From Bacterioplanes sp. (GTDB taxonomy: Bacteria; Pseudomonadota; Gammaproteobacteria; Pseudomonadales; Oceanobacteraceae), in NCBI GenBank assembly GCA_014859445.1, contig JACUUC010000007.1, forward strand, positions 1 to 64,000: 64,000 bases of DNA. Reading direction: 5' to 3'. Shown piece by piece: positions 1-64,000 of the stretch. The notes below the pieces were generated by a model. The model was not told where the DNA came from, did not search any database, and saw nothing but the letters and a program-made list of their open reading frames with translations. Every line of letters begins with the position of its first letter. The stretch's first letter is position 1. The position numbers were made by a program, and so were the translations under genes.

Positions 1-38
1 AAAAAAACCCCAACGATGGATCATCGCTGGGGTTTTTT
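1..38 (-). terminator. Bidirectional Rho-independent terminator
   Basis: A run of seven A, a stem beginning ACCCCAACGATG, a 2-3 base loop, and the matching CATCGCTGGGGT arm followed by six T form a strong symmetrical hairpin. One A-C mismatch interrupts the stem. It lies 22 bases past the stop of the minus-strand MvaT-like gene and would end that transcript. Its symmetry means it could also stop a plus-strand transcript from left of the window. Confidence 0.85.
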
Positions 39-59
39 GTACGTCGAGAACGACGAGAG

Positions 60-521
60 TTACTTCACTTTCCAAGTACGAACGACTTCAAAACCGTATT
101 CACTGATCCACTCATCTAACTGACGTGGATTACGTTTGATTTTTTCGATGGTTTCATTCGTGGCTGGATTGGTATAACGGCCGATGGCTAGCTTTGGCTT
201 TGGTAAGCTAGATGGTTTCTTGTCCGCTTTATTGTCACGATTTAAGGCACGTTCAAAATGCTTTTTCAAATTGGCATAGATAGAGGAAGGATTGCTTTGC
301 TTACCCATTCCCACCAACCATGCTTCGATTTGCTCAGAACGAGCAACAAACAGCTCTTCTTCCGTTAGTTGATTCTGATTGCACAGACGCGTCACATACT
401 CATTAAACTCTTGAATACCGACCAACTTCTTTTCTTGAGCTTTTTTTAACGCTTCTAATTCAAGAATCTTTTGTTGATGCTGTTGGATTTCTTTATCAAT
501 GTCTTTATCAAATACGCTCAC
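60..521 (-). CDS. MvaT/H-NS-like nucleoid protein
   Basis: Predicted xenogeneic silencer or nucleoid-structuring protein of 153 residues. The N-terminus (about 5-35) is a charged Gln/Glu/Lys-rich coiled coil, the usual oligomerisation module. A Lys/Pro-rich linker (about 97-110) leads to a C-terminal domain (111-153). This resembles the MvaT DNA-binding domain in the pattern Y-x-NP-x-T-x-E-x-I-E, then L-x-EW and a final W. The AT-pincer position reads K129-R130-N131-P132 instead of the GGN loop of MvaT. I chose the GTG at 521 because AGGTAGAGGA lies 6-9 bases upstream. A GTG 13 codons earlier has no ribosome-binding site. The gene is alone, followed by the terminator at 1-38. MvaT likeness is from memory of the family, not an alignment. 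Confidence 0.7.
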   Translation of the reverse strand: MSVFDKDIDKEIQQHQQKILELEALKKAQEKKLVGIQEFNEYVTRLCNQNQLTEEELFVARSEQIEAWLVGMGKQSNPSSIYANLKKHFERALNRDNKADKKPSSLPKPKLAIGRYTNPATNETIEKIKRNPRQLDEWISEYGFEVVRTWKVK

Positions 522-811
522 GGGGTATCCTCTACCTAAATATGCTTTTGTGATATTCACTTGTCGATGTCGTTATAACACCACTAACGACTGCCAAGCA
601 TTCGTAAGGGCAACGCGTTAACACACGCGCGAATAACGTACTTTGGAAGCTTTAGGAGTTCATCGACTTATTGCAGTATTCACTAAAATTCCAAACAGCG
701 CAAATAATAAACGTACCTTAAGACATACTGTTGTCATAAATTGCGTATTCTTTTAACCGCGTTTTATTTATAGTTTGTGCATCCGCATTAACCTAAGGCC
801 GATGGCTTATT
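522..811. other. Divergent intergenic region, no gene seen
   Basis: About 290 bases separate the MvaT-like gene (minus) from the BASS transporter (plus). The part nearest the transporter is AT-rich. A weak promoter-like pair is TTGCGT (741-746) and TTATTT (764-769), 17 bases apart. I see no open reading frame with a ribosome-binding site, no strong hairpin and no repeat here. Confidence 0.5.
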
Positions 812-1786
812 ATGATCACTATTCATCGTTTATTTCCTGTATTAGCCATTTGCATCGCCGCACTGGCTTGGTACAACCCATTCCCGCTACTTGGCCTAGA
901 TAACGCTCTTCCAGCGCTGCTCATGTCGATGTCCTTATTTGTCGGCCTACAGTTGCGCTGGCAGGATTTCCGCAGGGTATGGCATAAACCCGAAGCCATT
1001 GCACTTGGCGTCATCTTACAATTCACTACCTTGCCGATATTGGTTTTTCTGCTCAGTTTGCTGCTCAATCATGAAGATATACAACTCGGCTGGTTTATTG
1101 CTGCGCTGTGCGCGGGCAGCATGATCAGTATTGCCTTGGTGTCATTAACCGATGGTGATAACGCTCTGGCCGTTAGTATCAATATCATTAGTGTGGGTTG
1201 GAGCGTGATTGCTACTCCATGGTTATTGCAATGGCTATTTGCCATCACCATCACACCAGAACTTGCCCAAATACTACCAACATGGACAGCCTACGTTATA
1301 TTCCCCCTTGCGATCGGTATGGCATTACGACAATGGTTACCACAAGCAACTGAGTCCTTATTGGCCTATCAGAAAACGATATTAACGTTACTACTGCTCA
1401 CCACATTGGCGCTGGTTGTCGCTAACCATCAAAGTGAATTCCTCTATTTGACAGTGGGAACCCTCCTATTGCTAGCCACCTACAACATACTGGCTCTCAT
1501 TATTACTTATCGTTTAGCCCGAGCTATCGACCTTACCGTGGTTGAAGCAAAAACCATCGCCCTGGTCGTGGCCATGCAACCCACCGATCAAAGCGCGCAT
1601 TTTGCTCTGACCGGCGTCAGTTATCTTGCTAGCTTAGTCAGCCATGCGCTGTCAGCCACACAATTGATTGCAGCCAGTCTTTTTTGCAGTTACCACTACG
1701 AACGAACGCAACGCAACATTGCACAAAGTCGTCAACAGCAAGGCATAGCGGCCACTTTGAACAAATCTGAAAATAGTTGCGAATAA
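812..1786 (+). CDS. Bile acid:sodium symporter (BASS) family protein
   Basis: Polytopic inner-membrane protein of 324 residues with about nine to ten hydrophobic segments and short polar loops. The family fold is suggested by the N-terminal pattern of a helix pair followed by SMSLFVGLQLRWQDF, by the GSMISIALVSLTDGDNALAVS stretch, and by the helix near residue 245 containing AMQPTDQSAHFALT. BASS proteins move organic anions, or sometimes arsenite-like or pantothenate-type substrates, with sodium. The substrate cannot be read from this sequence. The gene stands alone between the MvaT-like gene and the cold-shock gene. Only a weak AAGG lies upstream of the ATG, about 16 bases away. Confidence 0.65.
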   Translation: MITIHRLFPVLAICIAALAWYNPFPLLGLDNALPALLMSMSLFVGLQLRWQDFRRVWHKPEAIALGVILQFTTLPILVFLLSLLLNHEDIQLGWFIAALCAGSMISIALVSLTDGDNALAVSINIISVGWSVIATPWLLQWLFAITITPELAQILPTWTAYVIFPLAIGMALRQWLPQATESLLAYQKTILTLLLLTTLALVVANHQSEFLYLTVGTLLLLATYNILALIITYRLARAIDLTVVEAKTIALVVAMQPTDQSAHFALTGVSYLASLVSHALSATQLIAASLFCSYHYERTQRNIAQSRQQQGIAATLNKSENSCE

Positions 1787-1889
1787 TTGCAAAATCAGCT
1801 TGGTAAGCAGCGACAAGTGGGCTACTATGTGTGCGTTGGATATGCAATCTAACAGATTGACGAGTGCTCCATATTCGAAAGATATGCAA

Positions 1890-1946
1890 GATACTGGTCG
1901 ATAGCGGCATTTATTGTTTCAATTTCCGGTTCGCCGGGCCAGTATC
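1890..1946 (+). promoter_or_regulatory. Structured 5' leader of the cold-shock gene
   Basis: Perfect 8-base arms GATACTGG (1890-1897) and CCAGTATC (1939-1946) enclose an inner hairpin of CCGG, a TTCG tetraloop and CCGG (1926-1937). The structure ends 65 bases before the cold-shock start codon. Long structured leaders that act on translation with temperature are known for cspA-type genes. Whether this one does so is inference. Confidence 0.5.
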
Positions 1947-2011
1947 AATATTGAATGCCTACAGAGATACCCGCCACACCGTCGTGGCACAACCGTTAGG
2001 AAAGAAATAGC

Positions 2012-2221
2012 ATGGCAGAATTAGTTCAAGGCACCGTTAAGTGGTTCAACGATGAAAAAGGTTTCGGCTTCATCGAACAAGAATCTGGTAAAGATGTATT
2101 CGTACATTTCAGCGCAATCAACGGCAATGGTCGTCGTAGCTTACAAGAAGGCCAAAAGGTCACTATGGAAGTTACTACTGGCCAAAAAGGCCCACAAGCT
2201 GAAAACGTAACTCCAGCTTGA
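2012..2221 (+). CDS. Cold-shock protein, CspA family
   Basis: A single cold-shock domain of 69 residues, the normal length for the family. It carries both RNA-binding motifs: RNP1 in KGFGFI (about 17-22) and RNP2 in VFVHF (about 30-34). The family end [10 protein letters not shown] is also present. It should bind single-stranded RNA and DNA in the cytoplasm and act as an RNA chaperone. The start is fixed by AGGAAAG about 7 bases upstream. The long structured leader suggests post-transcriptional control. Which paralogue this is cannot be told from one window. Confidence 0.93.
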
Positions 2222-2228
2222 TTTGATT

Positions 2229-2255
2229 AAGTTCTGGAGTCTAACTCCAGAACTT
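2229..2255 (+). terminator. Hairpin after the cold-shock gene
   Basis: Perfect 12-base arms (2229-2240 and 2244-2255) close a three-base loop 8 bases past the stop codon. The following bases are ATCCCCCC rather than a T run. It may therefore be a processing or stability hairpin, or a weak terminator. Confidence 0.6.
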
Positions 2256-2361
2256 ATCCCCCCTCCTCGCACAAACCCTTCTCGATTCCTTCCAGTTTTT
2301 TTTGTACATTCCTCATTCGTTCATTGTTGTTATCGTTTCATGCATGTTTGCTACTAAACCC

Positions 2362-2393
2362 GTGTCATGATGAACTCGAGTCACTACTGACAC
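2362..2393. promoter_or_regulatory. Dyad-symmetric element, possible operator
   Basis: GTGTCA (2362-2367) and TGACAC (2388-2393) are centred exactly on an 8-base palindrome ACTCGAGT (2374-2381). The element lies about 105 bases upstream of the DUF1289 gene, in an otherwise featureless AT-rich stretch (2256-2496). The shared centre of symmetry suggests a dimeric regulator site. No regulator gene is adjacent. Confidence 0.3.
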
Positions 2394-2496
2394 CTTGTTA
2401 TCACGACAACTGCGACATTTTCTCTTACCCATCATCCTGTGCTTTTATGCAAAGCCTGCTAATCTATGCGCTTGTTCCATTATTTAGCGATACAAG

Positions 2497-2901
2497 ATGC
2501 TCGACCAAGGTGAATTATTCGACATCCCCAATCCTTGCCGTGGTGTTTGCGAGGTTAACAATCGTGGGTATTGCAAAGGCTGCTTACGCAGTCGCAATGA
2601 GCGTTTTCACTGGCAAGAATTTACCCCGTTCCAAAAACAACTGGTTGTTAACGCCTGTGCTCGACGCCGCCTTAAAATTTTACAAGCTGCAAACCGTGCT
2701 GAGCTAACTCAAACCATCACGGAAACACCCGACATAGCATTACAACAACCGGATTTATTTAACCCAATCGACACCATATCCAACCAATCCGTCATAGCAA
2801 CAACATCAACCCTGGCACCAGAGTCATCATCCGTAACGCCAATTGTGGACAAGGCACCACGACACACCATCGACAGCCACCAGCAAATCGATTTATTTTA
2901 A
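2497..2901 (+). CDS. DUF1289 family cysteine-motif protein
   Basis: 134 residues. The N-terminal third carries C14-x3-C18-x7-C26-x2-C29, then SRNER and a W-x-F-T segment. This is the DUF1289 pattern, and members are annotated as predicted Fe-S or metal-binding proteins of unknown role. The C-terminal half (about 70-134) is Thr/Ser/Gln-rich and probably disordered. The sequence also contains a competing longer frame on the same strand, rejected because only this frame has the motif. The stop codon shares the palindrome TTAA with the stop of the convergent hydroxypyruvate isomerase-like gene. Function is unknown. Confidence 0.75.
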   Translation: MLDQGELFDIPNPCRGVCEVNNRGYCKGCLRSRNERFHWQEFTPFQKQLVVNACARRRLKILQAANRAELTQTITETPDIALQQPDLFNPIDTISNQSVIATTSTLAPESSSVTPIVDKAPRHTIDSHQQIDLF

Positions 2902-3686
2902 GACGATGCTCGATTCCATTGAGGGAACCATCCACTCAACGAATCCGTTGTCGACCCACTAGGGCGATATTCGGCACCCACCCAGCCCGAATATCCGCTG
3001 TCACGAATGGCACTAAACAGGCTCGGAAAATCCAGCTCCCCCGTGCCGGGCTCGTGTCGCTGAGGACTATCTGCAAACTGTATATGCCCGACATGCTCAA
3101 CATGTTCTTGAATCCACGAAACTAAGGGCTGATTCATGCGAGCCATGTGATACAAATCCCACTGGGCTTTCAAATTAGGATGGTTAATCTCCGTAATAAC
3201 ATCCAGCATCTGCTGAGCACTCGAAATCATAAAAGAGGGCATATCATGAGTATTAATCGCCTCAAACGTGGCCAATATACCCAACGGTTGCAATGCATCA
3301 GCCGCTTGACGCAGATTGCCTTGCAACGTTTGCCAGTATTGCTCCTGCCGTTCAGGTTGTGTGCAACGTCCCGATAGTACATTCACGCATCGCACACCCA
3401 ATCCTTGTGCGTAAGTGACACACAATGCCAATGCCTCATTAAACAATGGCTGCCGCTCAGGCACACAGGCTAAGCCCTCACCACCGGCCATTAAGTCACC
3501 CGCTGGTACATTAATCAGAATACACTGCAGAGACTGCTCAGCCAGTAAGGACTGCAACTCGACTAACGGTATTTCGTAGGGAAATTGAATTTCGACCGCG
3601 TCAAAACCATCCTGTTTCGCGGCAGCAAAACGCTCACGCAACGGATATTCGGTATACATCAACGACAAATTGGCACAAAACTGCAT
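2898..3686 (-). CDS. Hydroxypyruvate isomerase-like TIM-barrel protein
   Basis: 262-residue protein of the xylose isomerase-like TIM-barrel superfamily, closest in pattern to hydroxypyruvate isomerase (Hyi), which interconverts hydroxypyruvate and tartronate semialdehyde. It starts MQFCANLSLMYTEYPL, typical of Hyi. Candidate metal-binding residues occur in ATFEAIN, AQWDLYH, HIQFAD and GAEYRPSG, in barrel order. The ATG at 3686 is chosen because it overlaps the upstream stop as TAATG, so the two genes are translationally coupled. An in-frame upstream start would lie inside the partner. The coupled reductase supports a glyoxylate/tartronate-semialdehyde role, but no glyoxylate carboligase gene is nearby. 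Confidence 0.8.
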   Translation of the reverse strand: MQFCANLSLMYTEYPLRERFAAAKQDGFDAVEIQFPYEIPLVELQSLLAEQSLQCILINVPAGDLMAGGEGLACVPERQPLFNEALALCVTYAQGLGVRCVNVLSGRCTQPERQEQYWQTLQGNLRQAADALQPLGILATFEAINTHDMPSFMISSAQQMLDVITEINHPNLKAQWDLYHMARMNQPLVSWIQEHVEHVGHIQFADSPQRHEPGTGELDFPSLFSAIRDSGYSGWVGAEYRPSGSTTDSLSGWFPQWNRASS

Positions 3687-4576
3687 TATTCGGCTCTCTG
3701 CTTCGTTTGGTACAAATCCACTAAGGTGCAAGGATCGCAATCGGCATACCCCTGATTTGCATGCAAGCGCATCAATTCTGCGCCCAAGCCCACCATAGGC
3801 ACGGCCGATTGCTGCTGCTTAGCCAAGGCATTGGCCATATCCAAGTCTTTTAGCAGCGTCTTCACATGCCACTTCACGATGTCAAAATCACGCTCCGCCA
3901 TTCTTGGGCCCGTTAATTGCAATGGAATCGAATCGGCAAAACCGCCCTTTAATGCCTCAGGAATACGACTGGCATCAACGCCAGCGCGTTCCGCAAGCGC
4001 CATCACCTCGGCCATCACCAGAACATTGCAACTGACCAGCATCTGATTACAAATTTTTGTGGTTTGCCCAGCACCAACGTCGCCCATGCGCGTAACGCGC
4101 TGAGATAGTAATGCCAGTATAGGGCGAATGTGATCGATATCTTGTGCTGAACCGCCGGCCATAATTGCTAACGTACCCTGCTCTGCTCCGGCCACGCCAC
4201 CCGACACAGGCGCATCGACCCATGACACTTGGCATTGAGCCTGCAAGCGCGACGCCATGCTACGCGTGTGTTCAGGATCAATGCTGGAAAAGTCCACGAG
4301 AATTTGACCTGGATGAGCCCCATGCACAACGCCTTGATTCGCAAAAATCACCTGTTCAACCGCGGCGGTATCCGTTACGCACAACAGAATGATGTCGGTA
4401 TTCGCAGCTAAATCGCTGGGGCTACTGGCTATCTTTGCCCCTTGTTGCTGCAACGTGTCGCTTTTACCTAAACTGCGATTCCATACGGTCAAATCCACAC
4501 CCGCTGCCAACAACCGCTGACACATTGGCATGCCCATCAACCCCAGGCCAATAAATCCTATTCGTACTGTCGACAT
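3686..4576 (-). CDS. 3-hydroxyisobutyrate/tartronate semialdehyde reductase family
   Basis: 296-residue beta-hydroxyacid dehydrogenase. The nucleotide-binding motif GFIGLGLMG is at residues 7-15, the substrate-site motif DAPVSGGVAGAEQGTL at 121-135, and the catalytic lysine K174 in GQTTKICNQ. Members reduce tartronate semialdehyde (GlxR/GarR) or oxidise 3-hydroxyisobutyrate (MmsB). Coupling to the Hyi-like gene favours the first role. I start at the ATG at 4576, which follows GGGTGGTGAC and gives MSTVRIGFIG. An ATG seven codons earlier lacks a ribosome-binding site. Substrate assignment is inference. Confidence 0.8.
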   Translation of the reverse strand: MSTVRIGFIGLGLMGMPMCQRLLAAGVDLTVWNRSLGKSDTLQQQGAKIASSPSDLAANTDIILLCVTDTAAVEQVIFANQGVVHGAHPGQILVDFSSIDPEHTRSMASRLQAQCQVSWVDAPVSGGVAGAEQGTLAIMAGGSAQDIDHIRPILALLSQRVTRMGDVGAGQTTKICNQMLVSCNVLVMAEVMALAERAGVDASRIPEALKGGFADSIPLQLTGPRMAERDFDIVKWHVKTLLKDLDMANALAKQQQSAVPMVGLGAELMRLHANQGYADCDPCTLVDLYQTKQRAE

Positions 4577-4721
4577 GTCACCACCCGAGCCATCCAATGA
4601 AAGCAGGCATCATAACAAATCCCTTGATGAAGTTAACGCCGAGACATTTTATTGAAAAAAAACCTACCTTAAGAAAAGATCGACTATCCTTACTTTATCA
4701 ATAATAAAAAGGAATCATGCC

Positions 4722-5549
4722 ATGCCAATTGCCAGTCTATTTGCCGAATCACAGGCGCTGCCACACATTCCCAAAGTCGTTATGGAGCTAATAGAAAGTT
4801 TCAAAAATGAAGATATCGACTTCGATACATTGGGCAAAAAAATCGCTCTCGATCAGGCACTGACTGCCAAAGTATTGCGTCTAGCCAACTCGGCTAAATT
4901 TGGTGCAGCAAGAACCATTGCTCATCCGAACGATGCGGTGGTGGTTCTGGGATTTGATACGTTACGCACTCTGGTCTTGGCCTCGGGAATGACCTCGGCA
5001 TTCACCACCCCCCCACAATTTGATCAAAAGCAATTCTGGCGTACGGCATTTGGTGTCGCGGCATTGAGTAAATGGTTAGCCGAATACACCAACAACGTCG
5101 ATAAAGAGGTTGTCTTCACCTGCGGCATGCTGCACTCGATTGGCGAACTGTTACTCCGCATCCTTAAGCCAGCAAACATGATATTAATAGACGAGGCCAT
5201 TGCCTTAGGCGGCAAACCATACAGCAGCGAACAAGCCAAACTGGGGTATACCTCTGCTGAAGTCGGTGCCGAATTGGCCAAACGTTGGAATTTTCCCATC
5301 ATTATGCAACAGGCAATTCTTGATCAAAATAATCCCGCGTTGGATAAAGACTACGATACCATCGCAGGGCTGTTGTTCATTGCCAAATACTTGCTGCACG
5401 CTCAGCAGCAGGATTGGACTGAAGAAAACATTATTGAGCACTTCCCCACGCCGGTCGCCCAACATATTGGGTTGGATGTTAACCGTGCCTACGCAGACTT
5501 AGCATCGACCAACACACTCAACTCCGGTTTGGATGGGCTACTCGAATAA
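4722..5549 (+). CDS. HDOD domain protein
   Basis: 275-residue cytoplasmic protein made almost wholly of one HDOD domain, a degenerate relative of the HD phosphohydrolase fold. It shows the family opening LPHIPKVVMELIE, the segment ALTAKVLRLANSAKFG and the helix DAVVVLGFDTLRTLVLASG. Residues aligned to the HD metal site are not conserved, as usual in the family (for example CGMLHSIGE). HDOD proteins often act as signalling scaffolds linked to c-di-GMP or chemotaxis. No output domain is fused here. AAGGA lies 8 bases before the ATG. The last 61 bases overlap the convergent ATP-grasp gene. Confidence 0.88.
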   Translation: MPIASLFAESQALPHIPKVVMELIESFKNEDIDFDTLGKKIALDQALTAKVLRLANSAKFGAARTIAHPNDAVVVLGFDTLRTLVLASGMTSAFTTPPQFDQKQFWRTAFGVAALSKWLAEYTNNVDKEVVFTCGMLHSIGELLLRILKPANMILIDEAIALGGKPYSSEQAKLGYTSAEVGAELAKRWNFPIIMQQAILDQNNPALDKDYDTIAGLLFIAKYLLHAQQQDWTEENIIEHFPTPVAQHIGLDVNRAYADLASTNTLNSGLDGLLE

Positions 5550-6502
5550 GCCGCAAACCACGTCTGACTACAGGCAACTCGCTCAGCGACCGGCATTCGC
5601 AGTGAATGCCTGCTGAGCGCATCAACCCGTTGTAACCGATGCAATAAACCAACCCCATTGGCAACTTGAATGGCCAATCCTGGGCGAGCATTAAGCTCCA
5701 GCAACACAGGCCCTTTTTGATCATCCAATACCAAATCAACGCCCAAATATCCCAATCCAGTTAGGTCATGACAACGCGCCGCCACCGCTAACACTGATTG
5801 CCACTGAGGTATTCGCAAGCTCGCTAAGCAACGACCATTATCAGGATGCAGAGTAATTTCTTTTCCAAACTGCACGGCATTCAAGGCAATGCCTGTAGCA
5901 ATGTCCAAACCAACACCAACGGCACCTTGATGAAGATTTGCCTTACCATCAGACGCCCGAGTTGGTAAACGCACCATGGCCATCACCGGAAAGCCACGAC
6001 AAACAATCACTCGAATATCGGGCAATCCTTCGTGAGCAAATTGTGCCAAATAGTCATTAACAGCGATCCGCTCCTCAAGTAAAGCAACATCGGGGCGGCC
6101 ACCCAAACTGTGCAGCCCAGACAGCGTATTGGATACGTGACGCTGTAAATCATGCAAGGTCACCACACTACCACTGGCCTTCAAAAAGACATCGTCTTGC
6201 TGCTCGGTAATAACAACAATCCCTTTGCCAGCACTGCCGTTTGCAGGCTTTAGCACAAAGCCATTACTCTGCTGATGCAAGACACTGGCAAAATTCATCA
6301 CATCATGCTGGTGACAGATGGTGGCCAATAACTCCGGCGTGGGAATACCAGCCTGCTGTGCCAGTAGCTTGGTTTTTAATTTGTTATCCACCGTAGGAAA
6401 TAAGTGACGAGGGTTATAACGTCCAATGTAATTCACATTGCGTCGATTCATACCCAAGATGCCTTTTTCTGCCAGCTGCCAAGGCCAAATAAATCCACTC
6501 AT
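5489..6502 (-). CDS. RimK-like ATP-grasp ligase (alpha-L-glutamate ligase-like)
   Basis: 337-residue ATP-grasp enzyme. An N-terminal region GRYNPRHLFPTVDNKLKTK precedes the ATP-grasp fold. It has the phosphate-binding glycine loop FVLKPANGSAGKGI, then LLEERI, DIRVIV, and the metal-binding end of the domain with GVDLV and LLELNARPG. Such enzymes join an amino acid to a carboxylate through an acyl phosphate. The acceptor here is unknown. It is the third gene of an operon after the inactive transglutaminase (3-base gap) and the retropepsin-like lipoprotein. This arrangement was described in genomic surveys of amidoligases. The 3' end overlaps the HDOD gene by 61 bases. Confidence 0.85.
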   Translation of the reverse strand: MSGFIWPWQLAEKGILGMNRRNVNYIGRYNPRHLFPTVDNKLKTKLLAQQAGIPTPELLATICHQHDVMNFASVLHQQSNGFVLKPANGSAGKGIVVITEQQDDVFLKASGSVVTLHDLQRHVSNTLSGLHSLGGRPDVALLEERIAVNDYLAQFAHEGLPDIRVIVCRGFPVMAMVRLPTRASDGKANLHQGAVGVGLDIATGIALNAVQFGKEITLHPDNGRCLASLRIPQWQSVLAVAARCHDLTGLGYLGVDLVLDDQKGPVLLELNARPGLAIQVANGVGLLHRLQRVDALSRHSLRMPVAERVACSQTWFAAYSSSPSKPELSVLVDAKSA

Positions 6503-6505
6503 GAT

Positions 6506-8047
6506 TTATGACCTAAAAACACGGAAGCGACGTAATTCAGTTAACCGATAGCCCGTATAAGAACCCAACAACAAGACCAAAGCCATCACAATAAATTGCA
6601 CACCAATAAAATTAAAAGTGAGGTGGCGTATTAATGGATCACTCATCGCCCAATAGGCCAAGATGGCCGTTAATAAACTCCCTCCTCCTTGTATCATGAC
6701 TTCTCTACCACCTTCTTCTTCCCACAAGATGGACATGCGTTCGATAGTCCATGACAAAATAATCATTGGGAAAAACGTAATTTTCAGCCCTTCGCTGAGA
6801 CCGACCTTATAAGCCAACACGCTAAAGACACTGATGATAGCAATCACACTGATAATCACCGCGGTAATTCGCGCTACCAACAGCAAGTTCAGTCGAGACA
6901 AATAACCTCGAATAATCAAGCCCATTGAGACAACCAATAAAAAACCAATTACGCCCGTCACCAATGAAGTCTGCACGAAAGCCAATGCAATCAATACCGG
7001 CATGAATGTCCCCGATGTACGAATACCCACCAAAATGCGCAAAATACAAACGATTAAGGCACCGATGGGTAACAATAAAATCGTTTGAAAAATGGCTTGT
7101 TCTTCAAGTGGTAATCCGTGAATGGAAAAATTCAAAAAGTCGTATTGATTCGACAAGCTTTCGGCAACACTGCCATAAGCACCTTCTTGGCGTCGAATCA
7201 TAGCAAAGCGAATCGTCGAAGCATTGCCACCGACAACTTCTAGCACAGGCGTTCCCTGCTCTTCCCAGAGCAACATATCGGCCATTTGCAAATCACCCGG
7301 CAACGCATAAAACTCGGTACCCGGTAGCGCAAACAAACGACTCTCATCCCCCTGCCATACCCGCAACACCGGGATCAATGCTTGCCGACGGCGGCCATCT
7401 TGTAAGTGCAGCGCGTGTACAACACTGGCAGGAATTCGCGCCTTATGGAGCATATCCACTAATAATGTTGGGAATTGCTGATCAAACTGCAATTGCAACA
7501 TCTGCACATGCTGTAAGGGCGCATTGCTGTCGAATAATTTCAGCAATTCACGCGTGAGACTGTAATTATCGGCGGAGGTTGCTTGAGCACGATTCAATAA
7601 ATCCGCGATAGCACTCGCCGCTGGCTCAGCCCATTGCACCGATTTCAATTCGGGAGCAGGAACAGTCACGGCCCCCTGACTAGGACTATGCAAAAACTCA
7701 GCACGGTAATACAACTGCTGTCGGCCTTGGGCCGTACGGACCGTCCATTCAGCATGACGATGACTACCTTCGTCGTAAAAGTTCAGCCCATAACCCGGTG
7801 AGGCGCCCGTTTCATTCATTAATACGTACGATTTTTGGGTATTGGGTCGAGCCATCAGCACTCGCACCGGATCACCATTGGCACTGAATTCGATCCGCGC
7901 TTCAACCGACCAGAGAGTATGAGAATCACCTGGCGTCAAAGGCACTTGAAAGACCCAATGACGATGAACTAATAATGCTATTCCCACCAGCAATAGCACA
8001 ACGATAAGAACATAAAAGCCGTTATGGCTGCGTTGCGCTGAGGTCAT
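6506..8047 (-). CDS. Inactive transglutaminase fused to membrane helices (7TM)
   Basis: 513-residue inner-membrane protein. One helix near the N-terminus (about 10-30) is followed by a periplasmic region to about residue 320. That region includes a transglutaminase-like stretch (about 200-260) without a recognisable Cys-His-Asp triad. Six to seven closely packed helices follow from about residue 325 to 500. This matches the inactive transglutaminase/7TM family found beside RimK-like ligases. It probably holds or presents a peptide or carboxylate substrate at the membrane. The ATG at 8047 is preferred to the TTG just upstream. It overlaps the end of the protease gene by 26 bases, so translation is likely coupled. 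Confidence 0.8.
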   Translation of the reverse strand: MTSAQRSHNGFYVLIVVLLLVGIALLVHRHWVFQVPLTPGDSHTLWSVEARIEFSANGDPVRVLMARPNTQKSYVLMNETGASPGYGLNFYDEGSHRHAEWTVRTAQGRQQLYYRAEFLHSPSQGAVTVPAPELKSVQWAEPAASAIADLLNRAQATSADNYSLTRELLKLFDSNAPLQHVQMLQLQFDQQFPTLLVDMLHKARIPASVVHALHLQDGRRRQALIPVLRVWQGDESRLFALPGTEFYALPGDLQMADMLLWEEQGTPVLEVVGGNASTIRFAMIRRQEGAYGSVAESLSNQYDFLNFSIHGLPLEEQAIFQTILLLPIGALIVCILRILVGIRTSGTFMPVLIALAFVQTSLVTGVIGFLLVVSMGLIIRGYLSRLNLLLVARITAVIISVIAIISVFSVLAYKVGLSEGLKITFFPMIILSWTIERMSILWEEEGGREVMIQGGGSLLTAILAYWAMSDPLIRHLTFNFIGVQFIVMALVLLLGSYTGYRLTELRRFRVFRS

Positions 8048-8804
8048 CAATCACGGTCTCTGGTACATATTTGTTATGAATAAACTTACGGCCAACATCA
8101 ATCAACACGACATCACGTAAGAACTGTCGACCTAATAAAATGGGGTAACTCATTTGACTTCGATCCGTGAGAGTAAACTCTGCCTCCTGTTGCAATCCTT
8201 GCCCCAAATGCAGCATCAATCGAATCACCGGTCTGCGTTCAGTTTCATCACTACTGACTTGTCGAATAATGGCATTGCGCATGATTTCAGCCTCAATGGT
8301 TAAAGTACCATCGGCCGCTTCGTCATCATGCTGTAACTGGAAACGCACCCAGCGTTTGCCATCACGCTCAAATCGTTCTATTTGGGTGGCACTGAGTGAT
8401 GACGTGGCCGCACCACTATCCACTCTTGCTTCAAAATGTCGCTCTAATATTGGCAAATAAATCCACTCGGCTTCACCAATCACAACCCGACCGTCGTAAT
8501 CGGGGAGTGATTCTGGCAAACGACACTCAGGAACTTGAAAGGGCAAAGTTCGATTTAATAAGTCCGTCAGTTTTTGATCCAACTGACGAAATGACTCATC
8601 GTATTCGATGGCATTCGATTCAAGAATAATCGGTTCACAGGTCGTATTGTCTAGATCAGCTATTTGCTGCTGAAGGCTGTGCATACGAGCGCCAACCAAT
8701 GTATCAATGGACTCTAATGTGACAGTGCGATGAGACTCACTCGGCCAGAGTGCACATCCTGTCGTCAAGAATACAACCGCAAACAATGAGGCCCAACGGG
8801 GCAT
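8022..8804 (-). CDS. Retropepsin-like (RimB/ATP-dependent zinc protease family) lipoprotein
   Basis: 260-residue lipoprotein. The signal helix and lipobox TTGC place the acylated cysteine at residue 17. A helical stretch (about 30-85) separates the anchor from an aspartic protease-like domain with the active-site motif D129-S-G-A. This family is named ATP-dependent zinc protease in databases, but the motif is retropepsin-like. It is first in the operon with the 7TM transglutaminase and the ATP-grasp ligase, and may trim or remove what the ligase adds. The ATG at 8804 follows GGAG at 8 bases. An upstream GTG lacks support. Confidence 0.8.
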   Translation of the reverse strand: MPRWASLFAVVFLTTGCALWPSESHRTVTLESIDTLVGARMHSLQQQIADLDNTTCEPIILESNAIEYDESFRQLDQKLTDLLNRTLPFQVPECRLPESLPDYDGRVVIGEAEWIYLPILERHFEARVDSGAATSSLSATQIERFERDGKRWVRFQLQHDDEAADGTLTIEAEIMRNAIIRQVSSDETERRPVIRLMLHLGQGLQQEAEFTLTDRSQMSYPILLGRQFLRDVVLIDVGRKFIHNKYVPETVIDDLSATQP

Positions 8805-8884
8805 AATGCTTCTCCACACTTAACCATTTGGTATTAAACCACAGCAATTCAACGGAATAGCAGAGTATCGACAATTCAAATAAC

Positions 8885-8911
8885 AAAAAAGCCTCATCAC
8901 GAGGCTTTTTT
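8885..8911 (-). terminator. Bidirectional Rho-independent terminator after bfr pair
   Basis: AAAAAAGCCTC (8885-8895), a five-base loop, and GAGGCTTTTTT (8901-8911) form a perfect stem with A and T tails. On the minus strand it lies 56 bases after the second bacterioferritin stop. It separates that unit from the protease/transglutaminase operon downstream. Confidence 0.92.
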
Positions 8912-8966
8912 CACAGCAACAATCTGTTTCAAAACAATGGCTCAAATCGACCTAGAAAAAGCAATA

Positions 8967-9437
8967 TCACGCCATTTGCGATTGCAAATAATTGGGCAAC
9001 CCAATTTTTTCAATCAAGCCGAGCTGCTGCTCCAACCAATAGGTGTGATCGTTTTCCGTATCCGTAAGCAATACCTGCAACATTTCTCGCGTTTGATAAT
9101 CTTGCACTTGCTCACACAACGCCATGACGTCACGCAAATCATCAATGACTTTGTATTCCAATGCCAAATCGCTTGTCAGCATAGAGGGCACATCGTTACC
9201 GATATTCAAAGGAACACGCGCCACCATGTTAGGCGTGCCGCCTAAAAATAGAATGCGCTCGATGAGTTGTGATGCATGTTGTTTCTCATCTTCAAATTCG
9301 TGATCAATACGCTCAAATAACTTTTTTAAGCCCCAATCGTCGTACATACGCGAATGGATAAAATACTGATCCATGGCACTGAGTTCGCCGGCCAGCAGGT
9401 CGTTCAATTTTTCGATAACTTGTGCGTTGCCTTTCAT
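8967..9437 (-). CDS. bfr: Bacterioferritin, ferroxidase-type subunit
   Basis: 156-residue bacterioferritin subunit, a four-helix bundle of the 24-mer iron store. All ferroxidase ligands are seen: E18, E51, H54, E94 and the E128-x2-H131 pair (shifted by one residue against E. coli). The haem-ligand position Met52 is lysine here, so this subunit should oxidise iron but not bind haem by itself. The ATG at 9437 follows GGAGG at 6 bases. The partner gene 12 bases upstream has the opposite defects, which implies mixed shells. Confidence 0.93.
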   Translation of the reverse strand: MKGNAQVIEKLNDLLAGELSAMDQYFIHSRMYDDWGLKKLFERIDHEFEDEKQHASQLIERILFLGGTPNMVARVPLNIGNDVPSMLTSDLALEYKVIDDLRDVMALCEQVQDYQTREMLQVLLTDTENDHTYWLEQQLGLIEKIGLPNYLQSQMA

Positions 9438-9449
9438 GGTCAACCTCCG

Positions 9450-9914
9450 TTACATCATGGATTGCTGATAATTCTCAATGCCCACTTGAGCAATTAACGT
9501 CTGTTGCGTTTCCAGCCAATCAAGATGGGACTCTTCATACTCATGAATCTCTTCAAGCAATTCACGAGTGACGTAATCACGAATCGACTCACAGTATGCA
9601 ATGGCGTCTTGCAAAAGCAATAACTGCTCCTCGATTTGCTCAACATCGCATTGCAGCATTTCAACGGTATGTTCGCCAATACGTAAACGATTCAGCTTTT
9701 GCAGATTCGGCAAACCTTCCAGAAAGAGGATACGCTCAATCAGGGCATCCGCTTGTTTCATGTCTTTAATCGACTTTTTGTACGAAGACTCGTTGAGAGA
9801 CGATAGTCCCCAATGCTTGAATAACCGTGCGTGTAAAAAATACTGATTGATCGAGGTTAACTCGACCGCCAACAGTTTATTTAACCAGTCAATAACTTGA
9901 CGATCGCCTTTCAT
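9450..9914 (-). CDS. bfr: Bacterioferritin, haem-binding subunit
   Basis: 154-residue bacterioferritin subunit starting MKGDRQVIDWLNKLL. The haem ligand M52 is present, but three ferroxidase ligands are changed (E51 to D, H54 to Q, E94 to I). E18, E127 and H130 remain. It should bind haem at subunit interfaces without an active diiron site. Paired subunits of this kind are known in Neisseria and Pseudomonas-type bacteria. The ribosome-binding site AAAGGAGAG precedes the ATG. Only 18 bases separate it from the DUF2947 gene, leaving little room for its own iron-regulated promoter. Confidence 0.93.
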   Translation of the reverse strand: MKGDRQVIDWLNKLLAVELTSINQYFLHARLFKHWGLSSLNESSYKKSIKDMKQADALIERILFLEGLPNLQKLNRLRIGEHTVEMLQCDVEQIEEQLLLLQDAIAYCESIRDYVTRELLEEIHEYEESHLDWLETQQTLIAQVGIENYQQSMM

Positions 9915-9932
9915 AATCTCTCCTTTCGTCGA

Positions 9933-10403
9933 TTAAGGGCGCATGCCTAAACGCATTGTGCCATCCGAGAAAAATTGCCCGACCTGTTGTCGACGACGGG
10001 CCATCAAAATGGGGGCATCGTCGTAAAACAAGAAGTTTTTCCAGCAACGTTGCCATACAGCCCATGTCGTTTGCACGACATGCTCATGATCATAGCAAAA
10101 AAAGACCACCGTGTTGGCATCCCAATCCAATGTTTGCAATAGCTCTGGCAACGCATTGTCATCCTGATCCCAAGCCTCTTGCCAACGATCTTGTTGCTGC
10201 CAAGTCGCAACCGCCGCCGGCCAGTCATCCGCGAGGAACTGACTGGCATGAGTGGCTTCAGCACTCACGTGCTGACGCCAATAAGCCGATGCGGAAATCA
10301 CGCTCAATGGTTTAATTAAGGCTCGATCATCGTCACTGACAGGGAGATCGCGATGACGGAATATCCAGCCCTGTTTGTACGACGCCCAGTCTCGATATTC
10401 CAT
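9933..10403 (-). CDS. DUF2947 family protein
   Basis: 156-residue soluble protein rich in tryptophan and acidic residues. The N-terminal pattern Y-K-x-x-WIFRHRDLPVSDDD and the C-terminal SDGTMRLGMRP are the features by which I recognise DUF2947. No catalytic motif or membrane segment is visible and its function is unknown. AGGA lies 9 bases before the ATG. It sits 15 bases after thrC and 18 before the bacterioferritins, so all four are probably on one transcript. Confidence 0.7.
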   Translation of the reverse strand: MEYRDWASYKQGWIFRHRDLPVSDDDRALIKPLSVISASAYWRQHVSAEATHASQFLADDWPAAVATWQQQDRWQEAWDQDDNALPELLQTLDWDANTVVFFCYDHEHVVQTTWAVWQRCWKNFLFYDDAPILMARRRQQVGQFFSDGTMRLGMRP

Positions 10404-10418
10404 ACTTGGATTCCTGTG

Positions 10419-11831
10419 TTACGACGTGAACGTGTGCTGCGCAATAAAGGCTTGCACGGCAGCCAGATCGGCTGGCAGCACATGCATGCGCTCTTCACGA
10501 TCCATTAAGTCCGTCAAATGGTGGGGTAACGTCGGCATGTCATAACCTGCTCGTAGCACTGCTTCTTCAAACTTAACCGGATGCGCCGTGCCCAGCGTGA
10601 TCATGGGCACCGTGGCATCACGACGGCATTCACGTGCGGCTTTTACGCCAATCGCTGTATGAGGGTCGAGCAAATAGCCGGTCTCGTTGAACACTTGCTG
10701 CATGATGGCGATGGTGTTTTCTTCATCAACGGCATAGCTGTCAAACAACGCACGGGCTTTTGCCATTTTCTCTTCATCTAGCGACACCACGTCTTTTTTG
10801 GCATTCATACGCGCCATCAAATCCGCCAACTGAGCACCATCACGGTCGTACAAATCGAACAGCAACCGCTCAAAATTGCTCGATACCGCAATATCCATCG
10901 AGGGCGTAATCGTATGTTGCAAAGGATGTACTTCGTATTGGTTCTTGCTCATCAACCGGTGCAGCACGTCGTTACTGTTGGTGGCGATGATCAATTGGTC
11001 AATGGGTAAACCCATCTTCTTCGCCATGTAACCCGCAAAGATATCGCCAAAGTTACCCGTTGGCACCGAATACGACATCGGACGCAGTGGGCCACCTAAG
11101 TTTAAGCTGGAATAGAAGTAGTAAACGATCTGCGCCATGATGCGCGCCCAGTTAATACTGTTCACGGCCACCAATTTGCGTTCACCGCGCAAGAAAGACT
11201 GATCACCAAAGCTGGCTTTCACCATGTCTTGTGCTTGATCGAAGTTACCTTCGATGGCGATATTGAAAATATTATCGCCAGTCACCGTGGTCATCTGACG
11301 GCGCTGCACTTCGGATACCTTACCGTGTGGATGCAAAATAAAAATATCCACATTGCGACAGGCCTTGGTGCCTTCAATGGCGGCAGAACCGGTATCACCC
11401 GAGGTGGCGCCCATGATCACGACTTTTTCGTGACGACGCTCAAGCACGTAATCCAACAAACGACCCAGCAACTGTAAGGCAAAATCTTTGAACGCCAAGG
11501 TCGGGCCGTTGAATAACTCCAATACGTATTCGTTGTGATCAATCTGCTGCAAGGGCGCAATGGCTTTGTGACCGAAATTGTCATTGTTGTAAACGGCTTC
11601 GATCATGCCTTTTAAAGCATCCGACTCCACACACCCTTCCACAAACGGATAAATAACCTTGTGCGCCAACTCGGTATAAGGAAGTCCACGCCACGATTCA
11701 ATCTCTGCTTGCGTGAATTGTGGAATCTCTTTGGGCACATACAGACCACCATCGGTCGCCAGGCCGGTCAACAATACGTCTTCAAAAGACAGTTCGGGTG
11801 CGTTACCGCGGGTTGAAATGTACGTCATCAT
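10419..11831 (-). CDS. thrC: Threonine synthase
   Basis: 470 residues, the long form of threonine synthase, converting O-phosphohomoserine to threonine with pyridoxal phosphate. The PLP lysine is K115 in FNGPTLAFKDFALQL, preceded by a characteristic N-terminus (MTYISTRGNAPELSFEDVLLTGLATDGGLYVP, start of the domain at residue 2). The phosphate-binding segments ATSGDTGSAAIEG and SVPTGNFGDIFAGY are intact. In many relatives the homoserine dehydrogenase gene lies directly upstream. Here DUF3087 lies there instead, 38 bases away. Two adjacent ATG codons open the frame and the ribosome-binding site is weak. Confidence 0.96.
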   Translation of the reverse strand: MMTYISTRGNAPELSFEDVLLTGLATDGGLYVPKEIPQFTQAEIESWRGLPYTELAHKVIYPFVEGCVESDALKGMIEAVYNNDNFGHKAIAPLQQIDHNEYVLELFNGPTLAFKDFALQLLGRLLDYVLERRHEKVVIMGATSGDTGSAAIEGTKACRNVDIFILHPHGKVSEVQRRQMTTVTGDNIFNIAIEGNFDQAQDMVKASFGDQSFLRGERKLVAVNSINWARIMAQIVYYFYSSLNLGGPLRPMSYSVPTGNFGDIFAGYMAKKMGLPIDQLIIATNSNDVLHRLMSKNQYEVHPLQHTITPSMDIAVSSNFERLLFDLYDRDGAQLADLMARMNAKKDVVSLDEEKMAKARALFDSYAVDEENTIAIMQQVFNETGYLLDPHTAIGVKAARECRRDATVPMITLGTAHPVKFEEAVLRAGYDMPTLPHHLTDLMDREERMHVLPADLAAVQAFIAQHTFTS

Positions 11832-11869
11832 GGTCAGAGAAGCCTAAACATCAGTGATATAAATGGGAG

Positions 11870-12412
11870 TTATTCTACATGCTTTGTAACTGAATCGCAT
11901 CCGCCAGCAAGCACTTGCTGCAAAATGTCATCGGAGTAATCGTCGAGACCGATGGTCAGCTGCAAGCGAGCGATTTGCTCATCAAGATCGTCGATTTGTT
12001 GTTGCAACTCTTCTAGCGTCAGCGTGTTGTCTTCCAGCTGATACAGGTATTTTGACGCATGCAAACTGAAATACCGCACAATAAGACCGTTTTTTTGGTC
12101 ATTAGCCACCGCCGCGTCGACGGTTTTACTGGCGCGATAGATGCGATTCAAGCGTTGCTTTAACTGCATAATATAACGAATATCCGCCATCCAGGGTTGA
12201 TGCTTCAGCACGGCAAAGATCAAGGACAACAACAACACGGAAAGCAGCACTGCGGTCGCATTGAGCCACAAATTCGATCCGTCAGAACCATAATGTGATA
12301 CTAACAGATTGGAAAACAATAAGGCCGACAACATCAGCAATACCACGGCACTGCCTTGCAACCAGTTCAATCGTTTTTTATAACGAGCTTTGTCAATCAC
12401 AGGTAATGCCAT
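11870..12412 (-). CDS. DUF3087 family membrane protein
   Basis: 180 residues. Two hydrophobic helices (about 17-38 and 50-70) are followed by a cytoplasmic tail with KHQPWMADIRYIMQLKQ and a C-terminal coiled coil (about 135-165) rich in Leu/Gln/Asp. The layout agrees with DUF3087 of pseudomonads, whose role is unknown. The ATG at 12412 follows AGAGG at 5 bases. An upstream ATG would add 24 polar residues without a ribosome-binding site. It may head the transcript containing thrC, DUF2947 and the bacterioferritins. Confidence 0.65.
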   Translation of the reverse strand: MALPVIDKARYKKRLNWLQGSAVVLLMLSALLFSNLLVSHYGSDGSNLWLNATAVLLSVLLLSLIFAVLKHQPWMADIRYIMQLKQRLNRIYRASKTVDAAVANDQKNGLIVRYFSLHASKYLYQLEDNTLTLEELQQQIDDLDEQIARLQLTIGLDDYSDDILQQVLAGGCDSVTKHVE

Positions 12413-12515
12413 AGTGCCTCTCTTTTGGGAACATTTCTCGAATCGAAGAGTCTTGTTAGCGATGAAGGGTATGATACAGTGCAATGCCTAAAAAGTAATA
12501 AAAACAGGGACTCTC

Positions 12516-14666
12516 ATGCGTTGGTTAACCGTTGTCGTTTTTTTTACCTTCGCGTTCATACTCGCAGGCTGTGACGCATCACCATGGAATAACCCACACA
12601 GTAGCGAAGAGGATGGCCTAAAGGTACTGTATTCCAATTTTGCTGAGCGCCCCAAACACCTAGATCCAGCTCGCTCTTACAGCTCGGATGAGTCGCGTTT
12701 TATTGCTCAAATTTACGAACCTCCGTTGCAATATCACTATCTCAAACGCCCTTATCAGCTAACGCCGCTCACCTTAACAGAAATGCCTGCTCTGCATTAT
12801 GAAGACGAGCAAGGAAACGTCCTCAGCAACAACACAGGCAAGCCAACCTACAGTGTGTATACACTGACATTACAGCCTGGCATTCGTTACCAACCTCACC
12901 CTGCCTTTGCCGTCGATGAGGCGCAACAACCTTGGTACCGTACCGAGCGTTTAGCCGCTCTTCCTGCCGTTCGATCGCTGGCTGATTTTACCGAAGTGGG
13001 TACCCGCGAATTACGTGCCGATGATTATATCTATCAAATGAAGCGACTGGCGGATCCAGCACGCCTAGCTCCCTTGCGCGGCTTACTTAGCGAGTACATT
13101 GTCGGCATGAACGAACTGACCGAACAGATCAGTGAGGCTCGTCGTGAACTGCCCGAACATGCTTGGTTGGATTTGCGTGACTTCGAGTTCACAGGCGTCG
13201 AAAAAGTCAACGACCATCAGTTTCGCATTCGCCTCCATGGTACCTATCCGCAATTTATTTATTGGCTCGCGTTTCACTTTTTCGCACCCATTCCTTGGGA
13301 GGTTGATGCATTTTATCACCTCCCCGGCTTAGCAGAACGCAACATCAATTTGAATTGGCACCCTGTCGGCACGGGCCCATTTATGATGACGGAAAACAAT
13401 CCCAACGCACAAATTGTGCTTGAGCGTAATCCACACTTCCGAGGTGAGCCCTATCCCAGTGAAGGGGAGGCTGGTGATGCCGAAGCCGGATTGCTGTCCG
13501 ATGCAGGGCGTACCATGCCCTTTATTGACAAAGCCGTCTATCGACTGGAAAAAGAGGCCATCCCCATTTGGACGAAATTTCTCCAAGGGTATTACGATCG
13601 ATCGGCCATTGCTTCAGACAGCTTTGACCAAGCCATCAGTATGACTGGAGAAGGGATTGATTTAAGCGACGACATGCGTGCCTTAGGGATTACATTAGAT
13701 CGTGCCGTGATGCCAGTCACCTATTACATGGGATTTAACATGCTCGACCCCGTGGTCGGCGGCTACGATGATCGTGCACGTAAATTACGTCATGCCATCG
13801 CCATTGCTTACAACGAAGAAGAGTACATTAATATTTTCATGAACGGTCGTGGTGAAACCGCCATGGGCCCTATTCCGCCGGGTATTTTTGGTTACCAAAG
13901 CGGTGCCGATGGTATTAACCGCTCAGTATTTGATTGGCAAGACAATCGCCCAATACGCAAACCCTTAGCCATCGCCAAACAGTTGCTGGCAGAAGCAGGT
14001 TACCCCGATGGACGGGATAAAGTCACAGGGCAGCCATTGGTGTTGAACTTGGATACCACGGGCGCAGGCAGCAATAATGCACGCATTAATTGGATCATCA
14101 GTCAATTTCGCCAACTCGGTATCCAACTGAATATTCGTTCGACCGATTACAATCGGTTTAAAGAAAAAATGGAAAATGGCAACGCCCAGATCTTCTACTG
14201 GGGCTGGATGGCTGACTATCCCGATCCTGAAAATTTCTTGTTTTTATTGGTCGGTGATAACGCTCAAGTTGACTCCAAATCTGGGGTGAACGCCAGCAAT
14301 TACAAAAACGCAGAATACGATGCGCTGTTTGAACGAATGCGTTTGATGGAAAACGGCCCAGAACGAATGGCCATCATTCGTGACATGTTAGCACTGTTGC
14401 AGCACGACATGCCGTGGGGTTCGAGTTTTCATGCTCACAGCTACGTGTTAAATAATAGCTGGGTGAGTAACAGCAAGCCGCACGGCATTGCCAATAACAT
14501 TTTGAAATACCTAAACATTGATCATGAACAACGGCAACGCGAGCAACAATGGCGGAATCAACCCGTTCTATGGCCCATAGTCGTGGTCATTTTGGGCTTA
14601 TTGATTCTGGTGTTACCGGGCTATTTCGCATTTCAACGCCGCCAACAACGACGGGTAGGAGAATAA
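12516..14666 (+). CDS. Oligopeptide-type ABC transporter substrate-binding lipoprotein with C-terminal anchor
   Basis: 716-residue family 5 extracellular solute-binding protein. A signal helix with lipobox LAGC puts the lipidated cysteine near residue 19. The binding domain (about 35-675) shows the family features LDPARSYSSDE, WHPVGTGPFMM and the late ADYPDPENFL region. It is about 150 residues longer than DppA/OppA. A hydrophobic helix near residues 688-706 followed by RRQQRR would anchor the C-terminus in the inner membrane as well, which is unusual. It heads a four-gene operon, with only 3 bases before the first permease gene. Peptides are the likely cargo but this is not proved by the sequence. 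Confidence 0.85.
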   Translation: MRWLTVVVFFTFAFILAGCDASPWNNPHSSEEDGLKVLYSNFAERPKHLDPARSYSSDESRFIAQIYEPPLQYHYLKRPYQLTPLTLTEMPALHYEDEQGNVLSNNTGKPTYSVYTLTLQPGIRYQPHPAFAVDEAQQPWYRTERLAALPAVRSLADFTEVGTRELRADDYIYQMKRLADPARLAPLRGLLSEYIVGMNELTEQISEARRELPEHAWLDLRDFEFTGVEKVNDHQFRIRLHGTYPQFIYWLAFHFFAPIPWEVDAFYHLPGLAERNINLNWHPVGTGPFMMTENNPNAQIVLERNPHFRGEPYPSEGEAGDAEAGLLSDAGRTMPFIDKAVYRLEKEAIPIWTKFLQGYYDRSAIASDSFDQAISMTGEGIDLSDDMRALGITLDRAVMPVTYYMGFNMLDPVVGGYDDRARKLRHAIAIAYNEEEYINIFMNGRGETAMGPIPPGIFGYQSGADGINRSVFDWQDNRPIRKPLAIAKQLLAEAGYPDGRDKVTGQPLVLNLDTTGAGSNNARINWIISQFRQLGIQLNIRSTDYNRFKEKMENGNAQIFYWGWMADYPDPENFLFLLVGDNAQVDSKSGVNASNYKNAEYDALFERMRLMENGPERMAIIRDMLALLQHDMPWGSSFHAHSYVLNNSWVSNSKPHGIANNILKYLNIDHEQRQREQQWRNQPVLWPIVVVILGLLILVLPGYFAFQRRQQRRVGE

Positions 14667-14669
14667 CGT

Positions 14670-15641
14670 ATGCTGGCTTATATCGTGCGCCGCTTGGGCT
14701 ATGCCATCCCCATTTTGATAGGCGTCAATCTGATTACCTTTGCCTTGTTTTTTGTGGTGAACACTCCCGACCAAATGGCACGTGTGCACCTAGGTGACAA
14801 ACACGTCTCCGAGGACGCTATTCAACAGTGGAAAGCACAACGTGGCTACGATGTGCCTTTATTCTTCAATGCCGAGAGCGACAACCCGCTACGGGACACC
14901 ATTTTCTTTCAAAAGTCACTGACATTATTGGTGTTTGATTTTGGGCTTTCCGATGAAGGGCGCGCAATCGGCCAAGACATCAAAGAACGGATGTGGCCCA
15001 GTTTGGCGGTTCAAATTCCCACTCTGATCATTGGCTTGATCGTCAACATCAGCTTTGCCTTGTTTGTGGTGTTGTTCCGCGCCAGCGTATTTGAACTCGC
15101 AGCGATGATCTTGTGTGTCGTCATGCTGTCGATTTCATCGGTCTTTTATGTCATCGGTGGCCAATTTTTCTTTGCCAAGTTGTGGAATTTGGTCCCTATT
15201 TCCGGGTATTTGCATGGCATTGAGGCATGGAAATTTCTTATTCTTCCCGTCATTATTGGCGTGATTGCTGGCATTGGCTCTGGCACACGACTGTATCGTA
15301 CCCTGTTTTTGGAAGAAGCCAGCCGAGATTACATTCGCACAGCACGAGCCAAAGGCGTATCCGAACTGCGCGTGTTATTTCGTCATTTGCTGCCGAATGG
15401 TTTGATTCCGGTATTGACCGGCGTGGTGGTTGTCATTCCGTCGCTGTTCATGGGCAGCTTGTTAATCGAATCGTTTTTTGGCATTCCTGGGCTGGGTAGC
15501 TACACCCTCGATGCCATCCAAGCGCAAGACTTTGCCATTGTCCGCGCCATGGTCTTTCTCGGTTCAGTACTCTACATCCTCGGTCTGATTCTGACTGATA
15601 TCTCCTACACCATGGTCGATCCTAGGGTGAAACTGTCATGA
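14670..15641 (+). CDS. Peptide ABC transporter permease, DppB/YejB type
   Basis: 323-residue inner-membrane permease. It has the usual N-terminal helix (LGYAIPILIGVNLITFALFFVV), a periplasmic loop, then five further helices. The cytoplasmic EAA loop is seen in YIRTARAKGVSELRVLFRHLLPNGL. The length and the C-terminal DISYTMVDPRVKLS match DppB/OppB-type subunits. The stop overlaps the next permease start by 4 bases (ATGA). It forms the membrane channel together with the following gene. Confidence 0.9.
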   Translation: MLAYIVRRLGYAIPILIGVNLITFALFFVVNTPDQMARVHLGDKHVSEDAIQQWKAQRGYDVPLFFNAESDNPLRDTIFFQKSLTLLVFDFGLSDEGRAIGQDIKERMWPSLAVQIPTLIIGLIVNISFALFVVLFRASVFELAAMILCVVMLSISSVFYVIGGQFFFAKLWNLVPISGYLHGIEAWKFLILPVIIGVIAGIGSGTRLYRTLFLEEASRDYIRTARAKGVSELRVLFRHLLPNGLIPVLTGVVVVIPSLFMGSLLIESFFGIPGLGSYTLDAIQAQDFAIVRAMVFLGSVLYILGLILTDISYTMVDPRVKLS

Positions 15642-17035
15642 TTCAACCCGTATTTTTATGGAGCGACATTCTCATTTTCACCTTGGTTTTGGCCGTGGTG
15701 TTTTTTCTATGGCAGCTGCGCCGTCAACCTTTAACGCGCAAACGCTGGCACGCCGTCTTTGCCTCACGGATTGGCATGAGCAGTTTTCTCATCATCATGA
15801 CTTATGTGCTGATCGCCTTACTCGATTCCATTCATTATCGTGAAGCACTGCCGACCACGCCGAGCACCCATGAAGCCGTTCTGACAGCCAGTGCCCCAAC
15901 GGCCTACAGCAATGAGGTGAAATCGTTACTTGATTGGTTGTTATCCGACCTGACCAAGACCAAAGAAACCACGTACTCAGCACCTTTTGCGTTGTATTCC
16001 TTTGCGAAAGAAAGTCGTGTTGATGACAATGGTCAAGTAACGCGAGTCTTTCCTCGCTTACAGCACGTTGCATCCCATTTGCTCAATGATCAGCAACGAC
16101 TGATCGACATTACTGCACACAGCATCAAAGCACTCTTTATCGGTTTGCTGATTGCGCTACCACTGGTCGGTTTGCATTGGTTTTGGCGGCGCTCAAAAGG
16201 CCCATCGCAACTGCCCTGGCTCACCGCTTACCTAACCATCACGATTCTCATTGTGAGCGCTACGTGGATGATCTTGTTAAGTCAGCATTATCACATTTTT
16301 GGCACCGACAAAATTGGCACCGACGTGCTCTACCAGAGTATCAAATCGATCCGCACAGGGATTTTGATTGGTACGCTGGCCACGTTACTGGCATTACCGT
16401 TAGCCATTATCTTGGGCATCAGTGCCGGTTACTTCAAAGGCTGGATTGATGATGCCGTGCAATACCTGTACACCACACTCAGTTCCATTCCGGGCATTCT
16501 GTTAATTGCCGCCTCGGTGTTGTTGATTGATGTGTACATCGAAACACACGCCGACGAGTTTACCCTAACCGCGCTGCGGGCCGACTTTAAATTCTTGGCG
16601 CTGTGCGCCATCTTAGGCCTTACCAGCTGGACTGGCTTATGCCGCTTATTGCGAGCGGAAACGTTAAAAGTCAGTCAACTCGATTACGTTCAAGCCGCGC
16701 ATGCCTTTGGCGTCAGTCATCGACGTATTATTGGTCGTCATATACTGCCCAATGTTACTCACATTGTGTTGATTGCCTTGGTGCTGGATTTCAGTGCCTT
16801 TGTCTTGGCCGAGGCGGTGCTGTCCTATATTGGTGTTGGCGTTGATGCCAGCATGCACAGTTGGGGAAATATGATTAACGCAGCCCGTTCCGAATTGTCC
16901 CGCGATCCGTTTATTTGGTGGCCAGTGCTCAGTGCCTTTATTTTTATGTTTGTGTTGGTTTTAGCTGCCAACCTTTTTGCCGATGAAGTGCGCCACGCCT
17001 TCGATCCGCACCGCGTGAAGGAGCCCCGCGTATGA
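15638..17035 (+). CDS. Peptide ABC transporter permease, DppC/YejE type, enlarged
   Basis: 465 residues against about 300 for DppC. The typical permease core occupies about residues 225-460, with the EAA loop (YVQAAHAFGVSHRRIIGRHILPNV), the metal-independent motif GTDKIGTDVLYQSI and the end LFADEVRHAFDPH. The extra N-terminal 220 residues hold about four further hydrophobic helices, a roughly 100-residue loop between the second and third, and the segment RRQPLTRKRW. The start overlaps the previous stop, and the stop overlaps the ATPase start (ATGA). The N-terminal expansion may interact with the anchored binding protein, which is inference. Confidence 0.85.
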   Translation: MIQPVFLWSDILIFTLVLAVVFFLWQLRRQPLTRKRWHAVFASRIGMSSFLIIMTYVLIALLDSIHYREALPTTPSTHEAVLTASAPTAYSNEVKSLLDWLLSDLTKTKETTYSAPFALYSFAKESRVDDNGQVTRVFPRLQHVASHLLNDQQRLIDITAHSIKALFIGLLIALPLVGLHWFWRRSKGPSQLPWLTAYLTITILIVSATWMILLSQHYHIFGTDKIGTDVLYQSIKSIRTGILIGTLATLLALPLAIILGISAGYFKGWIDDAVQYLYTTLSSIPGILLIAASVLLIDVYIETHADEFTLTALRADFKFLALCAILGLTSWTGLCRLLRAETLKVSQLDYVQAAHAFGVSHRRIIGRHILPNVTHIVLIALVLDFSAFVLAEAVLSYIGVGVDASMHSWGNMINAARSELSRDPFIWWPVLSAFIFMFVLVLAANLFADEVRHAFDPHRVKEPRV

Positions 17036-18645
17036 TGAGCCATGATTCGCCGCTACTGCGTGTCGACAACCTCAGTGTGCGCGTCGGACAACGAGGCGCT
17101 GTTTTGGTCGATGACGTCTCGTTTGCACTACAACACGGTGAAATCTTTGCTCTGGTGGGCGAATCCGGTTCCGGTAAGTCACTGACTTCGCTGGCCATCA
17201 TGCGCTTACTGCCAGAAGCCTTACAACAGTGCCAAGGCCGTATTGTGCTCGAACGAGACAATCTCAGCGAGCTACCTGAATACGCCATGAACGACGTGCG
17301 CGGTGCGCGCATTGCCATGATCTTCCAAGAACCGCAAACGTCACTCAATCCGGTTCAAACCATTGGCCAACAATTGACCGAAGTGGTGCAACTGCACCAT
17401 CCCGTGCCTGCTCAGCAACGCCAGGCTCGCCTGATCGAACTGCTACAAGAAGTGGGCATTCCTGACCCAGAACAACGCTTACAGTGGTACCCGCATCAAT
17501 TGTCTGGTGGGCAAAAGCAACGAGTCATGATTGCGATGGCGCTGGCCTGCAAACCACAGCTGTTGATCGCCGACGAACCGACCACCGCATTGGACGTGAC
17601 CATTCAGCGACAAATTTTGACCATACTGAAACAACTGCGCGATCGCCATGGCCTGACCATTCTATTGATTACTCATGATATGGGGGTCGTGGCTGAAATG
17701 GCCGATACCGTTGCTGTCATGCAGCACGGGCAATTGCTGGAACAGGCACCCACGCGGACCTTTTTTACCCAACCACAACATGAATACAGTCGTCATTTAA
17801 TCCAGTCGCTGCCTAAACGCGACGATTTTTTAGCGGTTGAACAACACACGCCCTTACTCCACGTACGCGATTTGCATGTGTGGTTTGCCGAAAAAAAAGG
17901 CGTGTTCCAACGTACCGTGGGGCATACTCGCGCGGTCAATGGCATCAGCTTTGACATCGGCAGAGGTGAAACACTCGCACTAGTCGGCGAATCGGGGTGC
18001 GGAAAAACCACCACGGGTAAGGCCATTTTGCGTTTACAGCCGTTACATGCCGGTGAGGTACACTTCGCTGGGGTGGACTTAAGCACCCTTTCACGGAACG
18101 AGTTCCATCCTTATCGACGCGCAATACAGGTTATTTTTCAAGATCCGTTCTCGTCCATGAACCCGCGCATGAGCGTGCGTGAGATTCTCGAAGAAGGCAT
18201 GCTGTCACTGAACGTCATGCCCGATACCATACAGCGTCAACAACGCATTGCCGAACTGATTAGCCGTGTCGGTCTTGAAATCGAACACCTAGATCGCTAT
18301 CCCCATGAATTTTCCGGTGGCCAACGGCAGCGTATTGCCATTGCTCGCGCCCTGGCTGTTGATCCACAATTGATCATCTGTGACGAACCCACATCAGCAT
18401 TGGATGTGTCCATTCGTGCCCAAGTGCTGACGTTACTGCGTGATATTCAGCAAGAATGGGGCGTATCGTATTTGTTCATTACCCACGATTTATCCATCAT
18501 TCCTCACCTCGCGCATCGTGTTGCGGTCATGAAAGACGGTCAGATTGTCGAACAAGGCGATACCGCCTCATTGTTGCAAAACCCACAACATGCGTACACT
18601 CAAACGCTGTTAGCCGCTGCCCCGCCCTTTATTGAGCTTATTTAG
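17032..18645 (+). CDS. Fused double ABC ATPase, YejF/DppDF type
   Basis: 537 residues with two complete nucleotide-binding domains in one chain, as in YejF and GsiA. Domain 1 has Walker A GESGSGKS, signature LSGGQKQR and Walker B LLIADEPT. Domain 2 has [16 protein letters not shown] and LIICDEPT. H-loops follow in LLITHDMG and LFITHDLS. Both domains appear catalytically intact. It powers import through the two permeases just upstream. GGAG lies 9 bases before the ATG, which overlaps the previous stop. Confidence 0.95.
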
Positions 18646-18653
18646 CCATTGAA

Positions 18654-18693
18654 TATGTCACTTTTGCCACCTTACATAGATAAAGGTGACATA
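18654..18693. promoter_or_regulatory. Inverted repeat upstream of the Old Yellow Enzyme gene
   Basis: Perfect 8-base arms TATGTCAC (18654-18661) and GTGACATA (18686-18693) lie 24 bases apart. A second hairpin option (CACCTT 18668-18673, AAGGTG 18683-18688) is nested within. The right arm abuts a -10-like TATACT (18692-18697). This fits an operator more than a terminator because no T run follows. Confidence 0.4.
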
Positions 18694-18778
18694 TACTCTA
18701 GTACCATTCGTACTCGTTGCCGCACCACTCAATGAGTACCTAGACGTTCTATTCTTTTGTCGTTTGTCTGGAGTTCCT

Positions 18779-19912
18779 ATGTCTGAAGTCATTACCTCTC
18801 AATCCTTGTCCGCACTATTTAGTCCGTGGCAACTGGGGCCATTATCACTGGCCAATCGCATCGTCATGGCACCCATGACACGGACCTTTTCGCCCAACAA
18901 TGTACCCAATGACTTAGTTGCTCAATATTACGCTCGTCGCGCCAAAGCCGATGTGGGTCTGATTATTACCGAAGGCACCTGTGTCGGTCATAAAGCAGCA
19001 AATGGGTATCCGCGAGTCCCATTCATTTACGGTGAAGACGCACTGGCCGGCTGGAAAAAAGTCATTGATGCGGTTCATGCAGCAGGCGGTAAAATTGCGC
19101 CGCAACTGTGGCATGTAGGGGCGATTCGTAAAGAAGGCGTTGAACCCGATCCGAGCGTACCGGGTTACAGTCCCTCAGGCCTAGTCAAACCGGGTAAGGA
19201 AAATGGCGTCGCCATGAGCAAAGCAGACATTGCCGAGGTAATTGAGGCCTTTGCGCAAGCCGCTGACGATGCACAGCGCATTGGTTTTGATGCCGTAGAA
19301 GTCCATGGCGCGCACGGTTATTTGATTGATCAATTTTTTTGGCAAGGCACCAACGAACGTAATGATGAATACGGCGGCGATTTAGTCGCCCGCACACGAT
19401 TTGCATGCGACATCGTGATGGCGATTCGCGATCGAGTCGGCCCCGACTTTCCGATCATTTTCCGTTTTTCGCAATGGAAACAACAAGATTACAACGCCCG
19501 CTTATGCCATACCCCAGAAGAACTGGATGCCTTCTTAAAACCGCTGGTTGAAGCGGGAGTGGATATTTTTCATTGCTCGACTCGACGCTTTTGGGAAGCC
19601 GAATTCGAAGGCTCTGACATGAATCTTGCTGGTTGGACGAAAAAACTCACCGGTAAGCCCGTCATTACCGTGGGTAGTGTCGGTTTGAGCAGCAGTTTCA
19701 TTGATGAAGAAAAACGCGACATGGTGGACGCGTCTGCCGTGACAACCGCGGCACTGCAACCCCTTAACGACCGTATAGACGCCGGTGAATTTGACTTAGT
19801 CGCGGTTGGTCGCGCCTTATTACAAGACGCCGACTGGGTGACTAAGGTAAAGGCGGGCCGATTTGATGAATTGCAAGATTACGATAAGCAATCGCTGATG
19901 CAGCTCAGCTAA
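18779..19912 (+). CDS. Old Yellow Enzyme family NADH:flavin oxidoreductase
   Basis: 377-residue FMN-dependent ene-reductase-type TIM barrel. Motifs include the opening LFSPWQLGPLSLANRIVMAPM with the flavin-contacting TR, the HVGAIRKEG loop, and AVEVHGAHGYLIDQFF followed by TNERNDEYGG, which carries the substrate-binding His-x-x-His pair. The phosphate-binding end has DLVAVGRALLQDADW. The ATG at 18779 follows GGAG at 5 bases. An upstream start would add 31 unrelated residues. Family members reduce electrophilic alkenes or nitro compounds, and the natural substrate is not evident. No NemR-type repressor gene is adjacent, although a dyad lies in the promoter region. Confidence 0.9.
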   Translation: MSEVITSQSLSALFSPWQLGPLSLANRIVMAPMTRTFSPNNVPNDLVAQYYARRAKADVGLIITEGTCVGHKAANGYPRVPFIYGEDALAGWKKVIDAVHAAGGKIAPQLWHVGAIRKEGVEPDPSVPGYSPSGLVKPGKENGVAMSKADIAEVIEAFAQAADDAQRIGFDAVEVHGAHGYLIDQFFWQGTNERNDEYGGDLVARTRFACDIVMAIRDRVGPDFPIIFRFSQWKQQDYNARLCHTPEELDAFLKPLVEAGVDIFHCSTRRFWEAEFEGSDMNLAGWTKKLTGKPVITVGSVGLSSSFIDEEKRDMVDASAVTTAALQPLNDRIDAGEFDLVAVGRALLQDADWVTKVKAGRFDELQDYDKQSLMQLS

Positions 19913-19920
19913 TGAGCTAA

Positions 19921-19953
19921 CGCGTTCGATGTCAGTCAATGGCATCGAGCGCG
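19921..19953. terminator. Hairpin between convergent genes
   Basis: An 11-base stem (19921-19931 with 19943-19953, one G-U pair) and an 11-base loop lie between the converging Old Yellow Enzyme and lipoprotein genes. There is no T run on either side, so termination is a guess from position. Confidence 0.4.
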
Positions 19954-19987
19954 AACAACATGAAGAAACCATCATCGCGACCGAACA

Positions 19988-20524
19988 TTAACGCGTGCGA
20001 AAAATCAGCTCTACTTCAGCCCCTTGCAGCAATTCAATGGTCGGTAATTCATACGACTCGTCGGTTTCATCGATGTGCAAACGTCCCGATAGACTAAATC
20101 GATCTTCCAGCGGGGCTCGTTTAAATACATTGGGAAAAGTTTGATGTTCGGTCATTAAAACATCGTCATGCCATTGCCAATCCTCAGGTAAGGACAAATT
20201 CAATGGCTGTCGCGATTGCTCTTGAAAGCGATACCAGTCCGTCTCCCGACGCAATACCTCGACCGAGGGCACCGTTAATTCGGATAACGATGACATCGGT
20301 TGTTCAGCGTCAACGGCAGCGACTTGCTTAGCTGTGTCTGCGGTCTGCTCTGCCACGTCGGTGTGCGCCGCTTCCGCGGTCGGCGTTTCCTCTGGCGTTC
20401 GCTCAAAGTGTGACTTGACACCGTCACCAAGGTATTTAATACCTCGTTGAATCGGCTGCTGCTCACTGCAGCCAACCAACAACACCAAACACAATGACAA
20501 ACACAACGACAAAAACAGACGCAT
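19988..20524 (-). CDS. Unknown lipoprotein
   Basis: 178 residues. The signal helix MRLFLSLCLSLCLVLL and lipobox LVGC place the lipidated cysteine near residue 19. A Glu/Ala/Thr-rich, probably disordered region (about 40-80) separates this from a polar C-terminal domain containing DWYRFQEQ and RLHIDETDESYELPTIELL. I do not recognise a family. The ATG at 20524 is chosen because it gives a clean signal peptide. A start 16 codons upstream would not. It lies downstream of tilS on the same strand, about 150 bases away. Confidence 0.7.
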   Translation of the reverse strand: MRLFLSLCLSLCLVLLVGCSEQQPIQRGIKYLGDGVKSHFERTPEETPTAEAAHTDVAEQTADTAKQVAAVDAEQPMSSLSELTVPSVEVLRRETDWYRFQEQSRQPLNLSLPEDWQWHDDVLMTEHQTFPNVFKRAPLEDRFSLSGRLHIDETDESYELPTIELLQGAEVELIFRTR

Positions 20525-20674
20525 ACATTCCACAACAGTATCGACACACAGTGACTGCACAAAAATCGACAATTCGATTAATTACTGAACAATAGTGTAG
20601 CAAAAATATCATCAATCAACGATAGCGATTGTTATAAAGCCCCTCATGAAAGATGGAACAATGATCGCCCTCTG

Positions 20675-22063
20675 TTATGGCTGCCAGTCATAATGCGAGA
20701 CCAAGGGCTGGTGCTGCTGAGTAGCATGATCGACTGCCAAACCAACCACACTCACGACTTGCCCGTTCTCATCCACCAGTACAGGCCAAGCAGACCGTAG
20801 CCATGGCGGTATCTGATGCTCCTGAAAAATCTGTTTGAATGTTTTCCGAGGACGCTGATAAGGCCGCAACGAACGCTCGGTAATCGACTCGGCAGCGACC
20901 AGGTAATACTCCTCTGTCGGCGTATCGCCTGAGTGGCGATAGCGTACGGTTCCACCAGCCCATGGAATGTCGTCTTGTCTGGTTAGCCGTACCCGCTCCG
21001 GTATCTTCGTGACTGGACGATACCAATAGCACATGTGCTGATGACGTTGTAGCACACCGTCCGCCAACGGCCAGCTAGGCTGACGGTCATTCTCAGCCTG
21101 TAATTGCTGTAACCATTGCAGGAGTAATCGCTGCGATAACGACGGCAACTGCACATGCTGCCACCATGCCCGCAAGACATACGGCTGCAATACCTTGTCG
21201 AGTGCATACAACGACCGAAGATCCAGTGCCCAGCATGCCGTATTCGGCCACGTCACCGAGCGCATCACTTGTGCAACATAGGGTTGTAACAAATGCGTTA
21301 GCACCTGTTGATCGTGTTGTAATTGCTCAATAGAACGCAACGCCGCCATTTTTTGCTGTGGGTAGCGCGCCCAAATACGTGGTAATAACTCATGACGCCA
21401 CCAATTTCGTGTCCAACGTTGATCGTCATTGGATTCATCATGAATCCACACCAATCGATGCTGTTGAGCGTAAAGTTCCAGTGTTGAACGTGAATGAGAT
21501 AACAAGGGACGCAACAGGCAAGGCGATAGAGCATGACTGACCATGGCGGCGTTCAGCGCGGGCTTGCTCACAAGCGGCCGCCGAACACGCATGGCGCCCA
21601 ATCCTTGCAAACCCGAACCGCGCAACCAACGCTGCAAAAATGTTTCTAATTGGTCATCGGCATGATGCGCGGTTAATAACACCCCTTCATCACCAATCTG
21701 CTGCGTAAAAGCCTCATAGCGCGCCTGTCGAGCCGCGGCCTCAATGCCGTGCGCTTTCGCATCCACCACAACGCGCTGACACACAATAGGCAATGCATAC
21801 TGCTTGGCCTGCTGTTGGCAATGCTGCTGCCAACGATCGGCATGAACGGATAAACCGTGATGCACATGCAATAGCGTCAAGCGTGACTTCAAGTTAGGGA
21901 ACTGACAAAGGCAATGCAGCAGCACAGTCGAATCGAGACCACCGCTGAACGCCAGATAAATCGGGGACGACATTGGGTAGTCTTGCAGCTCGGCACGCAA
22001 CCATGCACCGACCTCTTGACTGAGTAGCAATCGCTTATCATACGGCTGTTCTGATGCACTCAT
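20675..22063 (-). CDS. tilS: tRNA(Ile)-lysidine synthase
   Basis: 462 residues. The PP-loop motif SGGLDS is at residues 40-45, followed by LTLLHVHHGL and TAHHADDQLETFLQRWLRGSGLQGL, the conserved ATP and lysine site. The middle and C-terminal substrate-binding domains are present (RPYQRPRKTFKQIFQEHQIPPWLR). The enzyme modifies C34 of tRNA-Ile(CAU) so that it reads AUA. It lies 37 bases after dnaE. In many relatives accA lies between the two, and here it is missing. Confidence 0.95.
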   Translation of the reverse strand: MSASEQPYDKRLLLSQEVGAWLRAELQDYPMSSPIYLAFSGGLDSTVLLHCLCQFPNLKSRLTLLHVHHGLSVHADRWQQHCQQQAKQYALPIVCQRVVVDAKAHGIEAAARQARYEAFTQQIGDEGVLLTAHHADDQLETFLQRWLRGSGLQGLGAMRVRRPLVSKPALNAAMVSHALSPCLLRPLLSHSRSTLELYAQQHRLVWIHDESNDDQRWTRNWWRHELLPRIWARYPQQKMAALRSIEQLQHDQQVLTHLLQPYVAQVMRSVTWPNTACWALDLRSLYALDKVLQPYVLRAWWQHVQLPSLSQRLLLQWLQQLQAENDRQPSWPLADGVLQRHQHMCYWYRPVTKIPERVRLTRQDDIPWAGGTVRYRHSGDTPTEEYYLVAAESITERSLRPYQRPRKTFKQIFQEHQIPPWLRSAWPVLVDENGQVVSVVGLAVDHATQQHQPLVSHYDWQP

Positions 22064-22100
22064 CCCTTACCCATCACACACATCCAGAGACCCAAGACCA

Positions 22101-25100
22101 TTACTGGAACATCAATTCCACAGCATCATCACCGTAGGCATAGCGTAAATTTTGCAAACACTCATCACTGGGGTTAATTCGCCAACGATCATCCAGCTGA
22201 ATGTCACACCGCGCCACGCCATTGTCAAAATCCAATACCACAGGACAGCCATTCTCAATGGTGTCTAATTGTTGGGGTAGCTGAGTACACCAATCATCTC
22301 CTTGCTCACTACTGACACGTAACCGTAAGGCCTTGGCGAACGCTAAACGCGCTTGACTGATTTCCATCGCACTGCGGCCGGTGGCCTTCAAGCCACCAGA
22401 ATACTCATCGTGGCTGACGATGGCCTCCAATACCATGACTTTGTCTTTGGCCACTTGCTCGCGCACACTCTCGTAAATATCGGAGAATAACGCGACCTCC
22501 ATACGACCAGAACGATCATCAAGTGTGACAAAACACATGTTGTCACCGCGCTTGTTTTTCATTAAGCGCATATCCACCACCAAGCCAGCCAGCTTTTGTG
22601 GTTGCTTGCTGTCTTGCAAATGCGACAGCTTTGTCGGCACTAATTTGCGTACTTCTTGCTCGTATTCATCAAATGGATGGCCACTCACAAATAAGCCCAA
22701 GGTGTCTTTTTCACCCTGCAAACGCTCTTTCAATGACCAGTCGCGTAGATAGCGATGGCGCTCATAAGGGTCGCTCTCGGCGGCCGTCTCCGCGTCAACG
22801 GCACCAAATAAATCGTCCATACCAGCGGCTTCGTTGGCGGCACTTTGACCAGCACCTTTGATGGCGTCTTCGACACTGGCCATCAACACGGCTCGTGCTG
22901 CCGTGCGTTCTAAATTATCAAACGCCCCACAACGCACTAACGCTTCGACCACCCGTTTGTTCAGTTTTTTGCCATCCACACGCTGGCAGAAATCAAATAA
23001 GTCACGGAAGGGACCACCGTCTTCTCGAGCCGCAATAATGGCGGCAATCGGTCCTTCACCAACCCCTTTAACGGCTCCCAGCCCATAGACAATGGCGTCT
23101 TCGGCATTGGCCGTAAAGCCAAATTGGCTTTGGTTCACATCAGGTAAAACTAACGACAAGCCCATTTCTCGGCATTCTTCGATGAAGGTCACGACCTTAT
23201 CGGTATTTTGCATATCCGAGGTCAGAACCGCCGCCATAAAAGGAGCCGGATAATGTTGTTTTAACCACAACGTTTGATACGACACCACCGCATAGGCGGC
23301 GGAGTGAGACTTGTTGAAGCCGTAACCCGCGAATTTCTCCACCAAGTCAAAGATCTTCATCGCCAAGTCGGGATCAACGCCCTGACCCACCGCACCTTCG
23401 CGGAAGGTGTCACGCTGTTTGGCCATTTCTTCCGGCTTTTTCTTACCCATGGCGCGTCGCAACATGTCGGCGCCACCCAACGTATAGCCCGCTAAAACCT
23501 GGGCAATTTGCATGACCTGTTCTTGGTAAACAATGACCCCATAGGTGGGCTCTAAAATGTCTTTTAAACTCTCGTGTTCGAAATCGGGATGAGGGTACGC
23601 CACTTTTGCCCGACCATGCTTCCGATTGATGAAGTCATCCACCATGCCGGACTCCAACGGGCCGGGACGAAACAACGCCACCAAGGCGATCATGTCTTCG
23701 ATGTTGTCCGGCTGCAAACGCCGCACGAGGTCTTTCATACCACGCGATTCAAGCTGGAAAACCGCGGTAGTTTGCGCCGCTTTCAACAGGGTATATGACG
23801 GCTCGTCATCCAGCGGAATCAAGCTGATGTCAATGTCATCCAACCCTTGCTGACGACGACGTCCATTGATGGTTTTTAACGCCCAATCGATGATGGTCAG
23901 GGTTCGTAGGCCCAAAAAGTCGAACTTAACCAAGCCCGCTTCTTCAACGTCGTTTTTATCAAACTGAGTGACCAAGCCCGCCCCACCCATGTCGCACGCG
24001 GTGGGCGAGAAATCCGTCAGTTTGGTGGGTGCAATCACCACCCCTCCCGCGTGCTTACCGGTTTGGCGCGCAATGCCTTCCAACTTCAGCGCCATTTCCC
24101 AGATTTCTTGTGCTTCTTCGTCGTCGTTTAAAAACTCCGCCAGCGCGGGTTCTGATTGCTGCGCTTTTTCCAGTGTCATACCCGGGTCACCAGGAATCAA
24201 CTTAGACAGTTTGTCGGCCAAGCCAAACGACTTGCCTTGGGCACGCGCCACGTCACGAACCACCGCGCGTGCCGCCATGGTGCCAAAGGTCACAATTTGC
24301 GACACGGCCTCACGACCATAATTGTCGGCCACGTAGCTGATGACTTTTTCACGATCTTCCATACAGAAGTCGATATCAAAGTCGGGCATGGATACCCGCT
24401 CAGGGTTCAAAAAGCGCTCGAACAGCAAGTCGTATTCTAATGGATCGAGGTCGGTAATTTTTTGCGCATAGGCCACCAACGAGCCCGCACCTGAACCCCG
24501 CCCAGGGCCCACAGGAATGCCTTCATCTTTGGCCCACTGAATGAAGTCCATCACGATTAGGAAGTAACCGGGAAAGCCCATTTGAATGATGATATCCAGC
24601 TCAAAGGCCAAACGCTCATCGTAGGGCTTACGTTTTTCCGCGTAATCGGGATCATTGGCATCCAAGATCACAGCCAACCGTTCTTCCAAACCCACCTGGG
24701 AAATATTACGAAAGAAGTCGGCTTCCGTCATGCCGGCTGGAATGGGGTAATCGGGCAGGTAATACTTACCCAGTTCGACTTGCACGTTACAGCGCTTAGC
24801 AATCTCGACGGTGTTAGCCAATGCCGATGGGCAGTCATGAAACAGAGCCGCCATCTCGGAGGCATCACGAAAATACTGCTGATCGCTGTATTCTCTGGGA
24901 CGACGCTTGTCATCCAGTGCAAAACCTTGGCCAATAGCGACACGCGTTTCGTGCGCTTCATAGTCATCTTGATACAAAAACCGCACGTCATTGCTGGCCA
25001 CCAGTGGCAAGCCAATCTCATTCGCCAATGCCACACCAACCTTCATGACGGCCTCTTCGCCGTTTCGACCGGTGCGCTGAATCTCATAATAAAAGCGATC

Positions 25101-25586
25101 ACCAAACACCTGCTGGTATTCTCGCGCCAAGGCCGAAGCGGCATCCAATTTGCCTTTGATCACGCGCTGACCGATATCGCCATCACGCCCACCGGACAAC
25201 ACGATCAGTCCCTGTTGCTTGGCAAACAACCACTCCTTTTTGATCATCGACTTGTCGTGGTATTGATTTTCCATGTACGCATGCGAGATCAATTCCCGCA
25301 ATCCGGCATAGCCTTGCTGATCTTGGCACAGCGCCGTGATACGAAATGGCGCGTAAACATCCTCGGGATTTTCCAGCCACAAGTCGGCGCCCAGTATCGG
25401 TTTCACCCCGGCATCCAATGCGGTTTTGTAAAACTTAATCAAGGCATACATATTCGCCTGATCGGTCAAGGCCACCGCTGGCATGTTCAATTCAGCCGCA
25501 CGAGCGATCAGTTTTTTAACGCGCACCGTGCTGTCATAGAGCGAATATTCCGAATGCACACGAAGATGAACGAAGGTGTGTTCCAT
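22101..25586 (-). CDS. dnaE: DNA polymerase III alpha subunit
   Basis: 1161 residues, the replicative polymerase. The N-terminal PHP domain begins FVHLRVHSEYSLYDS. The polymerase active site has SMPDFDIDFC near residue 400 and the GPGRGSGAGSLVAYA loop just before it. The tandem helix-hairpin-helix region, OB fold (KLAGLVVDMRLMKNKRG) and C-terminal tau-binding region follow. Length matches E. coli DnaE (1160). The ATG at 25586 gives the canonical MEHTFVHLR. An in-frame upstream start adds 29 residues of no family likeness. The gene is divergent from the deacylase-like gene, with 163 bases between them. Confidence 0.97.
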   Translation of the reverse strand: MEHTFVHLRVHSEYSLYDSTVRVKKLIARAAELNMPAVALTDQANMYALIKFYKTALDAGVKPILGADLWLENPEDVYAPFRITALCQDQQGYAGLRELISHAYMENQYHDKSMIKKEWLFAKQQGLIVLSGGRDGDIGQRVIKGKLDAASALAREYQQVFGDRFYYEIQRTGRNGEEAVMKVGVALANEIGLPLVASNDVRFLYQDDYEAHETRVAIGQGFALDDKRRPREYSDQQYFRDASEMAALFHDCPSALANTVEIAKRCNVQVELGKYYLPDYPIPAGMTEADFFRNISQVGLEERLAVILDANDPDYAEKRKPYDERLAFELDIIIQMGFPGYFLIVMDFIQWAKDEGIPVGPGRGSGAGSLVAYAQKITDLDPLEYDLLFERFLNPERVSMPDFDIDFCMEDREKVISYVADNYGREAVSQIVTFGTMAARAVVRDVARAQGKSFGLADKLSKLIPGDPGMTLEKAQQSEPALAEFLNDDEEAQEIWEMALKLEGIARQTGKHAGGVVIAPTKLTDFSPTACDMGGAGLVTQFDKNDVEEAGLVKFDFLGLRTLTIIDWALKTINGRRRQQGLDDIDISLIPLDDEPSYTLLKAAQTTAVFQLESRGMKDLVRRLQPDNIEDMIALVALFRPGPLESGMVDDFINRKHGRAKVAYPHPDFEHESLKDILEPTYGVIVYQEQVMQIAQVLAGYTLGGADMLRRAMGKKKPEEMAKQRDTFREGAVGQGVDPDLAMKIFDLVEKFAGYGFNKSHSAAYAVVSYQTLWLKQHYPAPFMAAVLTSDMQNTDKVVTFIEECREMGLSLVLPDVNQSQFGFTANAEDAIVYGLGAVKGVGEGPIAAIIAAREDGGPFRDLFDFCQRVDGKKLNKRVVEALVRCGAFDNLERTAARAVLMASVEDAIKGAGQSAANEAAGMDDLFGAVDAETAAESDPYERHRYLRDWSLKERLQGEKDTLGLFVSGHPFDEYEQEVRKLVPTKLSHLQDSKQPQKLAGLVVDMRLMKNKRGDNMCFVTLDDRSGRMEVALFSDIYESVREQVAKDKVMVLEAIVSHDEYSGGLKATGRSAMEISQARLAFAKALRLRVSSEQGDDWCTQLPQQLDTIENGCPVVLDFDNGVARCDIQLDDRWRINPSDECLQNLRYAYGDDAVELMFQ

Positions 25587-25749
25587 ACCCAATACCTTAT
25601 AAAATCGACCTGCATTGTACCGGATTTTTCTGCGCATAACCGCCATTGCTAGGACAGTTTTCAGCGACAACATGACCGTACTCCGTTATATTTTGTTGCG
25701 CTAACGATTGTCAATCCGTTTGTCTTTTGAGCTCTTTTGAGAACTGTGT

Positions 25750-26769
25750 ATGAGTCGCAATAAAGCCATCACCATCGCCGGTCAAACCGTTCAACCTGGG
25801 GAGCATCGTAAAATTGAGTTGGATGCCGTGAAATTGTCCACCAATACCTCCGTTGCCATCCCCGTTTCCGTTCATGTAGGTCGCCGAGCAGGACCTACCT
25901 TGTTTTTAAGCGCCGCGATACATGGCGATGAATTAAATGGCATTGAAATCATTTCACGCATCATCAAAAGCGCGCGTCTGGAGCGACTGCGCGGCACCTT
26001 AATTGCTGTGCCAGTGGTGAACGTCTATGGCGTCATCAACCAAAGTCGTTATTTACCCGATCGCCGGGATCTGAACCGATCGTTTCCGGGGTCTAAGCGA
26101 GGGTCGCTGGCGGCGCGCATGGCCAATTTATTTTTAGAGGAGATTGTCAGCCTGTGCGATTACGGCATTGATTTTCACACCGGTGCCATTCACCGCAGTA
26201 ACTTGCCACAAATTCGCGCCAACCTAGACGATGCCGTTACCTCACAACTGGCACACGCGTTCGGCGTGCCGGTATTGCTCAACGCCAACTTACGTGACGG
26301 GTCATTGCGCCAATGCGCCGCAGAAATGGGCACTCGTATTTTACTCTATGAAGCAGGTGAAGCGTTGCGATTCGATGAACTCTGCATTCGCGCCGGTGTT
26401 CGTGGCACCATCAATGTGATGCGCGCGCTCAACATGCTACCCGCCTCATCGCGACAACGCCCCAAAGCAAATGTCGAGCCAGTCGTTGCACGTTTCAGCG
26501 CGTGGCTGCGAGCAACCGATTCCGGTTTTGTTCGTTACCGCAAACAGCTCGGCGATCAAATTCAAGTGGGGGAGGTGTTGGCGGACATTTGCGATCCGTA
26601 TGGCGAATGCCTGGATCAAGTCATTGCCAATCAAGAAGGGATTGTGATTGGCAAGCAAAACATTCCCCTAGTTCAAGAAGGCGAAGCCATTTACCACATC
26701 GCCTACTTTCACAAACCCGATGACGTATCCGAGAATATTGAGTTATTGCAAGATACCCTACTGGACTAA
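25750..26769 (+). CDS. Succinylglutamate desuccinylase/aspartoacylase family protein
   Basis: 339-residue zinc-dependent deacylase of the M14-related AstE/AspA group. Candidate zinc ligands are H58 and E61 in AAIHGDELNGIE and H143 in IDFHTG. An Arg-rich substrate loop (YLPDRRDLNRSFPG) precedes the third ligand. The C-terminal part (about 255-330) is a lipoyl-like barrel with GFVRYRKQLGDQIQVGEVLADI, common in this subgroup. The acyl substrate is not evident, and no arginine succinyltransferase genes are nearby. The last 12 bases overlap the convergent solute-binding protein gene. Confidence 0.85.
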   Translation: MSRNKAITIAGQTVQPGEHRKIELDAVKLSTNTSVAIPVSVHVGRRAGPTLFLSAAIHGDELNGIEIISRIIKSARLERLRGTLIAVPVVNVYGVINQSRYLPDRRDLNRSFPGSKRGSLAARMANLFLEEIVSLCDYGIDFHTGAIHRSNLPQIRANLDDAVTSQLAHAFGVPVLLNANLRDGSLRQCAAEMGTRILLYEAGEALRFDELCIRAGVRGTINVMRALNMLPASSRQRPKANVEPVVARFSAWLRATDSGFVRYRKQLGDQIQVGEVLADICDPYGECLDQVIANQEGIVIGKQNIPLVQEGEAIYHIAYFHKPDDVSENIELLQDTLLD

Positions 26770-27534
26770 AGGCTGCCAATCTTGAATGCCATACCGATCA
26801 AGGATGATCTGCAATTCTCCCGAGCGCCGCAGGCGTTGCATGCCGGCACTGAACACATCACGCAATTGCTCACCACGCTTGCTGGGATAAAACCCTAAGT
26901 ATTGCGGCACAGAGGAACCCACCTCGACAATCGCATAACGCGCCTCCCATCCCTGTTGCTGTCGCCAGTAATACAAATATTCCGTTCCTTCTAGCAGGGC
27001 ATCCAGCCGCCCGGCTTGAATCATACGAACGGCCGAGGATTGAATTTGACTGCCAGACAACACCACCATTCGCTCACTGCCTTGAACCGCACGCGCATAA
27101 GCACCAAACGCGCCCTGATCCGACGTCGGTTCATAACCACGCCCTAGACCAATGCGTAATTGCAACCAACCATCGGCACCTTGCTTCGCCAACTCGGCCT
27201 GTTCATGAGGGACCAGCAAACTGATGCTGTAAGGCGCGATCGATTCGGGCGCTTTCAGCAACCGTCCTTGGTCGATATTCACCACGATGACGGCATCCAC
27301 TAAACCTGCTTCTGCCATGGTAATGGCACGGGCATAAGGTACTTGGCTATAACGCACCGAAGGCCATATAGCCTCAATGATTTCCGTCACAAAACCTGGC
27401 GGTGAAGCACCCACATCGTTGTAATACGGCAACCAACCGCCATCCGTCGCAATGTGAATCTGTTCAACATTCGCGTTACTCGAAACATTGGCCAACAACA
27501 GCAGACAACCCAATAACCACGTTTTCACTAGCAC
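26758..27534 (-). CDS. Periplasmic solute-binding protein, family 3
   Basis: 258 residues with a cleavable signal peptide (about 1-21, ending SSNA). It shows the SBP family 3 layout: IHIATDGGWLPYYNDVG near the start, then PPGFVTEIIEAIW, DAVIVVNI and the closing LRRSGELQIILDRYGI. Family members bind amino acids or act as sensors. No permease or ATPase gene is adjacent, so it may be an orphan or have another role. The 3' end overlaps the convergent deacylase gene by 12 bases. Confidence 0.8.
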   Translation of the reverse strand: MLVKTWLLGCLLLLANVSSNANVEQIHIATDGGWLPYYNDVGASPPGFVTEIIEAIWPSVRYSQVPYARAITMAEAGLVDAVIVVNIDQGRLLKAPESIAPYSISLLVPHEQAELAKQGADGWLQLRIGLGRGYEPTSDQGAFGAYARAVQGSERMVVLSGSQIQSSAVRMIQAGRLDALLEGTEYLYYWRQQQGWEARYAIVEVGSSVPQYLGFYPSKRGEQLRDVFSAGMQRLRRSGELQIILDRYGIQDWQPLVQ

Positions 27535-27570
27535 ACCTTCCGCGAATTATGATCGCAAGATTACGTCGTT

Positions 27571-27624
27571 GATAGCGTTCAGTCTGGCACAAGACTAGGA
27601 TCTGCTCCACGCTATCGTTATAAT
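27571..27624 (+). promoter_or_regulatory. Nested dyad over a tatD promoter-like site
   Basis: Outer arms GATAGCG (27571-27577) and CGCTATC (27610-27616) enclose inner arms AGTCT (27581-27585) and AGACT (27592-27596). A perfect -10 hexamer TATAAT lies at 27619-27624, with no good -35 box. The dyad overlaps the region where polymerase would sit, so an operator is plausible. It lies between the divergent solute-binding protein and TatD genes. Confidence 0.35.
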
Positions 27625-27653
27625 TTTGCTTCAATTCTGACAATGGCTTCGGT

Positions 27654-28472
27654 ATGAGCAGCAAAAAACGTCGTGACATTCCCAATTATCAGCGGCCGAT
27701 CATCGAAACACACTTTCACCTAGATTATCTCAAAGCCGCAGCGGCCAGTGATATTCTGGCAGCGGCACGAGCGGTGGGGGTCGAGCGCTTTATGACCATC
27801 AGTGTCACACCAGACAATATGCCTGACGCACTTGCTTTGGCTTGTGAACACGCCGACGTTTACGCCACACTCGGCGTTCACCCTCACGATGCCGCCACGT
27901 TTAACGAAGACGCGGCTGCCTACATCAGTACCCACGCCATCCATGACAAGGTGGTCGCTGTCGGTGAAATTGGCTTGGATTACTTTTACGAACATTGCGA
28001 TCGCGCGGTTCAGCGCAATGTCTTCGCTCGCCAATTGCAACTGGCGGTAGAATGTCAGCTACCGGTGGTCATTCACTCACGCGAGGCGGATGACGACACC
28101 ATGGCCATGCTGCGTGAATACGCCCCACAGATGACTCAGAAAGGCGTTATTCATAGCTTCACCTCTGGCATGGCGTTGGCGGAGTTGGCCGTCGATTTGG
28201 GATTTTGCTTAGGCATTAACGGCATTGTGACCTTCAATAAAGCCGATAACGTACGTGAGGTAGTGGCCGCAACGCCGCTGTCGCATTTGCTATTGGAAAC
28301 GGATGCACCTTTTTTAACACCTATTCCTTATCGGGGTGTCGAAAATGCCCCTGTCTATCTGCCCTTTATTGCCGAAAAAATTGCTGAGGTAAAAGAATGT
28401 CACGTTGAGGAAGTGCTGGAACAAACCTACAATAATGCATTGCGTACTTTCTTTTCTGCCAGCCCATGCTAA
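27654..28472 (+). CDS. TatD family metal-dependent hydrolase
   Basis: 272-residue TIM-barrel hydrolase, the usual TatD/YcfH length. Metal-site motifs are ETHFHLDY near the N-terminus, GEIGLDYFY, PVVIHSREADDDT, VIHSFTSG and LLLETDAPFLTP, in order. Relatives have DNase or D-aminoacyl-tRNA deacylase-related activities, and which applies here is open. The first metal motif is THFHLD, a variant of the common DxHxH in which Asp is replaced by Thr. The gene stands before the small basic SutA-like gene on the same strand. Confidence 0.92.
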   Translation: MSSKKRRDIPNYQRPIIETHFHLDYLKAAAASDILAAARAVGVERFMTISVTPDNMPDALALACEHADVYATLGVHPHDAATFNEDAAAYISTHAIHDKVVAVGEIGLDYFYEHCDRAVQRNVFARQLQLAVECQLPVVIHSREADDDTMAMLREYAPQMTQKGVIHSFTSGMALAELAVDLGFCLGINGIVTFNKADNVREVVAATPLSHLLLETDAPFLTPIPYRGVENAPVYLPFIAEKIAEVKECHVEEVLEQTYNNALRTFFSASPC

Positions 28473-28544
28473 GCCGACAGAAGACGGTGAAAATGCTATA
28501 GTGCGTATTCTGATGGTTTGCCAACGAGCGTTATCAAACGACTT

Positions 28545-28868
28545 ATGAATAAACGCCCTACCAAACGTGACTTGCGCCAGCAGTTACAGCAAGCGATGGA
28601 ACAGTATTTGGAACACGGCGGCGCGGTCAAAGAAGTTGAACGCGGTGCCAGTGGCTTGCATGGCAGTGGCTACCAAGACTATCGTAGTGGCTTTGAAAAG
28701 CCTCCCGAACCTCGCACGCCAGTGGACGATGTGTTACAGACCATTGATCAGCGCCGACAAGAGCAACGCGTGACGCCAGCCGCAAAAGCCCCGTTGCGAA
28801 CGAAAAAACCCAAAAAAAGAATCATTTATGACGATTTTGGTGAACCGTTGCGCATTGTTTGGGAATGA
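28545..28868 (+). CDS. Small basic protein with SutA-like segment
   Basis: 107 residues, rich in Arg, Lys and Gln. The stretch LRQQLQQAMEQYLEHGGAVK, continuing EVERG (residues about 10-34), resembles the conserved AMEEFLxxGGxVxEI segment I recall from SutA, an RNA polymerase-binding protein of Pseudomonas. The C-terminus is very basic (RTKKPKKR) and ends YDDFGEPLRIVWE. The ATG at 28545 is chosen over a TTG nine codons upstream. No strong ribosome-binding site is seen for either. It lies 72 bases after tatD. The likeness is a motif impression only. Confidence 0.5.
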   Translation: MNKRPTKRDLRQQLQQAMEQYLEHGGAVKEVERGASGLHGSGYQDYRSGFEKPPEPRTPVDDVLQTIDQRRQEQRVTPAAKAPLRTKKPKKRIIYDDFGEPLRIVWE

Positions 28869-28877
28869 CCTAAACCC

Positions 28878-29561
28878 TTAGCCATTGTTAGTACCACTCG
28901 ATCCAATCTGCTTCACTTGCCACAGTGCATAACTGACTGCGGCAATCAACACCCACGCACTGGCGGCCAATAAGGCATCAAACTGCCAGCGATCAAAACT
29001 GATCGAGCCAATCCCCGCACCCACGACAAACGCAACAAAAATGGTGCCCTGTAAACGAAACTGAGCCGCCAACCAACCACGTCCTGCGACGGCGTTACCC
29101 AGAGCCGATCCCATGTCAGAGACGATTCCCGTTAAATGCGTTGTTCGTATAACAGAGCCACTGTAGGTCGCGACCATGGCATTCTGTAAGCCACAAGCCG
29201 CCGAGGCCAACAGTTCACCCAAAAAAAACTGCTGCCGGAAGCAATACCACGAAAGCAACAACAAAACCGATTCAATCAATAGCGCCACACCATATCGACG
29301 CCCAGGTTTTAACGCTTCATTACCGACCACCAAGCCACTGACAATAGCGCCCACGAAAAAGCTGATCACGATCAATCCGGTTGCCAGCAGCATTGACCAT
29401 TGCCCCCTGACGGCAGCATCCGCGGCAAGGGCAACGGTACCCGTCACATGAGAAACCGAATTATTGACAAAACTGAGTAACGCAATGCTGTTAATGTAAC
29501 CCGCGTTAAACGCTAGAATGGCACTGCCAATCACAATCCAGCGCGATAATTGATGAATCAA
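28878..29561 (-). CDS. DUF1275 (YoaK-like) membrane protein
   Basis: About 227 residues with six hydrophobic segments. The family pattern is clear: AFNAGYINSIALLSFVNNSVSHVTGTV in the first helices and AACGLQNAMVATYSGSVIRTTHLTGIVSDMG in the middle, with characteristic Gly, Asn, His and Thr. Function is unknown, and transport has been suggested for the family. I place the start at the TTG at 29561 because GGGAGG lies 7 bases upstream. The frame is open to another TTG at 29588 without such a site. Confidence 0.82.
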   Translation of the reverse strand: MIHQLSRWIVIGSAILAFNAGYINSIALLSFVNNSVSHVTGTVALAADAAVRGQWSMLLATGLIVISFFVGAIVSGLVVGNEALKPGRRYGVALLIESVLLLLSWYCFRQQFFLGELLASAACGLQNAMVATYSGSVIRTTHLTGIVSDMGSALGNAVAGRGWLAAQFRLQGTIFVAFVVGAGIGSISFDRWQFDALLAASAWVLIAAVSYALWQVKQIGSSGTNNG

Positions 29562-29668
29562 CGAAACGCCTCCCTCTGTCGATTTCAACCTCTGCGAGCA
29601 TAGCGCAAAGTGCGGATGAATGACTCATCGACGTTTGTCGCCATGGCAACCCGTCATCGAAGATGGGG

Positions 29669-30052
29669 TCAGCGACTTTTGTGCCACGGATCAATCGCTG
29701 CACCATGATTGGAATGCGCTGAACGGGGCTTATCGGAATGCGTCTTATCGGAATGGGGTTTGTCTGAGCGGGGTGACGACGATGACTGAGCGGCGTGTTT
29801 GAGTGCTTGACGAATACCCGCCACCTCCGCTCCGGCTCGCCACTGACAATAGATCAGTTCAACCTGCGCGCGTGCCCACGGAGTTCGGCGCAAAAACGTG
29901 AGGCTGGATCGAATACTGGGGTTGGCGCGAAAGCAATTGATGCGCACCAAATCGGCCATGCCGGTCCAGTCAAAGTGATCGACCAATTGCGTTAACAACT
30001 GTTCTAAGGTGACACCGTGTAAATAATCCACGGTTTTTGTTGTATCGGTCAT
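29669..30052 (-). CDS. VF530 (DUF2132) family DNA-binding-like protein
   Basis: 127 residues. The first 75 match the VF530 fold signature: YLHGVTLEQLLTQLVDHF, then IRINCF-like VRINCFRANPSIRSSLTFLRRTPWAR. A solved Vibrio relative was proposed to bind DNA. The remaining 50 residues are low complexity with repeated SDKPH, SDKTH and SDKPR units, mirrored as 15-base tandem repeats in the DNA (about 29735-29780). The ATG at 30052 follows GAGG at 8 bases. A hairpin lies just upstream at 30070-30094. Confidence 0.8.
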   Translation of the reverse strand: MTDTTKTVDYLHGVTLEQLLTQLVDHFDWTGMADLVRINCFRANPSIRSSLTFLRRTPWARAQVELIYCQWRAGAEVAGIRQALKHAAQSSSSPRSDKPHSDKTHSDKPRSAHSNHGAAIDPWHKSR

Positions 30053-30069
30053 GGCAAGCCTCAACAAAC

Positions 30070-30094
30070 CGCAGCGTCATTGATTGACGCTGCG
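30070..30094 (-). terminator. Hairpin between DUF6091-like gene and VF530 gene
   Basis: Perfect 10-base arms CGCAGCGTCA (30070-30079) and TGACGCTGCG (30085-30094) close a five-base loop. On the minus strand it is followed by GGTTTGTTG, a poor T run. It lies 37 bases past the upstream gene's stop and only 17 bases before the VF530 start. Confidence 0.6.
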
Positions 30095-30131
30095 TGGAAA
30101 TAAGGCAGGAATGATAACGAAAATATCGCGT

Positions 30132-31247
30132 TTATTCGACTGGCTGAGCACATTCCGCATGCGCGGGCTCGAAACGACAGCGTACACGGCGTTGCAATGA
30201 CAGCATATCCGCATGGTAATAATCACGTTCACGTAAAAAAATACGGGCTTCTTGCATCATTTGCTGGTATTCGGCTTTTTCTGCATCACTAATAGCAATC
30301 CAAAGGTGTTCCGGGATTTCGCCCGTTTGCTGCTCAACTTGCCGCTCTATCTCGGCAAAACGACGAACAAAATCTTCACGAATCAGCTGCGCAACTTCTC
30401 GTGGAAATTGATCGCGACGCCCCACCAATTGCAAGGTCAATTGCGAGAACGGGTAATTCACAATTCCGCCTTTATCGCCCATGCCCTTATACAACTCCAG
30501 CATGCTGTAGGCCACCAAAGGTGCCGGCAAGACATCCACATTATTGTTATTAAAGGCGCTTCCCGCTTGCACAATACTGATGGGAACCGGGTTAGCACCT
30601 AAACCTAAAATCATCTCGGCTTGCACCGGGTCGTAATCCATGACCGCAACACGCTTGCCAGCAGCACGAGCCAATGTACTGATGGCACGATCATTGACAA
30701 AAATATAAGCCGCTCCCATAGGCGCAAACCCCATCACCACAAATTGCCCTTCTTCCATGCGCGGAGCATTGCGAGGGTGACTCAATACCTGCATCAGCAT
30801 GGCCATGTGTTGCGACGACGGAATCGCACCCACCGCATCAATGGTACCGGTAAATTGGTTAAACAAGCGCGCACGAATGCCGGTAAAAAGCCCAGCATGG
30901 CATTGCCCAGCTTTCAAATCATCCGTTAAAACCCCTTCATTGGTGTAGGCTTCAATGCGCACATTTAAGCCCATTTCAAGTAAACGCGCTTGTTGATCCA
31001 TCGCCGTGGCATAAATCGGACCGGAGCGACCCAATACATCCCAGACACAGATGGTGCGCTGAGGAACCGCCCCATTAGCACTTAAATACTCCGGATATAA
31101 ACGCTTAATGGCCTCAATGCGCTCACTTTGACTGAGGCTGCTGTCCATCGCTTGTTGTCGCCACGCATCGGGGGTTGATGATTGTGCCATGGGCAATCCA
31201 GCCCCAAGCGTCACCATCATCATAAATAAGGGTAACCATCGTTTCAT
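30132..31247 (-). CDS. Putative solute-binding protein (DUF6091-like)
   Basis: 371 residues with an N-terminal signal peptide (about 1-22). The body resembles TRAP-type or DctP-like binding proteins: TICVWDVLGRSGPIYATAMD, AYTNEGVLTDDLKAGQCHAG and VMDYDPVQAEMILGLGANPV. It ends with a helical, charged region and a probable cysteine pair (C near 356 and 365). I associate it with DUF6091, annotated as putative solute-binding protein, from memory. No transporter membrane subunits lie nearby, so ligand and partner are unknown. Confidence 0.6.
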   Translation of the reverse strand: MKRWLPLFMMMVTLGAGLPMAQSSTPDAWRQQAMDSSLSQSERIEAIKRLYPEYLSANGAVPQRTICVWDVLGRSGPIYATAMDQQARLLEMGLNVRIEAYTNEGVLTDDLKAGQCHAGLFTGIRARLFNQFTGTIDAVGAIPSSQHMAMLMQVLSHPRNAPRMEEGQFVVMGFAPMGAAYIFVNDRAISTLARAAGKRVAVMDYDPVQAEMILGLGANPVPISIVQAGSAFNNNNVDVLPAPLVAYSMLELYKGMGDKGGIVNYPFSQLTLQLVGRRDQFPREVAQLIREDFVRRFAEIERQVEQQTGEIPEHLWIAISDAEKAEYQQMMQEARIFLRERDYYHADMLSLQRRVRCRFEPAHAECAQPVE

Positions 31248-31332
31248 ACGAAGCTCTCTGTTGTTGTTATTGTAATGAACCCATCGTACGTGAGGACGGC
31301 AGGGTTCATAAGGTGAAGTTCGGCAAGATCAG

Positions 31333-32586
31333 CTAGTCCAATGGCACGTTCGCACAATTTGCTTTGAACTGTGCGAATTGCTGCTTAACCTCAATCCATT
31401 GCGCCATGTACTGAGTACTTTTAACATGATGATGCCTCAACATCGCCCCATAAAAGTTTTGCAGTCGGTGGGCAGGCAAATCGTTGACACAGTCCTCAAC
31501 GCGAACTAACAACGCCGCTTGATGCGGTTCGACGGCAAACCGTTGAGGAATCAGGCGCACACCGCGTTCGCTTAACCGGTGCCACTCCTCCACGTTCTGG
31601 TACAGCGTCACCGCAGCGGCGACCAAGGCGTCATCGCCATCGGCCACCAACGCAGCAGGCTCATCACCGTACATGCCTTCAGCGCCTATCGAAGTCGTCA
31701 CCGCCGGTGTGCCACACTGCGCCGCATCCAATAACTTGCCCTTTAAACCAGCACCAAAACGCAACGGGGCCAACATCACACGCGCCTGTTTCACCACAGC
31801 CAACGCGTCTTCGGCCCAGCCACACACGTGAAAACCCTGCTTTGGATTATGCAGTTGCGTTGCCTTTGGTGGTGGGTACGCGCCATAGATGTGCAATTGC
31901 GCTTGTGGGAGCTGGCGACGAATGGACGGCCACAATCGCTGTAAATACAACACCGCGTCCCAATTCGGTTCGTGACGGAAGTTGCCAATCGCAACAAAAT
32001 GCTCACGCTCGTGCATGTCCGACAACACCGACTCCGTCACGGCCAACATAAACGGACAATAGTGCAACAACGCAGAAGGCACTTGGTAAATACGCTGCAG
32101 CCATTCGACCTCAAACTCCGAAATCAGCAAGGTCAAATCACAACGCAAAATGGCCGCGATTTCGCGCTTTGCCAACTCCGAAAAATAGTGTTTTGCCGAC
32201 ATCGGCTGTTGTTCTTTTACGGCTTGATGACGGGCATGTCGTAAACAGTGCAGGTCTTCCGTATCCAATATGCGAATGGCGTTAGGGGCATATTTTTCAA
32301 CACGCCAGCCGAATTGTTCTTCCATCATAAAGCGATCAAATAACACCGCATCGGGTTGCAACTGTTCGATGTAGCGATCAAAGGCCTCGTCATTTAACGG
32401 CAAGGATACCGACTCAATGGCTAGGGTGGATAAATCGACGGCATGGGTACTTTGTTCCGCGGGCGAACCAAAGACAATACGATAGTCGGCACATTGAAAC
32501 GCGGACAACAATTGCAGCATACGACTGCCTGCTGCCGACGAATTGGGTTCTGGCCAGACGTAGCCAATGACAAGTAGTGTTTTCAT
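31333..32586 (-). CDS. Glycosyltransferase, family 4 (GT-B fold)
   Basis: 417 residues. The N-terminal half starts LLVIGYVWPEPNSSAAGSRM, typical of GT4 acceptor domains. The C-terminal half has the nucleotide-sugar region VAIGNFRHEPNWDAV, HIYGAYPP, APLRFGAGLKGKLLDAAQCGTPAVTT. The usual E-x7-E motif is not plain. No other polysaccharide genes are near, so donor and acceptor are unknown. The gene is divergent from the membrane protein with the internal repeat. Confidence 0.82.
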   Translation of the reverse strand: MKTLLVIGYVWPEPNSSAAGSRMLQLLSAFQCADYRIVFGSPAEQSTHAVDLSTLAIESVSLPLNDEAFDRYIEQLQPDAVLFDRFMMEEQFGWRVEKYAPNAIRILDTEDLHCLRHARHQAVKEQQPMSAKHYFSELAKREIAAILRCDLTLLISEFEVEWLQRIYQVPSALLHYCPFMLAVTESVLSDMHEREHFVAIGNFRHEPNWDAVLYLQRLWPSIRRQLPQAQLHIYGAYPPPKATQLHNPKQGFHVCGWAEDALAVVKQARVMLAPLRFGAGLKGKLLDAAQCGTPAVTTSIGAEGMYGDEPAALVADGDDALVAAAVTLYQNVEEWHRLSERGVRLIPQRFAVEPHQAALLVRVEDCVNDLPAHRLQNFYGAMLRHHHVKSTQYMAQWIEVKQQFAQFKANCANVPLD

Positions 32587-32663
32587 GATCGCATTATATC
32601 ACTGCTTCTCCCCGACTGTCGGCTATGCCACAATCAAGCCGATGCAATGACAGAATAATCAAT

Positions 32664-33479
32664 ATGATTTTCAGTAAAATTTTCATTACCTTCCTGACCG
32701 TGTACCTGCTAAGTGTGGTGGCGCAACGCCTTGGGCCACGACATGCCGGGGTACTGGCGGGCTTTCCGCTCGGCAGCGCCATCGTATTGTATTTTTTTGC
32801 ACTGGAACAAGGGGTTGAATTTGCGGCAACCAGTGCCCGCTACACCTTATCAGGGCTGGCCGCAGCGCTCGCTCTGGCCTATTGCTATGCACAGGCCAGC
32901 TTACGATGGCATTCACGCATTTGGCTTCCTTGGGTAGTACTACTGAGCTTGTTGGCATTTTTTGCTCTGGGGATCATGCTGCAAAGTCTGCCTCCGTGGT
33001 ATCCGCTGCACATGGCCATCATCGCCGTGGCCATTGTCATCGGCCACGTCGCGCTCCGCTCCATTCCGGAACAGACTCAACCCGTTGTTAACAACCACGC
33101 GATTACGCGCTGGCTAAGGCAACCCATCATCGCCCTGATTGCTCGCGCCACCTTGGCCAGCGCCTCCGTGCTATTTATTACCGCCGCCGCGCATGTGCTC
33201 GATGCGCAGTGGTCCGGCGTACTGGCGGCATTCCCCGTGAGTTTTGTGCCGCTGTTGATATTACTGCACGCCAGTTATGGCAGTCACACGGTAGCGGCGA
33301 CCATCAAACATTACCCTCTCGGATTGATCGCTCTGGCCCTGTATGCATTGGCCGTGAGTCTTTTTTATCCGTGGTTAGGATTGAACTGGGGCACAGTGGC
33401 CGCATTATCTGTGTCCATCATCTATTTAATGATGTACGCCGCGGTTCGCAGCCGCCATGTGCAGAAACTGTTACAATAG
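32664..33479 (+). CDS. Membrane protein with internal repeat (GlpM-like)
   Basis: 271 residues, about eight hydrophobic segments. Two halves share a motif: GPRHAGVLAGFPLGSAIVLYF in the first and DAQWSGVLAAFPVSFVPLLIL in the second, each starting about 15-25 residues after a helix. This suggests gene duplication. The motif recalls GlpM-type proteins, which are half this size. The ATG at 32664 is preferred. An upstream ATG adds 13 polar residues. Function is unknown. Confidence 0.6.
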   Translation: MIFSKIFITFLTVYLLSVVAQRLGPRHAGVLAGFPLGSAIVLYFFALEQGVEFAATSARYTLSGLAAALALAYCYAQASLRWHSRIWLPWVVLLSLLAFFALGIMLQSLPPWYPLHMAIIAVAIVIGHVALRSIPEQTQPVVNNHAITRWLRQPIIALIARATLASASVLFITAAAHVLDAQWSGVLAAFPVSFVPLLILLHASYGSHTVAATIKHYPLGLIALALYALAVSLFYPWLGLNWGTVAALSVSIIYLMMYAAVRSRHVQKLLQ

Positions 33480-33531
33480 TGACATTATTTTGATTTTAAG
33501 CGCGATTGCGCAGCCTGACGGGAGCATCAAC

Positions 33532-34098
33532 ATGACCGATTATTCTGTACCCTCTCATCTGCAAGATACTCTGCAACTGCTGACGAACACCGGTTTGACC
33601 ACAGCGGATGTGTGGTATCACGGCACAGCTTCTGGCGTGCTGAACAACATTCTTGAACAGGGTTTGACTCGTGCTGGCGACCAAACGTTGCGCGAGCGCC
33701 AATTGAAAACGCTCAGCACCATTGGTCACTCCACGACCGAACAGGCCGAACCGATCTTTTTAACGCAAAGCAAAGAATTGGCGTATTACTGGGCAGAAGA
33801 AAAAGTACATAGCCGTAACCTGTACTTACAAGGCAACGAAACACCCGTGGTTTTGGCGGTAAACCTGCCCTCTGATTTGGCGCAACAGGTATCCACCGAC
33901 GCCGGAGGTGCGGCATTGGTACTGGAACCTGGCAATGCCTATCTGTTGTTTTTGAAAGAACGTTACGAAGCCGCAGGCATTGAATTTCCAGAAATCAACC
34001 CATTCGACGCGGACCGCTCCGTGTACCTAGATTGGTTAGGATTGGCTTATCTGGCGCACGACATCTCAGCGGCGTATCTGCAGGTTGTGGAGGCATAA
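33532..34098 (+). CDS. ADP-ribosyltransferase-like fold protein (predicted)
   Basis: 188 residues. The pattern WYHGTASGVLNNILEQGL followed by IFLTQSKELAYYWAEEK and a beta strand VVLAVNL is the usual opening of ART-superfamily proteins (H-G-T, then a second strand with a Thr/Ser-x-x-x-A-x-x-W/Y-A helix). A third catalytic residue cannot be assigned with confidence. GGGAG lies 7-8 bases before the ATG. It stands alone, with the bidirectional terminator 70 bases downstream and no obvious antitoxin or macrodomain partner. Activity is inference. Confidence 0.5.
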   Translation: MTDYSVPSHLQDTLQLLTNTGLTTADVWYHGTASGVLNNILEQGLTRAGDQTLRERQLKTLSTIGHSTTEQAEPIFLTQSKELAYYWAEEKVHSRNLYLQGNETPVVLAVNLPSDLAQQVSTDAGGAALVLEPGNAYLLFLKERYEAAGIEFPEINPFDADRSVYLDWLGLAYLAHDISAAYLQVVEA

Positions 34099-34168
34099 TC
34101 TCTGCGGTCGGCTTACAACGCGCCTTCATTGGCTCGTAAAGCCACAATCACCATGACATTGATGGCAT

Positions 34169-34208
34169 AAAAAAAGGCGGGATGAGGTATCTCATCCCGC
34201 CTTTTTTT
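34169..34208. terminator. Bidirectional Rho-independent terminator
   Basis: Seven A, a perfect 11-base stem (34176-34186 with 34191-34201), a GTAT loop and seven T make a symmetrical terminator. It ends both the ART-like gene (plus) and the membrane cold-shock-domain gene (minus). Confidence 0.96.
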
Positions 34209-34218
34209 CACAGAACGA

Positions 34219-34707
34219 TTACCGTACAGCAGAGACATCTTCCGCTTGTGGACCTTTTTGGCCACGAACAACGGCAAACTTAACACGCTGACCTTCGGTT
34301 AAAGAGCGGTGCCCTTCACCACGAATCGAACGAAAATGTACAAACACATCTTCTCCCTGATCCCACGTAATAAAACCAAATCCTTTCTTCACATTGAACC
34401 ACTTCACCACACCACGTTCACGACCATCTTCAACGTCACTTTCAACAATGGTACCACCACCGCGCAAACGACGACGACGACCGGCCAGTAACGGCGCGAC
34501 AACCACTTGGCTAATGCCAACCACAATGGCAACAGCAATGGTAAATGCCAACATGCCCGGTGCTTGTAATGCGCCAGCCAATGTCAGTGTTTCACCTGCG
34601 ATAGTCAGTTGTGACAACATAGCAACCATTAAGCCCACAACGACTAATGACACAACCATGGCAGATACCAATGCCACTACAATTTTACGTATTAATAAAT
34701 TACCCAT
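34219..34707 (-). CDS. Membrane-anchored cold-shock domain protein
   Basis: 162 residues: two transmembrane helices (about 8-31 and 50-75), a cytoplasmic basic patch RRRR at 77-80, a short acidic linker, then a full cold-shock domain (about 99-160) with RNP1 KGFGFI and RNP2 VFVHF. It shares the ending GQKGPQAE with the soluble cold-shock protein at 2012. It should hold an RNA-binding domain at the inner membrane. The start is uncertain. ATG at 34707 has AGAGAAAG ahead of it, while an ATG four codons upstream and longer forms lack a good site. Confidence 0.78.
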
Positions 34708-34827
34708 GCTTTCTCTCATATCAATCGTTATTATCATGACTACTGAGTCAAAGACTCGCGACAAGCTGGCTATGAAAGCCCAATTCATTAAAAAAATCAA
34801 CACGATAGCCACGGGGTACCGCGCATC

Positions 34828-35064
34828 ATGAGTAAACAAGTGCTAACCAACGATTCCGAAGCACGTATTATTGAACTTGAAACCCGCATGGCCTTCCTTG
34901 AAGACACCGTTGATCAACTGAATGAACACGTCAGCAATCTCAGCCAGCAATTCAGTGTCGCACAACACGCACTACAAATGATGCACCAAAAATTGCAACA
35001 CCTTGATCCGAGTCAATCCTTACTCAAAGATCTCAGCGACGAAACACCACCGCCACATTATTAA
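34828..35064 (+). CDS. slyX: SlyX family protein
   Basis: 78 residues. A long coiled coil (about 10-55, with [22 protein letters not shown]) ends in the diagnostic proline-rich tail ETPPPHY. SlyX is a small conserved cytoplasmic protein of unknown biochemical role. It is divergent from the membrane cold-shock gene with about 120 bases between, and precedes plsB by 129 bases. Confidence 0.92.
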
Positions 35065-35193
35065 CGCGCTCCGATCGAGAAGGATTTCCACCAATGGCAC
35101 GCTCAAGGTAAACTGAGCGCCCTAATAACAAGATTCGCGTGCCTGAGCACCGTTATTTTTCTTTCTGTTCCCTGATTCTGGTTGTATTTCGTT

Positions 35194-37653
35194 ATGAATA
35201 TTATTCGTCGCATTCGACACCGTTTGTTTCGCTGGCAACAAGCGTTGTTGTATCGTTTCATTAAAATCAAACGTATCGGACCTGACCTCGCTGAGTTCAA
35301 TATCGATACGCAACTGCCCATTATCTATGCCATGCAAACCCCCTCCTTTGCCGAGCAATTGGTGATTGATCGGGAAGTAAGCGAACTGGGCTGGGGCAGC
35401 CCAAAACAACGGGGACTGGAAAAGCAATTAAACGCACGCCATTTTTTTGGTATTTACCGGCGCTCACGACTGTTATTCCGTAAAACCACCACGCCCATTG
35501 TCGATCGGCCGCTACTGGCGCACGTCGACTGGCTCAAGCAGCACCCTGAACAAGACATTCAAATTGTCCCTATTCGGGTATTTTGGGGACGCGCGCCAGA
35601 AAAAGAAAAATCCTTTCTGCGTATATGGCTGCAAAATAGCGGTGCTCTAGGCGGTCGTTTAGTGACGCTAATGGCCATTCTCTTTAATGGTCGCAATACC
35701 TTTGTCCACATCAGCAAGCCATTATCTCTGCGTGAGTTAATGGATGACAACGCCTCAACCGAAGTCGTGGCGCGCAAGGTCGCTCGTGTGTTGCGTGTTC
35801 ACAACCGAAAAGTCACCACGTCGGTATTAGGACCCGACTTATCCCATCGCCGTACATTGGTGCACAACCTACCCAACAAACCCATGGTGCTGGCCGCGAT
35901 TGAAGAAGAAGTACAACGCACTGGCATCAGCAAAGCCAAAGCGCAAAAGAAAGCACTGTCTTATGCCGATGAAATTGCCTCTAATATTTCCTATACCAAT
36001 GTACGCTTTTTAGATGTGCTACTGACTTGGGTTTGGAACAAACTCTACGATGGCATCACCATTCATAATATCGAGCCGTTAAAAGACGTATCAAAGGACA
36101 ATGAAATCGTTTACGTCCCTTGTCATCGCAGTCATATCGATTACCTATTGCTGTCTTATGTGCTCTATCACAAAGGTCTGCAAATGCCGCAAATTGCCGC
36201 GGGCATTAACTTAAACATGCCCATTGTCGGATCGATTTTGCGACGCGGCGGTGCGTTTTTCATGCGCCGTACCTTTCGTGACAATAAATTGTACGCCGCC
36301 GTCTTCGATGAATATTTACACAGCATGTTTACCCAAGGGTACTCTACCGAGTACTTTGTCGAAGGTGGTCGAAGCCGCACCGGACGGACACTCAACCCCA
36401 AAGCCGGCATGCTGGCCATGACCCTGCGCAGTTATTTACGCGATTCACGAAAACCCATCATTTTTATGCCCGTCTACACCGGTTATGAAAAAGTGTTTGA
36501 AGCCAACAGCTACCTTGGCGAGTTGCGTGGCAAGAAAAAAGAAAAAGAAAGTTTGTTGGGTATACTGAGTAGCTTGCGTGCCTTTAAACGGTCATTTGGT
36601 AAAGTTAATGTCACCTTTGGTGAGCCTATTTGCCTAACCGATTTTTTAAATCAACAGCAACCCGATTGGCGTGAACAGGACTATCAATCTTGCGATTTTC
36701 GCCCAAGCTGGGCCCCTAAGGTGGTCGACCGTTTAGCGCATCAAGTGGTCACTCACATCAATCGAGCGGCCTCCGTTAATCCCATCAATTTAATCGCATT
36801 GGCCATTTTAGCGGCGCCAAGACAAGCGATGGAAGCATCACTGTTAGTCAAACAAATGGAAGCTTACCGCGAACTGTTACGCTCACTGCCGTACAGTGAC
36901 ATTGTCGCTTTACCGGACGGTAATGGCGAAGATTGGCTAGCCCACGGAGAGGCATTGGCCGTGGTGTCGCGCAATCAACACCCGATGGGCGATTTGATTC
37001 AAACCGACGAACGCCAAGCCGTTACGCTTACCTACTACCGTAACAACGTTTTACACTTAATGGCATTACCCTCACTACTGGCTTGCTTATTCATCAACAA
37101 TCAACGCTACACCCGCGATGACGTGACGCGCATTGTGTTGCAGTTGTACCCATACTTGCAGGCCGAACTGTTTTTGCACTGGTCTGAAAGCGAACTGGCC
37201 GAGTGCATTCCAGAATGGCTACGTTATTTGGTGGCGCAAGGATACCTACTGGAAAACGAAAAGGGCTTCCATGCGCCACCAGCCAGCAGCAACCACTATG
37301 CTTTCTTATCGGGAATGGCCAATAATGTGATGCAAACATTGGAGCGCTACTACCTAACGCTGAGCCTATTGAAACAAGGCGGCAGTGGACAACTGACAAG
37401 CAGCGAACTGGAAGAAAAAAGCACGTTACTGGCACAACGCTTAAGTTTGCTGTACGGCATCAATTCGCCGGAGTTTTTCGATAAAGCGTTGTTCCGCACA
37501 CTCATCCAAAAGCTGTTGCAGCAACAACATGCCAGCCTCGATGAGCAACAACGACTCCAGTTTGATCAAGCATTGAATCCGATGATTGATACGCTAGAAG
37601 CCGTATTGGATGGTGCGTTACGTCAAAGTATTGTTCGCAGCTTGCAGAGTTAA
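35194..37653 (+). CDS. plsB: Glycerol-3-phosphate acyltransferase
   Basis: 819 residues, close to E. coli PlsB (807). It performs the first acylation of glycerol-3-phosphate at the inner membrane in phospholipid synthesis. The catalytic H-x4-D motif is H311 to D316 in CHRSHIDYLLL. The glycerol-phosphate motif YFVEGGRSRTGRTLNPKAG and PIIFMPVYTGYEK follow. The ATG at 35194 is chosen. The frame opens at a TTG four codons earlier. No clear ribosome-binding site is seen. A 12-base inverted repeat follows the stop. Confidence 0.96.
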   Translation: MNIIRRIRHRLFRWQQALLYRFIKIKRIGPDLAEFNIDTQLPIIYAMQTPSFAEQLVIDREVSELGWGSPKQRGLEKQLNARHFFGIYRRSRLLFRKTTTPIVDRPLLAHVDWLKQHPEQDIQIVPIRVFWGRAPEKEKSFLRIWLQNSGALGGRLVTLMAILFNGRNTFVHISKPLSLRELMDDNASTEVVARKVARVLRVHNRKVTTSVLGPDLSHRRTLVHNLPNKPMVLAAIEEEVQRTGISKAKAQKKALSYADEIASNISYTNVRFLDVLLTWVWNKLYDGITIHNIEPLKDVSKDNEIVYVPCHRSHIDYLLLSYVLYHKGLQMPQIAAGINLNMPIVGSILRRGGAFFMRRTFRDNKLYAAVFDEYLHSMFTQGYSTEYFVEGGRSRTGRTLNPKAGMLAMTLRSYLRDSRKPIIFMPVYTGYEKVFEANSYLGELRGKKKEKESLLGILSSLRAFKRSFGKVNVTFGEPICLTDFLNQQQPDWREQDYQSCDFRPSWAPKVVDRLAHQVVTHINRAASVNPINLIALAILAAPRQAMEASLLVKQMEAYRELLRSLPYSDIVALPDGNGEDWLAHGEALAVVSRNQHPMGDLIQTDERQAVTLTYYRNNVLHLMALPSLLACLFINNQRYTRDDVTRIVLQLYPYLQAELFLHWSESELAECIPEWLRYLVAQGYLLENEKGFHAPPASSNHYAFLSGMANNVMQTLERYYLTLSLLKQGGSGQLTSSELEEKSTLLAQRLSLLYGINSPEFFDKALFRTLIQKLLQQQHASLDEQQRLQFDQALNPMIDTLEAVLDGALRQSIVRSLQS

Positions 37654-37660
37654 ACGAACG

Positions 37661-37702
37661 GCTTGGTCAAGACCATAAGAGCATCTCTTTTCTTGACCAA
37701 GC
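37661..37702. terminator. Inverted repeat between convergent plsB and rsmJ
   Basis: Perfect 12-base arms GCTTGGTCAAGA and TCTTGACCAAGC (37661-37672, 37691-37702) flank an 18-base loop. The element fills the 49-base gap between the converging plsB and rsmJ stops. A short T stretch lies in the loop, not after the stem, so it is at best an imperfect terminator. Confidence 0.55.
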
Positions 37703-38479
37703 TTATAACGGAGCCACTTTCGCCAGTACGTAAACATCAAAACGATTGGCCTTACCCACAATCGCATACGTAGGCGCTTGACCGGCCAGTGGCTCGGCTT
37801 TACGAGCACGCTTAACCACCACTCGACAACGCGCAGCGGCTAAGGCGAGCGGCAACAACTGCTCGGCATCATCATCCTGTCCGACCACATGTCGAAATGC
37901 CTGCATGTCTTTTTTCACCAATGCCGTGGCTTTGTCATCGTGTTCAAACATTGGGTCAAGATAAACCACATCGGCTTTTACCGGCCATGCCGACGCGTCC
38001 GACAACCCTTGCTGACTGGCACCGTACTGCAAGTCAATACGAGCAATGATATCGGCAATGTCGTCATCGTGCTGGGCGCGCGCTAAACCGTCCGCCAGCA
38101 ATGCGGCCACTGACGCTTGCCGTTCGAATGCCCACACCTGACAACCAAGACTGGCCAACACAAAGCTGTCTCGCCCCAAACCCGCAGTGGCATCAATCAC
38201 GCTGGGTTTGTATTTACCAACACCGATGGCTTTGGCTATGTCCTGCCCTTGACCACCGCCAAAGCGCCGACGATGCGCTGCTCGTCCATGACTGAAATCC
38301 ACACGCACATCGGCTTTAGCCTGCGCGCCAGAACGCAGCAGCAACCCTTGCCCGTCGAGACACAAATGAAAGCCGGGTTGCGCTAATAACGTGGGGTCAG
38401 CCAAACTGAACCCATACGTTTGCGCATACTGCTGAGCCCGGTCAAGTGAGCCGCCGGGCAGTACAATCAAGACGCTCAT
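37703..38479 (-). CDS. rsmJ: 16S rRNA (guanine-1516-N2) methyltransferase
   Basis: 258 residues. The SAM-binding motif DATAGLGRDSFVLASLG, the acidic second strand VWAFERQ and the catalytic strand VYLDPMF agree with RsmJ. The C-terminal KRARKAEPLAGQAPTYAIVGKANRFDVYV is also typical. The enzyme methylates G1516 of 16S rRNA. The start overlaps the uppP stop by four bases (ATGA), so the two are probably translated together. Confidence 0.93.
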   Translation of the reverse strand: MSVLIVLPGGSLDRAQQYAQTYGFSLADPTLLAQPGFHLCLDGQGLLLRSGAQAKADVRVDFSHGRAAHRRRFGGGQGQDIAKAIGVGKYKPSVIDATAGLGRDSFVLASLGCQVWAFERQASVAALLADGLARAQHDDDIADIIARIDLQYGASQQGLSDASAWPVKADVVYLDPMFEHDDKATALVKKDMQAFRHVVGQDDDAEQLLPLALAAARCRVVVKRARKAEPLAGQAPTYAIVGKANRFDVYVLAKVAPL

Positions 38480-39276
38480 TCAACAAAGAACAGCAATAAA
38501 ATGCTGCCCAAGACCAGTCGATAATACACAAATGGCATCATACCGAGGCGTTGTATAAAGGCCAAAAAGAAATGGATACACAGCCATGCACTCAATGCAG
38601 AGACAGCAACACCTAGCAATAACAGCCCCATATCCACCGCCACATTGGCTTGGAATAAACGCAGCGTTAACCAAAGGGCGGCTGCCAAGATCAAAGGAAT
38701 GGATAGCAAAAATGAAAATCGTGCGGCATCGACACGCAGCATGCCCAAAAACAGCGCCGCCGTCAGTGTAATACCGGAACGCGATGTGCCCGGAATGAAA
38801 GCAATGGCCTGCGCTAAACCGATAATCAATGCCATCCACAAGGTCATCTGCGCCAATGTGCGTGTTTGTTCCCGACGTCGATCAGCCAGACCTAACAACA
38901 AACCAAAGCCAATCGTTGTTAATGCCAGCAAGGTGGTTGAGCGCGCATGTTCTTCAATCCAACCATGCCCCAAGGCACCTGCCAGTAAAGCCGGGACCGT
39001 AGCAATGGCAATGAACCACGCCAGACGGCCATCGTCATTCGGTTGTGTAGTGAACCCAGTAGACAACCACCCATGTGTCAAACGCACGATGTCATGGCGA
39101 AAATACACCATCACCGCCAATAACGAACCAAAATGCACCGCAACATCAAACGCTAACCCTTGATCTTCCCAGCCCAATAATTGCGATGGCAAAATCAAAT
39201 GGGCCGAACTGGAAATAGGTAGAAATTCTGTGACGCCTTGAATGAGCGCCAAAACGATGGTTTGCACGATATCCAT
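38476..39276 (-). CDS. uppP: Undecaprenyl-diphosphatase
   Basis: 266-residue inner-membrane protein with about eight helices. It has the active-site motif GVTEFLPISSSAHL at 14-27 and the second motif GTSRSGITLTAALFLGM near residue 165. It dephosphorylates undecaprenyl pyrophosphate so the lipid carrier of peptidoglycan synthesis can be reused. It also confers bacitracin resistance in E. coli when overproduced. AAGG lies 9 bases before the ATG at 39276. An upstream GTG is not supported. Confidence 0.96.
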   Translation of the reverse strand: MDIVQTIVLALIQGVTEFLPISSSAHLILPSQLLGWEDQGLAFDVAVHFGSLLAVMVYFRHDIVRLTHGWLSTGFTTQPNDDGRLAWFIAIATVPALLAGALGHGWIEEHARSTTLLALTTIGFGLLLGLADRRREQTRTLAQMTLWMALIIGLAQAIAFIPGTSRSGITLTAALFLGMLRVDAARFSFLLSIPLILAAALWLTLRLFQANVAVDMGLLLLGVAVSALSAWLCIHFFLAFIQRLGMMPFVYYRLVLGSILLLFFVE

Positions 39277-39298
39277 AAATAACACCTTCCCTGACCGT

Positions 39299-39991
39299 TT
39301 AAATGGGCTTCAATAAACTCGGTTGTTCAGACAATTTTTTCCATGCCACACCGTCACGCAAATACACCGGAGGGTGATCCGCCAACTCGCCAAAATCGCC
39401 GTTTTGCCATGAGGCACAGACGATGGGTAGCATGGCGCCAGCCTCAATGGCGATATCGGCAATGCCATACAAACCGGCCAAGGCCGGCAAATGCAAGCCA
39501 TCCCCCACAACCGCCCCATTGAAATCCGTCAACTGACGCAAGCATTGCTCAGGACTTCCTACCTGATCAGCTTGTAAAGCAACCGCTAGGCCGCTCGTCA
39601 GCTGATAAACACCCCAAAACACCTCGCCCATATGCGCGTCGGTCACCACCGCACAGAGCTCGGCATCGTCCTGCTGTTGAAAATACTGTTGCGCAATGGC
39701 TTGTAACGACGACACCGCCAACACTGGCAAATCCAATGCCAACGCAATGCCTTGGGTCACGGCGGCGGCAATGCGAATACCGGTAAATGAACCTGGACCA
39801 CAACCATACGCAACGCCTTGCAATTGATGGCGTGCAATATTGGCTTGCTGCAACGCGTCATCCACCATTGGCAGTAGGCGTTGGGCATGACGTCGTGGTT
39901 GTTGTTCGGTTAAGGCAACATCACCATGTTCGGTATGGACAGCCACCGAACACCAATGTGACGACGCATCGACAATCAGAATATTGGCCAT
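39299..39991 (-). CDS. tsaB: tRNA threonylcarbamoyladenosine synthesis protein TsaB
   Basis: 230 residues of the ASKHA-type fold: ILIVDASSHWCSVAV at the start, YGCGPGSFTGIRIAAAVTQGIALAL in the middle and YLRDGVAWKK near the end. TsaB is the dimeric partner of TsaD and TsaE in making t6A37 on tRNAs that read ANN codons. It lies on the same strand as adk, downstream, separated by the adk terminator. Confidence 0.94.
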   Translation of the reverse strand: MANILIVDASSHWCSVAVHTEHGDVALTEQQPRRHAQRLLPMVDDALQQANIARHQLQGVAYGCGPGSFTGIRIAAAVTQGIALALDLPVLAVSSLQAIAQQYFQQQDDAELCAVVTDAHMGEVFWGVYQLTSGLAVALQADQVGSPEQCLRQLTDFNGAVVGDGLHLPALAGLYGIADIAIEAGAMLPIVCASWQNGDFGELADHPPVYLRDGVAWKKLSEQPSLLKPI

Positions 39992-40123
39992 AATCTCGTC
40001 TTCAAAAAATTCGCGCGCGAAGTATATCAGACTGCTGACGAGAAAAGGACTTGACCGCGAACAAGAAAGAAAAGGCGTTTCTCAAACGACAGCAAACGAC
40101 CGAATCACTTAGCCTGATAACGC

Positions 40124-40149
40124 AAAAACGGAGCCAAAGCTCCGTTTTT
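40124..40149 (-). terminator. Rho-independent terminator after adk
   Basis: AAAAACGGAGC (40124-40134), a four-base loop and GCTCCGTTTTT (40139-40149) form a perfect 11-base stem. On the minus strand it lies 25 bases beyond the adk stop. Confidence 0.93.
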
Positions 40150-40174
40150 CATACAATCGTCGCACACTCAACGT

Positions 40175-40891
<717 letters not shown>

Positions 40892-40956
40892 TCAGCCAGC
40901 AAAAAAATAGGCCTTACCTTACTCCGAGCCACGATTTTGCTCAAGCGATTGTGCGT

Positions 40957-40978
40957 AAAAAGGAGGCGTATCGCCTCC
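40957..40978 (-). terminator. Rho-independent terminator after ppc
   Basis: GGAGGCG (40962-40968), a three-base loop and CGCCTCC (40972-40978). On the minus strand this stem is followed by five T. It lies 45 bases beyond the ppc stop. Confidence 0.88.
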
Positions 40979-41023
40979 CGACATTGGTCGCATGAAACAA
41001 CCTAAATCACGCCTGATCGGCCT

Positions 41024-43657
41024 TTAGCCGGTATTCCGCATCCCTGCTGCAATGCCAGCCATGGTGACCTTCAGTGCCGTTTCTACCGCATCAAGGGCAT
41101 GTCCATCACCGGCACGATCGCGAAATAACAGTTCGGCCTGTAAATAATGCAATGGGTCTGTATACGGATTACGTACCGACATGGAGTGCTGCAATACCGG
41201 CGCATTTTCGAGTAACCGCTGCTGCTGTTTAATGGTCAACACCACCGTCACCATCGCCTGTAAGCGCTGACGCAAACGCTGACCTAACGGATGTAAGGCC
41301 GGCTCAACCAAACGCTCTTCGTAATACGCCGCTAAATCTGCGTCACTTTTTGACAACACCATTTCAAGCATATCGATGTACGTTCGGAAAAATGGCCATT
41401 CTGCGTACATCGTACGCAATAAAGGCAAGTTGCCTTGATCAATACTGTCTTGTAAAGCGTCATCAGCGCCGAGCCATGCCGGTAGCATTAAACGCATTTG
41501 CGTCCAAGCAAAAATCCAAGGAATGGCACGCAGTGATTCGATCCCACCACCGGCTTTGCGCCTCGCTGGGCGACTGCCCAACGACAACTTACCCAATTCT
41601 TGCTCTGGTGTTGCCGCACGAAAATACGGCACAAAATCGGGCTGCTCTCTGACCATGGCCCGATACGATTGCACCCCACGTTCAGCCAAGGTATTCATTT
41701 GCGCTCGCCATGCGTGTTCTGCGGCACTGGGCGGCAAATGGTTGGCTTCCAATACCGACGAGATATACACCTTCAAATTGCGCTGTGCCACGCTCGGCAT
41801 ACCAAATTTAAAGCGGATCATTTCGCCTTGCTCTGTCACACGCAGTCCACCGCCAACAGAGCCCGGAGGTTGAGCCAAGATGGCGCTGTGAGCAGGACCA
41901 CCACCCCGCCCAACGGTACCGCCACGACCATGGAACAAACGCAAACGAATCCCTTGCTGTTGAGCGGTTACTGACAATCGCTCTTGAGCCTGATATTGCG
42001 CCCAAACGGCCGCCAGTTGTCCTGCGTCTTTCGACGAATCGGAATAACCAATCATGACTTGCTGACGTTGCTGGCAATAATCTCGATACCAATCCATCGA
42101 CCACAGCGCATTCATCCGGTCCGCTGACAACTCGAGGTCATCCAACGTCTCAAACAGCGGCACAATAGGTAACCCATGGCGTACACCACACGACTGCAAT
42201 AGCAGTGCGACGGCTAACATATCCGATGGTTCACCGGCCATGGAAATAATGTAACACGACACCCCTTGACCAATATCGGTCGCCAATAGCGCCATGCTGT
42301 CCAATACCTCTTGCGAATCGGCGCTGGGTTGCCAGCGACGCGGCAACAAGGGACGCTTCGACTGCAGTTCGTGCAATAGGAACTCGCACTTTTGCGCTTC
42401 ACTCAACTGCTCATAAATGGGGTAGTCGTAATAGTCACACAATTCATTCAATACTTGACGGTGACGACCCGATTCTTGACGCATGTCCAATTTCACCAAC
42501 GCCAAACCAAAACACGCCACGCGACGAAGTGTGTCCAGCAAAAGGCCATTCGCAATGGTGGCCATGTTATTGGCCAGTAAACTGTCATAACACAACTGCA
42601 AGGGTTGCAATAACTCGTCATCACGAAGTAGCGGTTGAATGTCACTGCTTTGTCCTTTCGCGCAGGCCGCCGCCCAGCGTTTGGTTTGCTTTAATCGATC
42701 GCGCAAAGCATGCATACAAGCGCGGTATGGCTCGGCATGCGGATACGCCTGCTGCAACTCTGGCGTGGCATCCGGCATCGACAGCTGGGCACCCAGCGCG
42801 TTGATATCACGTAAGAACAAATCGGCCGCCATCCAACGCGATAGATACAACACTTCGCGGGTGATTTCTGCCGTGACATTTGGATTGCCATCTCGATCGC
42901 CCCCCATCCACGACGCAAATCGAATGGGTGCAGCATCCAACGACAGTGCCGGAGCGCCACGTGCTTGCAGCGTTTGATCGATATTACGAAGCAAATTGGG
43001 AATGGCATACCACAGCGAGTTTTCAATAACCGCGAAGCCCCATTTCGCTTCATCCACCGCCGTTGGGCGAACATGGCGAATTTCATCCGTTTGCCAAATT
43101 TCTTCAATGGCCGAATGAATGCGTGCATCAATATGTTGTTGATCTGGGTGTTCATCGCGCAGATCGTCGCGCTGCTGTAAGAGCTGGGCAATCTGATCGT
43201 ATTTTTGGATCAGGGTTCGCCGCGTGACTTCCGTCGGATGCGCGGTTAATACCAATTCCACATTGGCATTGGCAACGTGCTCAGTGATGGCCGCCAGTGG
43301 CATCTGGTTGGCTTGCAAGCGATCGAGTAAATCGGTGAACAAACAATCGGCTTCATCGGCAAGCCATTCCGCTCGTCGCCAGCTGGCACTGTGCTGCTGT
43401 TCGGCAATATTGGCCAGATTCAAGAACTGATTAAAACCACGCACCACAGGCACCAACTCATCGTCGCGCAGTGCATGCAGCAGATCGAGCAATTGTTGGC
43501 GGTCTTGTTCATTCCCTGTTCGGGCTTTTTTGGCCTGCTGACGAATGTCCTCGATACGAGCCAGCATACCGTCACCTTGATGAGTAGCGATACTGGTTCC
43601 CAGCATGTTGCCCAACAAACGGACCTTGTCGCGTAATAACGTATCTAACTCTTCCAT
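41024..43657 (-). CDS. ppc: Phosphoenolpyruvate carboxylase
   Basis: 877 residues. It fixes bicarbonate onto phosphoenolpyruvate to give oxaloacetate, feeding the TCA cycle. Motifs are LTAHPTEVTRRTLIQKY with the catalytic histidine, IGYSDSSKDAGQLAAVW, RLFHGRGGTVGRGGGP, and the strictly kept C-terminus MRNTG. The ATG at 43657 follows GAGGAGG at 6 bases. A start five codons upstream is unsupported. It is followed by its own terminator and preceded by mazG, 75 bases away. Confidence 0.98.
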   Translation of the reverse strand: MEELDTLLRDKVRLLGNMLGTSIATHQGDGMLARIEDIRQQAKKARTGNEQDRQQLLDLLHALRDDELVPVVRGFNQFLNLANIAEQQHSASWRRAEWLADEADCLFTDLLDRLQANQMPLAAITEHVANANVELVLTAHPTEVTRRTLIQKYDQIAQLLQQRDDLRDEHPDQQHIDARIHSAIEEIWQTDEIRHVRPTAVDEAKWGFAVIENSLWYAIPNLLRNIDQTLQARGAPALSLDAAPIRFASWMGGDRDGNPNVTAEITREVLYLSRWMAADLFLRDINALGAQLSMPDATPELQQAYPHAEPYRACMHALRDRLKQTKRWAAACAKGQSSDIQPLLRDDELLQPLQLCYDSLLANNMATIANGLLLDTLRRVACFGLALVKLDMRQESGRHRQVLNELCDYYDYPIYEQLSEAQKCEFLLHELQSKRPLLPRRWQPSADSQEVLDSMALLATDIGQGVSCYIISMAGEPSDMLAVALLLQSCGVRHGLPIVPLFETLDDLELSADRMNALWSMDWYRDYCQQRQQVMIGYSDSSKDAGQLAAVWAQYQAQERLSVTAQQQGIRLRLFHGRGGTVGRGGGPAHSAILAQPPGSVGGGLRVTEQGEMIRFKFGMPSVAQRNLKVYISSVLEANHLPPSAAEHAWRAQMNTLAERGVQSYRAMVREQPDFVPYFRAATPEQELGKLSLGSRPARRKAGGGIESLRAIPWIFAWTQMRLMLPAWLGADDALQDSIDQGNLPLLRTMYAEWPFFRTYIDMLEMVLSKSDADLAAYYEERLVEPALHPLGQRLRQRLQAMVTVVLTIKQQQRLLENAPVLQHSMSVRNPYTDPLHYLQAELLFRDRAGDGHALDAVETALKVTMAGIAAGMRNTG

Positions 43658-43732
43658 AATGCCTCCTCTCACGTTGATTTCAGTCTGGCGTGAAAAGGCA
43701 TCCTTGTCGAGTAGTAAGCCACCGGGGAGGAA

Positions 43733-44575
43733 TCAGTCGTTGTCCGTAGGCGTGGCGTTCAACCGTTTTTCCTGTTGTTTCGCTTGCTGCCACGCTTGCT
43801 CCATATCGGTCAAGGTCATCGCCGTCCAGCCACCCGCTTGTTGAGCACACTGCTCTACCCAGGCAAAGCGTTGACGAAAACGGTCATTCGTACCGCGCAA
43901 CGCGTGTTCCGCATTCACATTCAGATGGCGCGCTAAATTGGTCACGGCAAACAACACATCACCCAATTCATCGCTCATGCGTGGCTGGTCTTGCGCCAGC
44001 ACCTCGGCTTCCAATTCGTCTAACTCTTCTCGTATTTTGGCAAAAACCGCCTTTGGATCTGACCAATCAAATCCCACACTGGCGGCTTTTTTCTGAATTT
44101 TTTGCGCTCGTGATAACGCGGGCAAGGCCAGCGGCACATCATCCAGTAACGCGCCAGGGCGATCCTCCGAGTCGATTTTTTCACTGGCCTTAATCGCTTC
44201 CCAATTGGCCTTAATATCGGCCTCAGTAAGCGCCAATGGCACTGGTGCGTGCTCCGTCAAATCCCCATTAGGAAAGACATGAGGATGTCGACGCAATAAC
44301 TTACGCACCAATCGATCCATAATCGACGTAAAATCAAACGTCTGCTGCTCTTGCCCTAACTGAGCGTAAAACACCACCTGAAACAACAAGTCGCCCAACT
44401 CGTCTTCCACGTGCGGCCAGTCTTGTTGGGCAATCGCATCGGCGACTTCATACGCTTCTTCCAGTGTGTGCGGAACAATCGAAGCAAACGTTTGTTTGCG
44501 ATCCCAAGGGCAGCCAGTGTCAGGATCTCGCAAGCGCTGCATTAAGTGCAGTAAATCTGGTAAGCCATAGGTCAT
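43733..44575 (-). CDS. mazG: Nucleoside triphosphate pyrophosphohydrolase MazG
   Basis: 280 residues with two MazG domains. The first has CPWDRKQTFASIVPHTLEEAYEV and EDELGDLLFQVV. The second has KIREELDELEAEV and DELGDVLFAV. MazG hydrolyses nucleoside triphosphates to monophosphates, and in E. coli lowers ppGpp under amino-acid starvation. The ATG overlaps the relA stop by one base (TGATG), linking synthesis of the alarmone enzyme and its counterweight. The 20-residue tail is Gln/Lys-rich. Confidence 0.96.
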   Translation of the reverse strand: MTYGLPDLLHLMQRLRDPDTGCPWDRKQTFASIVPHTLEEAYEVADAIAQQDWPHVEDELGDLLFQVVFYAQLGQEQQTFDFTSIMDRLVRKLLRRHPHVFPNGDLTEHAPVPLALTEADIKANWEAIKASEKIDSEDRPGALLDDVPLALPALSRAQKIQKKAASVGFDWSDPKAVFAKIREELDELEAEVLAQDQPRMSDELGDVLFAVTNLARHLNVNAEHALRGTNDRFRQRFAWVEQCAQQAGGWTAMTLTDMEQAWQQAKQQEKRLNATPTDND

Positions 44576-46815
44576 CAGAAACCACTCCGTACTCGACGCG
44601 CGGAAATCACGTTGGGCAGTTGCGACACTTTGCCCATCAGCTGGGCAAAACGTTCTAAGCTGTCAACCTCCACCGTCAAACTCATTAACGCCGTATGATC
44701 ACCGGTATTTGAGCGTGTGGTGATCCCCAGAACGTTCACCCGCTCATTGGCCAATAGCGCACTGACATCGCGCAACAAACCGGTGCGATCATAGGCTTCG
44801 ATTTGCATATCCACCGGGTATTTGCGGTTGGGCTGGTAGCCCCAACTGACTTGCACCACGCGTTGCGGTTCGGTGGATTGCAGATGCAAAAAATTATCGC
44901 AATCGCTGCGATGAATCGTAACACCGCGGCCCAACGTCACATAACCACTGATGTCATCTCCCGGAACCGGATGGCAACAGTTGGCCACGCTGGTCAATAA
45001 ATTGCCCACACCCTCGATGTACACATCGTTTGGTGCCTTCGACAAACTGGGCTTTTTAATGTGCGGCAAGTCTTGCTGATTCATGGGCTGCTGGGCTTCG
45101 GCCTGGCGCACCACCGCACTGACAATTTGCCCGAGTCGTAAATCACCGGCCCCCACCGCAGCGAACATGTCATCGGTGGTTTTCATGTTCATCAGCTGCG
45201 CGATGCCTTGTAACGACTCATCGGCCAAATCAAGGCGTTCCAATTCGCGTACGATCATGTGTCGCCCTTCGTCGATGTTTTGATCGCGCGCTTGCAACTT
45301 AAACCAGTGCGCGACCTTTGCACGCGCTCGGGTGGTGTGCAAATACCCCGATTCGGGATACAACCAATCACGACTTGGTTGCGCATTGCTGTTGGTTAGA
45401 ATTTCAACTTGCTCACCGGTTTTCAGTAGATAAGTGAGCGGGACAATGCGACCGTTAACTTTAGCACCACGACACTTATGTCCGACTTCGGTATGCACGC
45501 GATAGGCAAAGTCTAACGGCGTTGCTTTCGGTGGCAAGTCCACCACATGACCATCTGGAGTAAAAACATAAATACGATCGGGGTTCATATCGCCGCGAAG
45601 ATCACTGCCCAATTCGGGTAAATCATCCAGCTCCTCATGCCACTCGAGCACCTGACGCAACCAAGTGATTTTTTGCTCGTAGCCATGATCTTTGGCATTG
45701 ATGTCCGTGCCTTTGTACAACCAGTGCGCACACACACCCAACTCGGCATCTTCGTGCATGTTGTGGGTACGAATTTGCACCTCCAGCACCTTGCCCTCAG
45801 GCCCGACGACCGCCGTATGCAGCGAGCGATAGCCGTTTTCTTTCGGATTGGCAATGTAGTCGTCAAACTCGTTCGGTATGTGCCGCCATAAGGTATGCAC
45901 AATCCCCAAAGCGGCGTAGCAATCTCGCAGCTCGGGCACCAGAATCCGTACCGCACGAATGTCGTAAATTTGTGAAAAATCGAGGTTTTTACGGCTCATC
46001 TTACGCCAGATGCTGTAGATGTGCTTGACCCGCCCATACACGTCACAGGCGATGCCTGCGGCCAATAATTCATCACGCAAACGCTGCACCACGTCTTCGA
46101 TGTAATCTTGCCGAGCGAGGCGTTTTTCATCGAGCAATTGTGCGATTTTCTTGTACGAGTGGGGCTGCAAGTAACGGAAAGACAGATCTTCCAGCTCCCA
46201 CTTCAAGTGACCAATCCCCAAGCGATGAGCAAGAGGGGCATAGATGTTGAACACCTCTTCGGCAACACGACGACGTTTGTCTTCTGGGGCATCTTTTACC
46301 GCCCGAATGGCGGAGGTGCGTTCAGCGAGCTTGATCAACGCCACGCGGACGTCATCAATCATGGCCACCAGCATTTTGCGCAGACTGTCGACTTGAGCTT
46401 CACGCTGACCCAGCACTTGCTGATCACTGGCATTTTGTATGGCGCTGATCGCCGCCATGCGCAATACGCCTTCGATCAACTTCGCCACCACCGCGCCGAA
46501 CTTACGTTCGACATGGGCCAAGGACAAACGCCCTTCACGCACCGCTCGATACAAGATGGCCGCCACAATGGACTCGGTATCCAAACGCAAATCCAATAAG
46601 ATTTGCGCCATTTCAATGCCCATTTGCACACTATCAATCGACCAATAGGTGCGATTAATGATGGCCTCGTCCGATAATTGCTTCGCCACCAACAAAGCTT
46701 CTCGCAACACATCTGGATCCTTGATGTCTTGCGATTGCTGCGCCGTGGTCAACCAACGATCAATATCCAGTGAGCCATCGTGCAATAAAGGTTGATCGTC
46801 TCGCACTTTTACCAT
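44575..46815 (-). CDS. relA: GTP pyrophosphokinase RelA
   Basis: 746 residues, the ribosome-associated (p)ppGpp synthetase. The N-terminal hydrolase domain is degenerate (AAILYRAVREG where SpoT-type proteins have an HD motif). The synthetase domain has HLGIGHLKWELEDLSFRYL and YGRVKHIYSIWRKM. The TGS domain (YVFTPDGHVVDLPPKATPLDFAYRVHTEVGH), the zinc-finger-like CCHPVPGD region and a C-terminal ACT domain follow. Loss of the hydrolase residues marks it as RelA rather than SpoT. It is one base after rlmD's stop region and coupled to mazG. Confidence 0.97.
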   Translation of the reverse strand: MVKVRDDQPLLHDGSLDIDRWLTTAQQSQDIKDPDVLREALLVAKQLSDEAIINRTYWSIDSVQMGIEMAQILLDLRLDTESIVAAILYRAVREGRLSLAHVERKFGAVVAKLIEGVLRMAAISAIQNASDQQVLGQREAQVDSLRKMLVAMIDDVRVALIKLAERTSAIRAVKDAPEDKRRRVAEEVFNIYAPLAHRLGIGHLKWELEDLSFRYLQPHSYKKIAQLLDEKRLARQDYIEDVVQRLRDELLAAGIACDVYGRVKHIYSIWRKMSRKNLDFSQIYDIRAVRILVPELRDCYAALGIVHTLWRHIPNEFDDYIANPKENGYRSLHTAVVGPEGKVLEVQIRTHNMHEDAELGVCAHWLYKGTDINAKDHGYEQKITWLRQVLEWHEELDDLPELGSDLRGDMNPDRIYVFTPDGHVVDLPPKATPLDFAYRVHTEVGHKCRGAKVNGRIVPLTYLLKTGEQVEILTNSNAQPSRDWLYPESGYLHTTRARAKVAHWFKLQARDQNIDEGRHMIVRELERLDLADESLQGIAQLMNMKTTDDMFAAVGAGDLRLGQIVSAVVRQAEAQQPMNQQDLPHIKKPSLSKAPNDVYIEGVGNLLTSVANCCHPVPGDDISGYVTLGRGVTIHRSDCDNFLHLQSTEPQRVVQVSWGYQPNRKYPVDMQIEAYDRTGLLRDVSALLANERVNVLGITTRSNTGDHTALMSLTVEVDSLERFAQLMGKVSQLPNVISARRVRSGF

Positions 46816-46816
46816 G

Positions 46817-48142
46817 TTATTTTCCTACTCGCTGTAACAACACCATGGTTTCCACATGATGTGTTTGCGGGAACATATCCATTATACCGGCTTGACTGAC
46901 ACGATACCCGGCGTTGATCAGAGGAACGAGATCGCGTGCCAACGTCGCGGCATCACAAGCCACATAGACAATACGATCCACCTTTCGTGCAATGCAATGC
47001 GCAATAGCCGCACTGGCTCCTGCTCTTGGCGGGTCGAGCAACACGGCGTGCGGTTCAGGCAAGGCTGATAGTGCCTGAGCGTCAGACAAGTCCGCTTGCA
47101 GCGCCATCAGAGGCAATGATAAGCGCTGCGCCTGTTGTTGTACTTGCGCCACCATATCGGCTTGCACCTCAACGGCCACCACCTGCTGACTATGCTGAGC
47201 CAAAGCGGTACTGAAATTGCCATGGCCAGCGAACAAATCCCAAATACATTCATGGGTTTGAGGGGCTAACCAGGCAACGGCCTGTGCCACCATCTGCGAA
47301 TTAATAGCGGCATTAACCTGAAAAAAATCGCCTAGGCCCATAGTGAGCTTAATATCATTCACTCGATACCATAAGGGTTCATACGCATTTTGCAAGGGTT
47401 CCGCAGGGCCGTCTTTATCCGCCTTCAACCAGATCTGCAGCGGCAGTGCTGAATCGTCTTCCGCCTCACACAGCGCTTGCCATTGCTGCAAACGTTGACG
47501 ATCCGCCGCATTGAGGGGTTTCAACACGCGCAACACCAGCGCAAGGGCATTGTCCGCCACCACCACTTCAATTTGAGTAACAATGGCACGACCATCCAAT
47601 TGCACTAACCATTCACGCCAACGCTGCCAATTCAGCGCAGGGTGTGAAGGCAAGACAGGACAGCGATCGACATTACTTAAATGTTGCGAGGCACTTTCCC
47701 GAAACCCAACAAACAGAGCGTGTCGCTCTTTACTGTAACGCACACCCAAACGAGCTTTACGACGATAGTGCCAAGGCTCCGCGACAATGGCTGGCTGCCA
47801 ATTCGCTACCGAGATTTTTTGCCGCTCAAATTCACGCATCACGCGCTGCTGCTTAAACGCCACTTGTGCGTCATAACGCAGATGCTGAATATCGCAACCA
47901 CCACAGCGTTGATAATGTGGGCACGGTGGCTCGGTGCGCTGTTCAGATGATTCAATAATGCGCAACAGCCGTGTTTGCCACACTTGCTTACGACGACCTT
48001 GCAACGCCACTTCGACCGTCTCACCGGGTAAAGCGCCTGGGACAAAGTAAACATCACGCTGACGACGCGCGACACCCTGCCCATCCGAGGTGAAATTGTC
48101 GATGTGTAACGTTAACTGCCGCTCAGTGGTCGATGTGGCCAC
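46817..48142 (-). CDS. rlmD: 23S rRNA (uracil-1939-C5) methyltransferase
   Basis: 441 residues. A TRAM-like N-terminal domain (FTSDGQGVARR, FVPGALPGE) precedes a 4Fe-4S site with C74, C80, C83 (CPHYQRCGGC) and C161. The methyltransferase domain has DLFAGHGNFSTALA, LLDPPRAGAS and the catalytic cysteine in VYVACDAATLARDL. The enzyme makes m5U1939 in 23S rRNA. It precedes relA by one base, a neighbour order common in gammaproteobacteria. Confidence 0.95.
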   Translation of the reverse strand: MATSTTERQLTLHIDNFTSDGQGVARRQRDVYFVPGALPGETVEVALQGRRKQVWQTRLLRIIESSEQRTEPPCPHYQRCGGCDIQHLRYDAQVAFKQQRVMREFERQKISVANWQPAIVAEPWHYRRKARLGVRYSKERHALFVGFRESASQHLSNVDRCPVLPSHPALNWQRWREWLVQLDGRAIVTQIEVVVADNALALVLRVLKPLNAADRQRLQQWQALCEAEDDSALPLQIWLKADKDGPAEPLQNAYEPLWYRVNDIKLTMGLGDFFQVNAAINSQMVAQAVAWLAPQTHECIWDLFAGHGNFSTALAQHSQQVVAVEVQADMVAQVQQQAQRLSLPLMALQADLSDAQALSALPEPHAVLLDPPRAGASAAIAHCIARKVDRIVYVACDAATLARDLVPLINAGYRVSQAGIMDMFPQTHHVETMVLLQRVGK

Positions 48143-48215
48143 GCCTTTCTCCTAATGTCTTGAAGTACTACAGAGGTATTGCCAAGCGATACCGTAACCG
48201 ATCACGATGCACGCA

Positions 48216-49121
48216 TCATTGATCGGCAAACACACCGGATGACAAATAGCGATCGCCACGATCACAGACAATGGCCACGATGGTGGCACCATCCAATTGT
48301 TGTGCCAGTTTTAACGCGGCGGCCACCGACCCTCCTGATGACACACCACAAAAAATACCTTCTTTACGGGCCAGTTCACGCATGGTGTGTTCGGCTTCTT
48401 GCTGGCCAATATCCAGCACAAGATCCACACGATCGCGCTCAAAAATGGTAGGAAGATACGCTTCAGGCCAGCGACGAATACCGGGGATGGATGCGCCATC
48501 GGACGGCTGCAAACCAATGATCTGAACGTCTGGATTTTGCTCTTTTAAGTAGCGCGACGTCCCCATAATGGTGCCCGTAGTGCCCATGGAACTGACAAAA
48601 TGCGTGACTCGCCCTTGCGTTTGCTGCCAAATTTCGGGGCCGGTACTGTGGTAATGCGCCGATGGATTATCCACATTACCGAACTGGTTCAATACCCGAC
48701 CTTCACCGCGTGCTTGCATGGCCAATGCCAAATCCCGAGCACCTTCCATGCCATCGGGTACCAAAATCAATTCCGCACCATACGCGGTCATCGCCCACCG
48801 TCGTTCCATGGTGGCATTATCGGGCATGATCAAAATCATGCGATAGCCCATGATGGCGGCGGCCATCGCCAATGCGATCCCCGTATTGCCACTGGTTGCT
48901 TCAATCAAGGTGTCACCCGGCTGAATGTCCCCGCGCGCTTGTGCCTGTTGCAGCATGGATAATGCGGGGCGATCTTTCACCGATCCGGCTGGGTTATTGC
49001 CTTCCAATTTCAATAAAATGGTATTGCTACTGGTACTGGGTAACAACCGCTGCAAACGCACCAGCGGGGTATTACCAACGCAATCCGCAATGGTGGGGTA
49101 CTGTGTATTGGCCACAAACAA
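48216..49121 (-). CDS. cysM: Cysteine synthase B
   Basis: 301 residues, pyridoxal-phosphate enzyme that makes cysteine from O-acetylserine and sulfide or thiosulfate. The PLP lysine is K49 in NPAGSVKDRPAL. The phosphate-binding loop is EATSGNTGIALA, and GTTGTIMGTSRYLKE and FCGVSSGG follow. Length and the SVKDRPA variant favour CysM over CysK. It is divergent from barA. The 151-base gap between them holds a small inverted repeat (GCTTGC 49217-49222, GCAAGC 49229-49234) and no clear promoter. Confidence 0.94.
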   Translation of the reverse strand: MFVANTQYPTIADCVGNTPLVRLQRLLPSTSSNTILLKLEGNNPAGSVKDRPALSMLQQAQARGDIQPGDTLIEATSGNTGIALAMAAAIMGYRMILIMPDNATMERRWAMTAYGAELILVPDGMEGARDLALAMQARGEGRVLNQFGNVDNPSAHYHSTGPEIWQQTQGRVTHFVSSMGTTGTIMGTSRYLKEQNPDVQIIGLQPSDGASIPGIRRWPEAYLPTIFERDRVDLVLDIGQQEAEHTMRELARKEGIFCGVSSGGSVAAALKLAQQLDGATIVAIVCDRGDRYLSSGVFADQ

Positions 49122-49272
49122 TGCCTCTAACGAGAAAAATTCGGCCTATGTTACTGGCAACTACGAAGAATAGGTAATACCAATTGGCAATTTGCTTATA
49201 TTCTCGTCCGTTACGAGCTTGCGCGCATGCAAGCGGGTCGATACTCTTATCTTTTTGCCAAGAAGCCGTCCG

Positions 49273-52095
49273 ATGAACCATTGGAGCATTCAAAACCGCA
49301 TTCTGTTTTTAGCCATCGTTCCTGGCTTGCTCATTTCATTGGTTTTGGGCACGTTCTTTATTGTTGATCGCAATCGTGACCTCGATGATTTGTTGGATCA
49401 GCGCGCCATGGCCATGGCCAAACAACTAGCCCCAACCTGCGAATACGGCATCATGGTCGGCAATGGCGGTATTTTACAGAACATCGCTAGCAGCATGCTG
49501 GAAGAACGTGATGTACGTTCTGTGACCATTTATGACAACGACGTGAATCCGCTAGCGCACGCAGGACCGCGCATGATCAATGAGCGCGTGGGCTCGATGG
49601 AACTGCGTAACAACCAACTGCAATTGATTCGCACCGAAGGCTCGATACGAGTAAGAGCGCCGGTCTATGCTGAACACCTAACCATTACCGATCAAGCAGC
49701 CGAACCCTTTTTCACCTCCCGCACCACACCGCTGCCACAACTGGGTTGGGCGGAAGTCGAACTATCCAACACCAACACCCGCTTACAACGCTATCAAAAT
49801 ACCGTATCCGCTTTTGCCATTACCCTAGGCACACTGGGTCTGTGTGTCTTGCTCGGGTTGCGCATCGCACGGCAAACATCCAAACCGTTCGACCAGATAT
49901 TGCAAGCCCTCGAACAACTGGCCGAGGGCAAACTCGAAACACGCGTGCACATTTCTCATGGGGCTGAATTCGAACGGATGGCCGCCGGCATCAATGGCAT
50001 GGCCAGCGCTCTACAGCGTAATCAAATCGAACACCAACAAAATATCGAACAAACCACACAAGATTTGCAACAAACCCTCGACGAGCTGGAAATTCGCAAC
50101 AGCGAATTGGCGTTAGGGCGCAAACAAGCCATGGCCGCCAGTCGAATGAAGTCGGAATTTTTGGCGAATGTAAGCCACGAAATTCGCACCCCATTAAATG
50201 GGATTATCGGCTTCACTGACATTTTGGCGCGATCCCCTCTCAACGAACACCAAAACGATCATGTGCAAACCATTCTTAAGTCCTCTCACGATTTACTGAA
50301 CATCATCAACGACATCTTAGATTTATCGAAAATTGATGCGGGCAAATTGATCATCGACCACGATCATTTCAATCTTCGTGATGTGATGGATGACGTCATG
50401 ACCATGCTGGCACCGGAAGCGTTTAACAAAGGTCTGCAATTTGAACAATTGATTTATTCCGATGTGCCGGTCCAACTCATGGGCGACCGCTTGCGTCTAA
50501 AACAAATTCTGGTCAACTTAGTCAACAACGCCATTAAATTCACTGAGCGCGGCAGCGTCAGTGTCATGGTATCGCTCATTAGTTGCCACAACGATCAAGT
50601 CAATCTTCAATTTGAAGTGCGTGACAGTGGTATCGGCATGACCGAACTGCAACTGGCTCAACTGTTTGAACCGTTTGCACAAGGTGACCGAAGTACCGCT
50701 CGCCAATATGGCGGCTCTGGCTTAGGCCTGGTGATCTCGAAAGCCCTGATTGATGCCATGCATGGTGATATTCAAACCTTCAGCGAAATTGGCCACGGCT
50801 CTCGCTTTGTCTTTAGTGTGCAGCTGGCACTCTGCCATGATTGTGAGTCTTACCAGCCTTTCCATCAGCAAAAAATTGCCTTTTATGAACCCGCCGCTAT
50901 TAGTCGAACGCACTGGAGCAATTTACTCACCCACTGGCAACTGAATTACACCGACTTGAATCAGCGCGGAGAATTGCAGCAGTGGCTCGCACAACCCGAA
51001 CCCGATGAGGACATTCTTTTACTCTCGATCGAACGGCAGTGGCTAGAAAACGGAGGGCGCGGACACATCGCATCATGGCTGCAACAATCCACCAAACCGG
51101 TGGTGGTATTGATCAATAGTATGCGGGCGCAAGAACTGCAATGGCTGAAACAACAGGGTGCGGCGGTGGCGCTGACCCATCCTTGTCCTCATAAGAAACT
51201 GCAACACGCCCTAGGCCAATTACTCGACGAAACCGATATTCTACAAACACTGAATACACCAACCCAGCAATCAGACACCGCCACGCATTACGAACGTCAA
51301 CCACCGTGTATTTTGGCCGTGGATGATAATGCCGCAAATCTCAAATTGGTGATGACCTTATTACGAGAACTGGGCGTGGAAGCCTTGGCGGCGACATCAG
51401 GAGCCGAAGCAATCGAGATGGTCAAACACCATCACGTTGAAATGGTGTTTATGGACATTCAAATGCCTGGTATGAATGGTCTGCAAGCCACCGAGTTCAT
51501 TCGTAAATTACCCGGTCGTGGTGCCCTGCCCATCATCGCCTTAACCGCTCACGCCATGGCCGATGAAAAGGAACAACTGATTCGTGCGGGGCTTAACGAC
51601 TACCAAACCAAACCCATTACCCAAGAACAACTGCAAGCGTGCGTACATGAGTGGACTGGCTATCGAGCATCGCTCGCCGAGTCAAATAACGCCTCGATCA
51701 ACACACGAAGCACACCCTGCCAAGTGATTATGGACATTCAAGAAGCGTTAAAACTGGCGAATCATAAAGTGGATTTAGCGCAAGACATGTTCCGTATGCT
51801 ATTGGATTCATTGCAACACGATGAAATCACCATCCGCGAACATTGGGAATGCGAAGAATACGATGCGCTATTGGCGGCCGTACATCGACTGCATGGCGCC
51901 AGTCGTTACTGTGGTGTGCCCTGTTTACGACAAACTTTAGAGCGTTTTGAGATCGCTCTCAAAGCACAACAATTTGCGGAACTGCCATTGCACATGCGTC
52001 AACTGATCGACGACTTGATTGCCTTACGCGAATGGGCAGAAGAACACGACTGGATGACACTGATTGCTCAAGCTGCCAACACCACAAACGCTTGA
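49273..52095 (+). CDS. barA: Hybrid sensor histidine kinase BarA/GacS
   Basis: 940 residues. Helix 1 (about 9-31), a periplasmic sensor region, helix 2 (about 175-197), HAMP, a coiled coil, then the kinase with phospho-acceptor H302 in NVSHEIRTPLNGIIGF and ATP-binding GGSGLGLVIS. A degenerate receiver-like region follows (about 540-665), then a full receiver with phospho-acceptor D728 in VFMDIQMPG, and a C-terminal HPt domain with H871 in HRLHGAS. With the response regulator GacA/UvrY it controls small RNAs of the Csr/Rsm system in relatives. GacA is not in this window. The ATG at 49273 gives the canonical MNHWSIQNRILFLAIVP. An upstream frame extension is unlikely. Confidence 0.94.
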   Translation: MNHWSIQNRILFLAIVPGLLISLVLGTFFIVDRNRDLDDLLDQRAMAMAKQLAPTCEYGIMVGNGGILQNIASSMLEERDVRSVTIYDNDVNPLAHAGPRMINERVGSMELRNNQLQLIRTEGSIRVRAPVYAEHLTITDQAAEPFFTSRTTPLPQLGWAEVELSNTNTRLQRYQNTVSAFAITLGTLGLCVLLGLRIARQTSKPFDQILQALEQLAEGKLETRVHISHGAEFERMAAGINGMASALQRNQIEHQQNIEQTTQDLQQTLDELEIRNSELALGRKQAMAASRMKSEFLANVSHEIRTPLNGIIGFTDILARSPLNEHQNDHVQTILKSSHDLLNIINDILDLSKIDAGKLIIDHDHFNLRDVMDDVMTMLAPEAFNKGLQFEQLIYSDVPVQLMGDRLRLKQILVNLVNNAIKFTERGSVSVMVSLISCHNDQVNLQFEVRDSGIGMTELQLAQLFEPFAQGDRSTARQYGGSGLGLVISKALIDAMHGDIQTFSEIGHGSRFVFSVQLALCHDCESYQPFHQQKIAFYEPAAISRTHWSNLLTHWQLNYTDLNQRGELQQWLAQPEPDEDILLLSIERQWLENGGRGHIASWLQQSTKPVVVLINSMRAQELQWLKQQGAAVALTHPCPHKKLQHALGQLLDETDILQTLNTPTQQSDTATHYERQPPCILAVDDNAANLKLVMTLLRELGVEALAATSGAEAIEMVKHHHVEMVFMDIQMPGMNGLQATEFIRKLPGRGALPIIALTAHAMADEKEQLIRAGLNDYQTKPITQEQLQACVHEWTGYRASLAESNNASINTRSTPCQVIMDIQEALKLANHKVDLAQDMFRMLLDSLQHDEITIREHWECEEYDALLAAVHRLHGASRYCGVPCLRQTLERFEIALKAQQFAELPLHMRQLIDDLIALREWAEEHDWMTLIAQAANTTNA

Positions 52096-52490
52096 ACTAA
52101 GCCGTCATCATCCGACAAACTCAACAACGCGCGACTGGCTCCCAGCTGCTGTAACCGCTGCGCAGCAACGCCCAGTAAGGTGACACTGGGCGCTCCCTGC
52201 TCATCGCGTAATATTTGCAATTGCTGAAAACCAATGCCCTTCGCAATACCAGTACCTAGGGCCTTGGCCAACGCTTCTTTCGCCGCAAACTGTTTTGCTA
52301 AAAAATTAGACGTTGCACCTCGTTCAAGCCAGAGCTGCTGCTCGGCAGGCGTTAAGATACGCTGTACAAAACGATCGCCAAGGCGCTCATAGACGGCCGC
52401 TACACGCGCAATGCGCAGCAAATCACAACCCACGGCGCACACAGCCAAGCCGTCGAGGGCTGGGGGATGCGTTTCCATCGGCAGGGGCAT
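52068..52490 (-). CDS. acpS: Holo-[acyl-carrier-protein] synthase
   Basis: 140 residues. It transfers phosphopantetheine from CoA to acyl carrier protein. Motifs: VGCDLLRIARV, where the family usually has GTDIVEI, with the metal-binding aspartate kept, and FAAKEALAKALGTGI with the second acidic ligand. The N-terminus is about 15 residues longer than in E. coli. The ATG overlaps the pdxJ stop as TAATG. The last 28 bases overlap the convergent barA gene. Confidence 0.93.
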   Translation of the reverse strand: MPLPMETHPPALDGLAVCAVGCDLLRIARVAAVYERLGDRFVQRILTPAEQQLWLERGATSNFLAKQFAAKEALAKALGTGIAKGIGFQQLQILRDEQGAPSVTLLGVAAQRLQQLGASRALLSLSDDDGLVQAFVVLAA

Positions 52491-53233
52491 TACTGAGCCA
52501 ATGGCCGCGTTAGTAACGCGCGCATTTCACGTACGGCTTCGGCCAAACCGACAAACACGGCACGCGCCACAATGGCATGACCGATGTTCACTTCATTCAT
52601 ACCATCAATTGCGACAATGGCCTCAACATTATGATAGTGCAAACCATGTCCCGCATTAACAATCAAGCCTTGCTGACGTGCGTAGTGCGTCGCTTGCTGA
52701 ATGCGCACTAACTGCTGTTGCTGTTCGTGCTCACTTTCGGCATCGGCGTAAGCCCCCGTATGCAACTCAATCACCGGGGCGCCACAGCGAACCGTGGCAT
52801 CAATTTGTGCCACATCGGGATCAATGAATAATGACACTTCACTACCTACGGCTTGTAAACGCTGCACCGCCGCGCGCACTTCCTCTTCACGAGCGACCAC
52901 ATCCAGCCCCCCTTCCGTGGTCAATTCTTCGCGTTTTTCCGGTACCAAACAACTCGCCGCAGGTTGTACCTCTTCGGCCAACTGGAGCATGGCTTCCGTG
53001 ATGGCCATTTCCAAGTTCATTCGCGTCTGCAGTGTTTCATTGAGCACATATACATCGCGCGTTTGGATATGACGGCGATCCTCCCGAGGATGAATGGTAA
53101 TGCCATCAGCACCTGCTTGCTCGGCAATGAACGCGGCCTGAACAGGGTCGGGATAAGGTGTGCCCCGAGCTTGGCGTAACGTCGCCACATGATCGATGTT
53201 CACACCCAGTAAAACACGTTGTGGGTTTTTCAT
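52490..53233 (-). CDS. pdxJ: Pyridoxine 5'-phosphate synthase
   Basis: 247 residues, making pyridoxine phosphate from 3-amino-2-oxopropyl phosphate and deoxyxylulose phosphate. The opening [23 protein letters not shown] and the segments [19 protein letters not shown] and [14 protein letters not shown] carry the active-site residues of this TIM barrel. It is coupled to acpS by a one-base overlap, as in E. coli, and lies 12 bases after recO. Confidence 0.97.
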
Positions 53234-53245
53234 GTCACCCTCCTT

Positions 53246-53887
53246 CTAGATTAGAAAATCTCGGCTCACTAATGGCCGATCTAAGCGTGCATCAATCACC
53301 GTTCGCAACACATCGCGGGCCATGCGCCATAATTCTGGACGACGGCTATTGCCCTTCGCCCATGCCAGAATCCATTCACCAAGGTAGCCGGACGTTTGAT
53401 CCTGCACCCGTTGCCAACCTTGCTGCCCATCCATGGCATAACGTGCATTTGGCACAATGGGTAGCCCCAATGCATCTTGCTGCCATGAAATACCATAGCC
53501 CACTTGCTGCAGCAGAACCGTTTCAAATAACCGCAACCACGGCGCAGGATAATGTTGTTCAGCAAAGGCGTGTAATGTGTGCTGATATTGTTGCCATAAC
53601 AAAGGCAATGGCTCTCGGTCGGGCAAAAAACGCAGTAGCAATTCATTCACATAGGCGGCACAAATCCAATGTTCATTCAGCAGAGGCCAATGCTCAGTCT
53701 GCTGCAACACGGTAAGTCTTGGCCAGTCCTGCTCATCACGCCAATCTGCCGCATACAGACGATAATAGTCTGGCATTAAGCGCGATGAACAGACGACCGA
53801 TTGTCTTCCCGTGGTGGCAGAAAACACATCCAACAACCAATCGTTTTCACGCCATGGTTGCCGACGCAATACCACCAATTGTTTCAC
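53246..53887 (-). CDS. recO: DNA repair protein RecO
   Basis: 213 residues. An N-terminal OB fold ([27 protein letters not shown]) is followed by a helical domain ([37 protein letters not shown]). It lacks the four-cysteine zinc site of some relatives. RecO with RecR loads RecA on SSB-coated DNA. The start is GTG overlapping the era stop (GTGA). Confidence 0.93.
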
Positions 53888-54774
53888 CGGTCGTCGTATC
53901 CCAAGCTACGCAATGCACGCTCATCATCAGACCAATTGCTTTTCACCTTGACCCACATGTTCAACATGACCTTGCAATCAAATAAGATCTCCATGTCTTT
54001 GCGTGCGTCTTGCCCAATTTGCTTTAGACGTGAACCGCCTTCACCAATAACAATGCGTTTTTGAGAGGCACGCTCGACCATAATTAAGGCACTGATTTCC
54101 AATAACCGTCCATCGTGCTTAAACTCTTCAATCTCAACCGTCATCGCATAAGGCAACTCTTCACCCAGCTGGCGCATGATTTTCTCACGCACCAACTCAG
54201 CGGCTAAAAAGCGAGAACTGCGGTCGGTAATTTGATCTTCTGGATAAAAATACGGACTTTCCGGCAAATAACTTTCGATCAGTTGCTCTAAACGCTCAAT
54301 GTTGTGACCTGTTTTCGCACTGATAGGCACAATCTGCTCAAACGCATGACGCTCACTGACTTTTTGCAGATACGGCAATAACGTTTCTTTGTCGTTGATG
54401 AAATCGACTTTATTCACCACCAATACCACGGGGGCGCGTTGCTGCTTAATGGTTTCTAACACCATGTCATCTTCGTCCGTCCAACGCGTACGATCAATCA
54501 TCATGATGATGAGATCAACGTCTTTCACCGCGGTCGTCGCCGCACGATTCATGTAACGATTGATGGCTTTCTCTTGGTGCTTATGAATACCAGGGGTATC
54601 CACATAGACCACTTGAACCTCATCTTCGGTTTTGATGCCTAAAATTTGGTGGCGTGTGGTTTGGGGCTTACGAGAGGTAATCGACAGTTTTTGCCCCAAG
54701 ATGCGATTCAATAATGTCGATTTACCCACGTTGGGGCGGCCAACAATGGCCACAAATCCTGTGCGCTGTGTCAT
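53884..54774 (-). CDS. era: GTPase Era
   Basis: 296 residues. G1 [13 protein letters not shown]3 [15 protein letters not shown]4 NKVD and G5-like SAKTG, then a C-terminal KH domain ([22 protein letters not shown]). Era binds the 3' end of 16S rRNA during 30S assembly. The ATG overlaps the rnc stop (ATGA) and the stop overlaps recO. The gene is in its usual rnc-era-recO order. Confidence 0.97.
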
Positions 54775-55469
54775 AGTTCATCCTCGGTCGAACTGTCTAG
54801 GCCAAGTGCATCAAGTACCTGCGCGGCCGCCGCTTGTTCGGCATGACGACGACTGTTACCTTCGGCAACGAAGGCTTGATTTAATTCGGGAATGACACAA
54901 CGAACGGTAAAGATCTGCTCATTGGTCGCACCGGTGATGTTCACGACTTCGTAGTTTGGCAAGCGTGAACGTTCTTTTTGTTGATGTTCTTGCAAACGCG
55001 TTTTCGGATCTTTGATCGGATCCGCCAAGGTCAGACTCTCCAGACGAGAGGTATACCAACCCAACACCACGCGCTGAGCCTCGTCCAAACCCGCTTCTAA
55101 ATAAATAGCGCCGATTAATGCCTCAACGGTATCCGCCAAAATCGATTCGCGTCGATGCTCGCCACTTTTGAGCACACTGCTGCCCAGGATCAAAAAGTCA
55201 CCCAACTCAAATTCACGCGCAATTTCAGCTAAGGTTTTGCCTTTCACAAGACGCGCACGAAGGCGCGTCAACTTCCCTTCTTTCGCTTGTGGAAAACGCT
55301 CAAACAAATACTGAGAAACCACCAAACTTAAAATCGAATCGCCGAGAAATTCCAGTCGCTCGTTATTGCGCTCCCCTTTACTGCGATGCGTCAGCGCTAA
55401 TGAGACCAACGACTCGTCTTGAAACACATACCCTAAGCGTTGACTAAGCTTTAAAATAGGATCGTTCAC
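54771..55469 (-). CDS. rnc: Ribonuclease III
   Basis: 232 residues. The catalytic signature [12 protein letters not shown] lies near residue 35, with the second acidic cluster [14 protein letters not shown] further on. A double-stranded RNA-binding domain closes the protein (about 155-225, with [11 protein letters not shown] and [16 protein letters not shown]). It processes rRNA precursors and structured mRNAs. The start is GTG, overlapping the DUF4845 stop by 4 bases. Confidence 0.97.
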
Positions 55470-55852
55470 TGGCTAAATTCTACGTTATGATGAAAACGCA
55501 CCACCAAGTCGATATTGCCCACCAAGCTTGTGCGTTTCTCATAGGGCCAATCCAGCGTCAGTTGGCGATTACTGCGGGTAATACGCAAGCCTTCTAACGG
55601 AGCCTGCAAATCATTACTGCTCAATATTCTCTGCACGTGTGCTTCGATGTCCTGAGGGCGCTCCGCCACACTCACAGAGCCGGATTCTTGCCACTGAGTT
55701 AACGCGTTACCAATGCGATAATCCTGCCAGTACATCGGAATCACATTAATGGCTGTACGCACCACAATAATGCCCACTAACACCAGCAGTAACATGCCAA
55801 CCAAACCGACTCCGCGCTGCGATACTGGCGAGGCTAAACGCAACATAGCCAT
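55466..55852 (-). CDS. DUF4845 family membrane protein
   Basis: 128 residues with one N-terminal helix (about 14-36, GVGLVGMLLLVLVGIIVV) followed by a small soluble domain (about 37-128). It resembles pilin-like or T2SS-type N-termini. This family typically lies between lepB and rnc. Here lepB is absent and DUF4845 follows lepA directly, with a one-base stop/start overlap. Function unknown. Confidence 0.8.
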   Translation of the reverse strand: MAMLRLASPVSQRGVGLVGMLLLVLVGIIVVRTAINVIPMYWQDYRIGNALTQWQESGSVSVAERPQDIEAHVQRILSSNDLQAPLEGLRITRSNRQLTLDWPYEKRTSLVGNIDLVVRFHHNVEFSQ

Positions 55853-57651
55853 TAATCATCCACCCGCAATACCGCTAAAAAGGCTTCTTGTGGTATCTCA
55901 ACGTTACCGATTTGCTTCATGCGCTTTTTGCCTTCCTTTTGCTTTTGCAGCAGTTTTTTCTTACGGCTCACGTCACCACCGTAACATTTGGCCGTCACGT
56001 TCTTGCGCAACGCCTTAACCGTGGTACGCGCCACCACTTGGTTACCCATGGCCGCTTGAATGGCCACATCGAACATTTGGCGCGGGATCAATTCTTTCAT
56101 TTTTTCAGTCAAAATCGCACCACGACGACGCACACTGTCGCGATGCATGATCACGGCAAGCGCATCCACTCGATCACCATTCACCAACACATCCAATCGC
56201 ACGAGTGGTGCCTCTTGGAAGCGAACAAAGGAGTAATCCAGCGACGCAAAACCGCGACTGGCCGATTTGATGCGATCAAAGAAATCCATCACCACTTCAC
56301 CGAGCGGCAACTCGTATTTGAGGGCGACTTGGCTGCCGGTGAATTGCATGTCTAACTGCACACCGCGCTTTTCAATACACAAGGAAATGACGTTACCCAA
56401 ATATTGCTCCGGCACCAAAATATTGGCCTCACAAATGGGTTCGCGCATTTCTTCAATGGTACCGGCATCGGGCAACTTCGATGGATTATCAACCTCAATG
56501 ATATCGCCTTTACGCGTTAACACCTGATAAATCACCGTCGGTGCAGTGGTAATCAGATCCAGATCGTATTCACGTTCCAAGCGCTCTTGAATGATTTCCA
56601 TGTGCAGCATACCCAAGAAGCCGCAACGAAAGCCAAAACCTAAGGCATCCGAGTTTTCAGGTTCAAAAAATAATGACGCGTCGTTCAATGATAATTTTTC
56701 TAGCGCATCACGGAATGACTCAAAATCATCCGAGCTTACGGGAAACAAACCGGCGTAGACTTGCGGCTTGACCTTTTTAAAACCCGGCAAAATAGCCGTA
56801 TCAGGGTGTTTGGCACTGACAATGGTATCCCCCACAGGCGCACCGTGAATGTCTTTGATACCCGCAACAATATAACCCACTTCCCCTGTACCCAAGCGCC
56901 CGGTCTCTTTCCGCTTAGGGGTGAAAATACCCACGCCATCGACACCATGATCACGACCGGTCGATTTCAAGCGAATTTTATCCCCTTTACGGATCTCGCC
57001 ATTTTTAACACGAACTAAAGACACCACGCCCAAATAGGAATCGAACCACGAATCAATAATCAGTGCTTGCAGTGGTGCATCGGGATCACCTTCTGGAGCA
57101 GGCACATGCGCTACCAAGTCTTCTAAAACATCTTCAATGTTCAAACCACTTTTGGCACTGCAACGAACCGCTTCGGTGGCGTCAATACCAATAATGTCTT
57201 CAATCTCTTGCGCCACACGATCCGGATCGGCCTGTGGTAAATCCATTTTATTCAGTACTGGACGAACCTCTAATCCCTGCTCAATGGCGGTATAACAGTT
57301 CGCTACCGACTGGGCTTCAACGCCTTGTGCGGCATCGACCACCAGCAAAGCCCCTTCACAGGCCGAGAGCGAACGAGACACTTCGTAACTAAAATCCACG
57401 TGCCCCGGTGTATCAATGAAATTCAATTGATACGTTTCACCATTACGCGCGGTGTAATCCAAGGTCACACTTTGTGCTTTGATGGTGATCCCACGCTCGC
57501 GTTCAATATCCATAGAATCAAGGACTTGCGCTTGCATTTCACGATCACTCAAACCACCACAAACCTGAATAAAACGGTCTGACAAGGTCGATTTGCCGTG
57601 ATCAATATGGGCAATAATGGAAAAATTACGAATGTGGTCCAACTGGCTCAC
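55852..57651 (-). CDS. lepA: Elongation factor 4
   Basis: 599 residues, the standard length. G1 [13 protein letters not shown]3 DTPGHVDF, G4 NKMD, the LepA-specific domain and C-terminal region with [13 protein letters not shown] are all present. LepA is a translational GTPase that affects ribosome assembly or back-translocation. The start codon is GTG with a weak GGGTTG upstream. It heads the chain lepA-DUF4845-rnc-era-recO-pdxJ-acpS, all closely spaced. Confidence 0.97.
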
Positions 57652-57694
57652 TGAGACAACCCGATAGTTGATGAAAATGGGTTTGGATTTTACA

Positions 57695-57739
57695 AGAAAG
57701 GCGCGCTAAAGGCTAACAGCCAATGTACTTTAACGCGCC
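57695..57739 (-). terminator. Hairpin after degP
   Basis: GGCGCGCTAAAG (57700-57711) pairs with CTTTAACGCGCC (57728-57739) with one mismatch around a 16-base loop. On the minus strand it is followed by TTTCTTGTAAAA. It separates the sigma-E operon from lepA, so it is probably a terminator of modest strength. Confidence 0.65.
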
Positions 57740-57762
57740 GAGTATCAGAATACGAACCGTGA

Positions 57763-59151
57763 TTACTGTGGAATACGCAACGGAATGAACATGGCCGATC
57801 CTCGACGGACAATACGGACATGAATATTGCGATCAGCAGGTAACTGCGCAACGATACGCTCAAAATCGGCGACGTTACGAATCGTTGCCCCATTGATCAT
57901 GGTAATCACATCATCACGAACAATACCGGCTTGTGCCGCAGGACCCTCATTGACCGCTCGCACCCAAACCCCATCTCCGACTCGCTGGCGCTGAGTCTCA
58001 TTCAAGTCAGACACCACTAACGCCAAACGATTACGGTGATTTTCATGTGAGGGTGATCGCGAACCGGCCACTTCCGCACCATCACCATCCGGTAATGCGC
58101 CAACCGTGACCTGTATCGTTTCACGCTTACCTTGTCGAACAATATCGAGAGGCACTTTCGTGCCTGGGCTCACACGTCCCACTCGATGCGGTAAATCCGC
58201 AGAACGTTCAATCTCATGACCAGAAAAATGCGTAATAATATCACCATTCTGCAAACCGGCTTGCTCAGCAGGGCCATCACGAACCACTTGTGCGACCAGC
58301 GCACCAGCGGCTTTGTCCAAGCCAAACGAGTCGGCCAACTCTTTACTGACTTCCTGAATCACCACACCCAGCCAACCACGACTGACACGGCCTTTTTCTT
58401 TCAATTGCTCCGCAACATCCACGGCCACACTCATAGGGATTGCGAACGACACACCCATAAAGCCACCCGAGCGTGTGTAAATTTGCGAGTTAATGCCCAC
58501 AACCTCACCGCGCAAGTTAAACAATGGGCCACCCGAATTACCTGGATTGATGGCCACATCCGTTTGAATAAAGGGTACGTAATTTTCATTGGGTAAATTG
58601 CGCCCGATCGCACTGACAATGCCCGCCGTGACGGAATAATCAAAGCCGAAAGGCGATCCTATCGCGACCACCCACTCACCCACCTCCAAACGATCTGAGT
58701 CACCTATTTTCACGGTAGGCAAGCGTTTTGCATCCACTTTTAATAACGCCAAATCCGAACTGGGGTCGGAGCCGACTAAGGTAGCGTTCAATTCTCGCCG
58801 ATCATTCAAGCGCACGACAATCTCGGAGGCATCTTTTACTACGTGATTATTGGTCAAAATATAACCATCACGAGAAACAATAAATCCCGATCCGAGCGAA
58901 GTTCGTTCATTCTGCCCATGCGGCGAAGGCGTTGGCACACCAAAGAAGTGTCGAAAAATATCGGGCACATCATCAGGTACCCCATGAAATTGACGCGCCG
59001 ATTGATTGGCACGCTGAACCGTACTGATATTCACAACCGCAGGAGATGTGTCTTTCACCAACTGACGAAAATCGGGCAATGCGGCATGGGACACAGCCAC
59101 ACTACCGACCATCAAACAGCAAAGGACCACGACGCGAGTCAACAGAGTCAT
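57763..59151 (-). CDS. degP: Periplasmic serine protease DegP/MucD
   Basis: 462 residues. Signal peptide about 1-23 (ending SHA). The trypsin-like domain has the triad H103 (NNHVV), D133 (SSDLALL) and S207 (NSGGPL), followed by two PDZ domains (about 245-330 and 375-455). It degrades misfolded envelope proteins. As last gene of the sigma-E operon it corresponds to MucD of Pseudomonas. AAGGT lies 9 bases before the ATG. It is 10 bases after rseC. Confidence 0.96.
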   Translation of the reverse strand: MTLLTRVVVLCCLMVGSVAVSHAALPDFRQLVKDTSPAVVNISTVQRANQSARQFHGVPDDVPDIFRHFFGVPTPSPHGQNERTSLGSGFIVSRDGYILTNNHVVKDASEIVVRLNDRRELNATLVGSDPSSDLALLKVDAKRLPTVKIGDSDRLEVGEWVVAIGSPFGFDYSVTAGIVSAIGRNLPNENYVPFIQTDVAINPGNSGGPLFNLRGEVVGINSQIYTRSGGFMGVSFAIPMSVAVDVAEQLKEKGRVSRGWLGVVIQEVSKELADSFGLDKAAGALVAQVVRDGPAEQAGLQNGDIITHFSGHEIERSADLPHRVGRVSPGTKVPLDIVRQGKRETIQVTVGALPDGDGAEVAGSRSPSHENHRNRLALVVSDLNETQRQRVGDGVWVRAVNEGPAAQAGIVRDDVITMINGATIRNVADFERIVAQLPADRNIHVRIVRRGSAMFIPLRIPQ

Positions 59152-59161
59152 AACATTACCT

Positions 59162-59608
59162 TTACGATGGATTGATAGGAGTTAATACAGAAACGGTATG
59201 ACAACCTTCTGCCAAGGTCGGTTGCCACGAATGACGGCCAGCCCAATAACGAGCCAAACCAAAACCCAACAGCAAGCCAACGCTGGCACCGAATAATGCC
59301 GTCAACTCACCGAGCCAAGCCTGACCTAACATGGCACCCACGATCATGACAAGCAATGGCAAACCATACAAGGTCAATGCACTAAGGGCTACGCCACCCT
59401 GCGGCATGACCAACACGACTTGATCCCCAACACGGTAACCATGATCAGGGGCATCAACCCACAACCGCATAGGTCGGCCGAGTTGCTGCAGCGTACGCTG
59501 ACCACAACCTGTGCGAACACGGCAGCTTTGACAGGCACTCTGCTTCACCGCCTCAACCCAAACACCGTGTTGTTGGCTGTCTACCACATGCACTATTTCT
59601 TGATTCAT
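59162..59608 (-). CDS. rseC: RseC/MucC family membrane protein
   Basis: 148 residues. A cysteine cluster near the N-terminus (ACQSCRVRTGC, with C-x2-C-x6-C spacing) is followed by two helices (about 72-95 and 100-120). The family is named for RseC and for SoxR-reducing proteins, and links envelope stress control with redox or electron transport. It lies between rseB and degP, as mucC does in Pseudomonas. A 62-base gap separates it from rseB. Confidence 0.9.
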   Translation of the reverse strand: MNQEIVHVVDSQQHGVWVEAVKQSACQSCRVRTGCGQRTLQQLGRPMRLWVDAPDHGYRVGDQVVLVMPQGGVALSALTLYGLPLLVMIVGAMLGQAWLGELTALFGASVGLLLGFGLARYWAGRHSWQPTLAEGCHTVSVLTPINPS

Positions 59609-59670
59609 AACCGAATGTCTTTCCTAAACGATACGCCATCCACAAGCGAACATCATAAAACAGACAATCA

Positions 59671-60600
59671 TTAAGGACGAGTAATGGATGATGCAATCTT
59701 TTCCGCCGTGAATTTGGGTATCTCGCCCACCACCGCAATACGCACCTGTTGTTGTTCATGGGCTTGATAACGCACTACCGCCGTCGTAGCGCCCCATTGA
59801 CGCACCATACTCGGCATACTGGGTTCTTGCTCAAAATGCACAAACACCGTAAATGCAGCCAAGCCGTCGCTGTACATGCGAGTAATCAAACGCTGTTGCT
59901 CATCTTCACGCACCGACTGCGAGGCAACACTAAAACCTCGCGGTAACCAATTGGCGTGCCACTGCTGCAGAGAATCGTGTTGATCATCTTGCAGGGACTG
60001 AACCGGCATCGCCGTAAAATGGGCTTGATCATCCGGTTCAAAAGTCGCGCGCGGGATGTCATGTCCTATCTCGACATCCGCAAACTGCAAGCGCTCTAAT
60101 GTTTGACCTTCAAGGTTCAGTAATTCCGACGCCAACAACAACGCCGTTGACGTGTCCAGCCACAATCGATAACTGTAGCGATATCGATCACGAGTCATGA
60201 TGTTAATTTGCTGTGCCATGCGTCCGGCAATGCGCTGCTGATCCCCCAAGCTCAACTCATATACGGCGCTCAGATCGGCCGAAGCATGGATCAGTCCTTG
60301 CGTCAACGGATTCGCTGGACTTGGGTTGCGGTCGTCATTTTTAGCACCATGACGGATGATGGCACGAGGATCGCCGGTCAAGTGCAACAGCTTTTCGTGT
60401 TCAACGCCATCAATCACGGCATGATGAACGGCCAATGTTTCCCAGTGGGTGCGACCACCATAGACCAACGTTCCTTGATAGTTCACATGCTTAATCGCAA
60501 GAGACATTCGTTCTAGCCACTCTCTTGCTGTTTGGCCATCATCAGCCATTAGCGGCACACTGAATAGCAAGACAACGAAATAGGCCATGCGATGAATCAC
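59671..60600 (-). CDS. rseB: Sigma-E regulator RseB/MucB
   Basis: 309 residues with a signal peptide (about 1-18). The two-domain layout begins AREWLERMSLAIKHVNYQGTLVYGGRTHWETLAVHHAVIDGVEHEKLLHLTGDPRAIIR (split over residues 24-82) and shows the LolA-like N-terminal domain of RseB. It binds the periplasmic part of the anti-sigma factor and senses lipopolysaccharide or misfolded lipoproteins. The ATG overlaps the rseA stop by four bases. Confidence 0.95.
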   Translation of the reverse strand: MIHRMAYFVVLLFSVPLMADDGQTAREWLERMSLAIKHVNYQGTLVYGGRTHWETLAVHHAVIDGVEHEKLLHLTGDPRAIIRHGAKNDDRNPSPANPLTQGLIHASADLSAVYELSLGDQQRIAGRMAQQINIMTRDRYRYSYRLWLDTSTALLLASELLNLEGQTLERLQFADVEIGHDIPRATFEPDDQAHFTAMPVQSLQDDQHDSLQQWHANWLPRGFSVASQSVREDEQQRLITRMYSDGLAAFTVFVHFEQEPSMPSMVRQWGATTAVVRYQAHEQQQVRIAVVGEIPKFTAEKIASSITRP

Positions 60601-61196
60601 GGTTGGGCATCTCCTGCTCGTTCAAATGTCGCCACTCGAGCAAATGGCATCATACCTCGACCTTGATTCAGGGCGGCGTGTTCGGTATGACGTAGTAAAT
60701 ATTCTTGCAACATACGCTGCCCATGCTCAAGCTGCTCAACATCCACCTCAGGGGCAAGATTGGACGTTGAAGCGACGACCGCAGCAGGCGCTGTCGAGTG
60801 ATTGGCCATCACGGGCACGTCATTGACATCGGCGTAAAAACGCACACCGATGAGCACCGCTAACGTGACCGACGCTGCAACGGCCACAGAAGACATCCAG
60901 CCTCGTTGCGGCGCGTCTGCTTTCGCATCCAACGATGCCGACGATTGATGAACTGTTGTCATTAGCGGTGTGATTTCGTCCATCGGCTCACCATCAATGG
61001 CCTGCATGATGCCACGAGATAAATCCACTGTCGCAACGGCTTCATCACGCATCAATGCGCTCATCATTTGGTAGCGTAGCCATTTTTCACGGCACGCAGA
61101 GTCCTGCTCTAATTCGTTCAGCACACGCCGAAGTTCTAACTCATCGCATTCGCCGTCAACCAACGCCGACAAGGATTCATTTATACGTTCATTCAT
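60597..61196 (-). CDS. rseA: Anti-sigma-E factor RseA/MucA
   Basis: 199 residues. The N-terminal cytoplasmic domain (about 1-85) begins MNERINESLSALVDGECDELELRRVLNEL, the sigma-binding fold, in the first 29 residues. One transmembrane helix (about 101-122) and a periplasmic tail ending in the family motif GRGMMPFARVATFE follow. Proteolysis of this protein by envelope proteases frees sigma-E. Its periplasmic end closely resembles MucA. It lies 11 bases after rpoE. Confidence 0.95.
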   Translation of the reverse strand: MNERINESLSALVDGECDELELRRVLNELEQDSACREKWLRYQMMSALMRDEAVATVDLSRGIMQAIDGEPMDEITPLMTTVHQSSASLDAKADAPQRGWMSSVAVAASVTLAVLIGVRFYADVNDVPVMANHSTAPAAVVASTSNLAPEVDVEQLEHGQRMLQEYLLRHTEHAALNQGRGMMPFARVATFERAGDAQP

Positions 61197-61206
61197 GGTT
61201 CACCTC

Positions 61207-61800
61207 TTAACACGATACGGCGACAGACAATAAAGGCTGCATCCGTTTATCTATGGCTTCTCGCGCTCGAAAAATTCGGGAGCGAACAGTGCCGATCGGG
61301 CAATCCATTACTTCGGCGATCTCTTCATAACTCAGGCCATCCAACTCTCGCAACGTCACGGCCATACGCAGTTCTTCAGGGAGTTGTTCTATGGCGTCAA
61401 ACACCACCGCACGCAATTGATCGCGCTGCAACAACGCATCCGGCGTGGCAATGTCTTGCATGGCCTGCTCATCAGGGAAAAAGCTGGCGTCGTCCAAATC
61501 AACGTCTTGCGTTGGGGTACGGCGGCCACGACTGACCAGATGATTCTTGGCCGTATTCACCGCAATTCGATACATCCACGTGTAAAAGGCACTTTCACCA
61601 CGAAAACTCGGTAACGCACGAAACGCCTTAATGAATGCTTCTTGCGTCACGTCTTGTGCTTCTGAAAAATCATGGATAAAACGCCCAACCAGCGACAAGA
61701 TGCGATGCTGATATTTGATCACCAATAAATCAAAGGCGCGACGGTCACCCTTCTGCACGCGTGCCACTAATTGCTGATCCGTTTGTTGATGGTCTGCCAT
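61207..61800 (-). CDS. rpoE: RNA polymerase sigma factor RpoE/AlgU
   Basis: 197-residue ECF sigma factor. Region 2 is FDLLVIKYQHRILSLVGRFI with DVTQEAFIKAFRAL, and region 4 is IEQLPEELRMAVTLRELDGLSYEEIAEVM with PIGTVRSRIFRAREAI. It directs transcription of envelope-stress genes from GAACTT-type promoters, one of which lies upstream of this gene. The ATG at 61800 follows GGAAG at 6 bases. The frame is open a long way upstream but without family likeness. It is the first gene of rpoE-rseA-rseB-rseC-degP. Confidence 0.97.
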   Translation of the reverse strand: MADHQQTDQQLVARVQKGDRRAFDLLVIKYQHRILSLVGRFIHDFSEAQDVTQEAFIKAFRALPSFRGESAFYTWMYRIAVNTAKNHLVSRGRRTPTQDVDLDDASFFPDEQAMQDIATPDALLQRDQLRAVVFDAIEQLPEELRMAVTLRELDGLSYEEIAEVMDCPIGTVRSRIFRAREAIDKRMQPLLSVAVSC

Positions 61801-61884
61801 TCTATCTTCCGCTGTTCTTTGCTGCGGATGCTCCGCTAATGCAAGATGGGTCACGATACCTTCCTCCGCTTCCGTTATACAGAG

Positions 61885-61912
61885 ATAGATTATGCGAACC
61901 TGGGTAAGTTCA
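61885..61912 (-). promoter_or_regulatory. Sigma-E promoter of the rpoE operon
   Basis: On the minus strand TGAACTT (61906-61912) is followed after 16 bases by TCTAT (61885-61889). This fits the GGAACTT-N16-TCTGA pattern of RpoE/AlgU promoters with few deviations, and predicts a leader of about 75 bases before rpoE. It suggests autoregulation. Confidence 0.7.
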
Positions 61913-61947
61913 GTGACAAGCAAAGAAAAATGCAGCCTGCATTCATA

Positions 61948-61976
61948 TTCCCAACCCCTAGTGGACACAGTATAGT
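61948..61976 (+). promoter_or_regulatory. nadB: Sigma-70 promoter of nadB
   Basis: TTCCCA (61948-61953) and TATAGT (61971-61976) lie 17 bases apart, about 30 bases upstream of the nadB start. The -10 box is good and the -35 box is weak. Confidence 0.5.
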
Positions 61977-62005
61977 GCGACTTTCTGCGCAACGAACTGC
62001 TTTTT

Positions 62006-63610
62006 ATGAATTCTTCTCTTTCGTTCGATGTTCTTATTGTCGGTAGTGGGGCCGCAGGCTTAACACTCGGCTTGTCGTTACCAGAACACTTGCGTGTCGC
62101 CATCATCAGCAAAGATCAATTGGATGCTGGCTCTACTCGCTGGGCACAAGGTGGCGTTGCCGCCGTGCTCGATCAAGAAGACAGTGTCGAAGCGCACGTT
62201 CAAGACACGCTCATTGCCGGTGCTGGACTGTGCCATGAACCGGCCGTTCGCTTTACCGTTGAGCAGTCAACGCAAGCCATTCAATGGTTGATTGACCTTG
62301 GCGTACCCTTTACCCAAGAAGGCGAAAAATTTCATTTAACCCGAGAAGGCGGCCACAGTGCGCGACGCATTATTCACGCCGCCGACGCGACGGGCTTGGC
62401 CATTTCAGACACACTGCTTAACTGCGTTAAAACGCGCGCTAATATCACCTTACTGCATAATTACATCGCCATTGACTTAATCACTCGTGAAAAACTCGGC
62501 CTTAACGGACAAGGGTGTGTGGGTGCTTACTTCCTCAATAATGACAGCGGTTATGTTGATGTGATTACTGCGCGAGCAACGGTTCTTGCGACGGGTGGTG
62601 CCAGTAAAGCGTATTTGTACACCAGCAACCCAGATGGCGCATCGGGGGATGGCATTGCCATGGCATTTCGCGCAGGTTGTCGAGTCGCCAACATGGAATT
62701 CAACCAATTCCACCCAACCTGTCTTTACCACCCTCAGGCTAAGTCATTTTTAATTACCGAAGCCGTTCGCGGCGAAGGTGGCCGACTGCTGCTGCCCGAT
62801 GGCGAGCCGTTCATGCACCGCTTTGATGCGCGCGGCGAATTAGCGCCTCGCGACATTGTCGCCCGCGCCATTGACCACGAAATGAAACGCTTGGGTGCCG
62901 ATTGCCTGTTCTTGAATATCAGCCATAAACCGGCCGAGTTCATCAAAGAGCATTTTCCGACGATTTACGAACGGTGCGCCGAGCTGGGCATCGACATTAC
63001 CAGTCAGCCCATTCCTGTCGTACCAGCCGCGCATTACACCTGTGGCGGTGTCGTCACCGACATTTGCGGACGTACCGACATACCTCATCTGTACGCCATC
63101 GGTGAAACGGCCAGCACGGGGTTACATGGTGCCAACCGATTGGCCAGTAACTCACTCTTGGAATGCTTTGTCTTTGCCCGCTCAGCGGCGACACACATTG
63201 CCGCTAATATGGATCTTGAGGCTGACATTCCGACGGCTCCGGTATGGGATGACAGCCAAGTAAAAGACTCCGACGAAGATGTCGTTATCTCCCATAACTG
63301 GGATGAACTGCGTCGCTTCATGTGGGATTATGTTGGCATTGTCAGAACCACCAAACGCTTACTGCGCGCCAAACATCGGGTGCATTTGCTGCGCCAAGAA
63401 ATTCAAGAATTCTATCGCAACTACCATGTCTCAAACGACTTATTGGAGTTGCGCAATTTGGTGGACGTAGCGGATGTTATTATTCGCTCGGCCTTGCTAC
63501 GCAAAGAAAGTCGAGGATTACACTATTCTCGCGATTACCCCGATGCCCTACCGCGAGCATTTGATACGGTACTCACGCCCAAATACCTAAAGGAACTCGG
63601 TGAACTATAA
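62006..63610 (+). CDS. nadB: L-aspartate oxidase
   Basis: 534 residues, FAD enzyme that oxidises aspartate to iminoaspartate in NAD synthesis. The dinucleotide motif [15 protein letters not shown] is at about residues 10-25. Active-site segments [29 protein letters not shown] and [12 protein letters not shown] are intact. It also shows the succinate-dehydrogenase-like TCGGVVTD. It is divergent from rpoE, the usual arrangement. The last 6 bases overlap the convergent YgfX-like gene. Confidence 0.97.
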
Positions 63611-64000
63611 ATCGGGATACAGTATCCGCCGTAATTGCTGAAATTCGGCCGGGCTGGTAAAGGAGTCGGGCCGGAATAGCCAACGCTGCCAAGGCCAATG
63701 GCCATATTGCCAAATCACCAAATCTGGACGTTTAACCGACCCCGAACATAATCGAACTGACCGCCAGGCGCCGTCACCCACATCACACCACCAACCTTGT
63801 TCATCGCGATGCAATACCCAGCCTACCTGCTGAGGGTAGCGAGACCAACACCAAAAGCCCACGACCAACAGCAACACGACAACCAGCCAACCAATTTGAG
63901 CGATGGCCGACGCCCATAATGCACTGCCCATGAAAGCGAGTAGCAGAAACAACAGCAAAGCCGTCATTCCATCAAGGTGACGCTGGCGCTTAGACGGCAG
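63605..64000 (-). CDS. YgfX-like small membrane protein (partial)
   Basis: The frame is open to the right edge of the window without a stop, so the N-terminus is cut. The visible start reads [25 protein letters not shown], with the PS-x-R-x motif beginning the first helix and a second helix near the middle ([17 protein letters not shown]). This resembles YgfX (CptA), which commonly lies beside nadB and sdhE. The C-terminal half contains [18 protein letters not shown]. An ATG at 63967 is the first inside the window but probably not the true start. Confidence 0.55.

Follow-up and report, generated by a model that had tools for sequence, protein, structure and literature searches.

In the window, the 64,000-nucleotide stretch of DNA analysed here, three genes form a single minus-strand operon with the order rloA-rloB-rloC, at the position 5489-8804 given by the original prediction. 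The features referred to below are:

8022..8804, minus strand: rloA, a lipoprotein retropepsin, probably outer-membrane, with a catalytic DSGA (PF05618; PDB retropepsins)
6506..8047, minus strand: rloB, a TM helix, a periplasmic dead-transglutaminase domain and a C-terminal 7TM domain, PF14402 (Pfam; AlphaFold2 model)
6506..7138, minus strand: the 7TM part of rloB, its better conserved portion (column identity in the RloB alignment)
5489..6502, minus strand: rloC, a cytoplasmic ATP-grasp ligase, alpha-L-glutamate ligase-like (TIGR02291; PF14397)
8885..8911, minus strand: a terminator-like hairpin between rloA and the upstream ferritin gene (12-pair stem and T tail)
25750..26769, plus strand: an AstE/AspA-type hydrolase of 339 aa (the only PF24827 match of the genome)

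The genes are overlapping or near-touching, as had been stated: rloA and rloB share 26 bases and 3 bases separate rloB from rloC. A convergent HDOD gene overlaps the 3' end of rloC by 61 bases (5489-5549). The hairpin may delimit the rlo unit from the ferritin gene; the interval 5400-9000 holds four terminator-like sites vs a mean of 3.3 in shuffles, i.e. not above shuffles.

The rloA frame extends from the ATG at 8804 (in-frame GTG at 8819) to the stop at 8022 and encodes 260 aa. It matches PF05618 (E 1.7e-39, 135.3 bits for a cut-off of 27), a clan AA retropepsin family with a D-S/T-G motif, here D-S-G-A at residues 134-137 in the numbering of the 265-aa reading. The N-terminus carries a lipobox-like L-T-T-G-C with Ala as the +2 residue, which under the lipoprotein sorting rule points to the outer membrane. 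RloA is thus probably an outer-membrane lipoprotein here; 112 residues lie between the lipid Cys and the catalytic Asp, and this form, a lipoprotein on a long tether, is a feature of the window's lineage. The PDB retropepsins 9g59 (E 1e-22) and 9g58 (E 2e-15) are matched. In the alignment of RloA relatives the catalytic Asp is kept in 126/126 rows, and the polyglutamate-contact positions nearly as often: K46 (R or K) in 124, R114 in 125 and R137 in 124 of the 126. Numbering and role of these contact positions are those of PMC12239564, mapped onto the window RloA through PDB 9g58, whose numbering agrees with D48, R114 and R137.

The rloB frame begins at the ATG at 8047 (preceded by a TTG at 8050), stops at 6506 and encodes 513 aa, with PF14400 (E 1.3e-50) and PF14402 (E 1.1e-104). 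Its transglutaminase region had been called catalytically dead, rightly so: the Cys-His-Asp triad is absent, with D, I and A at those alignment columns. The AlphaFold2 model (pLDDT 84.9, pTM 0.71) predicts a transglutaminase-like periplasmic domain (PDB 3isr, Z 14.2, rmsd 3.9, 217 aligned). Among 47 dead-type RloBs the mean column identity is 0.69 in the 7TM part vs 0.47 in the periplasmic part, and the 7TM residues R338, P351, R381, P428 and R438 are at 1.00 in all 55 RloBs aligned.

The product of rloC has 337 aa and matches PF14397 (E 6.6e-93). With TIGR02291 it scores 412.1 bits, above the curated cut-off of 314.2, the glutamate substrate being given by the family name only. K85, D162, R164, R178, D256, E269, N271 and R273 are at 1.00 in a set of 128 RloC rows (E <1e-80, >280 aa, fragments and RimK-like rows removed); these invariant residues presumably include the ATP-grasp catalytic ones. 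The identities and compartments first proposed, with a ligase and a protease in one unit, are upheld. So are, as judged from alignments, the predicted active sites (catalytic Asp and substrate Arg positions of RloA, putative ATP-grasp residues of RloC).

In this gammaproteobacterium the trio represents rloABC, in a variant whose RloA is a lipoprotein. It can no longer be called an undescribed system, for which it had first seemed a candidate: a 2025 publication on rloABC of Pseudomonas aeruginosa reported both genetics and a substrate cut in vitro (PMC12239564). In that work RloA cleaved stretches of 8 or 10 glutamates in vitro and left stretches of 6 uncut, and it also acted on the polyglutamate tail of a protein. 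Mutants without the RloA enzymes die in low salt and are rescued when rloB or rloC is lost as well, an epistatic relation; osmotic survival, biofilms and antibiotic tolerance are all influenced by the system (PMC12239564). The two operons have in common the three families, their order, strand and inferred compartments, and the catalytic and polyglutamate-contact positions of RloA. They differ in RloA, a lipoprotein with its 112-residue Cys-to-Asp stretch and a DSG in place of the DTG of the paper, in whose main text the word "lipoprotein" is absent (PMC12239564). The window proteins are moreover too diverged for the narrow NCBIfam models: RloA stays below the curated cut-offs of NF052262-NF052264 (best 106.6 vs 210 bits) and RloB below that of NF052267 (307 vs 900 bits). 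Another RloB from an rlo operon (L068) also falls short (474 of 900 bits), so that cut-offs of this type apparently admit only close relatives.

The operon is real and widespread. The 7TM gene occurs in 56 of the 274 genomes sampled from the window's class, about one fifth, after removal of one false match: a PF14402 match in genome G077 (E 5e-4, below the cut-off) is by eye a sodium/solute symporter and was dropped. The trio co-occurs, as it should if it is one system, with A-B-C order on one strand in each of the 80 named loci retained, which are the top 80 among 586 relatives (the RloC match of L150 is an 86-aa fragment). This recurrence indicates that the arrangement is not due to chance. 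Among 48 diverse dead-type loci, RloA lies directly upstream in 46. The two others (L045 and L077) have no adjacent RloA, and the one retropepsin found in each of these genomes is of the RimB type; dead-type RloB-RloC can thus apparently exist without RloA. The same genomes served to examine Rlo as a substitute for osmoregulated periplasmic glucans, an idea that we rejected: MdoG (PF04349) is present in 14 of the 56 RloB genomes vs 27 of the 218 others, an excess and not an exclusion. The window's own genome has no MdoG.

The transglutaminase triad is intact in five of 55 RloBs (57 rows less L058 and L059, whose RloB frames are short), which form a sister clade, loci L050-L054. What these loci share with the window operon is a gene for a PF14402 7TM protein and, after it, one for an RloC-like ligase. 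They differ from it by the intact triad, the lack of RloA (5/5), a TPR protein downstream of rloC (5/5; confirmed by Pfam in the two scanned) and, in L054, the fusion of RloB and RloC in a single 838-aa frame. The fusion is consistent with RloC acting at the cytoplasmic end of RloB; L054 has an unsure position in the tree, on a long branch. The association of live triad with RloA absence gives a Fisher p of 7e-6, which counts loci rather than events and, with a single live clade in the tree, i.e. one evolutionary event, does not measure strength. A third branch (L055-L057) matches the Pfam active transglutaminase core with an incomplete triad, so that a Pfam match alone does not prove transglutaminase activity.

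A search for conserved fourth members had also been proposed. None is universal among rlo-neighbour genes of at least 90 aa, but 9 of 57 loci have an AstE/AspA-type hydrolase next to rlo genes. Its placement takes three different forms, and eight of these nine proteins have a signal peptide by eye. On the RloB tree a single clade of nine rows holds seven of the nine loci with AstE; the association thus arose perhaps three times, not nine. Relatives without signal peptide adjoin RimB-RimK in three of the five stretches looked at, and a distant relative stands beside pgsBC, preceding pgsB in Cetobacterium. The window hydrolase (25750..26769) matches the profile of the rlo-linked AstE proteins with E 1.1e-83; by eye it has no signal peptide, and a RimB-RimK pair is also encoded in this genome, on contig C13. 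The hydrolase is possibly the partner of that pair, on the other contig, and not of the trio. Neither the AstE link nor the live-transglutaminase form is mentioned in passages of PMC10318531 and PMC3597751, two papers citing Iyer et al. 2009, to which the survey of such genes is credited.

The reading that we favour, with a probability of roughly 55%, assigns the synthesis of (poly)glutamate, at RloB, to RloC, its outward movement to RloB and its trimming to RloA. RloC, at the cytoplasmic face of RloB, would polymerise glutamate at the expense of ATP, the chain being either free or attached to a carrier. The 7TM part would pass or present this chain to the periplasm, where the dead transglutaminase domain may hold it and RloA, tethered to the outer membrane, would cut it to a tolerable length; low-salt death would come from a periplasm swollen by excess polyanion. 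Polyglutamate as the product, RloB as the mover and this swelling as the cause of death are what we infer. The conservation of gene order, the conserved residues of RloA and RloC, the RloB-RloC fusion, the adjoining AstE/AspA hydrolase with its relatives at RimB-RimK and pgsBC and, in one clade, the live transglutaminase that goes with RloA absence argue for this reading. Against it stand the single event behind the live-clade pattern, the clustering of the AstE loci, the two loci without RloA (L045 and L077) and the weak profile and fold comparisons given below. It also counts against it that no report of polyglutamate in a periplasm was found in the literature examined.

The PgsBC/CapBC poly-gamma-glutamate synthase resembles RloBC in pairing a ligase with a small polytopic membrane protein; PgsB, unlike RloC, is not known to be an ATP-grasp enzyme. 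The RloB 7TM part and PgsC share by eye a similar motif, G..T.G...P...AL. The profile comparison is nevertheless not significant: hhalign probability is 0.2-2.2% over eight alignment versions. Column-shuffled controls of three alignments reached the real score in 41, 1 and 1 of 120, and the reversed alignment outscored the real one in the first of the three and fell below it in the other two. At a loose cut-off the alignment is weak; two of four versions are colinear and the other two run in a different register. RloB has no Pfam/NCBIfam match to the PgsC/CapC families PF14102 and TIGR04011, and a PgsC-type sequence profile has no match in the PDB at E 1. Pattern scans of viral contigs revealed no relative of RloB or of PgsC (the PgsC query, a single sequence, finds close relatives only), and a viral structure library gave no match below E 0.001. 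Homology between the 7TM domain and PgsC is thus an unproven lead.

We propose only tentatively that RloB-RloC acts as a synthase and exporter of polyglutamate in Gram-negative bacteria, an ATP-grasp counterpart to PgsBC, building an alpha-linked polymer in the periplasm, with three unrelated hydrolases (the RloA retropepsin, the live transglutaminase and the AstE/AspA-type enzyme) alternating across lineages as trimmers.

The tag-and-remove cycle originally suggested, in which RloC would extend the tail of a single envelope protein with glutamates ahead of its export or in the course of it, RloB help to display the protein and RloA remove the added residues, is possible but in our view rather unlikely. 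It has a precedent in RimK and RimB acting on the ribosomal protein RpsF (PMC11957791), the protein tail cut by RloA in vitro (PMC12239564) speaks for it, and the TPR protein of the live clade could be a target or a scaffold. But no protein is known to carry the tag, the 25 largest neighbour clusters (linked genes of at least 90 aa, diverse and named loci) contain no recurrent candidate target, and a cytoplasmic ligase would need to act before export. Polyglutamate, free or bound to a carrier, is no worse a fit; RimK itself also makes free poly-alpha-L-glutamate (PMC11957791).

Wall peptidases are often of the transglutaminase/papain fold. RloBC could be imagined to modify peptidoglycan or its precursors (e.g. 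adding Glu onto stem peptides), with RloA or the live transglutaminase trimming the branches, and the cell shape, ampicillin and hypo-osmotic phenotypes of P. aeruginosa are in line with this (PMC12239564). We consider it quite improbable, as RloA in vitro needs runs of more than six glutamates (PMC12239564) and no recurrent peptidoglycan gene was recognised in the 25 neighbour clusters, a weak test.

Finally, the 7TM domain could be an ion-translocating or sensing unit of the NqrD/E-RnfA/E-Mtr fold whose gating RloC and RloA adjust, no polymer being made, as the osmotic phenotype and 10 of the best 13 structural rows for the 7TM model (RNF, Na+-NQR or Mtr chains; best 8ahx_A, Z 8.7, rmsd 3.5, 129 aligned, the next two Z 8.1 and 8.0) might suggest, but this is very improbable, since the Z scores lie below the tool's trustworthy level for helical models, the Foldseek E is 0.89, two anion-channel rows and one ABC-transporter row are mixed in, and the glutamate-specific RloA is left unexplained.

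The RimB-RimK system is like rlo in its retropepsin, its ATP-grasp Glu ligase and, in three of five stretches, its AstE/AspA-type hydrolase; it differs in that RimB has no signal peptide, that there is no membrane protein and that it acts on RpsF or on free poly-alpha-L-glutamate in the cytosol. If RloB-RloC were indeed a synthase-exporter, rlo would amount to the cytoplasmic RimK-RimB-AstE set put to use again in the envelope. A glutamate product located in the periplasm is what the fusion protein, the live-transglutaminase clade and the AstE/AspA hydrolase suggest, and they also indicate where to search for it.

All three genes are on the minus strand and run rloA, rloB, rloC; the first two overlap by 26 bases, the last two are 3 bases apart, and Pfam and NCBIfam identify each of them clearly. 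The features concerned are:

5489-6502, minus strand: rloC, ATP-grasp ligase (PF14397; TIGR02291 score above its cut-off)
6506-8047, minus strand: rloB, dead transglutaminase and 7TM protein (PF14400 and PF14402)
8022-8804, minus strand: rloA, lipoprotein retropepsin (PF05618)
8885-8911: 12-pair terminator-like hairpin between the trio and the upstream ferritin gene, in a region where the number of such sites is not above chance
25750-26769, plus strand: AstE/AspA-type hydrolase without signal peptide, the genome's only PF24827 match

The 3' end of rloC shares 61 bases (5489-5549) with that of a convergent HDOD gene. Two adjacent ferritin-family genes (158 and 154 aa; 8967-9914, minus strand), likely a bacterioferritin pair, lie upstream of rloA.

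The original prediction put the trio forward as a candidate for an undescribed system. This fails because the operon was published in 2025, as rloABC of P. aeruginosa (PMC12239564); the question it raised about the substrate still stands. According to that paper, RloA cleaves in vitro runs of 8 or 10 glutamates and not of 6, P. aeruginosa lacking all three RloA enzymes does not grow in low salt, and deletion of rloB or rloC rescues such mutants. Sucrose partially rescues the low-salt phenotype, and its authors bring up two ideas of their own, that of free polyglutamate and that of an osmolyte role for glutamate. The rlo operon is also among the suppressor insertion sites listed for P. aeruginosa in PMC7314104.

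The catalytic Asp is present in 126 of 126 operon RloAs; its motif is D-S-G in the window, the second residue being Ser in 39/126 and Thr in 84/126. Eight RloC residues have a conservation of 1.00 (128 rows), and we take them to be typical ATP-grasp active-site residues. The window RloB lacks the transglutaminase triad; over 47 dead-type rows conservation is 0.69 for the 7TM part versus 0.47 for the periplasmic part. Three further RloA positions, which we mapped onto the published numbering via PDB 9g58, are those tied to polyglutamate in PMC12239564: K46 (R or K in 124/126), R114 (kept in 125/126) and R137 (124/126).

PF14402 matches occur in 57 of 274 gammaproteobacterial genomes, 56 once a false hit is removed. 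One genome has a second copy, and the RloB loci thus number 57, window included: 48 canonical (dead-type), five whose transglutaminase is live (L050-L054) and another four in which RloC is not adjacent (L055, L056, L057, L059). RloA lies directly upstream in 46 of the 48 canonical loci (exceptions L045 and L077), and RloC downstream in 46 (exceptions L039 and L058, each of which lies at the end of a contig). The ABC order is kept in 80/80 named loci, which are the best 80 of 586 RloB relatives, hence close ones; in one of them (L150) the RloC match is a fragment. Among the 25 largest neighbour clusters (genes of at least 90 aa, about 6-10 kb around) no further family occurs in more than eight diverse loci. 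Three side observations concern individual loci. At L039 (1926-5452) RimK-like and RimB-like frames stand head to head with RloA-RloB, making the two systems neighbours; at L033 (6749-8675) a second ligase frame of 315 aa, a weaker match to the RloC profile, directly follows rloC; L055-L057 form a third PF14402 branch, with a transglutaminase-core match, an incomplete triad and no adjacent RloC.

A simple lipobox rule assigns a lipoprotein signal to the window RloA and to 77 of its 80 named relatives, as well as to 8 of the 45 other diverse RloAs. Of these eight, seven make up the rest of the window's own clade in the tree (8 rows, support 100/100); the remaining one, L078, may have matched falsely. 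The window RloA has 112 residues between the lipid Cys and the catalytic Asp. When 88 RloAs of the lipoprotein kind are aligned, conservation along this segment is poor, as would be expected of a tether. The word "lipoprotein" is absent from the main text of PMC12239564.

The predicted RloB model (pLDDT 84.9, pTM 0.71) has a periplasmic domain resembling 3isr, a putative cysteine protease (Z 14.2, rmsd 3.9, 217 residues). For the 7TM part modelled alone (pLDDT 77.5, pTM 0.73), 10 of the first 13 rows are membrane subunits of RNF, Na+-NQR or Mtr, its best matches, with Z 6.7-8.7, a range reached by helical models without kinship, and a Foldseek E of 0.89. PgsC resembles this part by eye, although the profile comparison is not significant. 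Separately, several Pseudomonadota genomes encode roughly 1080-aa proteins that carry a tandem pair of CapC-type domains (L092-L108); they score above the PF14102 cut-off and, where searched, below that of TIGR04011.

Cys, His and Asp are retained in 5 of 55 RloBs (L050-L054), and the three scanned (L050, L052, L054) match the Pfam transglutaminase core. All five live loci have RloC (split over two frames in L051), none has RloA, and in each a related protein follows, which is a TPR protein in both cases scanned. Only 2 of the 56 RloB genomes lack any PF05618 match, both of this clade (G071, G197); the other three have unlinked retropepsins without signal peptide by eye, that of G181 adjoining RimK and an AstE-type gene, and G033 has RloA solely in its second, dead-type rlo operon. 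A secreted retropepsin thus seems to be missing from four of the five genomes. Since the clade is one branch of the tree, the live triad together with the absence of RloA counts as one evolutionary event. It suggests that the RloB periplasmic domain once processed the product and RloA took over later, or the reverse. In L054 a single 838-aa frame continues from the RloB 7TM part into RloC without a break, so that RloC would sit at RloB's cytoplasmic end.

The likeliest mechanism is that RloC joins glutamates into a chain at RloB, which carries the chain into the periplasm, where RloA trims it; product, linkage and transport are what we infer. An excess of periplasmic polyanion would draw water in, which would be consistent with the low-salt lethality, with its partial relief by sucrose and with the rescue of mutants that have also lost rloB or rloC. 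L045 and L077 count against this mechanism: each seems to combine RloB and RloC with a genome devoid of RloA.

In eight diverse loci the rlo genes adjoin one for an AstE/AspA-family protein (PF24827 in the three scanned) that, judged by eye, has a signal peptide. Its gene follows rloC at -4 to 21 bases in seven and is divergent from rloA in L040; in a ninth locus, L070, a related frame lies upstream of rloA at a contig end. The seven all fall within a single clade of nine rows in the RloB tree, so the association is better counted as three origins than as nine. In three of five stretches around unlinked retropepsins, RimB and RimK are accompanied by a relative that lacks a signal peptide. The poly-gamma-glutamate genes pgsB-pgsC of Cetobacterium are preceded by a distant relative, which shares 23.5% identity with the L082 protein over 204 residues. 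Literature searches, extended to RloB's other names, to amidoligase with transglutaminase and RimK, and to Pfam names and accessions, found, among the papers listed and the passages cited, no link between PgsC/CapC and the inactive transglutaminase, nor between RimK and AstE-type enzymes; a 2009 survey may have priority for the AstE link as well as for the form with a live transglutaminase. The window's own AstE/AspA-type protein belongs to the type found alongside RimB-RimK in three other genomes, and its genome has a RimB-RimK pair at another place. In our reading a single chemistry is at work in two compartments, as RimK-RimB-AstE inside and as RloC-RloA, sometimes joined by AstE, outside.
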